From: Verrucomicrobiales bacterium
GTDB lineage: Bacteria > Verrucomicrobiota > Verrucomicrobiia > Verrucomicrobiales > Verrucomicrobiaceae
Direction of reading: 5' to 3'
Assembly: GCA_020439875.1 (NCBI GenBank)
Contig: JAGRPD010000019.1
Coordinates: 1-45,319, forward strand
Length of the DNA: 45,319 bases
A model generated the notes under the pieces. It was not told the origin of the DNA. It saw only the letters and a program-made list of their open reading frames with translations, and did no database searches. The first letter of the stretch is position 1; every line of letters starts with the position of its first letter. A program made the position numbers and the translations under genes. Positions 1-45,319 of this stretch are shown piece after piece.

Positions 1-2628
1 TTCATCGAAGGCCTGAATTTGGTCAGTGGGATCGAGGTGGGTTTCGGTGGTGTCTGGGTCGGCGCCGCGCCGCAACTGCTCTTCATTCCGAAGGACGAAA
101 ACGATCAGGCCGGTGAACCGAAGGTCTTGCTCGACGGCTTTGGTTATCAGGACACGCACGAGACGCTGAATAGTTTTCTCTGGGGACCGGACGGCTGGCT
201 TTACGGCAATCAAGGCGTGTTCAACACCGCGCACATTGGCAAGCCGGGCTCGGCTCCGGAGGATCGCATCACGATGCGCGCGGGTGTCTGGCGCTATCAC
301 CCGGTGCGCCATGTGTTCGAAGTGTTCTGCCACGGCGGTTCGAACCAGTGGGGGCTCGACTTCAACTCCAATGGCCATCTTTTCATGACGCACTGCCGCA
401 GTCACTGGGGCAAAGGCGGCACCACCCACGTCATCCGCAACGGCCACTTCTGGAATCAAGCCAATGCGAACTACCCCGACTTCATTTCCCCCACCGCGCC
501 GGACTTCGCGCCCGATCTGCAAAACTTCCTGCCCGCCTCCGCGCGTTACGACAGTGGCGAAGGCGGCGCGGGCAAGCCGGGTTCACGCGCGGTCTATGGC
601 GGTCACTCGCACGTCGGCACGATGATTTACAATGGCGACAACTGGCCCGCGATCTACCGCGACCACCTGTTCACGCACAACCTCCACGGCCACCAGCTCA
701 ACCACCAGCACATGGTGCGCACCGGCAGCGGCTACGAAACGTTTCACGCTGGCCACGACCTGCTCTACAGCCCCGCCGAGGACTACATCCCCGTCGATCT
801 GCAAACCGGTCCCGACGGCGCGGTCTATGTCATCGACTGGACCGACACCCAGCACTGCCACAACCCCGATGATGAGAAGTGGGATCGCACGAATGGGAGG
901 ATTTACCGCATCTCATGGAAGGAGACGTACAAGCCGATAAGGAACCCGATTGTATCGGCGGGCTCTAGCGATTCCCTCGTCAACCATCTGTATGACCCGA
1001 GTGATTGGAACTTCCGCACTCTCTTGCGGCTGATGCAGGAAATGAAGTCAGCCTACTCGGAACCGCTCTTTGGATGGCGCTATTTGTCCTGGGTGGATCC
1101 TGGTCTCGGCAACGACGAGGACCTGCCGCAAATCCTGCGAATACTTTGGGCGAGTCATGTGACTGAAGTCACCGATGTTTCACTGTTGGAAAAGTTTGTA
1201 TTGAAGCAGAGCGACATCGTCCGCTCCTGGGCGATCCAACTCGCCACCGAAGAAGCCGGGAAACCCAAGCTCCCTGCCGAGACGCTGCTCAACCTCGCAA
1301 AGACCGATCCATCGCCGACGGTGCGTCTCGCACTGGCGTCGGCTTTGCCCAATCTCGACGCGAACACGGTTTGGGAGATCTCCTCGGCACTGGCGATGCA
1401 TGGCGAGGACAAGGATGACCGCTTTTTGCCGAAGATGATTTGGTTCGGGCTCGCCCGTGTGATCGCGGGGGATTGGTCACGCGGTCTGGCGCTGGCCGAA
1501 GAAACGCCGATGCCATCGCTCGCCGACTCGATCCGCTGGTACGCGGGCAAGAGTGCCGCAGGTCGCGAGGCCTTGATGAAGTCGATCAAAACCGGGCGCG
1601 ACTTGAAGCTGCTGGCCTTCTCGCTCAAAGACGAAGCCACTGCTCCGATGCCGACCTCATGGAAGCAAGTTCGCGAGCAATTGGGTAACACGGAGCCTGA
1701 GGTGGCCCATCAACTCTCCGCCTTGTTTGGCGATCAAGCGGTGCTTGCGGACATGCGCGGCATTTTGGCCAACACGGCAAAGCCTTTGCAGGAACGGCGT
1801 GCGGCCTTCGATTTGCTCAAGCGCACCGGCGACGCCAAAGCAACGCCGCTCTTTGCCAAGCTGCTCGACGAACCCGCCTTTTCGAGCGCGGTGATTCCAC
1901 TGCTGTCACAGTCGAAGGATCCGAGCATCGCCACCAGTTTGATGAAGCGGTTTGATTCCCTGAACGCCACGGACCGCAGCGCGGCACTCGGCGTGTTGAC
2001 GAGTCGCCCCGAACTCGCCAAACCACTGCTCGAAGCGATCGATTCGAGCACCTTCGACAAGACACATCTCACCGCGCTGCAAATCCGCCAGATGCGCAAC
2101 CTCAACGACCCCGGCATCAACGCGCTGCTCGACGCGACCTGGGGCAAGGTCAACGAATCCAGCGAAGCCGCGAAGGCCAGCATCGCCAAGTTCAAGAAGG
2201 CCTACGAGACTGCACCGCTGTGGGCCTTCAGCGCGAAGTCGGGCGAGGAAACCTTCCAACAAGTCTGCGCGGTCTGCCACGCGATGGGCGGCAAAGGCGG
2301 CCAGTTGGGACCCGATCTCGCGGGCTCGTGGCGCAACGGGCTCGACTACTTTTTGGAAAACATCCTCGATCCGAATGCCGTCGTCGGCGACAACTTCCAG
2401 CTCAACCTCATCACCAAAAAAGACGGCACCGTGGTGTCGGGTGTGATCGAGCAAGAGAGCGGCACCGCCCTCACCCTGCGCACCGTGACCGAGAGCGTGG
2501 TCGTTTCCAAAGCCGACTTGAAGGATCGCCAAAAACTTCCCGCTTCCCTGATGCCGCCCGGCCTGCTTGAGGCCCTGCCCGAACGCAAGGCCATCGAGCT
2601 GCTGAAATTCCTGCTGACCCGACGTTAG
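1..2628 (+). CDS. PVC-type membrane-bound dehydrogenase/heme-binding protein, 5' truncated
   Basis: The reading frame is open from base 1, so the true start lies upstream; the first in-frame start-like codon (TTG at 19) is internal to the conserved domain. The N-terminal half looks like the beta-propeller dehydrogenase domain common in Planctomycetes and Verrucomicrobia. The middle is helical and HEAT-like. The C-terminus is a c-type cytochrome-like domain with heme motif CAVCH (Cys codon at 2266), a GPDLAG segment and the usual end that reads MPPGLLEALP. Such proteins are exported and are thought to oxidise sugars or similar compounds in the periplasm, passing electrons to heme; the substrate is unknown. 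The signal peptide would lie outside the window. A second family member lies at 7557. The family call is firm; the function is inferred. Confidence 0.93.
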   Translation, partial: FIEGLNLVSGIEVGFGGVWVGAAPQLLFIPKDENDQAGEPKVLLDGFGYQDTHETLNSFLWGPDGWLYGNQGVFNTAHIGKPGSAPEDRITMRAGVWRYHPVRHVFEVFCHGGSNQWGLDFNSNGHLFMTHCRSHWGKGGTTHVIRNGHFWNQANANYPDFISPTAPDFAPDLQNFLPASARYDSGEGGAGKPGSRAVYGGHSHVGTMIYNGDNWPAIYRDHLFTHNLHGHQLNHQHMVRTGSGYETFHAGHDLLYSPAEDYIPVDLQTGPDGAVYVIDWTDTQHCHNPDDEKWDRTNGRIYRISWKETYKPIRNPIVSAGSSDSLVNHLYDPSDWNFRTLLRLMQEMKSAYSEPLFGWRYLSWVDPGLGNDEDLPQILRILWASHVTEVTDVSLLEKFVLKQSDIVRSWAIQLATEEAGKPKLPAETLLNLAKTDPSPTVRLALASALPNLDANTVWEISSALAMHGEDKDDRFLPKMIWFGLARVIAGDWSRGLALAEETPMPSLADSIRWYAGKSAAGREALMKSIKTGRDLKLLAFSLKDEATAPMPTSWKQVREQLGNTEPEVAHQLSALFGDQAVLADMRGILANTAKPLQERRAAFDLLKRTGDAKATPLFAKLLDEPAFSSAVIPLLSQSKDPSIATSLMKRFDSLNATDRSAALGVLTSRPELAKPLLEAIDSSTFDKTHLTALQIRQMRNLNDPGINALLDATWGKVNESSEAAKASIAKFKKAYETAPLWAFSAKSGEETFQQVCAVCHAMGGKGGQLGPDLAGSWRNGLDYFLENILDPNAVVGDNFQLNLITKKDGTVVSGVIEQESGTALTLRTVTESVVVSKADLKDRQKLPASLMPPGLLEALPERKAIELLKFLLTRR

Positions 2629-2646
2629 TTTCCCGGAAGCATCGCG

Positions 2647-4410
2647 ATGATACAATTTCTTTGGGTTATGAAACGAATGTCTGTTCTCCTCGCGATGAGC
2701 CTGTCCACGGCGCTGGCCGCCACCGGGCCCACGCTTCATCCCCAAGCCAACGCCCTGCCCTTCACGCACCAGGGGCCGTTTGTCCGCGCGACCAATGGCG
2801 ACGTGCTTTGCATGGATTCGCGCAACGCCTTGCGCAGTGCGGATGAGGGACGCACCTGGACCACGACGCCGCTGTTCGGCCCCCAGGACAAATTCAATGT
2901 GAGCAACGAGCGCGCGCTGCTGCGCACCCGCGAGGGCATCATCATCTCGGCCTGGATGAATGGCGCGGAGAGAGACGCTCCAAGCGGCTGGCGCTGGGGC
3001 GCGCCGGAGGTTCAATGGACGGAGTTTGTACTGCCGACCTACGTTTGCCGAAGCACCGATGACGGCGTGACCTGGGAGCAACCGTTGAAGCTCAGCCAGC
3101 CTTGGTGCGGATGCATTCACTCGCTCATCCAGATGAAGTCGGGCCGCGTCGTGCTCGTCGGTCAGGAAATCCTTCCCGAGTGGCGGCATGGCACCGTGAC
3201 CTGGACCTCCGATGACCTTGGAAAAACCTGGCAACGCGGCGACATGCTCGACTACGGCGTCGGCTCGCACGATCACGCCGGCAGCATCGAGGGCTCGGTC
3301 ATTGAGCGCGGCGACGGCACGCTCTACCTGCTGCTGCGCACGGAGTCCGGTTTTCTGTGGGAAGCCACCTCGAAGGACGGCTTGAAGTGGGAGGATTTGA
3401 AACCGTCCGCCATCCCGTCCGTCACCTGCTGTCCGCAAATGGCGCGCTTGGCCGACGGCCGGATCGCACTGCTCTGGAATGCGCCGCCGCGCCACCAGCC
3501 CACGAACCGCACCAGCCGGGCCGAGCTTTCGCTGGCCTTCTCCTCCGATGACGCGCGTTCGTGGTCGGAGCCGGTCGTCGTCGCCGCCAACTACGCGCCG
3601 GGCGGTCGCGTGTCCTACCCTTACCTCTTCGAGCGCGAACCGGGTGAGCTGTGGATCACGACGATGCAGGGCGGCCTGCGGATGAAGATTCGCACGGACG
3701 CGCTCGACCACGGCAGCATCCCGGTCTTTGTCCCGCCGCCGGTGTCCGAGCCCCGCCCCGGTGGCATCATCATGTTTGGCGACTCCACCACCGCACCGCG
3801 CGGCAGCGTGCGGGTTTATGCGGCGCAGGTGGAAACCGCGTTGCAGAGCATTGGCTCGTCCCTCGGTGTGTACAATGCGGGCGTCTCCGGCAACACCACC
3901 CGTGATGCCCGCAAGCGACTGCAAGCCGACGTGCTGCGCCACCAACCGCGCATCGTGGTGATGCAGTTTGGCATCAACGATTCCGCCATCGACGTGTGGA
4001 AAACGCCCCCGGCAAAAGCACCGCGCGTGCCGCTCGACGAATTCATCGACAACTGCCGCGCCATGATCGCCGACATCCACAACGCCAAGGCCAAAGTGAT
4101 TTTGATGACCACCAACGCCGTTCGCTGGACCAGCAAGCTGCGGGAACTCTACGGCAAACCGCCCTACGATCCGAACGTCGAGGACGGATTCGAAGCCGCC
4201 GCACTCGCCGCCTACAATCAGGCGCTGCGCGATCTCGCCAAGGAAATGCAGGTTCCCCTGCTGGATGTGCGGGCGGCGTATTCCGACTTTGCCGCGACCC
4301 CGGGTCAAACCTTGAACGACCTGCTCCTCGACGGAATGCACCCCAACGACCAAGGCCATCAACTCGTCGCAGAGCGATTGGTTCCCCTGATTCGCGAAGC
4401 GGTGAGATGA
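2647..4410 (+). CDS. Secreted sialidase-like beta-propeller fused to SGNH/GDSL hydrolase
   Basis: The 587-residue product starts with a short hydrophobic signal peptide. Residues about 30-360 carry Asp-box-like repeats (SADEGRTW, STDDGVTW, TSDDLGKTW) typical of the exo-alpha-sialidase/BNR propeller. Residues about 370-587 are an SGNH hydrolase: GDST with nucleophile Ser380, a Gly block (NAGVSGNTT), the Asn block (FGIND), and the catalytic pair Asp562/His565 in DGMHPND. The protein could cut a glycan and also remove ester groups such as O-acetyl from it; this pairing is inferred. The ATG at 2647 is preceded at seven bases by GGAAG, so it is preferred over the ATG at 2668. It follows the PVC heme gene by 18 bases and is probably co-transcribed with it. 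Whether the propeller is an active sialidase is not certain. Confidence 0.88.
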   Translation: MIQFLWVMKRMSVLLAMSLSTALAATGPTLHPQANALPFTHQGPFVRATNGDVLCMDSRNALRSADEGRTWTTTPLFGPQDKFNVSNERALLRTREGIIISAWMNGAERDAPSGWRWGAPEVQWTEFVLPTYVCRSTDDGVTWEQPLKLSQPWCGCIHSLIQMKSGRVVLVGQEILPEWRHGTVTWTSDDLGKTWQRGDMLDYGVGSHDHAGSIEGSVIERGDGTLYLLLRTESGFLWEATSKDGLKWEDLKPSAIPSVTCCPQMARLADGRIALLWNAPPRHQPTNRTSRAELSLAFSSDDARSWSEPVVVAANYAPGGRVSYPYLFEREPGELWITTMQGGLRMKIRTDALDHGSIPVFVPPPVSEPRPGGIIMFGDSTTAPRGSVRVYAAQVETALQSIGSSLGVYNAGVSGNTTRDARKRLQADVLRHQPRIVVMQFGINDSAIDVWKTPPAKAPRVPLDEFIDNCRAMIADIHNAKAKVILMTTNAVRWTSKLRELYGKPPYDPNVEDGFEAAALAAYNQALRDLAKEMQVPLLDVRAAYSDFAATPGQTLNDLLLDGMHPNDQGHQLVAERLVPLIREAVR

Positions 4411-4732
4411 AAGCCTTTTTCAAGGTCGCCTGGGAGCCGCGGCGTTGCACGGCTCGGGAGAGCCATGCTACTTCAACATGCTTCGACGCATCTCCCCACA
4501 CGCTGAAGCGTGAACAACGCGCGACCTGATCCGCTTCAAAAACCACCAACCCGTCTTCAGCCATCACCCGTCCATGAATCGCAACCCTTCGTGTGCATTC
4601 GTGTCCATTCGTGGTTCCAAAAAGCGTTCACACCCTTCCGCTCCCTCCTCTTCAGACACCTTCTCCGCTCAAGAGATCGGGTAGCCTACGCGCCATGGCC
4701 TTTCCCCACGCGAAGCTTGATGTCTCCGCAGC
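4411..4732. other. Intergenic stretch, no gene; two small dyads and one repeat copy
   Basis: No convincing coding region is seen. It holds a GGCTC-GGGA-GAGCC hairpin at 4451-4464, which may help end transcription of the upstream gene, though no T-run follows it. A perfect CACGCT-GA-AGCGTG dyad lies at 4499-4512. Copy 1 of the 68-base dispersed repeat is at 4572-4639. Confidence 0.6.
4572..4639 (+). repeat. Dispersed intergenic repeat, copy 1
   Basis: This 68-base segment matches 5715-5782 in the same orientation with one mismatch (GTGTCCATTC here, GTGTGCATTC there). Inside it a 10-base unit of the form GTGTGCATTC is repeated in tandem and then decays to GTGGTTCC. Both copies sit between genes and have no coding sense. 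Confidence 0.85.
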
Positions 4733-5257
4733 ATGCACGAAACTTCCTCCACGATGCGTCCATCAGCCCTGGAAATTTGGCAAGCCCGCGTCGGTAATTT
4801 TTGGGAAGAATGGCTGGAGCGGACGGACGGCGCTGTTGTGGACTGGGGTTATGCCGCGATTACCTTTGGCCTGCCCCTGCTCCTTCTTCTCAGCCCTCTG
4901 GTTTTTCGAAAACCGGACGGCAGCCCGGGCCGATCCAAGAGGGGAAGTATCGTTTACAGCATGCTCGTTGGATGGGTCTTGCTCGTTATTTGGGGCGTGA
5001 GTGTGGACTCGCTCTGGCACCGAATGAACATGATCCGCCCCGAAGATGTTCTGAACGATGGAGTGGGTGCCAACGTGGCTCGAATCATGACGGGCTGGTT
5101 CATGATGCTTCCAGGCATCGTCCCTGCGGTCATCGTGCGACTTTGCCTGGAGGCGTTGATTGGCAGGCGCCCCCCATCCAAGCCACCTCCACCACACCCG
5201 CTCGCGGCCGCAGACCCATCCTCATCCCACTCCCCTCCATCCACACCGCAGGACTGA
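4733..5257 (+). CDS. Small integral membrane protein of unknown function
   Basis: I do not recognise this 174-residue protein. It has a short amphipathic N-terminus rich in Trp and acidic residues, then three likely membrane helices at about residues 41-59, 77-94 and 114-135. It ends in a low-complexity Pro/Ser/His tail that probably faces the cytoplasm or is a read-through extension. An ATG at 4754 is an equally good start; neither has a clear ribosome binding site. It stands alone between two repeat-bearing intergenic regions. The hydrophobic pattern and lack of a competing frame support a real gene, but the tail lowers certainty. Confidence 0.55.
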   Translation: MHETSSTMRPSALEIWQARVGNFWEEWLERTDGAVVDWGYAAITFGLPLLLLLSPLVFRKPDGSPGRSKRGSIVYSMLVGWVLLVIWGVSVDSLWHRMNMIRPEDVLNDGVGANVARIMTGWFMMLPGIVPAVIVRLCLEALIGRRPPSKPPPPHPLAAADPSSSHSPPSTPQD

Positions 5258-5882
5258 CCCCAGCACAAATCCATGTGTCCAACCTCACGCCCGCCCGGCA
5301 GAATGGGGTGATTCTGGCAAAAGTCGCGGAGCGAGTTTCGCCAGTTTGATTGACAATCACCGGGTTGAAGAAACATGAGTTGTCCGATTCGATCACACAT
5401 TTCGACCAAACATCTCCCACTTAGGATGCCTCCAATACCAGCGAGACTCTTCGTTGACGATTTCCATTCCACCCCATTCATTGTCTTCCTTGCGGAAGGC
5501 CTCACGAAGCGCCTGAACGAGTTTTCGGTCCTCCTGGAGAGGCTGGCCAAAGCCACGGACACCCAACCTATCGAACTCACCTCCATCCCCAGCTCCACCC
5601 TGTTTGATACAGGCTTGCAACGCGAGATTTGAATCGTCTTTTAGGACCTTTCCAGCTCCTCCAAAATCAAGTCATCGGAAAAATACTGAAGACAGGGATT
5701 GCGGCTTCCCTCTCCCATGAATCGCAACCCTTCGTGTGCATTCGTGTGCATTCGTGGTTCCAAAAAGCGTTCACACCCTTCCTCGATCCTTCCGAAAGGC
5801 CCGCAGAAGAATGCAAAGCGTTGCTTGAGATTTGGGGGAAAGACTTGCAGGCTGTGATTCCCCCTTCCTCGGCACCCCTCTC
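5258..5882. other. Gene-poor stretch with a possible decayed gene
   Basis: No intact gene can be supported. A minus-strand frame at 5393-5620 encodes 75 residues whose last 45 look protein-like (ALREAFRKEDNEWGG, then SRWYWRHPKW). Upstream of it, at about 5640-5690 on the same strand, a different frame reads DDLILEELE before a stop. This pattern suggests the remains of a frameshifted minus-strand gene. The overlapping plus-strand frame at 5375-5632 looks like a shadow. Repeat copy 2 is at 5715-5782. Confidence 0.35.
5715..5782 (+). repeat. Dispersed intergenic repeat, copy 2
   Basis: This is the same-orientation partner of 4572-4639, identical over 68 bases except for one position. The tandem 10-base unit GTGTGCATTC is perfect twice in this copy. 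Confidence 0.85.
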
Positions 5883-6809
5883 ATGCCCAAGCTCCAAGTC
5901 ACCAAGTCCATCGTTCTTCAGGTTCCCCCCACCACGGCTTTCGCCACCGTGCGCGATCTCTCCAGTTGGCCGGCTTGGTCACCCTGGCTCATCACCGATC
6001 CCGAATGCGCCTTCGAAGTGGCGGAAGACGGTCGCTCCTACCGATGGAACGGTCCTGTCTGTGGGGCTGGCGTGATGCGAGTGACGGCGGAGACCGAAGC
6101 GCGACGCATCGACTTCGATCTGCTCTTTCTGAAGCCCTGGAAATCTGCGGCCCAAGTGGCCATGAAGTTTGAAGAAGTGGGCGATGGCACTCGCGTCACG
6201 TGGTCGATGGACAGTTCGCTGCCCTTCTTTCTGTTCTTTTTGCAGGCTCCCATGGTCACGCTCATCGGCATGGACTACGAGCGAGGCCTGAAGATGCTGA
6301 AGGATCGGCTGGAGCGCGGTTCCGTACCGTCTCAGTTGGAATTTCCCGGTGTGCAGGACTTCGCCGGTGGCACCTATTTCGGCATCCGCAGCACCTGCGC
6401 GCTCGCCGATCTCGGACCGAAAATGCAGGCGGATTTTGATCGCCTGCATCAGTGGCTGGAGGGCACGGAGGCGGTGCCCGCTGGGCCTCCGATCTCGATG
6501 TATCATCGCTGGGATCTGAAGCGCCGGGTGACGGAGTACACCACCGCCTTTCCACTGGAAAAAAAACCCGGCACCCTCCCTCCCGGTTTCGTCCAGCTCG
6601 AGGTGCCTGCCTGCCGCACCTTCGCCATCGAGCACATCGGCGCGTATCGCCATCTCGGCAATGCCTGGAGCGCGGGCATGATGCGCGCGCGCAGCAAGGT
6701 CTTCCGCCAAAGCAAGACGATCCACCCTTTTGAGTGCTACCTGACCAAACCCGGCACCGCAGAGGAAGCGGAGATCCGTAGTGTGGTTCACTTTCCGCTG
6801 CGGGACTAG
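5883..6809 (+). CDS. SRPBCC-domain protein with C-terminal GyrI-like effector-binding domain
   Basis: The 308-residue cytoplasmic protein has two small-molecule binding modules. Residues about 1-150 form an SRPBCC/polyketide-cyclase-like fold, recognisable from the opening VTKSIVLQVPPTTAFATVRD, the SWPAWSPW segment and GDGTRVTW. Residues about 160-308 resemble the GyrI-like/AraC effector-binding fold (AGGTYFGIR near the start, AIEHIGAYRHLG in the middle). No DNA-binding domain is present. This fusion is common in bacteria and usually has no known ligand. The ATG at 5883 starts the SRPBCC fold directly; an upstream TTG extension at 5832 adds residues unlike the family. It converges with the next gene, with eight bases between stop codons. 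Confidence 0.88.
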   Translation: MPKLQVTKSIVLQVPPTTAFATVRDLSSWPAWSPWLITDPECAFEVAEDGRSYRWNGPVCGAGVMRVTAETEARRIDFDLLFLKPWKSAAQVAMKFEEVGDGTRVTWSMDSSLPFFLFFLQAPMVTLIGMDYERGLKMLKDRLERGSVPSQLEFPGVQDFAGGTYFGIRSTCALADLGPKMQADFDRLHQWLEGTEAVPAGPPISMYHRWDLKRRVTEYTTAFPLEKKPGTLPPGFVQLEVPACRTFAIEHIGAYRHLGNAWSAGMMRARSKVFRQSKTIHPFECYLTKPGTAEEAEIRSVVHFPLRD

Positions 6810-6817
6810 CCTGCGGT

Positions 6818-7453
6818 TCATCTTTTCGACCGCAGCCGGATCAGCAGCGCCGCACCGCAGCAGCCGACCAGGTTCGACACCAAGTCCCAGCCGGTGTTTT
6901 CATAACCGCCGACGTTGGTGTTCGGGATGGTGAGCACGGCGATGAACTCGATGACCTCGTTGAGCCCGCCAAAGCCCATTCCCGCCGCCGCTGACAAGAC
7001 CAGCAGGCCGAGCGTCGGCCGGATCGATTGCCGCGCCACGCCAAAACCCGCGATGGCCGCCTTCATGCCGTGCCAGCACAGCATGGTGGTGACGCCGAAG
7101 CCAAAAGCGTGCACCACCTGGTCATACTTCAGCCAATGCGGCGGGATGATCCACCAACTGTAGAGCACCGCGTGCTCGCCCTCGTAGGGCCAGCCTTTCG
7201 GCAGCGGCACCAGACCGCCCGCCATGTGCAGAAAACCCCACACCGCCAGCGCCCAGATCAATCCCGTCGTCAGTTGAATGCGACGGTGCACCCAGGCCAC
7301 CACGGCGATCAGCACCAGCATCACCACGATGTAGAAAAGGAACTCGCCATTGCCCTGCCTGGCCGAGACAGCCATCGCCGCCCCCATGTAGGCCAGGGTG
7401 AAAAGAATGACGCCAAGCAGGCGAGGTTTCGCAGGTGGCGCAGTATCGATCAT
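6818..7453 (-). CDS. YjdF/DUF2238-like integral membrane protein
   Basis: The 211-residue protein has about six membrane helices. It contains family-like segments KYDQVVHAFGFG, GGLNEVIEF and a conserved C-terminal NTGWDLVSNLVG, which resemble the DUF2238 (E. coli YjdF) family with its membrane-embedded Asp, His and Glu residues. The molecular function of that family is not established. The gene diverges from the PVC heme gene at 7557 across 103 bases, and converges on the SRPBCC gene. The family match is good by motif, but I could not check it by alignment. Confidence 0.8.
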   Translation of the reverse strand: MIDTAPPAKPRLLGVILFTLAYMGAAMAVSARQGNGEFLFYIVVMLVLIAVVAWVHRRIQLTTGLIWALAVWGFLHMAGGLVPLPKGWPYEGEHAVLYSWWIIPPHWLKYDQVVHAFGFGVTTMLCWHGMKAAIAGFGVARQSIRPTLGLLVLSAAAGMGFGGLNEVIEFIAVLTIPNTNVGGYENTGWDLVSNLVGCCGAALLIRLRSKR

Positions 7454-7556
7454 GGGCGGATCCCAACATCGCCGATGTCCGCTGACAAGTTCGAAGTCGT
7501 CGCCCTTGGAAACAAATCCTGGTCAAGCTGAGGGGGCATGATGCAAAGTTCGTGGC

Positions 7557-10445
7557 ATGCCGTGCCGCACCCTGCTCGCTCTCGCCTTCCTCTTCAGCGC
7601 AGGCCTTTTCCGCCCCGCCTCTGCTCAACTGGCCAATCGTCCACCCACACCGGAATGGCTCGCCGCGCCCGGCGCGACAAAAGAGCTGCGCTGGGAAGGC
7701 ACCGCCCTCAAAGCCATCCTGCTGGTGGCGGGAGAGCGGTCCGTCACCGTGCTTTGGGATCAAAAAGAGATCGCCGTGGTGGAACCGTCCGAGATTGCCG
7801 CAAGCCTCGACCTCACGCCGCAGCTTCAGCCCGGAGCGCACCGCATCGAACTGCGCAGCCCCGGCAAGGTCGCCGCACTGCTGGAACTCAATGGCGACCT
7901 GGCGCGCAAACGATGGTTGTGCACCGACGCCACATGGACCACTGCAAACGGCCAACCGGTAAAGAGCTTGGGACCCGCCGTGGCCACGCAAAACAAGCCT
8001 GACCCCTTCGACCTTGACGCCACCTTCGATGCCTACAACTCCTGGAAGCTGGCGGCCAAAGCCAGTCAGCGCCAAGCCACCGATGCCGCCACCTTCCAAA
8101 CGCTGCCGGGATTTGAAGTCGAGCTGGTTCGATCCGCCGCCGAAGACGAGGATTCCTGGGTCGGCATGACCTTTGATCCCTCGGGCCGACTCATTCTCGG
8201 CATGGAAAAAAAGGGGCTGCTGCGCCTGACACTGAGTCCGGGTGGAGATCAAAAAATCGAGCGCATCGACGACAGCCTGGAGGAGTGCCGCGGGCTGCTG
8301 TTTGCCCATGGAGCGCTCTACGCCAACGCGAACGACAGCAAGGCGCTGTTCCGCCTGCGCGACACGACCGGTGACGATCAGTTCGATGAAAAAACCGAAC
8401 TGCTGCGCACCGAAGGCGGCGTCGGCCACGGCCGCAATCACCTCACCCTCGGTCCCGACGACCGCATCTGGATCGTTCATGGCAACAATGTGCTGCTGCC
8501 CAAAGACCGCATCGCACCCGACTCGCCGCTGAAGAATTACGCCGACGACCAACTCCTACCCAATCCCTGGGACGGCAGCATGTTTGACGGCAATGTCGAG
8601 CTGCCCGCCGGACATATTTTGTCGATGAAACCGGATGGCAGCGACTTGCGGCTCTTCGCCGGTGGTTTGCGCAATCCGCTCGACCTCGCCTTCAACCGCG
8701 ATGGCGAGTTGTTCACCTTTGACGCCGACATGGAGCGTGATGTCGGCGCACCGTGGTACATGCCGACGCGCGTGCTGCACGTCGTTCCGGGTGCGGACTT
8801 CGGCTGGCGGCGCGGCACCGGGCGCTGGCCCGCCTACTACGCTGACACGCTGCCGAGCGTGGCAGACATCGGCCTCAGTTCGCCCACCGGCATTTGCTTC
8901 GGCTACGGCGCCAATTTCCCCGCGCGCTACGAGGAAGCGCTGTTCATCGGCGACTGGTCCTACGGTCGCATTCTCGCCGTGCACTTGAAACCGGAAGGTG
9001 CCAGTTACACGGCCACCACCGAAACCTTCGTCTCCGGCCGTCCGCTCAACGTCACCGACATGCAGGTCGGACCCGACGGCGCGCTGTGGTTCATCACGGG
9101 AGGGCGCGGCACGCAGAGCGGGTTGTATCGCGTGAATTGGCGTGCGTCGGACAGCTCTCCCTCCGGCCCCGTTGCCGAGCAGGCGGATCCAAAGCAACGC
9201 GCACTCCGCCAACGCATCGAGGCCGGAGAGGCCAATGCGACTGCAATCTCCTCCGCACTCTCCAGCGACGACCGCTTCTTGAGACACGCCGCGCGCCTGC
9301 ATCTTGAACGCGCGGCGGACTGGCCAAAGACGCTGCGTGACATTCCGTCCGCTGCGCTGGCTGCTGTCCGCGGGCAATCCGCGCTGGATCGCCGTGCTGC
9401 GATGGAGCAAGCGGTCAAAGCCCTGGCCGATGGATCGAACCACGACGCTCTCTCCTGGCTGCGCGTGCTGGAAATCGGCTTTGCACGCGGTGGCGAAGTT
9501 GACGATCACAACGAACTCCGCAGCCATTTGGAAAAACTCTTCCCGACCAAAGACGAACGCCTCAACCATGAGCTGACCAAGTTTTTGGTCTTCCTCCAAT
9601 CGGATCAAGTGATCGCCAAGACCACGTCCCGCCTGCCATCGCTGGAACGATCCGAAGACCTGCTGTTTTACCCCTTCATCCTGCGCTATCTCGACCATGG
9701 TTGGGATGAAACGAGCGCGCGCATCGCGTTCGATGCCCTCAATCGCGCCGAGAAACTCAACGGTGCCAGCACCTACTTCAAAGCCATCGCCGACACCCGT
9801 GCGGAGCTGGCAGCCAAGCTCGATCCCGCCCTTGCCGCCTCGCTGGCCGACGTGATCGCTCCACCCAAACCCGCGCAACTCTCCGCGCACGCGCTGCCGC
9901 GCCACAGCTTCCGCCCGTGGACGATGAAGGACCTGGAGCCCAAGCTGAATCGTGTGGGCGCTGGACGCTCGTTCGACAGTGCCAAGAAGGCGTTGATCGC
10001 CGCTCAGTGTGTCTTTTGCCACCGCGTCAGCCAGGACAACTCGTTGCCCGCCGGACTCACCGGCCCCGACTTGTCGCAGGTCAGCGCCCGCTTCGGACGG
10101 CGCGACCTGCTGCAGCAAATCCTCGAACCCTCCAAGGTGCTCGATGACAAATTCCGCAGTCTGGTGGTGACGCTGTCAGACGGCTCGGTGAAAATGGGAG
10201 CCGTCGAATCGGAAGACGACGAGCATCTCGTGCTGAAGCCGCACCCACTCGCCCCGGGCACCGTGGAAGTCGGCGTGTCGATGATCGTGAAGCGCGAGTG
10301 GTCGCCCGTTTCACCGATGCCGCCGGGCCTGTTGAACGGCCTCAAGGAAGACGAGATCCTCGATCTGCTCGCCTACTTTGAAGCGCTCGGCGATGCCGCG
10401 CATCCCGCTTTTCAAGCTCCACCCAAAACCAAAGAAAATCGGTAA
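7557..10445 (+). CDS. PVC-type membrane-bound dehydrogenase with C-terminal heme-binding domain
   Basis: The complete 962-residue product starts with a Sec signal peptide ending near ASAQ. Residues about 30-150 form a short N-terminal domain. Residues about 180-540 are the glucose/sorbosone dehydrogenase-like propeller (DPSGRLILG, GPDDRIWIVHGN, GADFGWRRGTGRWP, GPDGALWFITGG). An alpha-helical HEAT-like region follows, then a cytochrome domain with CVFCH starting at residue 818, GPDLSQV and the closing MPPGLLNGL. It is exported and probably oxidises a sugar or alcohol in the periplasm with transfer to heme. It is a paralogue of the gene at window start but has a different N-terminal region. Only seven bases separate its stop from that of the convergent downstream gene. 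Confidence 0.95.
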   Translation: MPCRTLLALAFLFSAGLFRPASAQLANRPPTPEWLAAPGATKELRWEGTALKAILLVAGERSVTVLWDQKEIAVVEPSEIAASLDLTPQLQPGAHRIELRSPGKVAALLELNGDLARKRWLCTDATWTTANGQPVKSLGPAVATQNKPDPFDLDATFDAYNSWKLAAKASQRQATDAATFQTLPGFEVELVRSAAEDEDSWVGMTFDPSGRLILGMEKKGLLRLTLSPGGDQKIERIDDSLEECRGLLFAHGALYANANDSKALFRLRDTTGDDQFDEKTELLRTEGGVGHGRNHLTLGPDDRIWIVHGNNVLLPKDRIAPDSPLKNYADDQLLPNPWDGSMFDGNVELPAGHILSMKPDGSDLRLFAGGLRNPLDLAFNRDGELFTFDADMERDVGAPWYMPTRVLHVVPGADFGWRRGTGRWPAYYADTLPSVADIGLSSPTGICFGYGANFPARYEEALFIGDWSYGRILAVHLKPEGASYTATTETFVSGRPLNVTDMQVGPDGALWFITGGRGTQSGLYRVNWRASDSSPSGPVAEQADPKQRALRQRIEAGEANATAISSALSSDDRFLRHAARLHLERAADWPKTLRDIPSAALAAVRGQSALDRRAAMEQAVKALADGSNHDALSWLRVLEIGFARGGEVDDHNELRSHLEKLFPTKDERLNHELTKFLVFLQSDQVIAKTTSRLPSLERSEDLLFYPFILRYLDHGWDETSARIAFDALNRAEKLNGASTYFKAIADTRAELAAKLDPALAASLADVIAPPKPAQLSAHALPRHSFRPWTMKDLEPKLNRVGAGRSFDSAKKALIAAQCVFCHRVSQDNSLPAGLTGPDLSQVSARFGRRDLLQQILEPSKVLDDKFRSLVVTLSDGSVKMGAVESEDDEHLVLKPHPLAPGTVEVGVSMIVKREWSPVSPMPPGLLNGLKEDEILDLLAYFEALGDAAHPAFQAPPKTKENR

Positions 10446-10452
10446 CCGTTCC

Positions 10453-12807
10453 TCAATGGGCCGCCTTCCAAGCGGGGATTTCCCGATCTCTCACCTTGCG
10501 CAGCACCTCGAGTTTTTGTTCCAAAACAAAGGGCGTGTACACGTAGTCCATCTCGCTCTCATAACCGAGCCGTGAGTCCAGTCTGGCCGTCTCCAGCGAC
10601 TGCTGAGTGCGCGGGATTTCCTCCTCGAGGATCTGCAGCATGCGCTGCAAACGCGGATCGGCAGCGGTGGCGTCACTGTCCGTCATCAGGCGGAAGCGCA
10701 GATCTTCGAACTCCAAAATCGCATGCAGACTGCGCAGCATGCGCTGCATCTGCTCGACGATGAGCACCTCATGAAAAGCCCGCTGGCGCTGCATGGCTGG
10801 AGCGGCCATGGCTGCGGCGCGATACGGGCGCAGCCCTTCCTCCATCTGATCCGCTGCACGATTCACGTACTTCAAAAACACGGGCAGCACCTCAGCCGAC
10901 TTGGCTTTTTCATCTGCGGGCGTTTCGGTGAAGCCGATGCCGGAGCGCTGCCGCGCGTAGGCTTCGGCGCGATTGCTGCGATTGGTGAAATCCGGCTGAA
11001 ACACCATGATGTGGTGAGCGAAGGGCCAGTACTCCACCAGGCGATGCCGCCAATGAAACTTCTGCGCGTCATCCCACCAGGAATTGCGCAAGGTCATGAT
11101 GCGCGGCGGGGGTTCATCAAAAAACAACGGCATGGCCACGGCGCTGTTGGTGCCCATGGAGGGACCGGTATCCGGCACCAGCTGGATGGCCTCGCTGAAG
11201 CGGCTCCAGGCGGCGAGCACCTCCTCCACCGAACCGCCAAACTGACGCCGCGCCACGCCGCGCAGCAGGTCCTCAAAGTCAGGCGGATTGGACCAGCAGG
11301 ACCAGCGGCGCAGTTCCACCTGGAAGTTCGGTTTGTAGCCATTGCTCCAGGTTTCCAAGGTGCCGTCGATCCCGTATTCTGCCTCCTTGTCGTAACGCCG
11401 CTGCCACTGCTGCGGGCAGGGCACGTAGGGCGTGGTGCCGAATTGCCAGGTGGCGAAGCTATCCGCCTTGCAATACACCTTCATCCCCCGACGCTTGGCT
11501 TCTTCGATCTGCCCCACCGAGACCTCCGCTGGGCCGACCTGACTGATGGAGTAGTCCCGCAGGAAACCCTGGAATCCGTCGAGTTCAAAGGCTTTGCCGT
11601 TCTCCCAAGTCAGCAGCGGGATGGAATCTTGCGGCAGCAGGCTGGTGACATAACGTTTGAGTTCCACCCGGCTGGGACGGAAGTCGATGTTGTATTCCCA
11701 AGGCAAAATTTCGATGGCGGGATCGATGGCGTGCGCTTCTTCGGTGACAATTTTGACGGCGCGGCTCCAATGCTGGGCCCACTCCCGCAGGTCTTGTTTG
11801 CCATGACCGCCTGCCCCAAAGAATTTTTCAAAAAAGAATCCCTCCGTCAGCAACACGTAGCCGCGAATGCCGGGAAACTTGGTCACCAAATCCCGCACAT
11901 GTTCACGCAGGGCTTGTTGGTTTTCTTCATCCCGCAGATTGTTGAAAAGGATGGGTGTATAGACCTTCAGTCCCTTGGCTGCGGCGCGGCGGATCAGGTC
12001 GTTCATGCGCGCTGGCGTTTGCTTGCGGATGATGTCGTAATGCGGGGGGCCGGGCAGGCCGTTGGGGTTGGCATAGACGGAGGCAAACACCGCGTCAAAG
12101 CCGTCGTGCGCCAGATGCGACAGCAGTGTGTCCGGCCATTGCATGAATCCGAGCCAGGAGATGGCCATGCGGTTTTGATAGAGGCTGCGGCGCGTGAGGC
12201 TCAAGTCCTGCGGTAGAAAAGGGCCGCCCCGCAGGCCCATGCGCGCCTCCACATCAAACAGGCCATGCATCACTCCGCGCGGCCCTGCGCCGCAGACGAC
12301 GATGCGCTGCGGTGAGACCTGCAATTGGAAGTCTTTCTCGGTCGCGAGATCCGTGCCGAGGCCCTCGAGTTCATCACGCGTGGCGGCGATGATGACCTTC
12401 TCTTGCTTCAAGGCAGCCGACAGATCGGCGACCTTCTGCAGGCTGACCTCGACGTTCATGGAGGCGTGAAGGAACTCCTTCAAATCGGCGGCAGCAAACT
12501 CCACCACCGGGTCCGCCTTGTCCGACAACACCACCGTCCAACCGGTATCCGCCACCGTCATCTCCGACGCTGCCGCCGCTGCGTCAGGCGCGCGCAGCGG
12601 CTCGTGCACGGGTCCTTGAGCGAGACGCTCGTGATAGGCGTACGGCTTTTCCTCCGGCAGCACCTCCTTGGCGCGGTGGAGGAAAGCGGCGGCATCCACC
12701 TGCGCCTGGGTGAGATCGGCGCTGGCCAGCAGCCAGAGAGGCAGCAGCAGGCTGAGGCGGCTACGGCGTTTCATCGCCGGAATTTTGTTCTTCTTCATGC
12801 TCTTCAT
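10453..12807 (-). CDS. Secreted glycosidase-like protein with GH67/GH20b-type N-terminal domain
   Basis: The product is up to 784 residues with a Sec signal peptide (hydrophobic run LLLPLWLLASA, cleavage near TQAQ). Residues about 90-220 resemble the non-catalytic N-terminal domain shared by alpha-glucuronidases and beta-hexosaminidases (VEFAAADLKEFL, GPRGVMHGLFDVEARMG). Residues about 230-600 look like a (beta/alpha)8 barrel with several acidic strand ends (LLTEGFF, ILPWEYNIDF, LTWENGKAF, TLETWSNG). The C-terminus is helical. Enzymatic class is not settled; I infer an oligosaccharide-active enzyme or inactive relative. Starts at 12807, 12798 and 12774 are possible; the last begins right at the signal peptide. 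The start overlaps the small gene at 12761-12931, so translation is probably coupled. It is the last gene of the symporter operon. Confidence 0.82.
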   Translation of the reverse strand: MKSMKKNKIPAMKRRSRLSLLLPLWLLASADLTQAQVDAAAFLHRAKEVLPEEKPYAYHERLAQGPVHEPLRAPDAAAAASEMTVADTGWTVVLSDKADPVVEFAAADLKEFLHASMNVEVSLQKVADLSAALKQEKVIIAATRDELEGLGTDLATEKDFQLQVSPQRIVVCGAGPRGVMHGLFDVEARMGLRGGPFLPQDLSLTRRSLYQNRMAISWLGFMQWPDTLLSHLAHDGFDAVFASVYANPNGLPGPPHYDIIRKQTPARMNDLIRRAAAKGLKVYTPILFNNLRDEENQQALREHVRDLVTKFPGIRGYVLLTEGFFFEKFFGAGGHGKQDLREWAQHWSRAVKIVTEEAHAIDPAIEILPWEYNIDFRPSRVELKRYVTSLLPQDSIPLLTWENGKAFELDGFQGFLRDYSISQVGPAEVSVGQIEEAKRRGMKVYCKADSFATWQFGTTPYVPCPQQWQRRYDKEAEYGIDGTLETWSNGYKPNFQVELRRWSCWSNPPDFEDLLRGVARRQFGGSVEEVLAAWSRFSEAIQLVPDTGPSMGTNSAVAMPLFFDEPPPRIMTLRNSWWDDAQKFHWRHRLVEYWPFAHHIMVFQPDFTNRSNRAEAYARQRSGIGFTETPADEKAKSAEVLPVFLKYVNRAADQMEEGLRPYRAAAMAAPAMQRQRAFHEVLIVEQMQRMLRSLHAILEFEDLRFRLMTDSDATAADPRLQRMLQILEEEIPRTQQSLETARLDSRLGYESEMDYVYTPFVLEQKLEVLRKVRDREIPAWKAAH

Positions 12808-12931
12808 CGATGTCTTTGAACATGGCTTTCACATCGAAAAAGCCACCGATGGCGACAACGAGTGAGACACCACAAAAGATCGTTACCGTGGTGATCAAAG
12901 TGATCTTCCAAAATAGAATCCAGCCGTCCAT
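12761..12931 (-). CDS. 56-residue single-span membrane peptide coupled to the symporter
   Basis: A short minus-strand frame encodes 56 residues: an N-terminal MDGWILFWK, one hydrophobic helix at about residues 10-32, then an acidic cytoplasmic-type tail (DIDEEHEEEQ). Its ATG shares one base with the symporter's TGA (TGATG), a classic arrangement for translational re-initiation. Its 3' end overlaps the possible starts of the glycosidase-like gene. It is too short for ordinary length cut-offs. Small auxiliary membrane subunits next to sodium symporters are known in other transporter families, for example the NSS small subunit, so a partner role is inferred. No homology is claimed. Confidence 0.7.
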   Translation of the reverse strand: MDGWILFWKITLITTVTIFCGVSLVVAIGGFFDVKAMFKDIDEEHEEEQNSGDETP

Positions 12932-14517
12932 CACGCTACCTCCAGGTTGGGTTTTGCGGTCTCACGCGGTTCTCGATCTGGCATCAGCAGGGAGAACACC
13001 ACCATGGCTAAAACCGAGAGACTGGTGGTGATGAGGCCGATATGGGCCTCCGTCAAATTCACGCCGAGATCCTCCTGAGTGAGGTGCAAGGCCTTGCGCA
13101 GCGGGGTGAGTCCGGCCAGGGCGAAGATCCCCGCGCACAGGGCTGCCACGGCACCGGCTCGACTGGCGCGTTTCCAGTAGAGGCCAAACACCAGGACGGC
13201 GAAGGCACCGGTGAAATAGATGGCCCCACTGACGGCGAGGTAGTCCAGCATGTCTTGCTCCATCGGATAAAAAATGCTCCAAGCTAACAAGAAGAGGCCG
13301 GTGAGAAAAATGAACCAACGCGCCAGCGTGAGGCGAGTTTTGGTGGAGAGTTTCCCACCTTTGAGGGGCGCAATGATGTCCTCCACGATGATGGCTGCCC
13401 AGCAGAGCAGGTAGCTGTCATGCGTGGACATGAAGGCTGCCAGCATGCCTGCCGCCACCAGGCCAATGACACCCACGGGCAAAATTTGACTGAGAAACAG
13501 CGGCATGGCTCGCAGGGTCTCATCCGAACTGGCGGCGATGCCACCGGCGGTATCGAAGAAGCGACTGTCGGCACCGTCCTGCTGCCAAAACCAGCACAGC
13601 GCGCAGATGCCGAGAAACTGCGGCAGAATGAACCGCGTCATGAAACCGATGGCCGACCATTTGTAGAGCCGCTTCACGACGCCGATGTCCTTGGCCGCGC
13701 AGACCCGCATCACGGCGGTGGGCCATACGGCGCAGGACACGAGGCCGAAGGTGAAAATCATCCACAGCACGTAGGAAGGGCCGAAGCCGCCGCCATCCAG
13801 GGGATCAAAACCGGCTGTCCCATGCAGCTGCTGCACGGTCTGCACCAGAGGATCCCAGCCGAGTTTGGCCACGGCCATCCAGCAGACAAAGACCATGCCA
13901 AAGGCCAACACGATGAACTGAAGGTAATCGGTAATGACCACCGAGACCATGCCGCCGAGGATGGTGTAGGCCAGGACAAGCGCGATGAGGATGACCATCA
14001 CCAAATTCACCGCAGCGGGATCCGTCATGCCGGTGAGCGAGGTAATGAATAGACCGGCGGCTTTCAAATAGACCCCCATGTTGAGGATGCCTGCCACAGC
14101 CAGGATGATGGCCCCAAAGACGCGAACGCCCTGGCCAAAACGCTGACCGTAAAACTCGGGAATGGTCATCACACCCGAGCGCCGCAAGGGCACCACGATG
14201 AAACCGGTGACGCCGACCAAAAAGCAGGTCAACCCCGCGACCAATCCGATGTGAAACGCCGCGAAGCCATTGGTGAAGCCTTTCTGCGCGGTGTACATGA
14301 CCGTGACCAGGCCGATCTCGGATCCGAGCATGGTGGCCACGCTGATGAGGGACTTCAGGGAGCGACCCGCCACCACGTAGTCGGCCATGTTTTTGATGTA
14401 GCGGTTGGCGTAAAGGCCGATGATCACCGTGCCGACGAGGTACACGCCGACGATCCACCAATCCAGGGTCGAGAAATTCGAGATCAGGGTGGGAGATGCT
14501 TCCATGTTGCCAGGCAT
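12931..14517 (-). CDS. Sodium:solute symporter (SSS family)
   Basis: The 528-residue protein has about 13-14 membrane helices and the layout of the SSS family: DWWIVGVYLVGTVIIGLYA at the first helix, ADYVVAGRSL in the first loop, then GFAAFHIGLVAG, and MLAAFMSTHDSYLLCW in the region of the family sodium-site helix. It would import a solute together with sodium across the inner membrane. Its neighbours, a Gfo/Idh/MocA oxidoreductase four bases upstream and a secreted glycosidase-like protein downstream, suggest a sugar, uronic acid or inositol-type substrate. That substrate is an inference. The start at 14517 is chosen because it leaves a four-base gap to the upstream stop; an ATG at 14505 is possible. 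Confidence 0.95.
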   Translation of the reverse strand: MPGNMEASPTLISNFSTLDWWIVGVYLVGTVIIGLYANRYIKNMADYVVAGRSLKSLISVATMLGSEIGLVTVMYTAQKGFTNGFAAFHIGLVAGLTCFLVGVTGFIVVPLRRSGVMTIPEFYGQRFGQGVRVFGAIILAVAGILNMGVYLKAAGLFITSLTGMTDPAAVNLVMVILIALVLAYTILGGMVSVVITDYLQFIVLAFGMVFVCWMAVAKLGWDPLVQTVQQLHGTAGFDPLDGGGFGPSYVLWMIFTFGLVSCAVWPTAVMRVCAAKDIGVVKRLYKWSAIGFMTRFILPQFLGICALCWFWQQDGADSRFFDTAGGIAASSDETLRAMPLFLSQILPVGVIGLVAAGMLAAFMSTHDSYLLCWAAIIVEDIIAPLKGGKLSTKTRLTLARWFIFLTGLFLLAWSIFYPMEQDMLDYLAVSGAIYFTGAFAVLVFGLYWKRASRAGAVAALCAGIFALAGLTPLRKALHLTQEDLGVNLTEAHIGLITTSLSVLAMVVFSLLMPDREPRETAKPNLEVA

Positions 14518-14521
14518 CGAA

Positions 14522-15577
14522 TCACAAACCTGCGGCGTGGCACAACTCTTTTAGCCACCTTTGCACGCGCAGCGCATCGGCGTAGCGCGCGCCCGACGGA
14601 GGCGGCTCTGCCCCACGCACCATGCGGCAAAAGGCGCGCAACTGCTCCGCCAACATGCCGACGGGCGCACCCGCAGCGGTGCTGATTTCCAAAGTGAGCG
14701 GATGCTGGGTGGTGGTAGCGTCCCAGACTTGCAGCGGACGCGGATTGACGCTGGCACGCGCGGCCCAGTCCGCTCCAAAGACCTCGATCCGATCAAATCC
14801 ATCTGCTCCCATCGAATCAGGTGTCAAAAACGACGCGGTCAAGGCGGCCCAGGCACCGTCTGCCCAGCGCAACTCCGCCAGGGCTAGATCGCACACTTCT
14901 CCCGTGCGAAAACCCGCGCGGGCTCGCAGCTCGACGGGTTCTTCACCCTCCATCAAGGCGGCGACGAGATAGAGATCATGCACCATGGTGAGGTGAAACG
15001 GATTCTCGCCGGGAAAGGCCTGCGCGGTTCCGACGGGGCGGTGGCGCACGAGGTTCATGAAGCGGATGCCGCGACGGCGGCGACACTCCTCCGCGAGGGC
15101 GCGAAACTCGGTGTTGAAGAGCGCGACGTGGCCCATCATGAAGTTGCGCGAATCCGCCGCCACTTGTGGAGCCAGCTGCTCGGCGGCAGCGAGGTCTTCG
15201 GCCAACGGTTTTTCCACCAGCACGGGCCGTCCCGCTTGCAAGATCTGCTGCGCCAAGGGCACGTGCGAGGCGGTGGAGCTGGCGACAATCCAGGCCTCGA
15301 CCGTGTCATCCTGCAAAGCGGTGGCGAGATCGGCCACCACCGACACACCGGGATGCGCTGCCTGCGCGGCAGCTCGTGCAGCGGCATTGGGATCGACCAT
15401 CAGGGTCAGCTCCGCCTCGGCCACTCCCGCGACCGTCGCGGTGTGGAGTCGGCCAAACTGCCCGAGACCGACGACCCCGATCCGCACGGGATCGCGACGT
15501 CCGCTGGCCTGACTCTCCCCACGCGGCTGATGCATGGGCGCACTCTGAAGGACAGGCGGGTGGCGAGCAAGACGCAT
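14522..15577 (-). CDS. Gfo/Idh/MocA-family NAD(P)-dependent oxidoreductase
   Basis: The N-terminal Rossmann fold shows IGVVGLGQFGRLH, followed by the family signature VLVEKPLAEDLAAAEQL with its catalytic-type Lys. The C-terminal half is the GFO/IDH/MocA substrate domain with NPFHLTMVHDLYLV, where the conserved Asp-His region lies. These enzymes interconvert hydroxyl and keto groups on sugars, inositols or sugar derivatives. The start at 15577 gives 351 residues and has GAGGG five bases upstream; an internal ATG at 15535 (337 residues) starts just before the Rossmann strand but has no ribosome binding site. It is first in the operon with the symporter, small peptide and glycosidase-like gene, and diverges from the macroglobulin gene. 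Confidence 0.9.
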   Translation of the reverse strand: MRLARHPPVLQSAPMHQPRGESQASGRRDPVRIGVVGLGQFGRLHTATVAGVAEAELTLMVDPNAAARAAAQAAHPGVSVVADLATALQDDTVEAWIVASSTASHVPLAQQILQAGRPVLVEKPLAEDLAAAEQLAPQVAADSRNFMMGHVALFNTEFRALAEECRRRRGIRFMNLVRHRPVGTAQAFPGENPFHLTMVHDLYLVAALMEGEEPVELRARAGFRTGEVCDLALAELRWADGAWAALTASFLTPDSMGADGFDRIEVFGADWAARASVNPRPLQVWDATTTQHPLTLEISTAAGAPVGMLAEQLRAFCRMVRGAEPPPSGARYADALRVQRWLKELCHAAGL

Positions 15578-15692
15578 CTTGACCCTCACTCCGATCTCAA
15601 CGTGGCGAAACGGCTGGCGGGAAGAGTTTTCCATTTTCCACGTAGCCGATTTTCTGAATGCCGAGTATGATCGTCCGTCAGAAAGGACTCCC

Positions 15693-18600
15693 ATGATGAA
15701 GCAATATCCGACTTTGATGAGGGCCATTGGCACGGTGGTGATCGCATTAACGACGATGACCCACGCGGCAGCTCCGGTGGCGGAACTCACGCTTTCTCCC
15801 CCCCGCATGACGGCGGGCACGACGCTGGAACTGGTCTTTGCCATGCCGATGGTGGCGCAGTCAGCCGTCGGTCAGCGCGAGACAGAGAGCCCGCTGGTGA
15901 TCTCGCCAACTGTGGCGGGTTGGTTTGAATGGACCAGCACCCGGAGCGGCATCTATCACCTGGAGGCGGCACCCCGCTTCGATGCGGAGTATCGGTTTCG
16001 CTTGCGTGACGGGCTGAAGGATCGCTCCGGCAGTGAGGTGAAAGCCATCTCTCTCGGCGAGGCGGCGGCGGAGGGTTTTACGCTGGTGGATCAGGATCCG
16101 AAGTGGTTCGAGCGGAGCAATCTGAAGCGAGATCAGGGTGTGCTGCTGCAATTCAACGCGGCGGTGAATGCGGAAAAGGCGGCCACGCAGGTGGTTTTCC
16201 GCACCAAAGATGGTTCCACCGCAGTGCCAGCGCACACCCGCTGGGCCACGGGCACAGATTTGCGGCGCTACTGGGCCGATCCGCAGCGCACCTGGGATGA
16301 GGAGGTGGCAGGCGTGGAGTTGGAGCAGGTGGCCGACGCGGCGGTGCGTGAAAATGCGCTGTTGGTCACGCCCGCCGAGCCGCTGCCGGTGGGTGAAGAC
16401 TGGCAGGTGGTGATTTCAAAATCGATCGGCACTCCCGATGGTCGGCACGCGCTGGGAGAGACGCGGGAGGTGGCCCTGGGGACGGTGCAGCCTTTTAAAA
16501 TGACGGCTGCGGAGGCGCACACGCCGTTTGATCGAGCCTACTACTTGGAAATCGATTTCAACAAAACGCTGCTGCCCAACCCGCCGCAAGATAAGACTGC
16601 GGACGACAAGGCCACCGAGGAACAACGCCGCCTCTGGAGACAGGAGCAGCTGGAGCGCATCGCCTCCCACATCACGGTGGAGCCTGCGGTGGAGCTGAAG
16701 GTGAATGCCAAGGCTTCCGGCTCGCGAGACATCGTCTTGGAAGGGGCATTTCAGCCGAATCAAAGCTACACGGTGAAGCTGCGAGCGGGCCTGCGTTCGG
16801 CGGACGATCTGCCCTTGGATCATGACTACTCTGAGACGGTGAGCTTCGTCCCCAATGCGCCGTACCTGGCCGTGCCCGCCTTTTCCCGCTCCCAACGCAA
16901 CGCGGCGGAGGGTGCGGCCCTAGAGTTCACGGCGGCCAATGTCGATGAGGTCCGAGTCCGGGTGAAGCGCCTCAATGGCGCGGAGTGGATCGAGGCCCTG
17001 GAGCTTTATCGCCCCTACGAGCGGGCCTTCCGCGCCAGCGAGGAAAAACGCCGCGCGTACGTTCCGCCAGCCTTTGATGAGTATCCGGGCGCGCAGGTGC
17101 TGGATCGGCGCTATCCTGTGAGCAAGGCGCTGGATCAGTCGGAGGCGCTGCAGCTGGACTGGCGGGAGGTGCTGGGGCAGAGCACAGCGGGTGCTTTTTT
17201 GGTGGAACTGGAGGGCCACGCCATGCCGGGAGTGACGGATCAAGCCGTGCGCACCCAGTGTCTCATGGAGCTGACCGACATCGGTCTGATGTTCAAAACC
17301 AACGCCCGGGATGGCCTCGTCTTCGCCACCCACTACGGCACCGGCCAGCCGCTGGCCGATCTGCGGGTGACGCTGCTGGATGCGGAGCGCAAACTCATCG
17401 ATCAAGGCCGCACCGATGCCAACGGCATCGCCCACCTGCGGGCACGCTCCGCCGCCTACGTGCTGGCAGAGTCGGACTCCGATCTGGCCGTGCTGAAAAT
17501 GGATCACGGCCAATCCGAAATGTACGGCATTTACGGCTGGGAGATCGACCAGACCTGGCGCGATGTGTGGGTGCCGCAGCGGCGCACCTTGGTCTTCTCG
17601 GACCGGCCTCTGTATCGCCCGGGTGAAACGCTGCACGTGCAGGCCATGACGCGGCTGCTCACCGGGGACACGCTGTCTCTCGATGCCCAACCGGCGACGG
17701 CGCGCTTCAAATTGCGCGATGCCCGCCAGCGGCTGCTGCGAGATGAGCCGATCACTTTTTCCGCCTCAGGATCCTGGAGCGGCTCGGTGACGCTGCCTGA
17801 GGAACCGCTGGGTTCCTACGAGGTGGAGATCGAGTTTCCTCAGGGCGCAGATGGCGAGCGCCCCAACGGTGGCTACCTCCACGTGCGGGTGGATGACTAC
17901 CGACCCGCGAGTTTTGAAATCACGCTGGATGGCCGTCAGGCTCACCCCGAGGAGCAGGGCCTGGTGGTGCCGCTCTCGGCGAGTTATTTCATGGGCAAAC
18001 CCCTGTCCGAAGCCACGCTGGACTGGAGTGCAGTGAGTGAGCCGGGCTTCGAGCCCGACACCGCCTTTTCCAAGTATCAGTTCGGAGATGCACCGCGCTG
18101 GAGCGGTTATTACATCGAGGACGAGTCCGGCCAGCCGGAGGAAGGCGAGGAGGACGAATGGTTCGTCTCCGGCGATACCGAACTCAACGCCGACGGCACG
18201 GCGGAACTCACCCTGCCCGCCCCTCCGCCCCAAGCTGCGGGCCTGCCCCGGGAGGTGGCCGTGAGCGTGGATGTGACCGATCTCAATGAGCAGACGCTGA
18301 GTGCTCACACGCGCTTCACCGTGCCGGGTGCCAAGGTACTGCCCGGAGCAAAGGGCACGGGATTTTTTGGCCGGACCGGCGAGGAGATGAAGCTGGAGAT
18401 CATCGCGGTAGATGGTGCCGGAGCAGCCCTGCGCCGGGCGGTGGAGGCGCAGTGCCTCATCGAGCGGAGAGAAGTCCACACCGTGCGGGTCGAGACCGCA
18501 GGCGGCGGCACCACCACGGAGGATCAGGCGCGGCGCATCGAGATGCTGCGGCAGACCGTCACCCTGCAGCCGCCTGCTGAGGCCGGCACCACCGCGCTGC

Positions 18601-21600
18601 AGCTGCCCTACACACCGCCCCAAGGTGGGGCCTATTTTTTGACCGTCACCACCACCGATGAGGACGGACGCCAGGCCTTCTGCCGCCTGCCGTTTTACGT
18701 CATCGCGCCGGGAGAATACCCCTGGGCGGTGGATGAGGGTTCACGCATCGAATTGCAGGCTGAAAAATCGACCCTGCATCCGGGGGAAGAGGCTGTGATC
18801 GTGGTGAAATCTCCGATCGAAGGCACCGCCCTCGTCACCGTCGAGCGCAACGGCGTCACCCAGCACCGCGTGCAGCCTTTTCACCTGGAAGATCCCGTCG
18901 TCCGGCTGCCCATCGGTGAGGCCGATGCTCCCAACGTCTATGTCTCGGTCCTCATCGTCCGAGGCGCCGAGGCCAGTCCGAAAAAATACGCCCTGCCCGA
19001 GTATCGCGCCGGTTATTGCGAGCTACGGGTGGACTCCGACGCGCTCCGCCTCCAAGTCGAAGTCACCCCCTCTGCCCCCGAGGTGCGCCCGCGCGAGGAG
19101 GTGCAAGTGACAGCCACCATCACCGCAGCGGATGGCCGCCCGTTGCCCGGTGCCGAGGTCACGCTCATGGCCGTCGATGAGGGCGTGCTGAGCCTGATGC
19201 CGCGGCCCGATCCCGACCCCGCTTCCTGGTTTCATCAGCCCTTCCCCCTAGCCATCGAAAATCACACCAGCTTCGACGACCTCCTGTCCGCCGATCCCTC
19301 GCTGCGAGAGCGCGGCAACAAGGGCTTCCTCGTCGGTGGCGGTGGCATGGAAGGCGCGGACGCCGCCCTGCCCATTCGGCAGCATTTTCTCACCACCCCG
19401 CTCTGGTCTGCCTCCGTCACGGCCGATGAAAATGGCCAAGCCCGCAGCCACTTCACCGCGCCCGATAGCCTCACCCGCTACCGCTTGCTCGCCGTGGTCA
19501 GCTCCGGCGTCGATCGCTTCGGCACCGGACGCGGCGCAGTCACCGTGAACCAGCCGCTCATGATCGAGCCCGTGCTACCAAGATTTGCCCGCGTCGGCGA
19601 TGAAGCCCGCGTCAAAGCGCTGATTCACAACACCACGACCACCGGCGGCGAGGTGGAGGTCACCGCCACTCTCACCGGTCCTGTCGAAATCCTGCGCGAG
19701 GCCCGAGATTTCGCCCCAGGATTCACCGCCAGTTCCGAGCAGAGTCACACTTGGAAAATCGCCGTTCCCGCCGCCGGCACCACCCGCGTCATGCTCCCGG
19801 TGCATTTCAAAGCTAGCGGCGTCACCTCGTGGACATGGAGTGCACGATCCCTCTCCGGTTTCGGCGACGCCCCCCAGCAAGATGCCGTGCAGCGCTCCCT
19901 CCCCGTAGAAATGCCGGTGCCCGCCCTGCGTGAGGTGCGCTATGCCCGCGTCAGTGGGAAGGACTGGGAAGAGATCGCCCCCGCTCAACCCGCCGCCGAA
20001 AAAACGCCCAGCAAGACGCCGAGCAAAGGCGCAAAAAAAGCCACCGCCAAATCCGCTCCGCCCGCCAAAGCACCCGCCAGCGTCGCCGAACGGAAGCGGC
20101 CCAACCTCCTCGCCGACGTCCGGCCCGTCTTGCTCGAAGGCACCGGTTGGGTGGAGGTCAGCCTCGGACGCTCCCGCCTCATTGAGGTGCGGGACGCGCT
20201 CGACTACGTCCTCACCTATCCCTACGGCTGCGCAGAGCAAACCAGCTCCGCCATGATGCCATGGCTCGCCCTCGGTGGGTTCGAGCCCCTTTTTCCTGGT
20301 CAACTCGACCCCGAACGCTCTCGCGACACCGTCCAAAAGGGCGTCGATCGCCTCCTGCGCATGGTCACGGGAGGCGGCGGTCTCGCCTACTGGCCCGGAG
20401 GCTCCGAGCCCTCTCTCTGGGCCAGCGCCTACGGCGGTCAAGTACTGCTGCGCGCCCAAAAAGCCGGTGCCCAGATGCCCCAGGGCGTCATCGACGATCT
20501 CCTCACTTATCTCTCCCGACAGCTGCGCGATCTCGAGACGGAGGCCGATCCTCATCGCCTCACCGACTGCGCCCTCGCCCTCTACACCCTGGCCCGAGGA
20601 GGCCGCGCCGAGCCCGCCTACCACACCCTGCTGCACTCGCGCCGCAACCAGCTCCCCGAAGCCGCCCGCCTCTACACCGCCCTCGCCATGCTCGTCGCCG
20701 AGGCCCCCGAGGCTCCCGTCAAAGACCTGCTCGGATGGACCGCCGATCAGGAAAAAGCCGATTGGACGCCCCCCGAAGCCGCCGCCGGATCCCGCTTCAG
20801 CCACTGGGCCGGCAACAACGTCAACGACGCGCTCCGCCTCATCGCCTGCGCTCACCTCGGCCTCAAAGTCTCCGCCGACCGCCTGACCACGCGCATCCTG
20901 AGCCATCGCAATGGCCGGGGCGAATGGGGCAACACCTACGTCAACGCCTGGACCCTGCTCGCCCTCGCCGCGCACGAGCGCTCCCTGCCTCCGCCACCCC
21001 CGCATCCCGTCGCCGCCACCCTCGCCTGGGGCAGCCAGAAAAAAACCCTGCACCTGCCTCCCGACGGTCGCCCCGTCACCACTCGTCTGCCCCTCGCCGC
21101 CGACCGCGCCGCAGCGCCCCTCACCGTGGATCTCCCCGGCGATGCCACCTGCCAGGCTCGGCTCGAAGTGCACGCCTTCCCCACCGCTCGTGACTTTCAA
21201 CCCGAGCATCACGGCCTCGGCATTCAGCGTCAGTACCTCCTGCTCCAACCCGACGGCACCGCCATCCTCCCCGACCAATGGCGCATCGGTGACCTCGTCG
21301 AAATCAGCCTCGGCATCACCCTGGAAAAAGAGACCCTCTACCTCGCCATCGAGGATCCGCTGCCCGCCGCGCTCGAGCCCCTCAATCTCGAGCTGGAAAC
21401 TCAACGTCCGGCCGCTGCCACCGACCTCGACGACTACGAACCGTGGTTCTGCGATCACCGCGAGCTGCGCCAGGATCGCGCGCTCTTTTTCACCGACTTC
21501 GCCCCCGCCAAAGGCCACTACGTCCTGCGTTACCTCGCCCGCGTCATCGCCGAGGGAGATCACATCGCTCCCCCAGCACGGATCGAGGCCATGTACGAAC

Positions 21601-21680
21601 CCACCACCCACGGACTCAGCGCCTCCACGCGCTTCCTCAGCCTACCCGTTCGCGCCTCCCCCACCGCCAGCAAGGACTGA
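15693..21680 (+). CDS. Thioester-containing bacterial alpha-2-macroglobulin
   Basis: The 1,995-residue protein starts with a Sec signal peptide (cleavage near THAA); no lipobox Cys is present, unlike many bacterial relatives. It has serial macroglobulin beta-sandwich domains (RPLYRPGETLHVQAM, EVTLMAVDEGVL), the post-bait segment with ADENGQARSHFTAPDSL, and the thioester domain with YPYGCAEQTSS, where Cys1513 and Gln1516 would form the internal thioester. A Lys/Pro/Ala-rich linker lies at about 1433-1468. Bacterial members trap proteases in the periplasm after bait cleavage and bind them covalently. The ATG at 15693 has an AAAGGA motif upstream; the longer frame to 15579 would lack the signal peptide. 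The usual partner PbpC is not adjacent; a MurJ-type gene is. Confidence 0.96.
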   Translation: MMKQYPTLMRAIGTVVIALTTMTHAAAPVAELTLSPPRMTAGTTLELVFAMPMVAQSAVGQRETESPLVISPTVAGWFEWTSTRSGIYHLEAAPRFDAEYRFRLRDGLKDRSGSEVKAISLGEAAAEGFTLVDQDPKWFERSNLKRDQGVLLQFNAAVNAEKAATQVVFRTKDGSTAVPAHTRWATGTDLRRYWADPQRTWDEEVAGVELEQVADAAVRENALLVTPAEPLPVGEDWQVVISKSIGTPDGRHALGETREVALGTVQPFKMTAAEAHTPFDRAYYLEIDFNKTLLPNPPQDKTADDKATEEQRRLWRQEQLERIASHITVEPAVELKVNAKASGSRDIVLEGAFQPNQSYTVKLRAGLRSADDLPLDHDYSETVSFVPNAPYLAVPAFSRSQRNAAEGAALEFTAANVDEVRVRVKRLNGAEWIEALELYRPYERAFRASEEKRRAYVPPAFDEYPGAQVLDRRYPVSKALDQSEALQLDWREVLGQSTAGAFLVELEGHAMPGVTDQAVRTQCLMELTDIGLMFKTNARDGLVFATHYGTGQPLADLRVTLLDAERKLIDQGRTDANGIAHLRARSAAYVLAESDSDLAVLKMDHGQSEMYGIYGWEIDQTWRDVWVPQRRTLVFSDRPLYRPGETLHVQAMTRLLTGDTLSLDAQPATARFKLRDARQRLLRDEPITFSASGSWSGSVTLPEEPLGSYEVEIEFPQGADGERPNGGYLHVRVDDYRPASFEITLDGRQAHPEEQGLVVPLSASYFMGKPLSEATLDWSAVSEPGFEPDTAFSKYQFGDAPRWSGYYIEDESGQPEEGEEDEWFVSGDTELNADGTAELTLPAPPPQAAGLPREVAVSVDVTDLNEQTLSAHTRFTVPGAKVLPGAKGTGFFGRTGEEMKLEIIAVDGAGAALRRAVEAQCLIERREVHTVRVETAGGGTTTEDQARRIEMLRQTVTLQPPAEAGTTALQLPYTPPQGGAYFLTVTTTDEDGRQAFCRLPFYVIAPGEYPWAVDEGSRIELQAEKSTLHPGEEAVIVVKSPIEGTALVTVERNGVTQHRVQPFHLEDPVVRLPIGEADAPNVYVSVLIVRGAEASPKKYALPEYRAGYCELRVDSDALRLQVEVTPSAPEVRPREEVQVTATITAADGRPLPGAEVTLMAVDEGVLSLMPRPDPDPASWFHQPFPLAIENHTSFDDLLSADPSLRERGNKGFLVGGGGMEGADAALPIRQHFLTTPLWSASVTADENGQARSHFTAPDSLTRYRLLAVVSSGVDRFGTGRGAVTVNQPLMIEPVLPRFARVGDEARVKALIHNTTTTGGEVEVTATLTGPVEILREARDFAPGFTASSEQSHTWKIAVPAAGTTRVMLPVHFKASGVTSWTWSARSLSGFGDAPQQDAVQRSLPVEMPVPALREVRYARVSGKDWEEIAPAQPAAEKTPSKTPSKGAKKATAKSAPPAKAPASVAERKRPNLLADVRPVLLEGTGWVEVSLGRSRLIEVRDALDYVLTYPYGCAEQTSSAMMPWLALGGFEPLFPGQLDPERSRDTVQKGVDRLLRMVTGGGGLAYWPGGSEPSLWASAYGGQVLLRAQKAGAQMPQGVIDDLLTYLSRQLRDLETEADPHRLTDCALALYTLARGGRAEPAYHTLLHSRRNQLPEAARLYTALAMLVAEAPEAPVKDLLGWTADQEKADWTPPEAAAGSRFSHWAGNNVNDALRLIACAHLGLKVSADRLTTRILSHRNGRGEWGNTYVNAWTLLALAAHERSLPPPPPHPVAATLAWGSQKKTLHLPPDGRPVTTRLPLAADRAAAPLTVDLPGDATCQARLEVHAFPTARDFQPEHHGLGIQRQYLLLQPDGTAILPDQWRIGDLVEISLGITLEKETLYLAIEDPLPAALEPLNLELETQRPAAATDLDDYEPWFCDHRELRQDRALFFTDFAPAKGHYVLRYLARVIAEGDHIAPPARIEAMYEPTTHGLSASTRFLSLPVRASPTASKD

Positions 21681-23051
21681 TTCCGCCTCCCGCCGCGCCA
21701 GGATCCGCCGCACCTGAGTCACCACCATCACCGCGCTGATGAGGGTCACCATCACCGTGGACAAAGCGATGCCCGGAGCCCCCATCCACCGCAGCAGCAC
21801 CGCATTCAACCCCGCATTGAGCGCCATCGACATCACGCTCAATCCGAGGATGAACCGCGTCGCCTGCAGAGAAACCAGCACCCGGGAGCCCAGCATGCCC
21901 ACGATGTAAAACGGCACCTGAAACACCAACACCCGCAGCACCGCCGCCACCCGCGCCGTATCCTCCGGCGTAAAAGCCCCCCGCTCAAACAGCAACCGCA
22001 CCACCCACGGAGCCAGCGCCGCCAGCAGCAGGCACGCGGGCACCGCCGCACCCGCCACCGCCAGGGTCGCACGCGCTAGGCGTCGCCGCAGTTCCACCCA
22101 GTCCCGGCGCGCCACCGTATCGGCAAAGTAGGGAAACAACACCTCCCCCGCCGGCATCGCCGTCAACGCCAACAGGATGCCCGTCAGTTTCTCCGCGTAG
22201 CTCAGCACCGCCACAGCCCCCGCCTGCAGCCCACCTGCCGCCATGATCTGATCCACCACCGGCGCACTGCTATAGACCACCCCCGCCATCAGGTAAGGCA
22301 GCGCCTGATGCACCACCCGCCGCATTGTCGGCTCCCACAGTTTGATCAAAGACCGCCACCAGCGCGCCTGCCGAGGCAAGCCCCGCAGCGCCGCCACCAC
22401 CAGCACCGTCAAGTGCAACCCACAACCCCACAACGTCCCCGTCACCAGATGCTCCATCGTCGCCCCAAAGGCCAACGCAAATAAAATTGCCACCGGAATC
22501 AGCATCGGAGCCGCCGCCGGCAGCGCAAACCGTTTGTCCCCCCGCAACCAGAGAGAAAACTGAAACGTCATCCCATACAGCACCATCACCGGCAGCAAAC
22601 GCCTCAGCAAATCCACCGCCAACGCCCGCTTCTCAGGCGCAAAACCCGCCGCCGCCAGCCCCATCACCCACGGAGCCATCAGCCACAACGCCAACCCAAT
22701 CCCCAGCAGCAATCCCGCCTGCACCAACGCCCCCTGCATCGCCAAACGTTGCGCCCGCCAGCCTCCGCGGTCATGCCTCAGCTGCGCGTAATGCGGCAAA
22801 AAAGCCTCCGGCAATCCCCCACCCAAAACCGACGCCACAAAACTCAGAAATCCAAACGCCAGCACATAGGCATCCATCGCGTCCGACGTCCCGAATCCCC
22901 GCGCCACCACCGCGTCCTTGAGAAAAGCCAGCGCCTTTCCCCCCACCGTCAAACCCGCCACCACCACAAAACCCGAGACCACCCGCGAACTCCCGCCCCG
23001 CAACAGCAAGGCGCGCGCACGCGTCAACCAATCTCCAAGTCTCACCAGCAT
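21642..23051 (-). CDS. murJ: MurJ/MviN-type lipid-linked precursor flippase
   Basis: The 469-residue protein has about 12-14 membrane helices of the MOP superfamily. The segment GKALAFLKDAVVARGFGTSDAMDAYVLAF matches the conserved start of MurJ in its pattern of Arg/Lys, Asp and Gly positions, and PEAFLPHYAQL follows as in the family. MurJ moves lipid II across the inner membrane for cell-wall synthesis. The protein is shorter than the roughly 510-residue E. coli MurJ, and the genome may hold another copy, so a role in a different lipid-linked glycan is possible. Its last 39 bases overlap the 3' end of the macroglobulin gene on the other strand. Confidence 0.85.
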   Translation of the reverse strand: MLVRLGDWLTRARALLLRGGSSRVVSGFVVVAGLTVGGKALAFLKDAVVARGFGTSDAMDAYVLAFGFLSFVASVLGGGLPEAFLPHYAQLRHDRGGWRAQRLAMQGALVQAGLLLGIGLALWLMAPWVMGLAAAGFAPEKRALAVDLLRRLLPVMVLYGMTFQFSLWLRGDKRFALPAAAPMLIPVAILFALAFGATMEHLVTGTLWGCGLHLTVLVVAALRGLPRQARWWRSLIKLWEPTMRRVVHQALPYLMAGVVYSSAPVVDQIMAAGGLQAGAVAVLSYAEKLTGILLALTAMPAGEVLFPYFADTVARRDWVELRRRLARATLAVAGAAVPACLLLAALAPWVVRLLFERGAFTPEDTARVAAVLRVLVFQVPFYIVGMLGSRVLVSLQATRFILGLSVMSMALNAGLNAVLLRWMGAPGIALSTVMVTLISAVMVVTQVRRILARREAESVLAGGGGGANG

Positions 23052-23126
23052 CTCACCACCCTACACCACGCACTCCTTCCCCGCATGCATCGCGCGCCGT
23101 TTCTTGCAGGATTTCCCCGCCTCAGC

Positions 23127-23867
23127 TCACATCGTCTGGGATCCCACAATTTGAATGCTGCCATCACCCCGAATCCGCGCTCGATAGCCCGGGGGGATCT
23201 TTTGTTCCGAGCGCAATTCCGAGGTCAACTCCATCGCGGCCTCAAAGGGATTCCCATACGCTGAAAACTCATACGCCCCCGCTGAAGTAACCCATTCTCC
23301 TCCTCGCCAAGGTTTGACATAGACGCGACCTCTTCGATCCCGAAACACCCGTGGATAGCGCGTCGGCTCTGCGGTAGCCCTTCGAACCACTGGTTGGGGA
23401 ACTGCCCTGCGCACCGTAGGCTGTGCGGGACTCCCTGCCCCCGCCACCTGCACGTCATCCCGCTGCCTCGGTGCCACCATGGGCTGCCCCGCTGAGTTCA
23501 CCGCCCCGTAATACGGACTGCCCGCAGGCTCCGCCCGCAATCGCCCATCCGGCAACACCCGAATCCGATGACTCGCCGGCAATCGCTCGTCGGCCACCAA
23601 GACCGTTGTCAGATCCTGAGCAAAAGCGAACTCGGAGTAGTTTGGGTTTGGCAAATATCCCCGTTCAGCACTCTGCCAAATCCCATACTGCGGATAGTGA
23701 TACATCGCCAAACCGGAATTCGGAATGCGAAAACTACGGCCTCCAGGCGCATGAACCACTGAAAGCGAGGGCCTACTGGTGCAGTGAGTGAGCAGAAGGG
23801 CGGCACCTAGAACAAAAAGAGAGGAGGCGAATCGAGTAGCCGCATTGAAATGTCGGGCCGAGTTCAT
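23127..23867 (-). CDS. Putative lipoprotein of unknown function
   Basis: The 246-residue product has a signal peptide with a hydrophobic core (LFVLGAALLL) ending in LTHC, which fits a lipobox, so Cys26 would be lipidated. The mature part starts with repeats of aromatic and Pro residues, continues through a Val/Arg/Pro-rich middle (about residues 150-170), and ends with two short motifs that look alike: HRIRVLPDGRL and YRARIRGDGSI. I do not recognise a family. The ATG at 23867 is chosen because the TTG nine bases upstream lies inside the -10 box of a strong promoter. Transcription would begin about two bases before the ATG, so the mRNA is probably leaderless. Confidence 0.75.
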   Translation of the reverse strand: MNSARHFNAATRFASSLFVLGAALLLTHCTSRPSLSVVHAPGGRSFRIPNSGLAMYHYPQYGIWQSAERGYLPNPNYSEFAFAQDLTTVLVADERLPASHRIRVLPDGRLRAEPAGSPYYGAVNSAGQPMVAPRQRDDVQVAGAGSPAQPTVRRAVPQPVVRRATAEPTRYPRVFRDRRGRVYVKPWRGGEWVTSAGAYEFSAYGNPFEAAMELTSELRSEQKIPPGYRARIRGDGSIQIVGSQTM

Positions 23868-23875
23868 AAATACCA

Positions 23876-23904
23876 ATAATTCAACAATTATTAGGATTTG
23901 TCAA
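23876..23904 (-). promoter_or_regulatory. Sigma-70 promoter of the lipoprotein gene
   Basis: On the minus strand a perfect -35 TTGACA (23904-23899) is followed after 17 bases by AATTAT (23881-23876), which matches the -10 consensus at four of six positions. The stretch is AT-rich against a GC-rich background. The predicted start point is near 23869, about two bases before the ATG. Confidence 0.6.
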
Positions 23905-24008
23905 TCTTTTCTTTGAATCAAGAAATTCAGTCTTTTGTAAAGTCCCACCTTTTAAATCCCTGCAACTTCCATCTCGATTCCTCTTCCAATTCGACTATAA
24001 CTGCCCTC

Positions 24009-24203
24009 ATGCGCATCCCTCGAACTTCGCATCGCCATCGCAAGTCCGCCTTCACCTTGTTGGAGACCCTCATCATGCTCGGCGTACTCACCATTTTCAC
24101 CCTCTTGCTCGCAGGTGTCACGAAGCCTTGGTGGGGAGAGGCGACTCTCAATGACTTTGCCGAGGACGAATCCAGCCTGTCCGAGTCTTCTGATCTTCGT
24201 TGA
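24009..24203 (+). CDS. 64-residue prepilin-like peptide with N-terminal methylation motif
   Basis: The peptide has a basic leader of 14 residues (with RHRKSA at its end), then FTLLETLIMLGVLTIFTLLL. This is the type IV prepilin/pseudopilin signal: cleavage after Ala14, Phe at +1, Glu at +5 and a hydrophobic helix. After the helix only about 28 residues remain, with an acidic Ser-rich end (DFAEDESSLSESSD), so there is no room for a normal globular pilin domain. A TATAAC box at 23996-24001 ends seven bases before the ATG, suggesting a leaderless message. It may be a minor pseudopilin, an assembly primer or a decayed pilin gene. The longer in-frame extension to 23898 is not pilin-like. Confidence 0.65.
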   Translation: MRIPRTSHRHRKSAFTLLETLIMLGVLTIFTLLLAGVTKPWWGEATLNDFAEDESSLSESSDLR

Positions 24204-24292
24204 ACCGTCCTTTCACCCACCGTCCAGCCTCAGAGGCCAATCAATGACCTCCATCTCGACGGTGTGAAGTCGCCCCTCCTGATCCCTTCCGC

Positions 24293-25444
24293 ATGTGGGA
24301 TGCCTTCTTGAACCGCCTCGGATCAGCCCTTCAGAACGAGGCCAAACGGAAACAGATACTGGGTCAGTTTTGGCGTCTGATCCGGCGCATGATGGCCCTC
24401 TCCGGCTGGGCTTGGATCTTCCTCGCCAGCGGAGTTTTTCTCGCCATGCACTGGATTGGCGAACGGAATCTCACAACCGGTTTCCTGCTCTTCCTTCCTC
24501 CCGTCATTTGGTTTTTGCCGCTGCTCTTTGTGCTTCCGGCCTGCCTCATCGCCGCCCGAAAGACTTTCCTGTTTGTCCTCTTGATCACAGCATGGCTGCT
24601 CTATTGGGGACTCGACTGGCGACCGGGAGCAGCGGATGAGCTGCTCACCCAACCCTCTACCCGCGGCCCAAACACCCTCACCGTCCTCACCAACAATCGA
24701 GGCCAGCACGCGGGTCAAAGTCTGCAGCCCTTCAAGAACCTGACTCAACCCGATCTCATGGTTTTTCAAGAGGCCTCTGCTAGAGCTGCAGGCTATCTCA
24801 ATGCTCCGGGTTACACCGAATTCATCGATGCCAAAAGCATCGGCGAATTCACTCTGCTGAGCCGTTTCCCCATCAAAACAGCTGAACTCCTGCCAAACCC
24901 CGACGACCCCTCCAAGCCCCATCTATTTGCGGCTCGGTTTGTCGTTGCGTGGAGAGACAATCAAGAAATTGCCGTCTATTCGGTGCACCTCCCATCCCCA
25001 CGAGATTTCCTCCTCGCCCTCCGCCGCGGTGCCTTTCTCTACGGTGTCCTCGGCGTGGCTGGAGGTTCGTGGTCCGAAAAAAAACAGCACTACGAATCCT
25101 TTTTCGATCAGCATCTGCGGTTCACCGAATCCCTCCTCCAGCAGGTGCGCTCAGACCCCCTGCCCGTCGTCGTAGCTGGTGACTTCAATGCTCCCAGCGT
25201 CGGTTACATCCATACCCTCCTCACCCAAGATCTCGCCGACACCCAAGAGACTTCAGGTTCTGGTTTCGGATTCACTTTTCCTGGTACCACTCACAATCCT
25301 CTCAGCCTCGGCGGCCCTTGGATTCGGATTGACTGCCTCTTTGTCAGCACCGCCTGGCGCAGCCTCGCCTCCATGGCTGAGCCCGAGCGCCGCAGTCAGC
25401 ACCGCGCCGCCTGTGCGGTTTTGGAGTTCCAGACCACTCCATAA
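24293..25444 (+). CDS. Membrane-anchored endonuclease/exonuclease/phosphatase-family protein (copy 1)
   Basis: The 383-residue protein has three N-terminal membrane helices (about residues 34-110), then an EEP catalytic domain. Visible active-site positions are Asn135 (NNRG), Glu160 (FQEA), His232 (SVHL), Asp297/Asn299 (GDFN), Asp347 (RIDCLF) and His370. The usual final Ser-Asp-His is Ser-Gln-His here, so the Asp that orients the catalytic His is replaced by Gln369. EEP enzymes cut phosphodiesters or phosphomonoesters; the target here is unknown and could be a lipid-linked or nucleotide-linked substrate, given the membrane anchor and position next to the polysaccharide kinase. A close paralogue lies at 39808. 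The topology suggests a periplasmic catalytic domain, but that is not proven. Confidence 0.88.
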   Translation: MWDAFLNRLGSALQNEAKRKQILGQFWRLIRRMMALSGWAWIFLASGVFLAMHWIGERNLTTGFLLFLPPVIWFLPLLFVLPACLIAARKTFLFVLLITAWLLYWGLDWRPGAADELLTQPSTRGPNTLTVLTNNRGQHAGQSLQPFKNLTQPDLMVFQEASARAAGYLNAPGYTEFIDAKSIGEFTLLSRFPIKTAELLPNPDDPSKPHLFAARFVVAWRDNQEIAVYSVHLPSPRDFLLALRRGAFLYGVLGVAGGSWSEKKQHYESFFDQHLRFTESLLQQVRSDPLPVVVAGDFNAPSVGYIHTLLTQDLADTQETSGSGFGFTFPGTTHNPLSLGGPWIRIDCLFVSTAWRSLASMAEPERRSQHRAACAVLEFQTTP

Positions 25445-25452
25445 AAAAGCGA

Positions 25453-25476
25453 CGGCGGGACCAAATCCCACCGCCG
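25453..25476. terminator. Likely bidirectional terminator
   Basis: A GC-rich stem CGGCGG/CCGCCG closes over a short loop between two converging genes that end at 25444 and 25498. An A-run just left of it (25443-25448) would give a U-run for minus-strand transcripts. On the plus strand no T-run follows, so it is stronger in the minus direction. Confidence 0.55.
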
Positions 25477-25497
25477 CAGAAAGCTCAAATGAAGAGT

Positions 25498-27753
25498 TTA
25501 AGCCTGGACCGCTCGGTCACCAGTCACTGTATTTCGAGCGGAATCCTCATCCTCCAGAGAATCGTAGTACGAGGACGAGTAGTAGTAGTAGTTGTAGTAA
25601 TTGCTAACCTTGCCCAGATCCAAGTCGTTGAGCACCAAGCCATAAACATGTGCTCCAGATTTGTTCAGCAATGTTACCGCATCGGCAACATCCTTCCTCG
25701 GTGTCTGCTCCGCTCGCACCACAAAGACCACACCGTCCACTGCGCGTTGCAGGCTCGATGCCTCACTGAGCCCCAATACCGGCGGCGTATCGATCACGAT
25801 CCGGTCATACCTCTCGCGAACCTCATCCAAAACCCGATCAAATATTGCCTGACACAACAGATCGGTCGTTCCCACGATCACTGGACCCCGAGGAATCACA
25901 TCCAATCGATCATTCGCGCTCTTCTGGATCGCATCGTCCAAGGTGCAATCCCCTTTCAGCAAGTGCGTCATCCCCAACTCATTGGATACATCGGTAAATC
26001 CATGAATGCGTCCCCGGCGCAAATCACAATCCATCAGCAGTGTCCGTTCACCCATCGACTGAAAAGCCCAGGCCAAATTCGCCGCCTGACTGGTCTTTCC
26101 CTCCGACGGACGCGAACTGGTGACCATCACGACCTTGTCCCCCCCAGGACGACCACTGGGATTGAGCACGATGTGACTGCGGATCAAACGGAAGTTCTCC
26201 AGCAGGAAATTCGGCACCTTGGCTCCAATCGCAGGCGATCGACAGACGTCTTCTAGGATCGCTTTTTCGGTGTGCGGCGTGATGCCTATCCCCTTCAGAC
26301 CCGTCGCATCCTCCAGCTGCCCCAGCGTGGAGGACGTCGTGTTCATCATGTTCACCAACGTCGGCACTCCCAACGCTCCACCTACCGCCAGCAGAAGCGA
26401 AACGGAAAGCAATTTCATCTTGTTGGGAGACACAGGGATTCTGTCGCGAAGGGAGGTGTATCCCTTGAACCTCATGTCCACCCAATCGCGCTCTTCCGAA
26501 AACGCAATGACCGCCACCTTCGAGGACAGTTCTTCACGAGCTTTATCCCACATGACTTTCGCTTTTTCACGATCCGAATAGGCCTGCCCTGAAATTCCCA
26601 ACTCCTCGTTGACCTTGTGATACTCCGGAAGGCGTTCTTCCAAGGTCACGAGTTTGCTCTCGTAATGTTCTTGCTCGAGTTCGAACCTCTGCCTCAAGAC
26701 CGCCAATTCCGCACGAAGCGCCCTCTCGTTGCTCTCCAGCTTCTCGTTCAAATCCTTCATCACTCGATGCTCAGGCAAGTATTGTTTGGAAGACTGGGCG
26801 ATTTGATCTTCGAGGATGCGGCGTTCCTTTTCCAATTCCTGCCAGGAGTTCAGTTCCTCCACCATGCCAGGTTGCACCACGACCTCTGTGGAGACTTTTG
26901 GTGCTTCAATCGTTGTCACAGGGCCCGGAGTGCGCTTACGCAACAGATCTCCCACCTTCACCTCGCGCTCCTTTTCAAAGGCCGTCAACAAAGACAATTC
27001 TTCCAGAACGGCGGCAATCGACAAGGGTTGCCCTGACTCACGCGGCAGACTCTCTAGCTTGGCCCGCACCTCGACCATGCGTCGAAGGATCTCTTTGGTG
27101 ATCACCAAGTCGCGGGGCAAGTCGTTGAGCCTTGATTGCTCAATCGTTGATTCCGTGATTTTTTCTTCTCTCTCGAATTTGGACAAGTCTTTCAGGCTCT
27201 CTTCCGCCTTTGCTTCCAACGCAGTAAGCTCCTTGGAATATCGCTCCAAGGCATTGTCTCGATATTGTGCCCAGGTCTCCTCTTGCAGCAAGCGGAAGGT
27301 TTCCACCAGAGCTTTGGGAAACTCTCGAGCAACCTCGGGGGACTTAGCCAAAACGGTGACCTCCATGTGGCTCGTATCCACGATGCCCGCCTGAACACTT
27401 CGGATGATCTTGACTACATCCTCCCAGGTCGCAGCTTGGCCAACGAGTCCCATTCGACGAGCTGTTTCGACGATGTTTCTCCTTGAGTTGAATTCCCACA
27501 TCATCGTTCGATTCAGTCCCTCAGACTGTAGAGTCTCGGGAACCGCACGTGATTTCAACGGACTCCCATAGCCTTTTACATACACAAGAGATCGTGTCTG
27601 GTAAATCGGTGTGCCATACACAAAATAAACAATACCGGCTAGGATTCCAAAGGCCGCCATCGCCGCCATCAAACGACCATGCTGTGCGTAGTTCAGGGCT
27701 TTTCCAACCCATTCCGCCGCATCAAAGACCTTTTTTCGTGGTGCTGTTTGCAT
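25498..27753 (-). CDS. Wzc-type polysaccharide co-polymerase/bacterial tyrosine kinase
   Basis: The 751-residue protein has an N-terminal membrane helix (about 30-50), a long periplasmic coiled-coil region (about 170-440), a second helix (about 443-467) and a cytoplasmic BY-kinase. The kinase shows Walker A (SSRPSEGKT, about 541-551), Walker A' (LLMDCDLRRGR) and Walker B (IVIDTPP). The tail has a tyrosine cluster (NYYNYYYYSSSYYDS, about 717-731), the normal autophosphorylation site. Such proteins set polymer length and help assemble capsule or exopolysaccharide exporters. The gene lies left of the polysaccharide export cluster and reads away from it, following a small membrane protein gene after 37 bases. 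Confidence 0.94.
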   Translation of the reverse strand: MQTAPRKKVFDAAEWVGKALNYAQHGRLMAAMAAFGILAGIVYFVYGTPIYQTRSLVYVKGYGSPLKSRAVPETLQSEGLNRTMMWEFNSRRNIVETARRMGLVGQAATWEDVVKIIRSVQAGIVDTSHMEVTVLAKSPEVAREFPKALVETFRLLQEETWAQYRDNALERYSKELTALEAKAEESLKDLSKFEREEKITESTIEQSRLNDLPRDLVITKEILRRMVEVRAKLESLPRESGQPLSIAAVLEELSLLTAFEKEREVKVGDLLRKRTPGPVTTIEAPKVSTEVVVQPGMVEELNSWQELEKERRILEDQIAQSSKQYLPEHRVMKDLNEKLESNERALRAELAVLRQRFELEQEHYESKLVTLEERLPEYHKVNEELGISGQAYSDREKAKVMWDKAREELSSKVAVIAFSEERDWVDMRFKGYTSLRDRIPVSPNKMKLLSVSLLLAVGGALGVPTLVNMMNTTSSTLGQLEDATGLKGIGITPHTEKAILEDVCRSPAIGAKVPNFLLENFRLIRSHIVLNPSGRPGGDKVVMVTSSRPSEGKTSQAANLAWAFQSMGERTLLMDCDLRRGRIHGFTDVSNELGMTHLLKGDCTLDDAIQKSANDRLDVIPRGPVIVGTTDLLCQAIFDRVLDEVRERYDRIVIDTPPVLGLSEASSLQRAVDGVVFVVRAEQTPRKDVADAVTLLNKSGAHVYGLVLNDLDLGKVSNYYNYYYYSSSYYDSLEDEDSARNTVTGDRAVQA

Positions 27754-27790
27754 TGCTCTACGAAGGATTTTCTTTCAAGTACCTGATCTT

Positions 27791-28102
27791 TTACTTTTTG
27801 GCCACAAATTTCTCCTTGGCCTTTGCAGGCGGACCAAACACAAATTTCATGAAAGAATAATCCGCGCAGATCAAACAGCGGATCAGGTAAAGATACATGC
27901 CCACAACAGGGACCAAAACCACAAGGACCAGCCAAACCCATCTCATAGTCAAGGAGATCGGCTGGACACGGATGCTCGCCATCGTTGCGCCGAGCAGAAT
28001 TAACCATGCAACCAACAAGCCCCAATAAATCAACGGATGTTCATTCAGGGGTTGAATCGTAAAAAAACGAATGATTGTCTCTCTCATTGCAATCTTCTGC
28101 AA
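27791..28102 (-). CDS. Small membrane protein with phospholipase-D N-terminal-like helices
   Basis: The 103-residue protein has two membrane helices at about residues 24-42 and 53-75. The second (WLVLVVLVPVVGMYLYLIRC) resembles the short PLDc_N membrane module (a helix with Pro-Val-Val-Gly followed by Tyr). The C-terminus is basic. It is directly upstream of the tyrosine kinase gene and probably shares its transcript, so an accessory role in the exporter is plausible but not shown. The TTG at 28102 has GGGAGGT about eleven bases upstream; an ATG at 28087 is an alternative start. Confidence 0.65.
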   Translation of the reverse strand: MQKIAMRETIIRFFTIQPLNEHPLIYWGLLVAWLILLGATMASIRVQPISLTMRWVWLVLVVLVPVVGMYLYLIRCLICADYSFMKFVFGPPAKAKEKFVAKK

Positions 28103-28185
28103 ATCTTCTACTACCTCCCAAGGCTACCATATCTCTTCCATCTCCGTCCAATCATTTCGCAATATTTCATCGCAAAAGCGATTCC

Positions 28186-28498
28186 TGTCAGCGGCCACTT
28201 AAAGTGCACCACTTTGGGGCGTGTCCAATGTCCTCAAAGTCGCCATGCACCAAACCATTGTTACCCTGTACTCGACAGGGTGCTCCATTCGTCAAATCGC
28301 CCGCCAATTGGGCATTAATCGCCGCCCTGTGGCGCGTTATGTCGCTGCCTCCACTTCTCCTCCCTTGGGACAGGCTCAAGCTACTCAAAGACCATTCTCT
28401 CAAAGCCAGCCTGCGCGCCAAACGCCAGCGAGCCGCCCTCTCTCCAGACTTCCGCTCCCAACCGCTTGCTCCCCTCTCAAACCATTTCGATGCGTAGG
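28186..28498 (+). mobile_element. IS21-family remnant, left end
   Basis: The segment starts with TGTCAGCGGCCACTTAAAG, which looks like the terminal repeat of an IS21-type element with a repeated CCACTT. It continues into the first part of an istA-like gene and then stops abruptly before the promoter and operator of the regulator gene. No istB and no right end are found. The right edge is approximate. Confidence 0.6.
28221..28498 (+). pseudogene. Truncated IstA transposase (IS21 family)
   Basis: The frame encodes an IstA N-terminus: HQTIVTLYSTGCSIRQIARQ with helix-turn-helix continuation LGINRRPVARYV. A Pro/Ser/Gln-rich linker follows, as in many IS21 relatives. The catalytic DDE core and everything after about residue 95 are missing. 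The frame runs on by chance to 28556. It cannot be a working transposase. Confidence 0.6.
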
Positions 28499-28549
28499 CC
28501 CTGGCAGATGCGGCGGAAACTGGAAAAACTCGTTGCAATTCGTTCAGTC

Positions 28550-28569
28550 CGTTTAGAATTCTCTAAACG
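28550..28569. promoter_or_regulatory. Operator-like dyad before the GbsR/MarR-type regulator
   Basis: Perfect 8-base arms CGTTTAGA and TCTAAACG are separated by four bases (ATTC). The dyad ends five bases before the ATG at 28575 and contains a -10-like TAGAAT (28554-28559); a TTGCAA at 28533-28538 could be a -35 but sits only 15 bases away. A dimeric winged-helix regulator bound here would block its own promoter, so autoregulation is the simplest reading. No Shine-Dalgarno motif fits, because the dyad occupies that position. Confidence 0.6.
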
Positions 28570-28574
28570 CTGGC

Positions 28575-29117
28575 ATGACCTCCACCCTCAACTCCCGATC
28601 CTGGACGACAGAACGGCGGCGTTTCGTCGAAGCCGGTGGGAACACCACGTACGCCTGCGGCCTGGGGCGCATGGTCGGGCGCGTGTTCGCGCTGCTGTAC
28701 CTCACGCCGGAGCCCCTGGCGCTGGAGCAGATCGCGGAAAGCCTCGCCGTCAGCAAGGCCAGCGCCAGCATCGTGGTGCGCCAGCTCGCCGCCCTGCATG
28801 CCATCCGCCGGGTGTGGGTGCCGGGGGACAGGCGGGACTTTTATGAAGCGGAGACGGACTTCGGCGTCATTTTCCGCGACGGGCTCATGCCGGGCGTGCG
28901 CAAGAAGCTCCAATCCGCGCGCGCCCAGATCGAGCGCATGATGGAGGCGGAGGCCGCGTCCGACGTCCTGGAAGTTTCGCTGAGCGCTGCGCCGGATGAG
29001 GCGACTCTCACCCGCGAGCAGCGCGCGGAACTGCGCCGCAGGCTGAAAAACGCCCGCTCCCTGCACAGCCGGATCGACCGCGTGCTGGGCAGCAAGTTGC
29101 TGTCCCGCTTTCTCTGA
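28575..29117 (+). CDS. GbsR/MarR-family transcriptional regulator
   Basis: The 180-residue protein has a winged helix-turn-helix at about residues 35-100. Its LALEQIAESLAVSKASASIV is the typical recognition region, and the wing RRVWVPGDRRDFYEAE matches GbsR-like proteins. The C-terminal half is helical and charged and would form the dimer interface. GbsR-like regulators control osmoprotectant uptake in Bacillus; in Verrucomicrobia they often sit before polysaccharide clusters (general knowledge, not checked here). The gene is 111 bases upstream of the Wzm permease and reads the same way, so it probably governs this locus. The dyad at 28550 is its likely operator. Confidence 0.9.
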   Translation: MTSTLNSRSWTTERRRFVEAGGNTTYACGLGRMVGRVFALLYLTPEPLALEQIAESLAVSKASASIVVRQLAALHAIRRVWVPGDRRDFYEAETDFGVIFRDGLMPGVRKKLQSARAQIERMMEAEAASDVLEVSLSAAPDEATLTREQRAELRRRLKNARSLHSRIDRVLGSKLLSRFL

Positions 29118-29184
29118 CAGTTGTTAACCGATTTCTTCCCGACTTTGAGTTTGGGAACACCCACATCTTCAAACCTGCCACCAA

Positions 29185-29201
29185 TCGCACCCCGGGTGCG
29201 A
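29185..29201. promoter_or_regulatory. GC-rich dyad between regulator and export operon
   Basis: Perfect 8-base arms TCGCACCC and GGGTGCGA flank a single C. The one-base centre prevents an RNA hairpin with all pairs but suits a DNA-binding dimer. It lies 28 bases before the permease ATG. Its sequence differs from the AT-rich dyad at 28550, so a different protein would be needed, or it is chance. Confidence 0.3.
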
Positions 29202-29228
29202 CCACGGGCGGCAGCTTGATTTGAGCCG

Positions 29229-30119
29229 ATGAACGACACGGCCAACGCCACGCCGCACGCCGTCGATTCCGGGGAAGAGTCCTGGGACATGATGATCGAG
29301 CCCCGCGCGGGCTGGTTCGAGCTGCACCTGAGCGACCTGTGGCGTTACCGGGATCTTCTCTGGATGTTCGTGCGCCGCGATTTTGTGGCGGTGTACAAGC
29401 AGACCATCCTCGGCCCGCTATGGTTTTTCATCCAGCCGCTGCTCATCACGCTGGTGTTCACGGTCATCTTCAGCGGTGTGGCCAAGCTGCCGACGGACGG
29501 GGCGCCGCCGCTGCTCTTTTACCTCGCCGGCACCACGCCGTGGAATTACTTCGCCACCTGCCTCACGAAAACGTCCACAACGTTCAAGGACAACGCCAAT
29601 CTCTTCGGCAAGGTGTACTTCCCGCGCCTCGTCACGCCGCTGTCCATCGTGATCTCCACCTTGATCCAGTTCGTGATCCAGTTCGCCACGCTGGTGATCG
29701 CCCTCGGCTGGTATCTGGCAAAGGGAGCGGAGCTGCATCCGAACTTTGCCGGCATCCTGCTGGGCACGCCGCTGCTGATTCTGATGCTGGGCGCGCAGGG
29801 GCTGGGATTTGGCATCATCATCTCCGCGTTGACCACGAAGTATCGCGACCTCGCCTTCGTCGTCGGCTTTGGCGTGCAGCTTGCCATGTACGCCACACCG
29901 GTCGTGTATCCGCTCTCCATGGTGTCGGAAAAGTACCGCGCCTGGCTGGAGCTGAACCCCATGACGGCGATCATCGAGGCATTCCGCGCCTTCTACCTTG
30001 GTGCCGGCACGTTTTCCTGGTCGATGCTCGGCTGGTCGGCCGGCGTCACCGCCACCGTGCTGCTTATTGGCATCGTGATTTTCAACCGCGTGGAAAAGAC
30101 CTTCATGGACACGGTGTGA
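29229..30119 (+). CDS. wzm: ABC-2 polysaccharide export permease (Wzm-like)
   Basis: The 296-residue protein has an amphipathic N-terminus then six membrane helices. The segments WRYRDLLWMFVRRDFVAVYK and QTILGPLWFFIQPL are typical of the Wzm/TagG permease N-terminal region; YLAGTTPWNYFATCL and NANLFGKVYFPRLVTPL follow as in the family. It forms the membrane channel through which a lipid-linked glycan is exported by the ABC pathway. The ATPase partner is two genes downstream (31327), with an acyltransferase gene between them. The start at 29229 lacks a strong ribosome binding site. Confidence 0.95.
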   Translation: MNDTANATPHAVDSGEESWDMMIEPRAGWFELHLSDLWRYRDLLWMFVRRDFVAVYKQTILGPLWFFIQPLLITLVFTVIFSGVAKLPTDGAPPLLFYLAGTTPWNYFATCLTKTSTTFKDNANLFGKVYFPRLVTPLSIVISTLIQFVIQFATLVIALGWYLAKGAELHPNFAGILLGTPLLILMLGAQGLGFGIIISALTTKYRDLAFVVGFGVQLAMYATPVVYPLSMVSEKYRAWLELNPMTAIIEAFRAFYLGAGTFSWSMLGWSAGVTATVLLIGIVIFNRVEKTFMDTV

Positions 30120-30158
30120 GCATGCCGCCGGGCTGCATCACTTTGTAAAGTGTGACTC

Positions 30159-31298
30159 ATGGGCTGTTTGCGATTGTTCCTCGCTCTGGTTGTGGTGGCG
30201 GCGCACACCTTGTCGGCCGGGCGGTTGCCGCTGATTGGTGGCAATCTGGCGGTGCGACTGTTTTTTGTGGTGTCTGGCTTCTACATGGCGCTGATCCTTT
30301 CGGCAAAATACAACCAGCCCGGCGGCTTGGGCCGACGGTTGTTTTACTCCAACCGGGCGCTCAGGATCTTCCCTCTGCTGGGGCTGGTGCTGGCGCTGGA
30401 GGTGGTGTTGGCGTTTCTGGTGCCAGCGCTTACCGGCGGCCCTTGGGCGGAGTGGCCGCGCCTGCTCGGCAGGCTGTGGGATCAAGGCCGGTTCACTGCC
30501 ATTGCGGCGATGGCGGGCGCGCAGATTTCCGGGTTCGGTGTGGATCTGGTGCATTTGTTTTCCTTCGATGGCTCGGGCGGTGCCCACTGGTACAGCGGTC
30601 CGGTGACTGGCGATGGATTTCGCGGTTGGCAGCCATTGCCGATGTCACACGCATGGTCGATCTCCTGCGAGTTGGTGTTTTATTTGCTCGCCCCCCTGCT
30701 GGCGCGCTTGCGGCTGCCGGCACTGGTCGGCGTTGCGGTGGCCTCGGCGCTGCTTGATCCCATCATGGCCAAGGGGGCAGGGCTCGTCGCGCTCAGCGAT
30801 GTGGCGTCGAGTTTTGCCGCGCCGCTGCAGTTTGGTTACTTCATCCTGGGTATCCTGGCCTATCGCCTCTATCTGCACCCGCGCTGGAGCCCCGCATTGC
30901 TGCCTGGGCTGGTGCAGGCGGGGATCGTGGCAGGCTTCTTTGGGCTGTGCGTGTTTTACTCCGTCTGGAACCGGTTCAGCTACACGGGCACGCTGGTGCT
31001 GCTCTATACGGGTGTCACGCTGTCCATTCCGGTGCTCTTCGCCCGTTGCGCGCGGCTGTCGTGGGATCGGGAGATCGGTGATCTTTCGTATCCGGTCTAT
31101 CTCGTCCACGTCACCGTGATCCGGTTGTTTGATCTGCCATCAATCGGTGGCCGGTTTGGGGAGGGGTTTCGGGGCAGCTTCCCGCACACCGCGGCGGTCG
31201 CAGCGGTCAGCATCGCGCTGTCCTGGGTGATCGTGCATACGATTGACCAGAGGATCGATGCCTACCGCCAGTCGCGCCTTCAGCGTGCGGCGGCATGA
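30159..31298 (+). CDS. Acyltransferase 3 (OafA-like) membrane O-acyltransferase
   Basis: The 379-residue protein has about ten membrane helices. It opens with LRLFLALVVVAAHT, where the His of the family active site is present, followed by VRLFFVVSGFYMAL and the Arg-rich loop SNRALRIFP. These are the three hallmarks of the acyltransferase 3 family, which adds acetyl or other acyl groups to sugars from the inside of the membrane. It sits between the permease and ATPase genes of the export system (gaps of 39 and 28 bases), so it probably modifies the exported glycan. The acyl group and target sugar are unknown. Confidence 0.93.
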   Translation: MGCLRLFLALVVVAAHTLSAGRLPLIGGNLAVRLFFVVSGFYMALILSAKYNQPGGLGRRLFYSNRALRIFPLLGLVLALEVVLAFLVPALTGGPWAEWPRLLGRLWDQGRFTAIAAMAGAQISGFGVDLVHLFSFDGSGGAHWYSGPVTGDGFRGWQPLPMSHAWSISCELVFYLLAPLLARLRLPALVGVAVASALLDPIMAKGAGLVALSDVASSFAAPLQFGYFILGILAYRLYLHPRWSPALLPGLVQAGIVAGFFGLCVFYSVWNRFSYTGTLVLLYTGVTLSIPVLFARCARLSWDREIGDLSYPVYLVHVTVIRLFDLPSIGGRFGEGFRGSFPHTAAVAAVSIALSWVIVHTIDQRIDAYRQSRLQRAAA

Positions 31299-31326
31299 TG
31301 GCTGTCGTGCCCGCCAATTCAGACTT

Positions 31327-32664
31327 ATGGGAACCGTCATCCAGGTTGAAAACCTTTCCAAGCTCTACCGCCTTGGCGAGGTGAGCACGGGGACGATTTC
31401 GCACGACATCAACCGCTGGTGGCACCGTGTGCGGGGGAAGGAGGATCCGTACGCGCAGGTGGGCCAGGTGAACAACCGCGAACGCAGCATGGCGGGCGAC
31501 GGACTGCGCCCCGAGGATCACTACGTGTGGGCGCTGCGCGACATCAACTTCCGGGTCGAGCATGGCGAGGTGCTGGGAATCATCGGGCGCAATGGCGCCG
31601 GCAAAAGCACGCTGCTCAAAATCCTCTCACGGGTCACGGCGCCGAGTTCCGGACGCATCAAGGTCAAAGGCCGCATCGCCTCCCTGCTGGAGGTGGGCAC
31701 AGGTTTCCATTCCGAGCTGACCGGACGGGAGAACATTTTTCTCAACGGCGCGATCCTCGGCATGAGGAGCGGGGAAATCCGGCGCAAGCTCGATGAAATC
31801 GTGGATTTCTCCGGCTGCGCGGCTTACCTCGACACGCCGGTGAAACGCTATTCCAGCGGTATGACGGTGCGCATGGCCTTCGCTGTGGCGGCGTTTCTTG
31901 AGGCGGAGATTTTGGTGATCGACGAGGTGCTGGCCGTTGGCGATGCTGAGTTTCAGAAGAAGTGCCTCGGCAAAATGGGGGATGTGGCCGCGCTGGGGCG
32001 CACGCTGCTCTTCGTGAGCCACAACATGGCCACCATCCAGCGGTTGTGCGGGAGGGTGCTGCTGCTGGATTCTGGTGTGACTGCCGGTACGGGTGACGCT
32101 CCCAGCATCATCGGGAAGTACTTTCGACACAACAATCTGGGATCAGCGACCTCCGTCCTTTGGCCCATCAATGAGGCACCGGGAAACTCGAAAGTGCTAT
32201 TGAGAAAGGTCGCAATTGTGGACGGCGCTGGACGGGTCCTTCCAGATCAAGTTCTTTCGACCGAGTCGGTCGCCGTTATGATGGAATTTGACGCGTTTGC
32301 CGTGCTTGACAGGTTGGTCGTGGGTATTGAGATTTGGCAGCCGGACGGGGCGGCAGTTCTGACATCTTACCACCGGGACATGGATGATTCTCGTCAGATG
32401 CGCTACGAGCACGGCACAAACCGGTGGCAGGTTACGATTCCATCTGGCCTTCTCAATGCGGGACGTTACGTGGTGACCGCCTGCATCGGTGAGCATGACC
32501 GTGGTTGGATCTGCCGGGTCGAGGCAGCGGTTCGGTTTAGCGTGATTATCAGCCATGGAACTTCGCAATTTCTCCGCGAATATCAAGCGCGCGGCATCAT
32601 CCGGCCAGGAGTGATAGCTCCTGTTCTCGAATGGGAAAAGTCGCGCTCAGATGACGAGACCTAA
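31327..32664 (+). CDS. wzt: ABC transporter ATPase with carbohydrate-binding tail (Wzt-like)
   Basis: The 445-residue protein carries Walker A GRNGAGKST (87-95), the signature region YSSGMTVR (175 on), Walker B with Asp199 (LVIDEV) and the switch His232 (VSHN). A long insertion between the first strand and Walker A (about 18-65) is typical of polysaccharide exporters. Residues about 290-430 form a Wzt C-terminal-like beta-sandwich, which in characterised systems recognises the non-reducing end of the finished glycan, often a methylated or otherwise capped sugar. That fits the many methyltransferases downstream. The ATG at 31327 is chosen because the upstream extension would overlap the acyltransferase gene and lacks family similarity. 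Confidence 0.95.
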   Translation: MGTVIQVENLSKLYRLGEVSTGTISHDINRWWHRVRGKEDPYAQVGQVNNRERSMAGDGLRPEDHYVWALRDINFRVEHGEVLGIIGRNGAGKSTLLKILSRVTAPSSGRIKVKGRIASLLEVGTGFHSELTGRENIFLNGAILGMRSGEIRRKLDEIVDFSGCAAYLDTPVKRYSSGMTVRMAFAVAAFLEAEILVIDEVLAVGDAEFQKKCLGKMGDVAALGRTLLFVSHNMATIQRLCGRVLLLDSGVTAGTGDAPSIIGKYFRHNNLGSATSVLWPINEAPGNSKVLLRKVAIVDGAGRVLPDQVLSTESVAVMMEFDAFAVLDRLVVGIEIWQPDGAAVLTSYHRDMDDSRQMRYEHGTNRWQVTIPSGLLNAGRYVVTACIGEHDRGWICRVEAAVRFSVIISHGTSQFLREYQARGIIRPGVIAPVLEWEKSRSDDET

Positions 32665-32680
32665 CAATTGATATAATACG

Positions 32681-33430
32681 ATGGTTCCCCGCATGCTTGC
32701 AACTCCGGCAAAATTCCTGCTACGTCGTCTTGGGCTCGAACTGCGACGTTTGCAGCACGAGGATCTTTCGGTACCGTCCATTCCCGATGGTCATCTGTAC
32801 CGCCCGCACTATTGCCCCTGGTTAGGCGATTCCGAGTTCGAACGGTACTATCAAATCGCAGCACCGCGAACTTTGGTTTCTCGCCATCGATGCCATGTGC
32901 TGTACACAATGCTGCAACAGTGCCTGGACGTGCCTGGCGATATCTGGGAATGCGGCGTTTACAAGGGCGGAACCGCTGCGATGATGGCGTCGTTTCTCGC
33001 AGCGTCCGGAACGGACAAAAAACTGCTGCTGTTTGACACTTTTGGAGGTATGCCCCCGACCGACCCTTTGCACGACCTTCATCAGGAGGGTGATTTCGCG
33101 GATACTAGTATTTCTGAAGTAAAAGAGTATGTGGGAAACGCGGAGTTCTGCGGTTATCACCAAGGATTTATCCCGGAGACATTTGTGGGTTTGGCTGCAG
33201 CCCAGATTGCAGCTGCGCATATTGATCTCGATATTTATCGGTCGGTGCTTCACTGCATCGAATTCATCTGGCCCCGTCTTTCGGTGGGAGGGATGGTCGT
33301 GTTTGACGACTACGGCTTTCGAACATGTCCTGGTGCCCGGGCTGCTGTGGACGAGTTCTTCAAGGACAAATCAGCGTATCCGCTGTGTCTCTCCACAGGG
33401 CAGGCGCTTGTGTTCAAGAGCGTAGCGTGA
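32681..33430 (+). CDS. TylF/MycF-like SAM-dependent O-methyltransferase
   Basis: The 249-residue protein has the SAM-binding fold of the macrocin-O-methyltransferase (TylF) family: GDIWECGVYKGG (motif I), KKLLLFDTFGGMPPTD with the metal-site Asp, the HIDLDIYRSVLHCIE strand and GGMVVFDDYG. Such enzymes methylate sugar hydroxyls using a divalent metal. It follows the ATPase gene by 16 bases. The likely job is O-methylation of a sugar in the exported glycan, possibly the terminal cap read by the Wzt tail; that link is inferred. Confidence 0.92.
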   Translation: MVPRMLATPAKFLLRRLGLELRRLQHEDLSVPSIPDGHLYRPHYCPWLGDSEFERYYQIAAPRTLVSRHRCHVLYTMLQQCLDVPGDIWECGVYKGGTAAMMASFLAASGTDKKLLLFDTFGGMPPTDPLHDLHQEGDFADTSISEVKEYVGNAEFCGYHQGFIPETFVGLAAAQIAAAHIDLDIYRSVLHCIEFIWPRLSVGGMVVFDDYGFRTCPGARAAVDEFFKDKSAYPLCLSTGQALVFKSVA

Positions 33431-33495
33431 CGGCCATTCGTTGCGACTGCAGTAGCCGTTCTGCTCGCCTGTAGAGGGCATTCTATAGATTTCTG

Positions 33496-34557
33496 ATGCA
33501 ACGAATTGCAGCGACTAGGGAAGGCATGACTGAAGGCCCTGAAAACGACAGCCTGGCGGATGCTGTGCGATGCCCAATCTGTAAACGAGTATCGGCACCC
33601 ATCCATCCAGAGAATCGGGCAGCCATTTGGGATTATGGGAGGGTGTTCGAAAACTATTCGTGCGCCAATTGTGAACTGATTTTTTGCCATCCGATGCCGT
33701 CTGATGATGAGATCAGGGACATCTACACAAAGCGCTACGACTATGAATGGTTTCGGCGTCGGGCGTTATTGAAACGGGCGCAGGCCATTCATCGGTTCCA
33801 ACGTCTTCAGCAACTATGGGGCGAATTCGGCGGGGACGGAAGACCGAGATTCATCGATATCGGTTGTGGTCATGGCTGGCTGGTCGGCTGTGCGCAGAAT
33901 GCAGGATGGATTAGCACGGGGATCGATTTTCTTGACGATGACCAAGTTCGGCTTGCCCGCTGCAAGGGGTTGGATCTCCGTGACTCGTCGATTGAGCGAT
34001 TCGTTGCTCCGTCCGAGGGATATGAGTTCGCCTCAATGTGGCACTCACTGGAACACACATCGGATCCTCGGCGGATCTTGAAGGCGGTGGGGAATTTGCT
34101 CGGAGTTAACGGACTGGCTGTGATAGCCGTACCGAACCGGAACGCTGCGGGGCTTGCGAAAGCTGGCTCGAAGTGGGGCTGGTTTCAGAAGCCCTTCATC
34201 CATCCATGGTGCTTTTCCGTTCGCGCGCTCAAGCAACTGCTGCCTGACAATCTGCGGCTCGAACTAGTTTCTAGCAGGGACACCTGGGATCAGCAATGGG
34301 TGCAGTATTCTTCGGTTTTCCAAGGCACCGATTCATTGATGAAGTGGGTCTTCCGGTGGGTGTGCGGTGCGTTGAGAAGAGTTGGGTTGAACCGCATGGC
34401 AGGACTTGCCGATGCCGGGCACTTTGTGCTTCGGGAGGGCTTGCTGGTGATGACTTATTTGGGCTATCTGATCGTTCGTCGGACGCCTTGGATCAGAGAC
34501 GGATATGAGAGGCAATGCAGAGCGTCCGAATTGCTGATCGTTGCGCGCAGGGTTTAG
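33496..34557 (+). CDS. Class I SAM methyltransferase with N-terminal zinc-ribbon
   Basis: The 353-residue protein begins with a four-Cys zinc-binding module (CPICKR and CANCELIF, about residues 26-60). A class I methyltransferase of the Methyltransf_23 type follows, with FIDIGCGHGWLVG as motif I and a SMWHSLEHTSDPRRIL segment near residues 177-192. The C-terminal third is hydrophobic and may touch the membrane. Relatives are frequent in polysaccharide and antibiotic-sugar clusters, some acting as C-methyltransferases. The substrate is unknown. An ATG at 33526 is an alternative start. Confidence 0.88.
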   Translation: MQRIAATREGMTEGPENDSLADAVRCPICKRVSAPIHPENRAAIWDYGRVFENYSCANCELIFCHPMPSDDEIRDIYTKRYDYEWFRRRALLKRAQAIHRFQRLQQLWGEFGGDGRPRFIDIGCGHGWLVGCAQNAGWISTGIDFLDDDQVRLARCKGLDLRDSSIERFVAPSEGYEFASMWHSLEHTSDPRRILKAVGNLLGVNGLAVIAVPNRNAAGLAKAGSKWGWFQKPFIHPWCFSVRALKQLLPDNLRLELVSSRDTWDQQWVQYSSVFQGTDSLMKWVFRWVCGALRRVGLNRMAGLADAGHFVLREGLLVMTYLGYLIVRRTPWIRDGYERQCRASELLIVARRV

Positions 34558-34633
34558 GAAGGCGAACTTGCCCGGCTCGCTATTAGGCAATGGTTTGCAA
34601 GAAAATTTTGCGTCGACGAAATTTTGGGCTTCG

Positions 34634-35521
34634 ATGAATTGGGGGGTGGTTTTTGGTTGGCTCACTCGGGCATTGAACAGAGGGCACCAAAGGCGGCTCG
34701 GGGGCGGCGTCTTTTCAAAAGGCGGAGGGCTTGGGGATGAGCTTATGGTGCTGTGCGCCATACAGGCGGTCCGCCGGAAACAGCCCGCACTGGATATCGC
34801 ATTTTGCGCTCGCAACCATCAGTTGCTGAATGGCGCGATAGGGGTGGGGGCAGTGCGGTCTTTTGACAGTGCAGCAGCCGCGAGAACGGGGATCGGTATC
34901 AGTTATTCTGAGAGACACGAACTGCCGATTCTGAAGCAGATGACCGCCCAGATGGGAGTGCCCGATGCCGATGATTTCTCCCTCGAATTGCCAGAGCGAC
35001 CGCTGTGCTTGCCTGGGGGCTGGCCTCCGGGTGATGAGCTGAAGATTCTGGTGCAAGTCTCGGGGAGCGGTTGGACTCCGAACAAGCAATGGCCGCTCGA
35101 TTATTGGCGAAAGTTCATTGAAAGCCTACCTGAAGAGCTTTCGATCATCGAGCTTGGCACACATCCTGCGTTTCCGTCGCCACCCGGCCATCCGGGTTGG
35201 TGCTCGCTCGCCGGTCAGACGAGCCTTGAGGAGTTTGCCTCATGTTTCCGCGCTTGCGGTGCCTTTGTGGGTCCTGTGTCTGGTGGCATGCATCTTGCGC
35301 ACGCCTTCCGGGTGCCATCCGTCATCATTACCGGTGGCTACGAGGCGGCCAATTTCCCCTACCCGCTCGCGATCCAGCTTGGTACCGGCATCGAATGCGC
35401 GCCTTGCTGGCTGCGCACACCCTGCCCGTATGACCGTCGTTGCCTGCGAGAGATCACGCCGGAACGGGTCGCGGGCGAGTTGATGAAGCAGATTGGCACC
35501 CCAGCGGCAGACCAACTATGA
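34634..35521 (+). CDS. Glycosyltransferase family 9 (heptosyltransferase-like)
   Basis: The 295-residue protein has the two-domain GT-B look of GT9: GGGLGDELMVLCAIQAVR at the N-terminus, a nucleotide-side segment VQVSGSGWTPNKQWPLDYW, and GPVSGGMHLAHAFRVPSV with the conserved His. The Cys cluster CAPCWLRTPCPYDRRC near the end is common in GT9. It transfers an activated sugar, by family analogy heptose or a related ADP- or GDP-sugar, to a growing chain. The ATG at 34634 is taken; an upstream TTG at 34541 overlaps the previous gene and adds unlike residues. Its stop overlaps the next gene's start. Confidence 0.9.
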   Translation: MNWGVVFGWLTRALNRGHQRRLGGGVFSKGGGLGDELMVLCAIQAVRRKQPALDIAFCARNHQLLNGAIGVGAVRSFDSAAAARTGIGISYSERHELPILKQMTAQMGVPDADDFSLELPERPLCLPGGWPPGDELKILVQVSGSGWTPNKQWPLDYWRKFIESLPEELSIIELGTHPAFPSPPGHPGWCSLAGQTSLEEFASCFRACGAFVGPVSGGMHLAHAFRVPSVIITGGYEAANFPYPLAIQLGTGIECAPCWLRTPCPYDRRCLREITPERVAGELMKQIGTPAADQL

Positions 35522-36264
35522 GCGCGCACCCTCTAGCAAGAAGACTCTGGACCAGTCTAAAGAGGCGGGTTTATCTCCATCTGGGGGTTCCACTTTTCCG
35601 GACCTGGGCGCTGAATGGAGTGCCGCTCTGTGTGCGTGGATTCTGCCGCGCCATGAAGGTGGCGATAGTAAGCGGCAGGTACGAACGTGCCGAGGCGGAG
35701 GCGTGCAGGTCGCTGGTCCGGTCCGGGGACAAGATCGTCGAACTCGGCGCGGCAGTCGGCTACGTGGGCCTCTTTTGCCTCACCCAGGGGGCGGCCTCGC
35801 GGGTTGTGTCCGTGGAGGCGAATCCGGGATCCGTCCGGAGGCTAGTGCACAATTATGATTTGAGCGGACGCCAGGCGGAGGTCATCAGTGCAGCGATCGC
35901 CGCGAAGGACGGTGAGATGGTCTTTTACACGAGCCCCGAGTTCTGGGGTGATGGCGTGGAGCGGAGGGGGGAGCGGCAGACGGCCATTTCCGTGCCCACC
36001 ATGTCATTCCGCACGCTGTGGTCTCGTCTTGACTTCGAGCCAGACGTGGTGATCGCGGACATCGAAGGTGCCGAGGTGGATCTACCCTGGCGGGAGCTTC
36101 CTACTGCGACCAATCGCATTATCATCGAGCTGCACCCGCGCTTGAGAGGCCCCGCCAAATCTTTCGCGCTGCTGAAGCTGTTGATGGACCTCGGTTTCGA
36201 GGTGGCCTTCTGTCGCGATGATGTCTTCGGCCTCGTCCGGAGTAAAATCCCGCCCGCCGGTTGA
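35518..36264 (+). CDS. FkbM-family methyltransferase (first of three)
   Basis: The 248-residue protein has motif I VELGAAVGYVGLFC, the acidic SAM-ribose strand VSVEANPGSVRRL, and the family signature IADIEGAEVDLPWREL with the final IIIELHPRL. FkbM-type enzymes O-methylate sugars or related hydroxyl groups. The ATG overlaps the TGA of the GT9 gene (ATGA), showing translational coupling. It probably acts on the residue laid down by a neighbouring glycosyltransferase. Confidence 0.92.
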   Translation: MSAHPLARRLWTSLKRRVYLHLGVPLFRTWALNGVPLCVRGFCRAMKVAIVSGRYERAEAEACRSLVRSGDKIVELGAAVGYVGLFCLTQGAASRVVSVEANPGSVRRLVHNYDLSGRQAEVISAAIAAKDGEMVFYTSPEFWGDGVERRGERQTAISVPTMSFRTLWSRLDFEPDVVIADIEGAEVDLPWRELPTATNRIIIELHPRLRGPAKSFALLKLLMDLGFEVAFCRDDVFGLVRSKIPPAG

Positions 36265-36285
36265 CCCTGCATTTGAGGCAAACAG

Positions 36286-37287
36286 ATGGAAGGATCGGTT
36301 GAAGTCCGGCTTATCACCTACCGGCGGCCCAGGCTTCTCGAGCGCGCGCTGCGCAGTTTGCTGGCGCAGACCCACGCCGACTGGCGCGCAGTGGTGTATG
36401 ATGATTCCAGTGCCTTCGAATCACGTGAGGTTGTGGCGCGGCTGGGCGATCCGCGGATCGAAACACGCCAGAATCCGCGAAATCTGGGCATGGTCGGCAA
36501 TCTGAGCCTCGCCTTTGCCCCCGGATCAGTTTTCCCGACTACAACTCACGCTTGTATTCTGGAGGACGATAATGCGTTTGATCCTGATTGGCTGGAGCAA
36601 AATCTGCGGGTCATGAGCACCCGTGCTTGCCGTGTGATGTGCCGGAATTACCGTGTCGTTGAGGTGCTGCCGGATGGCGCGTTACGCAAGACCGCGAATG
36701 AACCCATGCGCGACATTTACGGCAGGGAGGCACGATATCTTGACTATCAGGAGCGCGTCAAGGAGGCATTCTTCAGTTTCACCATCGGCACGTGCTGCTT
36801 TTTCTGGAACACGCACTCTGGTGTAGATCTCTCTGCCGCCTGCGAGCGGATCAATGGCCCGGTCATGGAGCCCATTCGTGCCACCTGTTTTCGTGATCCA
36901 TGCTGGTATGAGCCAGAGCCTCTTTCGTGCTTCAGCCAATTTGTTGACAAGACTCAGACCCCACGCAGCGAAACCCCAGTTTCCACGCAGCGGCGAAGAG
37001 TGGGGAAGGTCAGTGAGATATTGTTCACTCGCCACCTCTATCAGACATGGACGAACGAGTTTCATCTGCCTGTCATTGACATTCTCAATGCCGCGTCGAG
37101 TCGAAGTGATGGCAAAGAGGCGCTTCAAAGGCTTGCTGATGCTGGTTGCCTTCAGGCAGTGCGTCGTTTGCCCGATTCGCGGTCGCGGCTGGCCGCAGTG
37201 AAGTCGTGGGCGGTCCTTTTGCTTTACCGTCGCAAATGGGCTCAGATTAACCGTCCGGTTCCCGTGCCTGATCGAGCTGGTGTTTGA
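36286..37287 (+). CDS. Glycosyltransferase family 2
   Basis: The 333-residue protein has a GT-A fold of GT2: LITYRRPRLLERALRSLLAQ at the start, the first nucleotide-binding Asp pair in VVYDDSSAF, and CILEDDNAFDPDWLE carrying the metal-binding acidic cluster. The C-terminal half has no recognised domain. It would transfer a nucleotide-sugar unit during glycan assembly in the cytoplasm. It lies 21 bases after the first FkbM gene and is the last gene before the reversed glycosyltransferase. Confidence 0.9.
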   Translation: MEGSVEVRLITYRRPRLLERALRSLLAQTHADWRAVVYDDSSAFESREVVARLGDPRIETRQNPRNLGMVGNLSLAFAPGSVFPTTTHACILEDDNAFDPDWLEQNLRVMSTRACRVMCRNYRVVEVLPDGALRKTANEPMRDIYGREARYLDYQERVKEAFFSFTIGTCCFFWNTHSGVDLSAACERINGPVMEPIRATCFRDPCWYEPEPLSCFSQFVDKTQTPRSETPVSTQRRRVGKVSEILFTRHLYQTWTNEFHLPVIDILNAASSRSDGKEALQRLADAGCLQAVRRLPDSRSRLAAVKSWAVLLLYRRKWAQINRPVPVPDRAGV

Positions 37288-37336
37288 GAGGCTTACAATG
37301 ATCCTGAGTGGCTTTTGGTCATGCTGGCCTCCAATG

Positions 37337-38740
37337 CTACCGCCAGCTGGTGTGCCGCAGATCGCTTGGAAACACGGAAGGTGCCAGAGCTTGTAGCCGT
37401 TCATACGCGGGCTTCATGATGTCGCTCTCTTCTGCGTTGGCGAAGGTGGGATGCGGGTGCCACTCGGGCATGCAGATGTCTTCTGTCCATGGTCTCTGGT
37501 CTTCTTGAGTTTCACGCTTTAGAAACGCGTTTACCCTTTTCCATGACTCAGTCATTGAGATGTTTTTTCGAGCCCAGCCAGATGGGTCCATCTCGGATGC
37601 CTGGGCGTGGAGTGCCATTAAATCCTGCGCGACAAAACGGGGACGCAGCCGTCTCCCGGTTTTGGCATTCACATAGGCGAGCGGCCCAACGTGAGCGTCT
37701 TCACGCATTGCCAGTGCGCAGCCGGCAAACAAGGACTCGACGGCTGCGACGCAGCAACCCTCGCGCAAGCTCATAATGACTGAGACCTTGGCCCTGCATT
37801 GAAAGCTGGCCACCGTCTGAATCGGCACTGATTCGACGAATTGCAATTTCTGCGGGACACCGTATTCCGATGCCAGTTTAGCAATGTACTCTTGGCTTCT
37901 GCCGGGTTCTGGTTGGCCAATCAGCACAATTTTGAGGTTTGATGGCATGCGGGCGAGCGCCCGAAACAACTCCCAATGCCGTTTGAATTCGCCCCAGTTG
38001 GAAACCATCAGAAAATCAATATCTCGCTGATCCGATGACAAGGGAGTAAAATTTGCAGGATTGATCCAATCGCACGGCAGTGTGGGAAGGCAGCGGAGTC
38101 TCGGGTGGAAGGCTTCAATGCGGGCAATTTCGTCGTAGTTGCAGGTCTGGACATAGACCTTCCGCGGGGTGCTGCACACGATCATTGCCAGCGCCGCATA
38201 GTCGGTGGGGGACCAGCTGGCCGACAGTATCAGATCGTAATGCTGGTCAAAGTGTGTCCAGGCGCTGTCGTCAAGCCCCATCATGAGCCTCAGCCAGTTG
38301 TACTCGAAGGTAATCAGGAGAACGCCGCGCTCTCCCTCGGCACCGGGGCGCTTTAGGACAATTGAACGGCTGATGTGGGAATCCTGCGCCAAACGCTCAA
38401 CGTTGCGCTTTGACATGATGCTAGCGCGCCGCCAGACAGTGGCGGCATGGATGGAGCCGGGGCCGTAAGACGTTGGCAAGTAATCGAGACGCCTCAAACG
38501 CCGCAACACCAACTGTTGCAGCGCAGGAAATTCGGCAAATGTGTAGGCACGGCTGAGACGGTAGGCGCGCTCGGCGTCATCATGTACAAATGCGGATTGA
38601 ATCAAATGGGCCCAGCCAGCCAATTCACGAGTGAGCCGAGCGTGCCGGGCGGAGTCCATGACCCCGCGCTTCAACCGGGAAAAACAAGCTCTGGCGTTGA
38701 TCATCAAGTTGCTGTCCACAGTCTGGACGATAATCAGCAT
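37337..38740 (-). CDS. Glycosyltransferase (GT4/GT1-like, C-terminal GT-B domain)
   Basis: The 467-residue protein has a variable N-terminal half, then a GT-B C-terminal domain: DIDFLMVSNWGEFKRHWELF, KIVLIGQPEPGRS and the E-x7-E motif in REGCCVAAVESLFAG. It would transfer a sugar from a nucleotide donor. It is the only gene of the central cluster on the minus strand, ending 49 bases from the GT2 stop, with its own 87-base AT-rich divergent promoter region (38741-38827) shared with the next FkbM gene. The start is uncertain; ATGs at 38704 and 38659 are also possible. Confidence 0.85.
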   Translation of the reverse strand: MLIIVQTVDSNLMINARACFSRLKRGVMDSARHARLTRELAGWAHLIQSAFVHDDAERAYRLSRAYTFAEFPALQQLVLRRLRRLDYLPTSYGPGSIHAATVWRRASIMSKRNVERLAQDSHISRSIVLKRPGAEGERGVLLITFEYNWLRLMMGLDDSAWTHFDQHYDLILSASWSPTDYAALAMIVCSTPRKVYVQTCNYDEIARIEAFHPRLRCLPTLPCDWINPANFTPLSSDQRDIDFLMVSNWGEFKRHWELFRALARMPSNLKIVLIGQPEPGRSQEYIAKLASEYGVPQKLQFVESVPIQTVASFQCRAKVSVIMSLREGCCVAAVESLFAGCALAMREDAHVGPLAYVNAKTGRRLRPRFVAQDLMALHAQASEMDPSGWARKNISMTESWKRVNAFLKRETQEDQRPWTEDICMPEWHPHPTFANAEESDIMKPAYERLQALAPSVFPSDLRHTSWR

Positions 38741-38827
38741 GACCAGCCGTGAAGCGCAAGAAGTTGTTGCTCCTCTGTTGTTTTACTGAATTAATCAAAC
38801 TTTGTGTCATCACGGATTTGATTCCCC

Positions 38828-39769
38828 ATGAGCCTTTTTTCAGACTGCTGTCGTTTCGCCCGCCGTATCCCCGGACTTGCCGCCAAGGGAGTGCGCCATC
38901 CTGGCCATGTGCTGCGGTCTATCCTGTTCAAAACCGCTGGACTGCTGTTTCCCGATCGGCTGCTTGTGCCGAGGCTGGCCCATTCGAAGGCGCGGATGTG
39001 GGTGACTCCACGTGATCCCGGGCTTTCCCAGCAGCTCTATGTTTGGGGATGGCGGGAACCGGTCGAGACGGCGTGTGTGCAGTCATCGGTGTCGGCAGGA
39101 CAGGTGGTGGTGGACATTGGGGCCAACCTCGGTTTTTACGTGCTGATTGAGGCGGAATTAGTGGGAAATACCGGGCGGATCCTGGCAATCGAACCGAGCG
39201 CCTCCAATGTTGCGCTGCTTGCCAAGAATGTGAACGAAAATGGCTATGATGACCGCGTGACGATTGTCGAGGGTGCTGTTAGCAATGCAACGGGATCGGG
39301 AACTCTGTTTTTGACCCGCCATTTCAACCTCAATTCGATGAATGCCGGACGGTTGGAAAAATTTACGGACATCGTCGGACGCAGCGAGGTGAAAACTTAC
39401 CGGCTGGACGACCTCCTATCCTCCCAGGGATTCGAACTCGCGAAGATCAACTTTGTTCGGATGGATGTTGAGGGACATGAGGTCGATGTCATTCGTGGGA
39501 TGCCGGCCCTGCTGGAAGGTGCCCCGGAGCTTTCAATTTTGATGGAAGTCCATCCTGAATTAATAAAGGACAAGTATGGCGACTCGGGTTACCTGGAGAT
39601 GCTGGCAACCCTTGAGGCGGCAAATATGGAAATCTGTGAGATCGGCATTAATTTCACCTGCCGGGAGAGCCGGGCATCGAGCTCTCACAAGACCTACCAG
39701 GACTTGCACGACACGGAGGATGTTTACAGTCTGTTTGTTCGCAAAAGGCTCAGTAATTGCGAACTGTAG
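38828..39769 (+). CDS. FkbM-family methyltransferase (second of three)
   Basis: The 313-residue protein is a textbook FkbM enzyme: VVVDIGANLGFYVL (motif I), ILAIEPSASNVALLAKNV, NLNSMN in the middle loop, FVRMDVEGHEVDVIRGM and ILMEVHPELI. It carries about 90 residues before the fold, longer than the first copy. It is expected to O-methylate a sugar of the glycan. It starts a second plus-strand run (38828-43669) after the reversed glycosyltransferase. Confidence 0.94.
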   Translation: MSLFSDCCRFARRIPGLAAKGVRHPGHVLRSILFKTAGLLFPDRLLVPRLAHSKARMWVTPRDPGLSQQLYVWGWREPVETACVQSSVSAGQVVVDIGANLGFYVLIEAELVGNTGRILAIEPSASNVALLAKNVNENGYDDRVTIVEGAVSNATGSGTLFLTRHFNLNSMNAGRLEKFTDIVGRSEVKTYRLDDLLSSQGFELAKINFVRMDVEGHEVDVIRGMPALLEGAPELSILMEVHPELIKDKYGDSGYLEMLATLEAANMEICEIGINFTCRESRASSSHKTYQDLHDTEDVYSLFVRKRLSNCEL

Positions 39770-39807
39770 GTGGGGGTGCCGGTTTGTGAAATGGATGGAG
39801 TTCTTGC

Positions 39808-40935
39808 ATGAGCAGTCTTTCACAAACGCAACCGCGTGATCTGAGATTCGCCATCGTTTGGTTGCTGCGCGCTGGGATTCTTGTGATGTCTGCCGCGGCG
39901 TTGGCTGTGTTCTTGGTCGTTGTTGTCGGCATGGAGTGGATCGGGCAGCGCAACATCGCGACGGCGTTTTGCATGTTCCTGCCCCGGTGGATCTGGGCGC
40001 TGCCGCTGGCGCTGATGACGCCGCTGCTGCTGCTGCTGCGGTGGCGAGCCGGCCTCATCGCGCTGGGCACGGTGCATTTTTACTGGGTGCCGTGGACGGG
40101 TTATGAGTGGCTGGGATCAAAGAGCGATCTGTCCGCCGCGGCAGAGGTGCGCGTGATGACCTGGAACCGGGGCCAGTCCGGCGGGGAAAGCCTGCAGCCG
40201 TTCAAGAACCGCACCCGGCCGGACATCATCGCCATGCAGGATGCCGCGCGGCGCATGGCTGGCTATCAAACCGCCACAGAGTATGGCGAACTGCCCAATG
40301 CCGCGCAATCGGGCGAGTTCTTGGTGCTCAGCCGCTTCCCCGTGCGCGCCACGGAGACACTGGCCTATGCCACGCAGCCGGGGGTGGAGGGGGCGCGGCA
40401 GACGATCGTGGGCGCGAGCTTTGAGGTGGATGGACCGCGCGGCACCTTTGCGCTCTACAGCGTGCATTTCCCCACGCCGCGCGACATGCTGAGCTTTTAC
40501 CGGCACGGCATTCCGATCTATGGGCTGATCGGCATCCCGGGGACTGCCTGGGGTGCCAAGCGCGCGATCTATCAGGCATACTGGGACGGGCAGGGGAATC
40601 TCCACCGCCAGGTCGCGGAGCGCCTGAAAAAAGAAAAGCTGCCGATGCTGTTGCTGGGCGATTTTAACTGCCCGTCCTTCGGGCCTTGGTACCGCCTTTT
40701 CTCGGGAAGCCTGCATGACAGCCATTCCGTGGGTGGCAGCGGTTATGGCTATACTTTTCCAGGCAAGACCGGCAATCCCCTGGCGCTTTTTCGAAGCTGT
40801 CTGCGGCTCGACCGTATTTTTGCCGATGCCTCGTGGCAGCTCGTGTGCCAGGAAACCGAGTCGCATCGCGGGCCGCAACACGTGGCGGTATTCGCCGGCT
40901 ACACGCTGAAAAAAACCGTCACCGCACGCCAATGA
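39808..40935 (+). CDS. Membrane-anchored endonuclease/exonuclease/phosphatase-family protein (copy 2)
   Basis: The 375-residue protein is a paralogue of the 24293 product, sharing MEWIGQRN and SLQPFKN with it and the three N-terminal helices. Active-site positions are Asn120 (WNRG), Asp145 where copy 1 has Glu (MQDA), His220 (SVHF), Asp285/Asn287 (GDFN), Asp335 (RLDRIF) and His358. As in copy 1, Gln (357) replaces Asp before the final His. The Glu-to-Asp change at the metal site is an extra difference. The gene overlaps the next FkbM gene by four bases (ATGA), so it is coupled to glycan methylation genes; the substrate is unknown. Confidence 0.88.
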   Translation: MSSLSQTQPRDLRFAIVWLLRAGILVMSAAALAVFLVVVVGMEWIGQRNIATAFCMFLPRWIWALPLALMTPLLLLLRWRAGLIALGTVHFYWVPWTGYEWLGSKSDLSAAAEVRVMTWNRGQSGGESLQPFKNRTRPDIIAMQDAARRMAGYQTATEYGELPNAAQSGEFLVLSRFPVRATETLAYATQPGVEGARQTIVGASFEVDGPRGTFALYSVHFPTPRDMLSFYRHGIPIYGLIGIPGTAWGAKRAIYQAYWDGQGNLHRQVAERLKKEKLPMLLLGDFNCPSFGPWYRLFSGSLHDSHSVGGSGYGYTFPGKTGNPLALFRSCLRLDRIFADASWQLVCQETESHRGPQHVAVFAGYTLKKTVTARQ

Positions 40936-41651
40936 TCGCCACCATCCGCAGTTGGCTCAGCCAGATGGCGGGCCGGTCCATTGAGGTCCACCCGACCTGC
41001 CGCGCGCCGCTGGAACGCATCGGCTCCGACTACGGCGGGTGGGCTTTCTGCCCCGAGCTGCTCTCCGAATCCAGCGTGGTGTACTGCGGCGGGATTGGTG
41101 ACGACATCTCCTTCGATCTGGGATTGATTCAGCGGTTTGGGTGTCAGGTCTGGGCCTTCGATCCGACGCCGCGTTCCGGTGCCTGGTTGTCCGCGCAGCA
41201 GTTGCCCGCTGCGTTTCACTTCGTGCCGAAGGGGCTCGCGGGCGCGGAGGGCACGCTGACGGTTTTCCCGCTAGAAAATCCCGGCAGCATGAACCACACC
41301 TCCGTGTCCCAAGCGGGCGTCGCTTCGCATGGTGTCGTGGTCGAGTGCGTCACGATTCCGGGCGCGATGCGCAAGCATTGCCACGCTGGGATCGATCTGC
41401 TGAAGCTGGACATCGAAGGCAGCGAGTATGAGGTCATCCCCGACCTGTTAGCCCAGGGAGTCATCCCGCCACAATTGCTGGTGGAGTTTCATCATCGCTT
41501 TGCCGGAGTCGGTGTGCCCAAGACACGGCAGATACTCCGGCTACTGAACTCCCACGGGTACGAAATCCTGGCCGCAACTCGTGGTGCCCGTGAAGTCAGT
41601 TTCATCCATCGCGACGCGCTTCGTCGCGTGACTTTGGCGCGAACGCGCTGA
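40932..41651 (+). CDS. FkbM-family methyltransferase (third of three)
   Basis: The 239-residue protein has the FkbM fold with a weaker motif I (VVYCGGIGDDISFDLGLI), QVWAFDPTPRS, a NPGSMNHTS loop, the signature LLKLDIEGSEYEVIPDLL and LLVEFHHRF. The first glycine-rich motif differs from the usual DxGAxxG, so SAM binding may be altered, though the C-terminal signature is intact. Its start overlaps the stop of the EEP gene. It probably O-methylates a sugar of the exported polymer. Confidence 0.88.
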   Translation: MIATIRSWLSQMAGRSIEVHPTCRAPLERIGSDYGGWAFCPELLSESSVVYCGGIGDDISFDLGLIQRFGCQVWAFDPTPRSGAWLSAQQLPAAFHFVPKGLAGAEGTLTVFPLENPGSMNHTSVSQAGVASHGVVVECVTIPGAMRKHCHAGIDLLKLDIEGSEYEVIPDLLAQGVIPPQLLVEFHHRFAGVGVPKTRQILRLLNSHGYEILAATRGAREVSFIHRDALRRVTLARTR

Positions 41652-41694
41652 ATATCGCCCGCCCGTTCGCTTCGCGCAGCCACCCCATTCCGTC

Positions 41695-42543
41695 ATGATG
41701 TCAGTCCTCCAGAACTTGCTGCCGTCGCCTGTGCGCGAGGCATCGATCAAAGCGCGCATCGCCCTGTATCGACCGTTCGGCTGGCTGCGCGGGCGGAAAG
41801 TCGGCGCGAATCTCCAGCCAATGCGCGCGGCCCATGGCGGCGGTGGTGGTGAGCCAGTGGTCGACAATGCGCTGTGGACTTACTTCCAAAACAACCACAC
41901 CGGCCCTGGAATCTGGAAGTGGCATCATTATTTCGAGGCCTACGACCGTCATTTGGCGAAGTTCCGTGGGCAGTCGCCAGTGGTGATGGAGGTGGGCATC
42001 TACAGCGGCGGCAGCCTCGGCATGTGGCGCAGTTACTTCGGCCCTGGATGCTCAATCATCGGCGTGGACATCGAGGAAGCCTGTCGCGTGTGTGAATCCG
42101 AGGGGATCCGGGTGCTCATCGGAGACCAGGGCGATCCGGAATTCTGGCGCGGGGTGAAGAAGGATCTCCCGCCGGTGGATGTGTTCATCGACGACGGGGG
42201 GCACACCAAGACCCAGCAGATCGTCACGCTGGAGCAAATGCTGTCGCAGATGGCGCCGGGCGGCGTTTTTATCTGCGAGGACATCCATGGCACGCGCAAT
42301 GGCTTCATGGCGTTTGTGGCCGGCATGGCGGGATTGCTGAACAAGACGGAGAAACGCGATGGCGGTCAGGTGCCGGATGAGGTCCAGCGGCAAATTCACT
42401 CCATCCACATCTACCCGTATATGGTCGTGGTGGAAAAGCGCTCCGCGCCGCTCGATGCGCTCACGCTGAGCAAGCAGGGCACGGAGTGGCAGCCGTTCCT
42501 GCATCCTGAGCGGATGCAGGCGCAGCAGGTTGATCCGAATTGA
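41695..42543 (+). CDS. Class I SAM methyltransferase, demethylmacrocin-type
   Basis: The 282-residue protein shows WKWHHYFEAYDRHLAKFRG before motif I (VVMEVGIYSGGSLGMWRSYFG), then IIGVDIEEAC, VDVFIDDGGHT and GGVFICEDIHG. This pattern is shared with sugar O-methyltransferases from macrolide pathways that bind a metal through an Asp pair (here in IDDGGH). A glycan-sugar methylation role fits the context. It is 43 bases after the third FkbM gene and 13 bases before the GT4 gene. Confidence 0.88.
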   Translation: MMSVLQNLLPSPVREASIKARIALYRPFGWLRGRKVGANLQPMRAAHGGGGGEPVVDNALWTYFQNNHTGPGIWKWHHYFEAYDRHLAKFRGQSPVVMEVGIYSGGSLGMWRSYFGPGCSIIGVDIEEACRVCESEGIRVLIGDQGDPEFWRGVKKDLPPVDVFIDDGGHTKTQQIVTLEQMLSQMAPGGVFICEDIHGTRNGFMAFVAGMAGLLNKTEKRDGGQVPDEVQRQIHSIHIYPYMVVVEKRSAPLDALTLSKQGTEWQPFLHPERMQAQQVDPN

Positions 42544-42556
42544 ATCCAGTGAATCC

Positions 42557-43669
42557 ATGCGCGCCCCCGCAGACAAATTTGTTTTGATCTGGGATTTTAT
42601 CCCGCGCCTCCGCCGCATGTTTGAGTCATGGCTCATCCGCCAGGCGGAGGCATTGCGCGATGAGGGGATCGAATTCCATGTCTGCTTCTCCGGGCAGCCG
42701 GTGGATTGGTTCGCGCAGGAATTTGCGCGGGTCGGGGGCGTGGCCCATGTCCGCGAATCCATGCGCGGGCGGCTGGACAAAGAGGCTGCGGTGGCGCTGA
42801 TCCGCTCCCTCGGCCGCACCGGCCTGGGCATCTGCTTTTATCCCATGCTCAGCCCAGCGACTCTGCGCTTGACGCGCCTTTCCGAGGTGACGGGTGCGAT
42901 GTTCATCGATCAAAGCTCGAAACCGGTGCCGCGGCGCACCGGATGGAAGGCTCTCGCGGTCAGATTGCGCGGTCAGCTCGGCGCGCGCTGCTACCGGCGC
43001 ATCATCACGGTGAGCGATTACAATCGCGACAAGCTCGTCCATCGCCTGGGTGTGCCTGCCGGGCGGGTGGAGCGCCTTTACAACGGCGTGGACCTCGCGC
43101 GCTTCGAGGCGCCCCCAACCAGTGATCCGCTTAACGGCCCAATCCTCTACGTCGGCCAGATGGAAGGCTATAAAGGCGTGCCGACATTGTTGAGCGCGTA
43201 CGAGGAGCTGCGACGTCGGCGGCAGGACGCGCCAGCGTTGAAGTTGGCGGGCGGCGGCGCGCTACTTGATGCCTTGCGATCCCAGGGAGTCCCCCCAGGG
43301 GTCGAGCTGCTGGGCTTGCGCAACGACGCGCCGGACCTCATGAGGGAAGCGCGCTGCATCGTTATCCCCAGCGAGTGGGAAGAGGCATGCGCTTTCGCCG
43401 CCATTGAGTCGATGGCGAGTGGACGCCCCGTGGTCGCTTCCAATGCCGGGTCGCTGCCGGAATTGCTGGCAGGCAAGGCGGCGATTTTCAAGAAGGGTGA
43501 TGTCCAGGGTCTGGTGGAGGCGCTGGAGCGAGTGCTCTTTGGCGTGACGGCGGCAGCGGCAGAGCGGGACGCCAAAGTCCTGCGGGAGCACGCCTTCCGG
43601 GAGTTTTCATTCGATCGCATGGTGGAGGCTTACCAAGCGCCGATCCTTGATGTTTGCGGCAGGGCTTGA
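42557..43669 (+). CDS. Glycosyltransferase family 4
   Basis: The 370-residue protein is a GT-B enzyme: RRIITVSDYNRDKLVHRLGV and LYNGVDLARFE between the domains, PILYVGQMEGYKGVPTLL, and the donor-binding segment EEACAFAAIESMASGRPVVA with the E-x7-E pair. It transfers a sugar from a nucleotide donor with retention of configuration. The ATG at 42557 is chosen; an upstream TTG at 42530 overlaps the methyltransferase gene. It ends the second plus-strand run of the cluster. Confidence 0.94.
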   Translation: MRAPADKFVLIWDFIPRLRRMFESWLIRQAEALRDEGIEFHVCFSGQPVDWFAQEFARVGGVAHVRESMRGRLDKEAAVALIRSLGRTGLGICFYPMLSPATLRLTRLSEVTGAMFIDQSSKPVPRRTGWKALAVRLRGQLGARCYRRIITVSDYNRDKLVHRLGVPAGRVERLYNGVDLARFEAPPTSDPLNGPILYVGQMEGYKGVPTLLSAYEELRRRRQDAPALKLAGGGALLDALRSQGVPPGVELLGLRNDAPDLMREARCIVIPSEWEEACAFAAIESMASGRPVVASNAGSLPELLAGKAAIFKKGDVQGLVEALERVLFGVTAAAAERDAKVLREHAFREFSFDRMVEAYQAPILDVCGRA

Positions 43670-43760
43670 GCCTTGCCCAACGATGTCCACGCTTCAGCGC
43701 GTCGGCATGTTCCGGCATTGCGCACCGGTGGCGGGTGGCGCTGGCACGTGACGCTTAGAC

Positions 43761-44705
43761 TCACTGATCGAATACAGCGTTGGGGATAAGACGCCCGTCA
43801 CCATTATCCGCATACTTTTTTTGTGCAAATAATCCAAATGATCCGCTCGTTCTAAACTTATGAATCTTAGACGCCTCAGCGCCAAATGAATACTCCATGG
43901 AAAGATCGAATAAGGTCTGTAACCAGTAAGTGAGTCTTTTGAATCTGCCTAACCCAAGCGCATGAGATGATATGCTGGGAATAAATCCCCAGCCGGACCA
44001 CACATCGGAAAGCACTAGACCGGCAAACTGACACAAGAGAGAAATACCTCCAGGGGAGAAGTGAAAACAGGAGTTGCCGTGCCAACTCTCCCAAAAGCTT
44101 CCACTTGCAATCAATCCCCCGTTATTCTTAAGTACGCGACTCATTTCCAAGAACGCAATAAACGGATTATAGAAATGTTCGAGTGTGGCGGTCGTTAATA
44201 TCATATCGAAGCTTTCTGCAGCAAAAGGCAACCGGTGCACATCTACCAAGTAATCTGCACCCGATGCCATATAATCTACTGATATGATATTATGAAAACC
44301 AATCGATTCAAGATATCTTTTATTTCCTCCATTTCCACAGCCCAAATCCAATATCGAGGCATTTGTGCCTACTTGTTTTTGTATACGATCAATGTAATAC
44401 AGCGACTCTTTTTGTAATTTGGTACCATACAACTTCCGGATATTTTCACGAGAAATACACTGAAAATCAGTGCCTGTTGCGATGCCAAATTGTGCAACAT
44501 TTCCTGTTTGCAATGGAGTCTGCGGAATTGTGAAAGACAATCTAATGTCGATCGTTTTGTCAAGATATCGGAGGTCAGGAATCTCCCTGTTACCATTACT
44601 AAGAAATGGAATTGGGTATTTGCATAAGTCGCAAGAGGCACCTTTGGGGCTTTGTAGAATTGTTCCACCGTCAAGCGGGCATCTCAGTTTGAGTATTTGG
44701 CTCAT
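43761..44705 (-). CDS. AT-rich class I SAM methyltransferase, probably acquired
   Basis: The 314-residue protein starts with a small four-Cys-like module (RCPLDGG and CDLCKYPIPFL), then a methyltransferase domain: ILDLGCGNGGNKRYL (motif I), SVDYMASGADYLVD, FDMILTTATLEHFYNP and VLKNNGG. This is the Methyltransf_11/25 type. Base use is clearly AT-richer than the neighbours, with many AAT, ATA and TTA-type codons, which suggests transfer from another lineage. It converges on the GT4 gene and is next to a broken transposase. The ATG at 44705 begins the Cys module; an upstream extension to 44789 is not family-like. The substrate is unknown. Confidence 0.85.
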   Translation of the reverse strand: MSQILKLRCPLDGGTILQSPKGASCDLCKYPIPFLSNGNREIPDLRYLDKTIDIRLSFTIPQTPLQTGNVAQFGIATGTDFQCISRENIRKLYGTKLQKESLYYIDRIQKQVGTNASILDLGCGNGGNKRYLESIGFHNIISVDYMASGADYLVDVHRLPFAAESFDMILTTATLEHFYNPFIAFLEMSRVLKNNGGLIASGSFWESWHGNSCFHFSPGGISLLCQFAGLVLSDVWSGWGFIPSISSHALGLGRFKRLTYWLQTLFDLSMEYSFGAEASKIHKFRTSGSFGLFAQKKYADNGDGRLIPNAVFDQ

Positions 44706-44751
44706 TTTTTCAACCAAAGCACCTTTTGTTGTTGGCTGCAACGCTTTCTGA

Positions 44752-45319
44752 CTAGAGTCGATTTTGCTGTGGAAAGAGAATTTCCTCACATTTACATACG
44801 GAGGCAGGCATCATGGAGTGTGGCCGCAATATGATGGTAAGGGAGTTTGTCATTGAGGAAGTGGCGGAAGGGCTGAGGTGATTCCACAAGGTGTAGCCGC
44901 TGGCCGTCGCTGAAGAGAAAGCAGCGTAGCGCAAGCACATGCGCATCAAGATGGCTCCTTTTGAGACCGGTCCACCCAGTCGCTGCCGATAAATGCCCTT
45001 GCAGACGGATTCGGCAACACCACTGCCAATGACAATGCCTGCCTCTTTGAAGGCGGCGTAGTCCATCCTTTCTACCCGTGCGGCAAAGTAGTCCACCGCT
45101 TTGGCTAATCCTTCTGCTGCCCTTTCGCTGACGCTTCCTGCCTACTCCTGCTCCATCTCATCCAACAGGCGTTCCACCGCTGCCGCGCAGATCCTCCCGC
45201 GCCACCGCTACCCAGGCGCTGGCTTGCTCCGCGTCTTTGTAAAAATGCCGACGCTGCCAAGCCCAGGTAGCCTTCCGCATGATGGTAGTCGAGTACCGTA
45301 AGCGTCATCGGAGCCGCCT
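44752..45319 (-). pseudogene. Decayed transposase fragment, ISKra4-like, runs off the window
   Basis: Minus-strand pieces in different frames make up one transposase C-terminal region: TVLDYHHAEGYL (about 45305-45270), FYKDAEQASAWVAVARE in another frame, then RLLDEMEQE followed by an in-frame TAG, and finally DYFAARVERMDYAAFKEAG with IGSGVAESVCK. The last motif and the order of parts resemble ISKra4-family transposases. At least two frameshifts and one stop break it. The left edge is uncertain (similarity fades near 44880). It marks a recombined boundary of the polysaccharide region. Confidence 0.6.

Follow-up and report, generated by a model that had tools for sequence, protein, structure and literature searches.

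GbsR of B. subtilis is a repressor that acts as a roadblock downstream of the transcription start site, and its operator is an A/T-rich inverted repeat located at or downstream of that site (PMC7396694, excerpts). Direct repression of its own operon, cioRAB, is described for CioR, likewise of the GbsR type (PMC11837568, excerpts, which give no operator motif). In the main text of PMC6207618, the words polysaccharide and glycosyl have 0 occurrences.

Here, we analyzed a stretch of 45,319 nucleotides (referred to as the window) from a Verrucomicrobiales bacterium, in which a dyad directly precedes a gene encoding a GbsR/Mj223-type MarR protein (Table 1). Like GbsR, OpcR and OpuAR, this regulator has an Mj223-like winged helix-turn-helix, and the dyad resembles the type of operator described for GbsR. 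Like CioR and CydE, it would be part of the operon that it represses, repression being putative in the present case. In contrast to these systems, its neighbors are genes for glycan export and synthesis, not betaine/choline genes or the cytochrome bd genes that make up the CioR/CydE operons. Differences from GbsR, OpcR and OpuAR are also the half-site, which reads CGTTYAG, and the location of the site at the regulator's own gene.

In the RfaH/ops system, to which the region behind the regulator bears a resemblance, the ops element is the 12-mer GGCGGTAGCGTG. RfaH is described as mostly limited to Proteobacteria (PMC7593976, abstract), and GGCGGTAG occurs once in a paper cited for ops.

Table 1. 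Features of the regulator gene, its upstream region and the genes behind it (positions in the window; a point marks a feature without strand).
Feature	Position	Strand	Basis or remark
Putative -35 box TTGCAA, 11 bp before dyad	28533..28538	+	TTGCNN common to nearest relatives
Possible third half-site CGTTCAG, repeated directly 9 bp ahead of left arm	28541..28547	+	7/7 match
Putative operator dyad CGTTTAG-AATTCT-CTAAACG (7+6+7)	28550..28569	.	Position and conservation before homologous regulator genes
Putative -10 box TAGAAT within dyad, 15-base spacer to TTGCAA	28554..28559	+	Weak
Regulator gene, 180 aa, GbsR/Mj223-type MarR protein, helix SKASASIVVRQL	28575..29117	+	Profile match, fold match
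Hairpin TCGCACC-CCG-GGTGCGA just before ops-like element	29185..29201	+	Folding z -2.94
Ops-like element GGCGGCAGCTTG between regulator and wzm	29207..29218	+	GGCGGYAGC match
Wzm-like ABC-2 membrane protein, glycan export	29229..30119	+	
Acyltransferase (Acyl_transf_3)	30159..31298	+	
Wzt-like ABC ATPase with Wzt_C domain	31243..32664	+	ORF; real start probably further in
TylF-type methyltransferase	32681..33430	+	
Methyltransferase (Methyltransf_23)	33496..34557	+	
Glycosyltransferase family 9	34541..35521	+	
Glycosyltransferase family 2, end of unbroken + strand run	36286..37287	+	

The dyad and its promoter context

The exact letters of the dyad are CGTTTAGA-ATTC-TCTAAACG. Dyad, TAGAAT and the regulator's ATG (28575) all lie exactly where the preliminary description had placed them, and the 5 bases (CTGGC) between dyad and ATG leave, as it had stated, no room for a ribosome-binding site. 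Taken by itself, the dyad is no more than expected by chance: one perfect 8+8 dyad with a 4-base center was observed in the 45-kb window (mean of shuffles 0.95), and five were observed with centers of 3-8 bases (mean of shuffles 7.25). Its significance rests on conservation before homologous genes and not on window statistics. The conserved unit is 7+6+7 (CGTTTAG-N6-CTAAACG), and the extra inner A:T pair of the 8+8 arms originally described is not conserved.

The possible third half-site upstream of the dyad matches in 7/7 positions in the window and is also present in L004 and L032, with the reservation that in many other loci this offset is also that of the -10 box. Nine bp was the outstanding offset for such a half-site; it is found downstream of the dyad in 10 of the 27 loci outside the window's subfamily, and L068 and L095 also carry a third half-site 9 bp from a dyad arm.

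A promoter scan of this stretch of the window yielded no promoter-like site at the threshold, and by consensus the promoter is weak. The overlap between dyad and -10 box proposed earlier holds for the window and its nearest relatives, in which the -10 box would fall inside the dyad because a TTGCNN box precedes the dyad by 11 bp; in 42 of 67 loci, however, only 0-2 bp separate the end of the best -10 box from the dyad, which would then cover the transcription start. In most loci, it abuts or overlaps the promoter. The start codon follows after 0-7 nt in 34 of the 40 loci of the subfamily and after 14-34 nt in 24 of the 27 loci outside it. For the subfamily, these distances support the very short leader that had been suggested and point to a near-leaderless mRNA.

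Conservation before homologous regulator genes

Among 57 relatives searched, close orthologues of the regulator (50-69% identity) were found in 11 genomes besides its own. All 11 carry CGTTYA(G/A)-N6-(C)TRAACR at the start codon, mostly touching the ATG. Two tandem copies of the dyad occur in L005.

A scan of named genomes gave 80 regulator loci. We scored 84 upstream regions: to these loci we added the window and four more loci of the family, and we left out L060 (its match starts at base 2). A score of at least 12 of 14 to CGTTYAR-N6-YTRAACG was reached in 68 of the 84 regions, a test that is partly circular because the motif was framed on part of the same loci, as compared with 10 of 1680 dinucleotide shuffles and 1 of 84 in-gene stretches. 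All 40 loci of the window's subfamily reached this score before the regulator gene, but they do not represent 40 independent events since near-duplicates are included (L033, L034, and L008; also L003 = L032, L007 = L033, L009 = L034, and L010 = L037). The 16 loci scoring below 12 lie, without exception, outside the subfamily.

The site extends to loci labeled Nitrospirota, Chloroflexota, Omnitrophota, and Peptococcaceae. In a phylum sweep, regulator homologues were detected in 161 of 387 genomes. A score of at least 12 was obtained for 13 of 27 further loci from this sweep; as L115, L116, L118, and L120 repeat L059, L066, L065, and L063, the site is present in 9 of 23 new loci. Most sweep loci without the site have another recognition helix. 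A motif-free search for palindromes with 7-base arms and an N6 center found 7/7 matches in 36 of 128 loci (vs. 14 of 1280 shuffles). It is weaker than the motif search, because half-sites are sometimes asymmetric and some of the top palindromes are terminators or other repeats.

The search upstream of homologous regulators, which the preliminary description had recommended, thus finds the dyad conserved, though as the 7+6+7 core, and this conservation before the orthologous genes agrees with the earlier proposal that its placement fits negative autoregulation. The sequence data establish a conserved, self-located, and nearly always single operator-like dyad.

Two further observations concern individual loci. 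In the Methylorubrum homologues L099 and L100 (near 5944-5963), an ATG lies inside the dyad (ATTTCTGTCATGACCGAAAT). A contig labeled Chloroflexi (L058) displays a Verrucomicrobiota-type layout including the ops-like element, possibly due to misbinning.

The regulator and its recognition helix

The best solved relative of the regulator by profile match is Mj223 (1ku9, E = 4.7e-18), the model structure of the GbsR type. It is also the top fold match of the regulator model (mean pLDDT 70), and both matches include the winged helix-turn-helix; the assignment of a GbsR/MarR-type product is therefore supported by sequence as well as by predicted fold. For the C-terminal part, where GbsR-type regulators have a helical dimerization region, the monomer model predicts helices at 108-135 and 147-172 with modest confidence. 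Against the NCBIfam model CudC, the regulator scores 52.6 bits (cut-off 218), and its neighbors are glycan genes, with no osmoprotectant or cytochrome bd genes among them. This excludes the osmostress or cyd sub-groups of GbsR-type regulators; the family assignment itself is unaffected.

Half-sites differ between groups of recognition helices. The helix SKAS[AV]S pairs with CGTTYAG-N6-CTRAACG, and SKGNVS with CGTTTA[GA]-N6. With the 7+6+7 geometry kept, SRGNAN pairs with CTTTCAG-N6-CTGAAAG and ARSNVS with ATTTCTG-N6-CRGAAAT. Among the eight loci with the SKGSASM helix, L129 carries TGTTCAATACGAATTGAACG, L126 a weaker variant, and six have no clear dyad. Four loci with SKGS[AV]SQG (L015, L016, L017, and L019) have GTTCA-N8-TGAAC or a near match further upstream, as read by eye. 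Left out of the comparison are L007, L009, and several named loci that are near-duplicates (L032-L034, L037, L041, L044). Binding of the regulator to its own site would predict exactly such a change of half-site with the neighbor's helix; shared descent alone could yield part of the correlation. In the Prosthecobacter MAG locus L074:6001-6514, the regulator frame is broken (first in-frame stop at +258), which indicates a relic or an assembly error.

Alternative explanations for the dyad

Located at the start of a gene, the dyad could pair as RNA and might be a leader hairpin through which the regulator mRNA is controlled in its translation or by early termination. Such an RNA element appears very improbable to us: in 3 of 67 dyads, the left arm is of the C type and the right arm of the A type, a combination that mispairs (C-A) as RNA yet provides two good half-sites as DNA; the dyad straddles the expected start in most loci and so would not be wholly transcribed; and tandem and third half-sites suit DNA binding. 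Sequence cannot tell the binder or the sign of control, and the dyad might be bound by a different regulator, or by the neighboring protein as an activator, instead of serving autorepression. An activator would likewise keep a conserved dyad, though more usually upstream of the -35 box, whereas the dyads found here lie on the -10 box or start site, as suits repression. A different binder is at odds with the variation of the half-site with the recognition helix of the neighboring protein and with the two genomes in which neither a close orthologue nor a site was found (G010 and G017, 0 exact sites), and we consider both variants together unlikely. Finally, a window of this size should contain one such dyad by chance, and the ORF just upstream (28221-28556) gives transposase/resolvase-like helix-turn-helix matches. 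That the dyad is a chance palindrome or a relic of this insertion-sequence-like ORF has a negligible probability given its conservation upstream of orthologous genes. There is a single copy of the upstream stretch, and of the ORF, in the genome; as the dyad is also conserved without the ORF, an insertion-sequence origin was ruled out.

The same dyad could also control several surface-glycan operons in trans, and the preliminary description had proposed a regulon of this kind; the genes behind the dyad are indeed glycan genes. We sought the exact pattern CGTTYAR-N6-YTRAACR in 20 genomes, comprising 12 of the family with the regulator, two without, and six more distant ones. In each of the 12 genomes with the regulator, the site stands at the regulator gene, and 10 of these genomes have no other exact copy, the extra copies elsewhere being two in G020 and one in G031. 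Of the six more distant genomes, several carry a copy ahead of a second paralogue; copies at other places occur in G211 and G418 as well. Allowing one mismatch in the own genome gave 22 and 25 matches vs. 46 and 47 for the reversed control, i.e. no excess, in an assembly that is 87.5% complete and from which a site may be missing. The element present before several glycan operons is the ops-like one, which is different from the dyad. The proposed regulon is therefore not borne out, the site being essentially single and at its own regulator gene, and a shared trans-acting operator is extremely improbable.

Genes and elements behind the regulator

From 29229 to 37287, the window encodes glycan export proteins, methyltransferases, and glycosyltransferases on one strand. 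When the first three same-strand ORFs behind the regulator were tallied for 31 loci (L034, L039, L053, L060, and L074 absent), the 82 genes included 18 ABC2_membrane, 17 ABC_tran, 10 Wzt_C, and 4 NusG matches. Genes for a ParA/BcsQ-like ATPase, possibly a polysaccharide co-polymerase, and for a MurJ/Wzx-like flippase are located nearby (25498-27753 and 21642-23051, both on the - strand) and belong to the wider glycan region.

The ops-like element lies 89 nt past the stop codon of the regulator gene, and the next start codon comes about 10 nt after it. The hairpin preceding it is strong in the window copy only (z of -0.6 to -1.2 in five relatives), and for this reason we do not claim it as a conserved structure. 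GGCGGYAGC is present behind the regulator gene in 31 of 41 loci (shuffles 10 of 4100), at a distance from the stop of 73-123 nt in 30 loci and of 354 nt in L074, where a stretch of 420 nt was searched. It is missing after the stop in L053, L057, L059, L060, L062-L066, and L004, the last of which is among the nearest relatives (160 nt searched). A longer ops-like pattern gave 49 matches vs. 11 for the reversed control in 18 genomes, some of them without the regulator. In the 18 stretches inspected for ops-like sites, a glycan-type gene (as judged by its first residues) follows shortly behind most sites, and in L243 the site follows the gene of a NusG paralogue; exceptions are L241, with no gene behind the site on its strand, and L242 and L248, with no site. 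Other glycan operons, both in this genome and in those of relatives, are thus preceded by similar elements.

The sole NusG-family match in the own assembly is an RfaH-like protein at L141:1258-2028 (G000:C448); a housekeeping NusG was not found in this assembly, which is 87.5% complete. The best model for the RfaH-like protein is TIGR01955 RfaH (85.5 bits, cut-off 144.5), and below this cut-off it classifies as a NusG paralogue, not an RfaH orthologue. The combination of GGCGG-Y-AGC in the leaders of surface-glycan operons with an RfaH-like NusG paralogue in the genome recalls the E. coli RfaH/ops (JUMPstart) system. In contrast to E. coli, base 6 is not T but C (26 of 31 loci), a hairpin precedes the element, the protein stays under the RfaH model cut-offs, and the ops-contact residues of E. 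coli are not kept (alignment read by eye). As with Bacteroides UpxY, a NusG paralogue is an early gene of the glycan operon in L046, L047, L052, and L061; here, however, the leading gene is of the MarR type with putative autoregulation, and there is an ops-like DNA element.

Another conserved element (~GGGAAyTGACsGGGrCGAAGyCTG) follows or precedes the regulator genes of the Kiritimatiellia-like loci L059 and L062-L066, as well as those of L129, L131, L137, and L139. It is perhaps another recruitment site.

A possible two-step switch for glycan operons

Overall, we consider it highly likely that the dyad is the putative operator of the GbsR/Mj223-type regulator encoded directly behind it, which would repress its own gene, limit the operon as a whole, and be followed by an ops/RfaH-like step. 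Sequence comparison gives good support to the operator part, while binding by the neighboring protein, repression, the operon-wide effect, and antitermination are inferred. According to this model, a regulator dimer would bind the two CGTTTAG half-sites and block its own promoter at initiation or in the earliest phase of elongation. As the regulator is the first gene of the same-strand glycan run, self-repression would also limit the glycan operon behind it. Transcription would begin within the dyad or directly behind it and yield a nearly leaderless mRNA. Transcripts that extend past the regulator gene would then meet the hairpin and the ops-like pause element, where the RfaH-like NusG paralogue may load and enable the polymerase to finish the operon.

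Among the matches listed in our literature searches, there was no report of such a repressor joined to an ops/RfaH-like glycan switch. No paper was found in which ops, RfaH and verrucomicrobi occur together as whole words, a search weakened by the truncated stem; the four papers joining verrucomicrobi and rfah dealt with unrelated subjects, as judged by title and start of abstract. Whether the locus represents an undescribed two-step glycan switch of Verrucomicrobiota, with an autorepressing GbsR-type leader gene acting on initiation and the hairpin, GGCGGYAGC, and a divergent RfaH-like NusG paralogue acting on elongation, is in our judgment evenly balanced.

The locus provides a concrete candidate operator and a candidate helix-to-half-site code for a poorly characterized MarR branch found in several phyla. 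Glycan operons would be a target not named for the GbsR-type branch in the available parts of the cited literature. If the two-step reading holds, RfaH/ops-type control would extend well beyond Proteobacteria, since the ops-like element also stands before other glycan operons that lack the repressor. The position of this element next to the regulator makes RfaH-type control outside this group directly testable.
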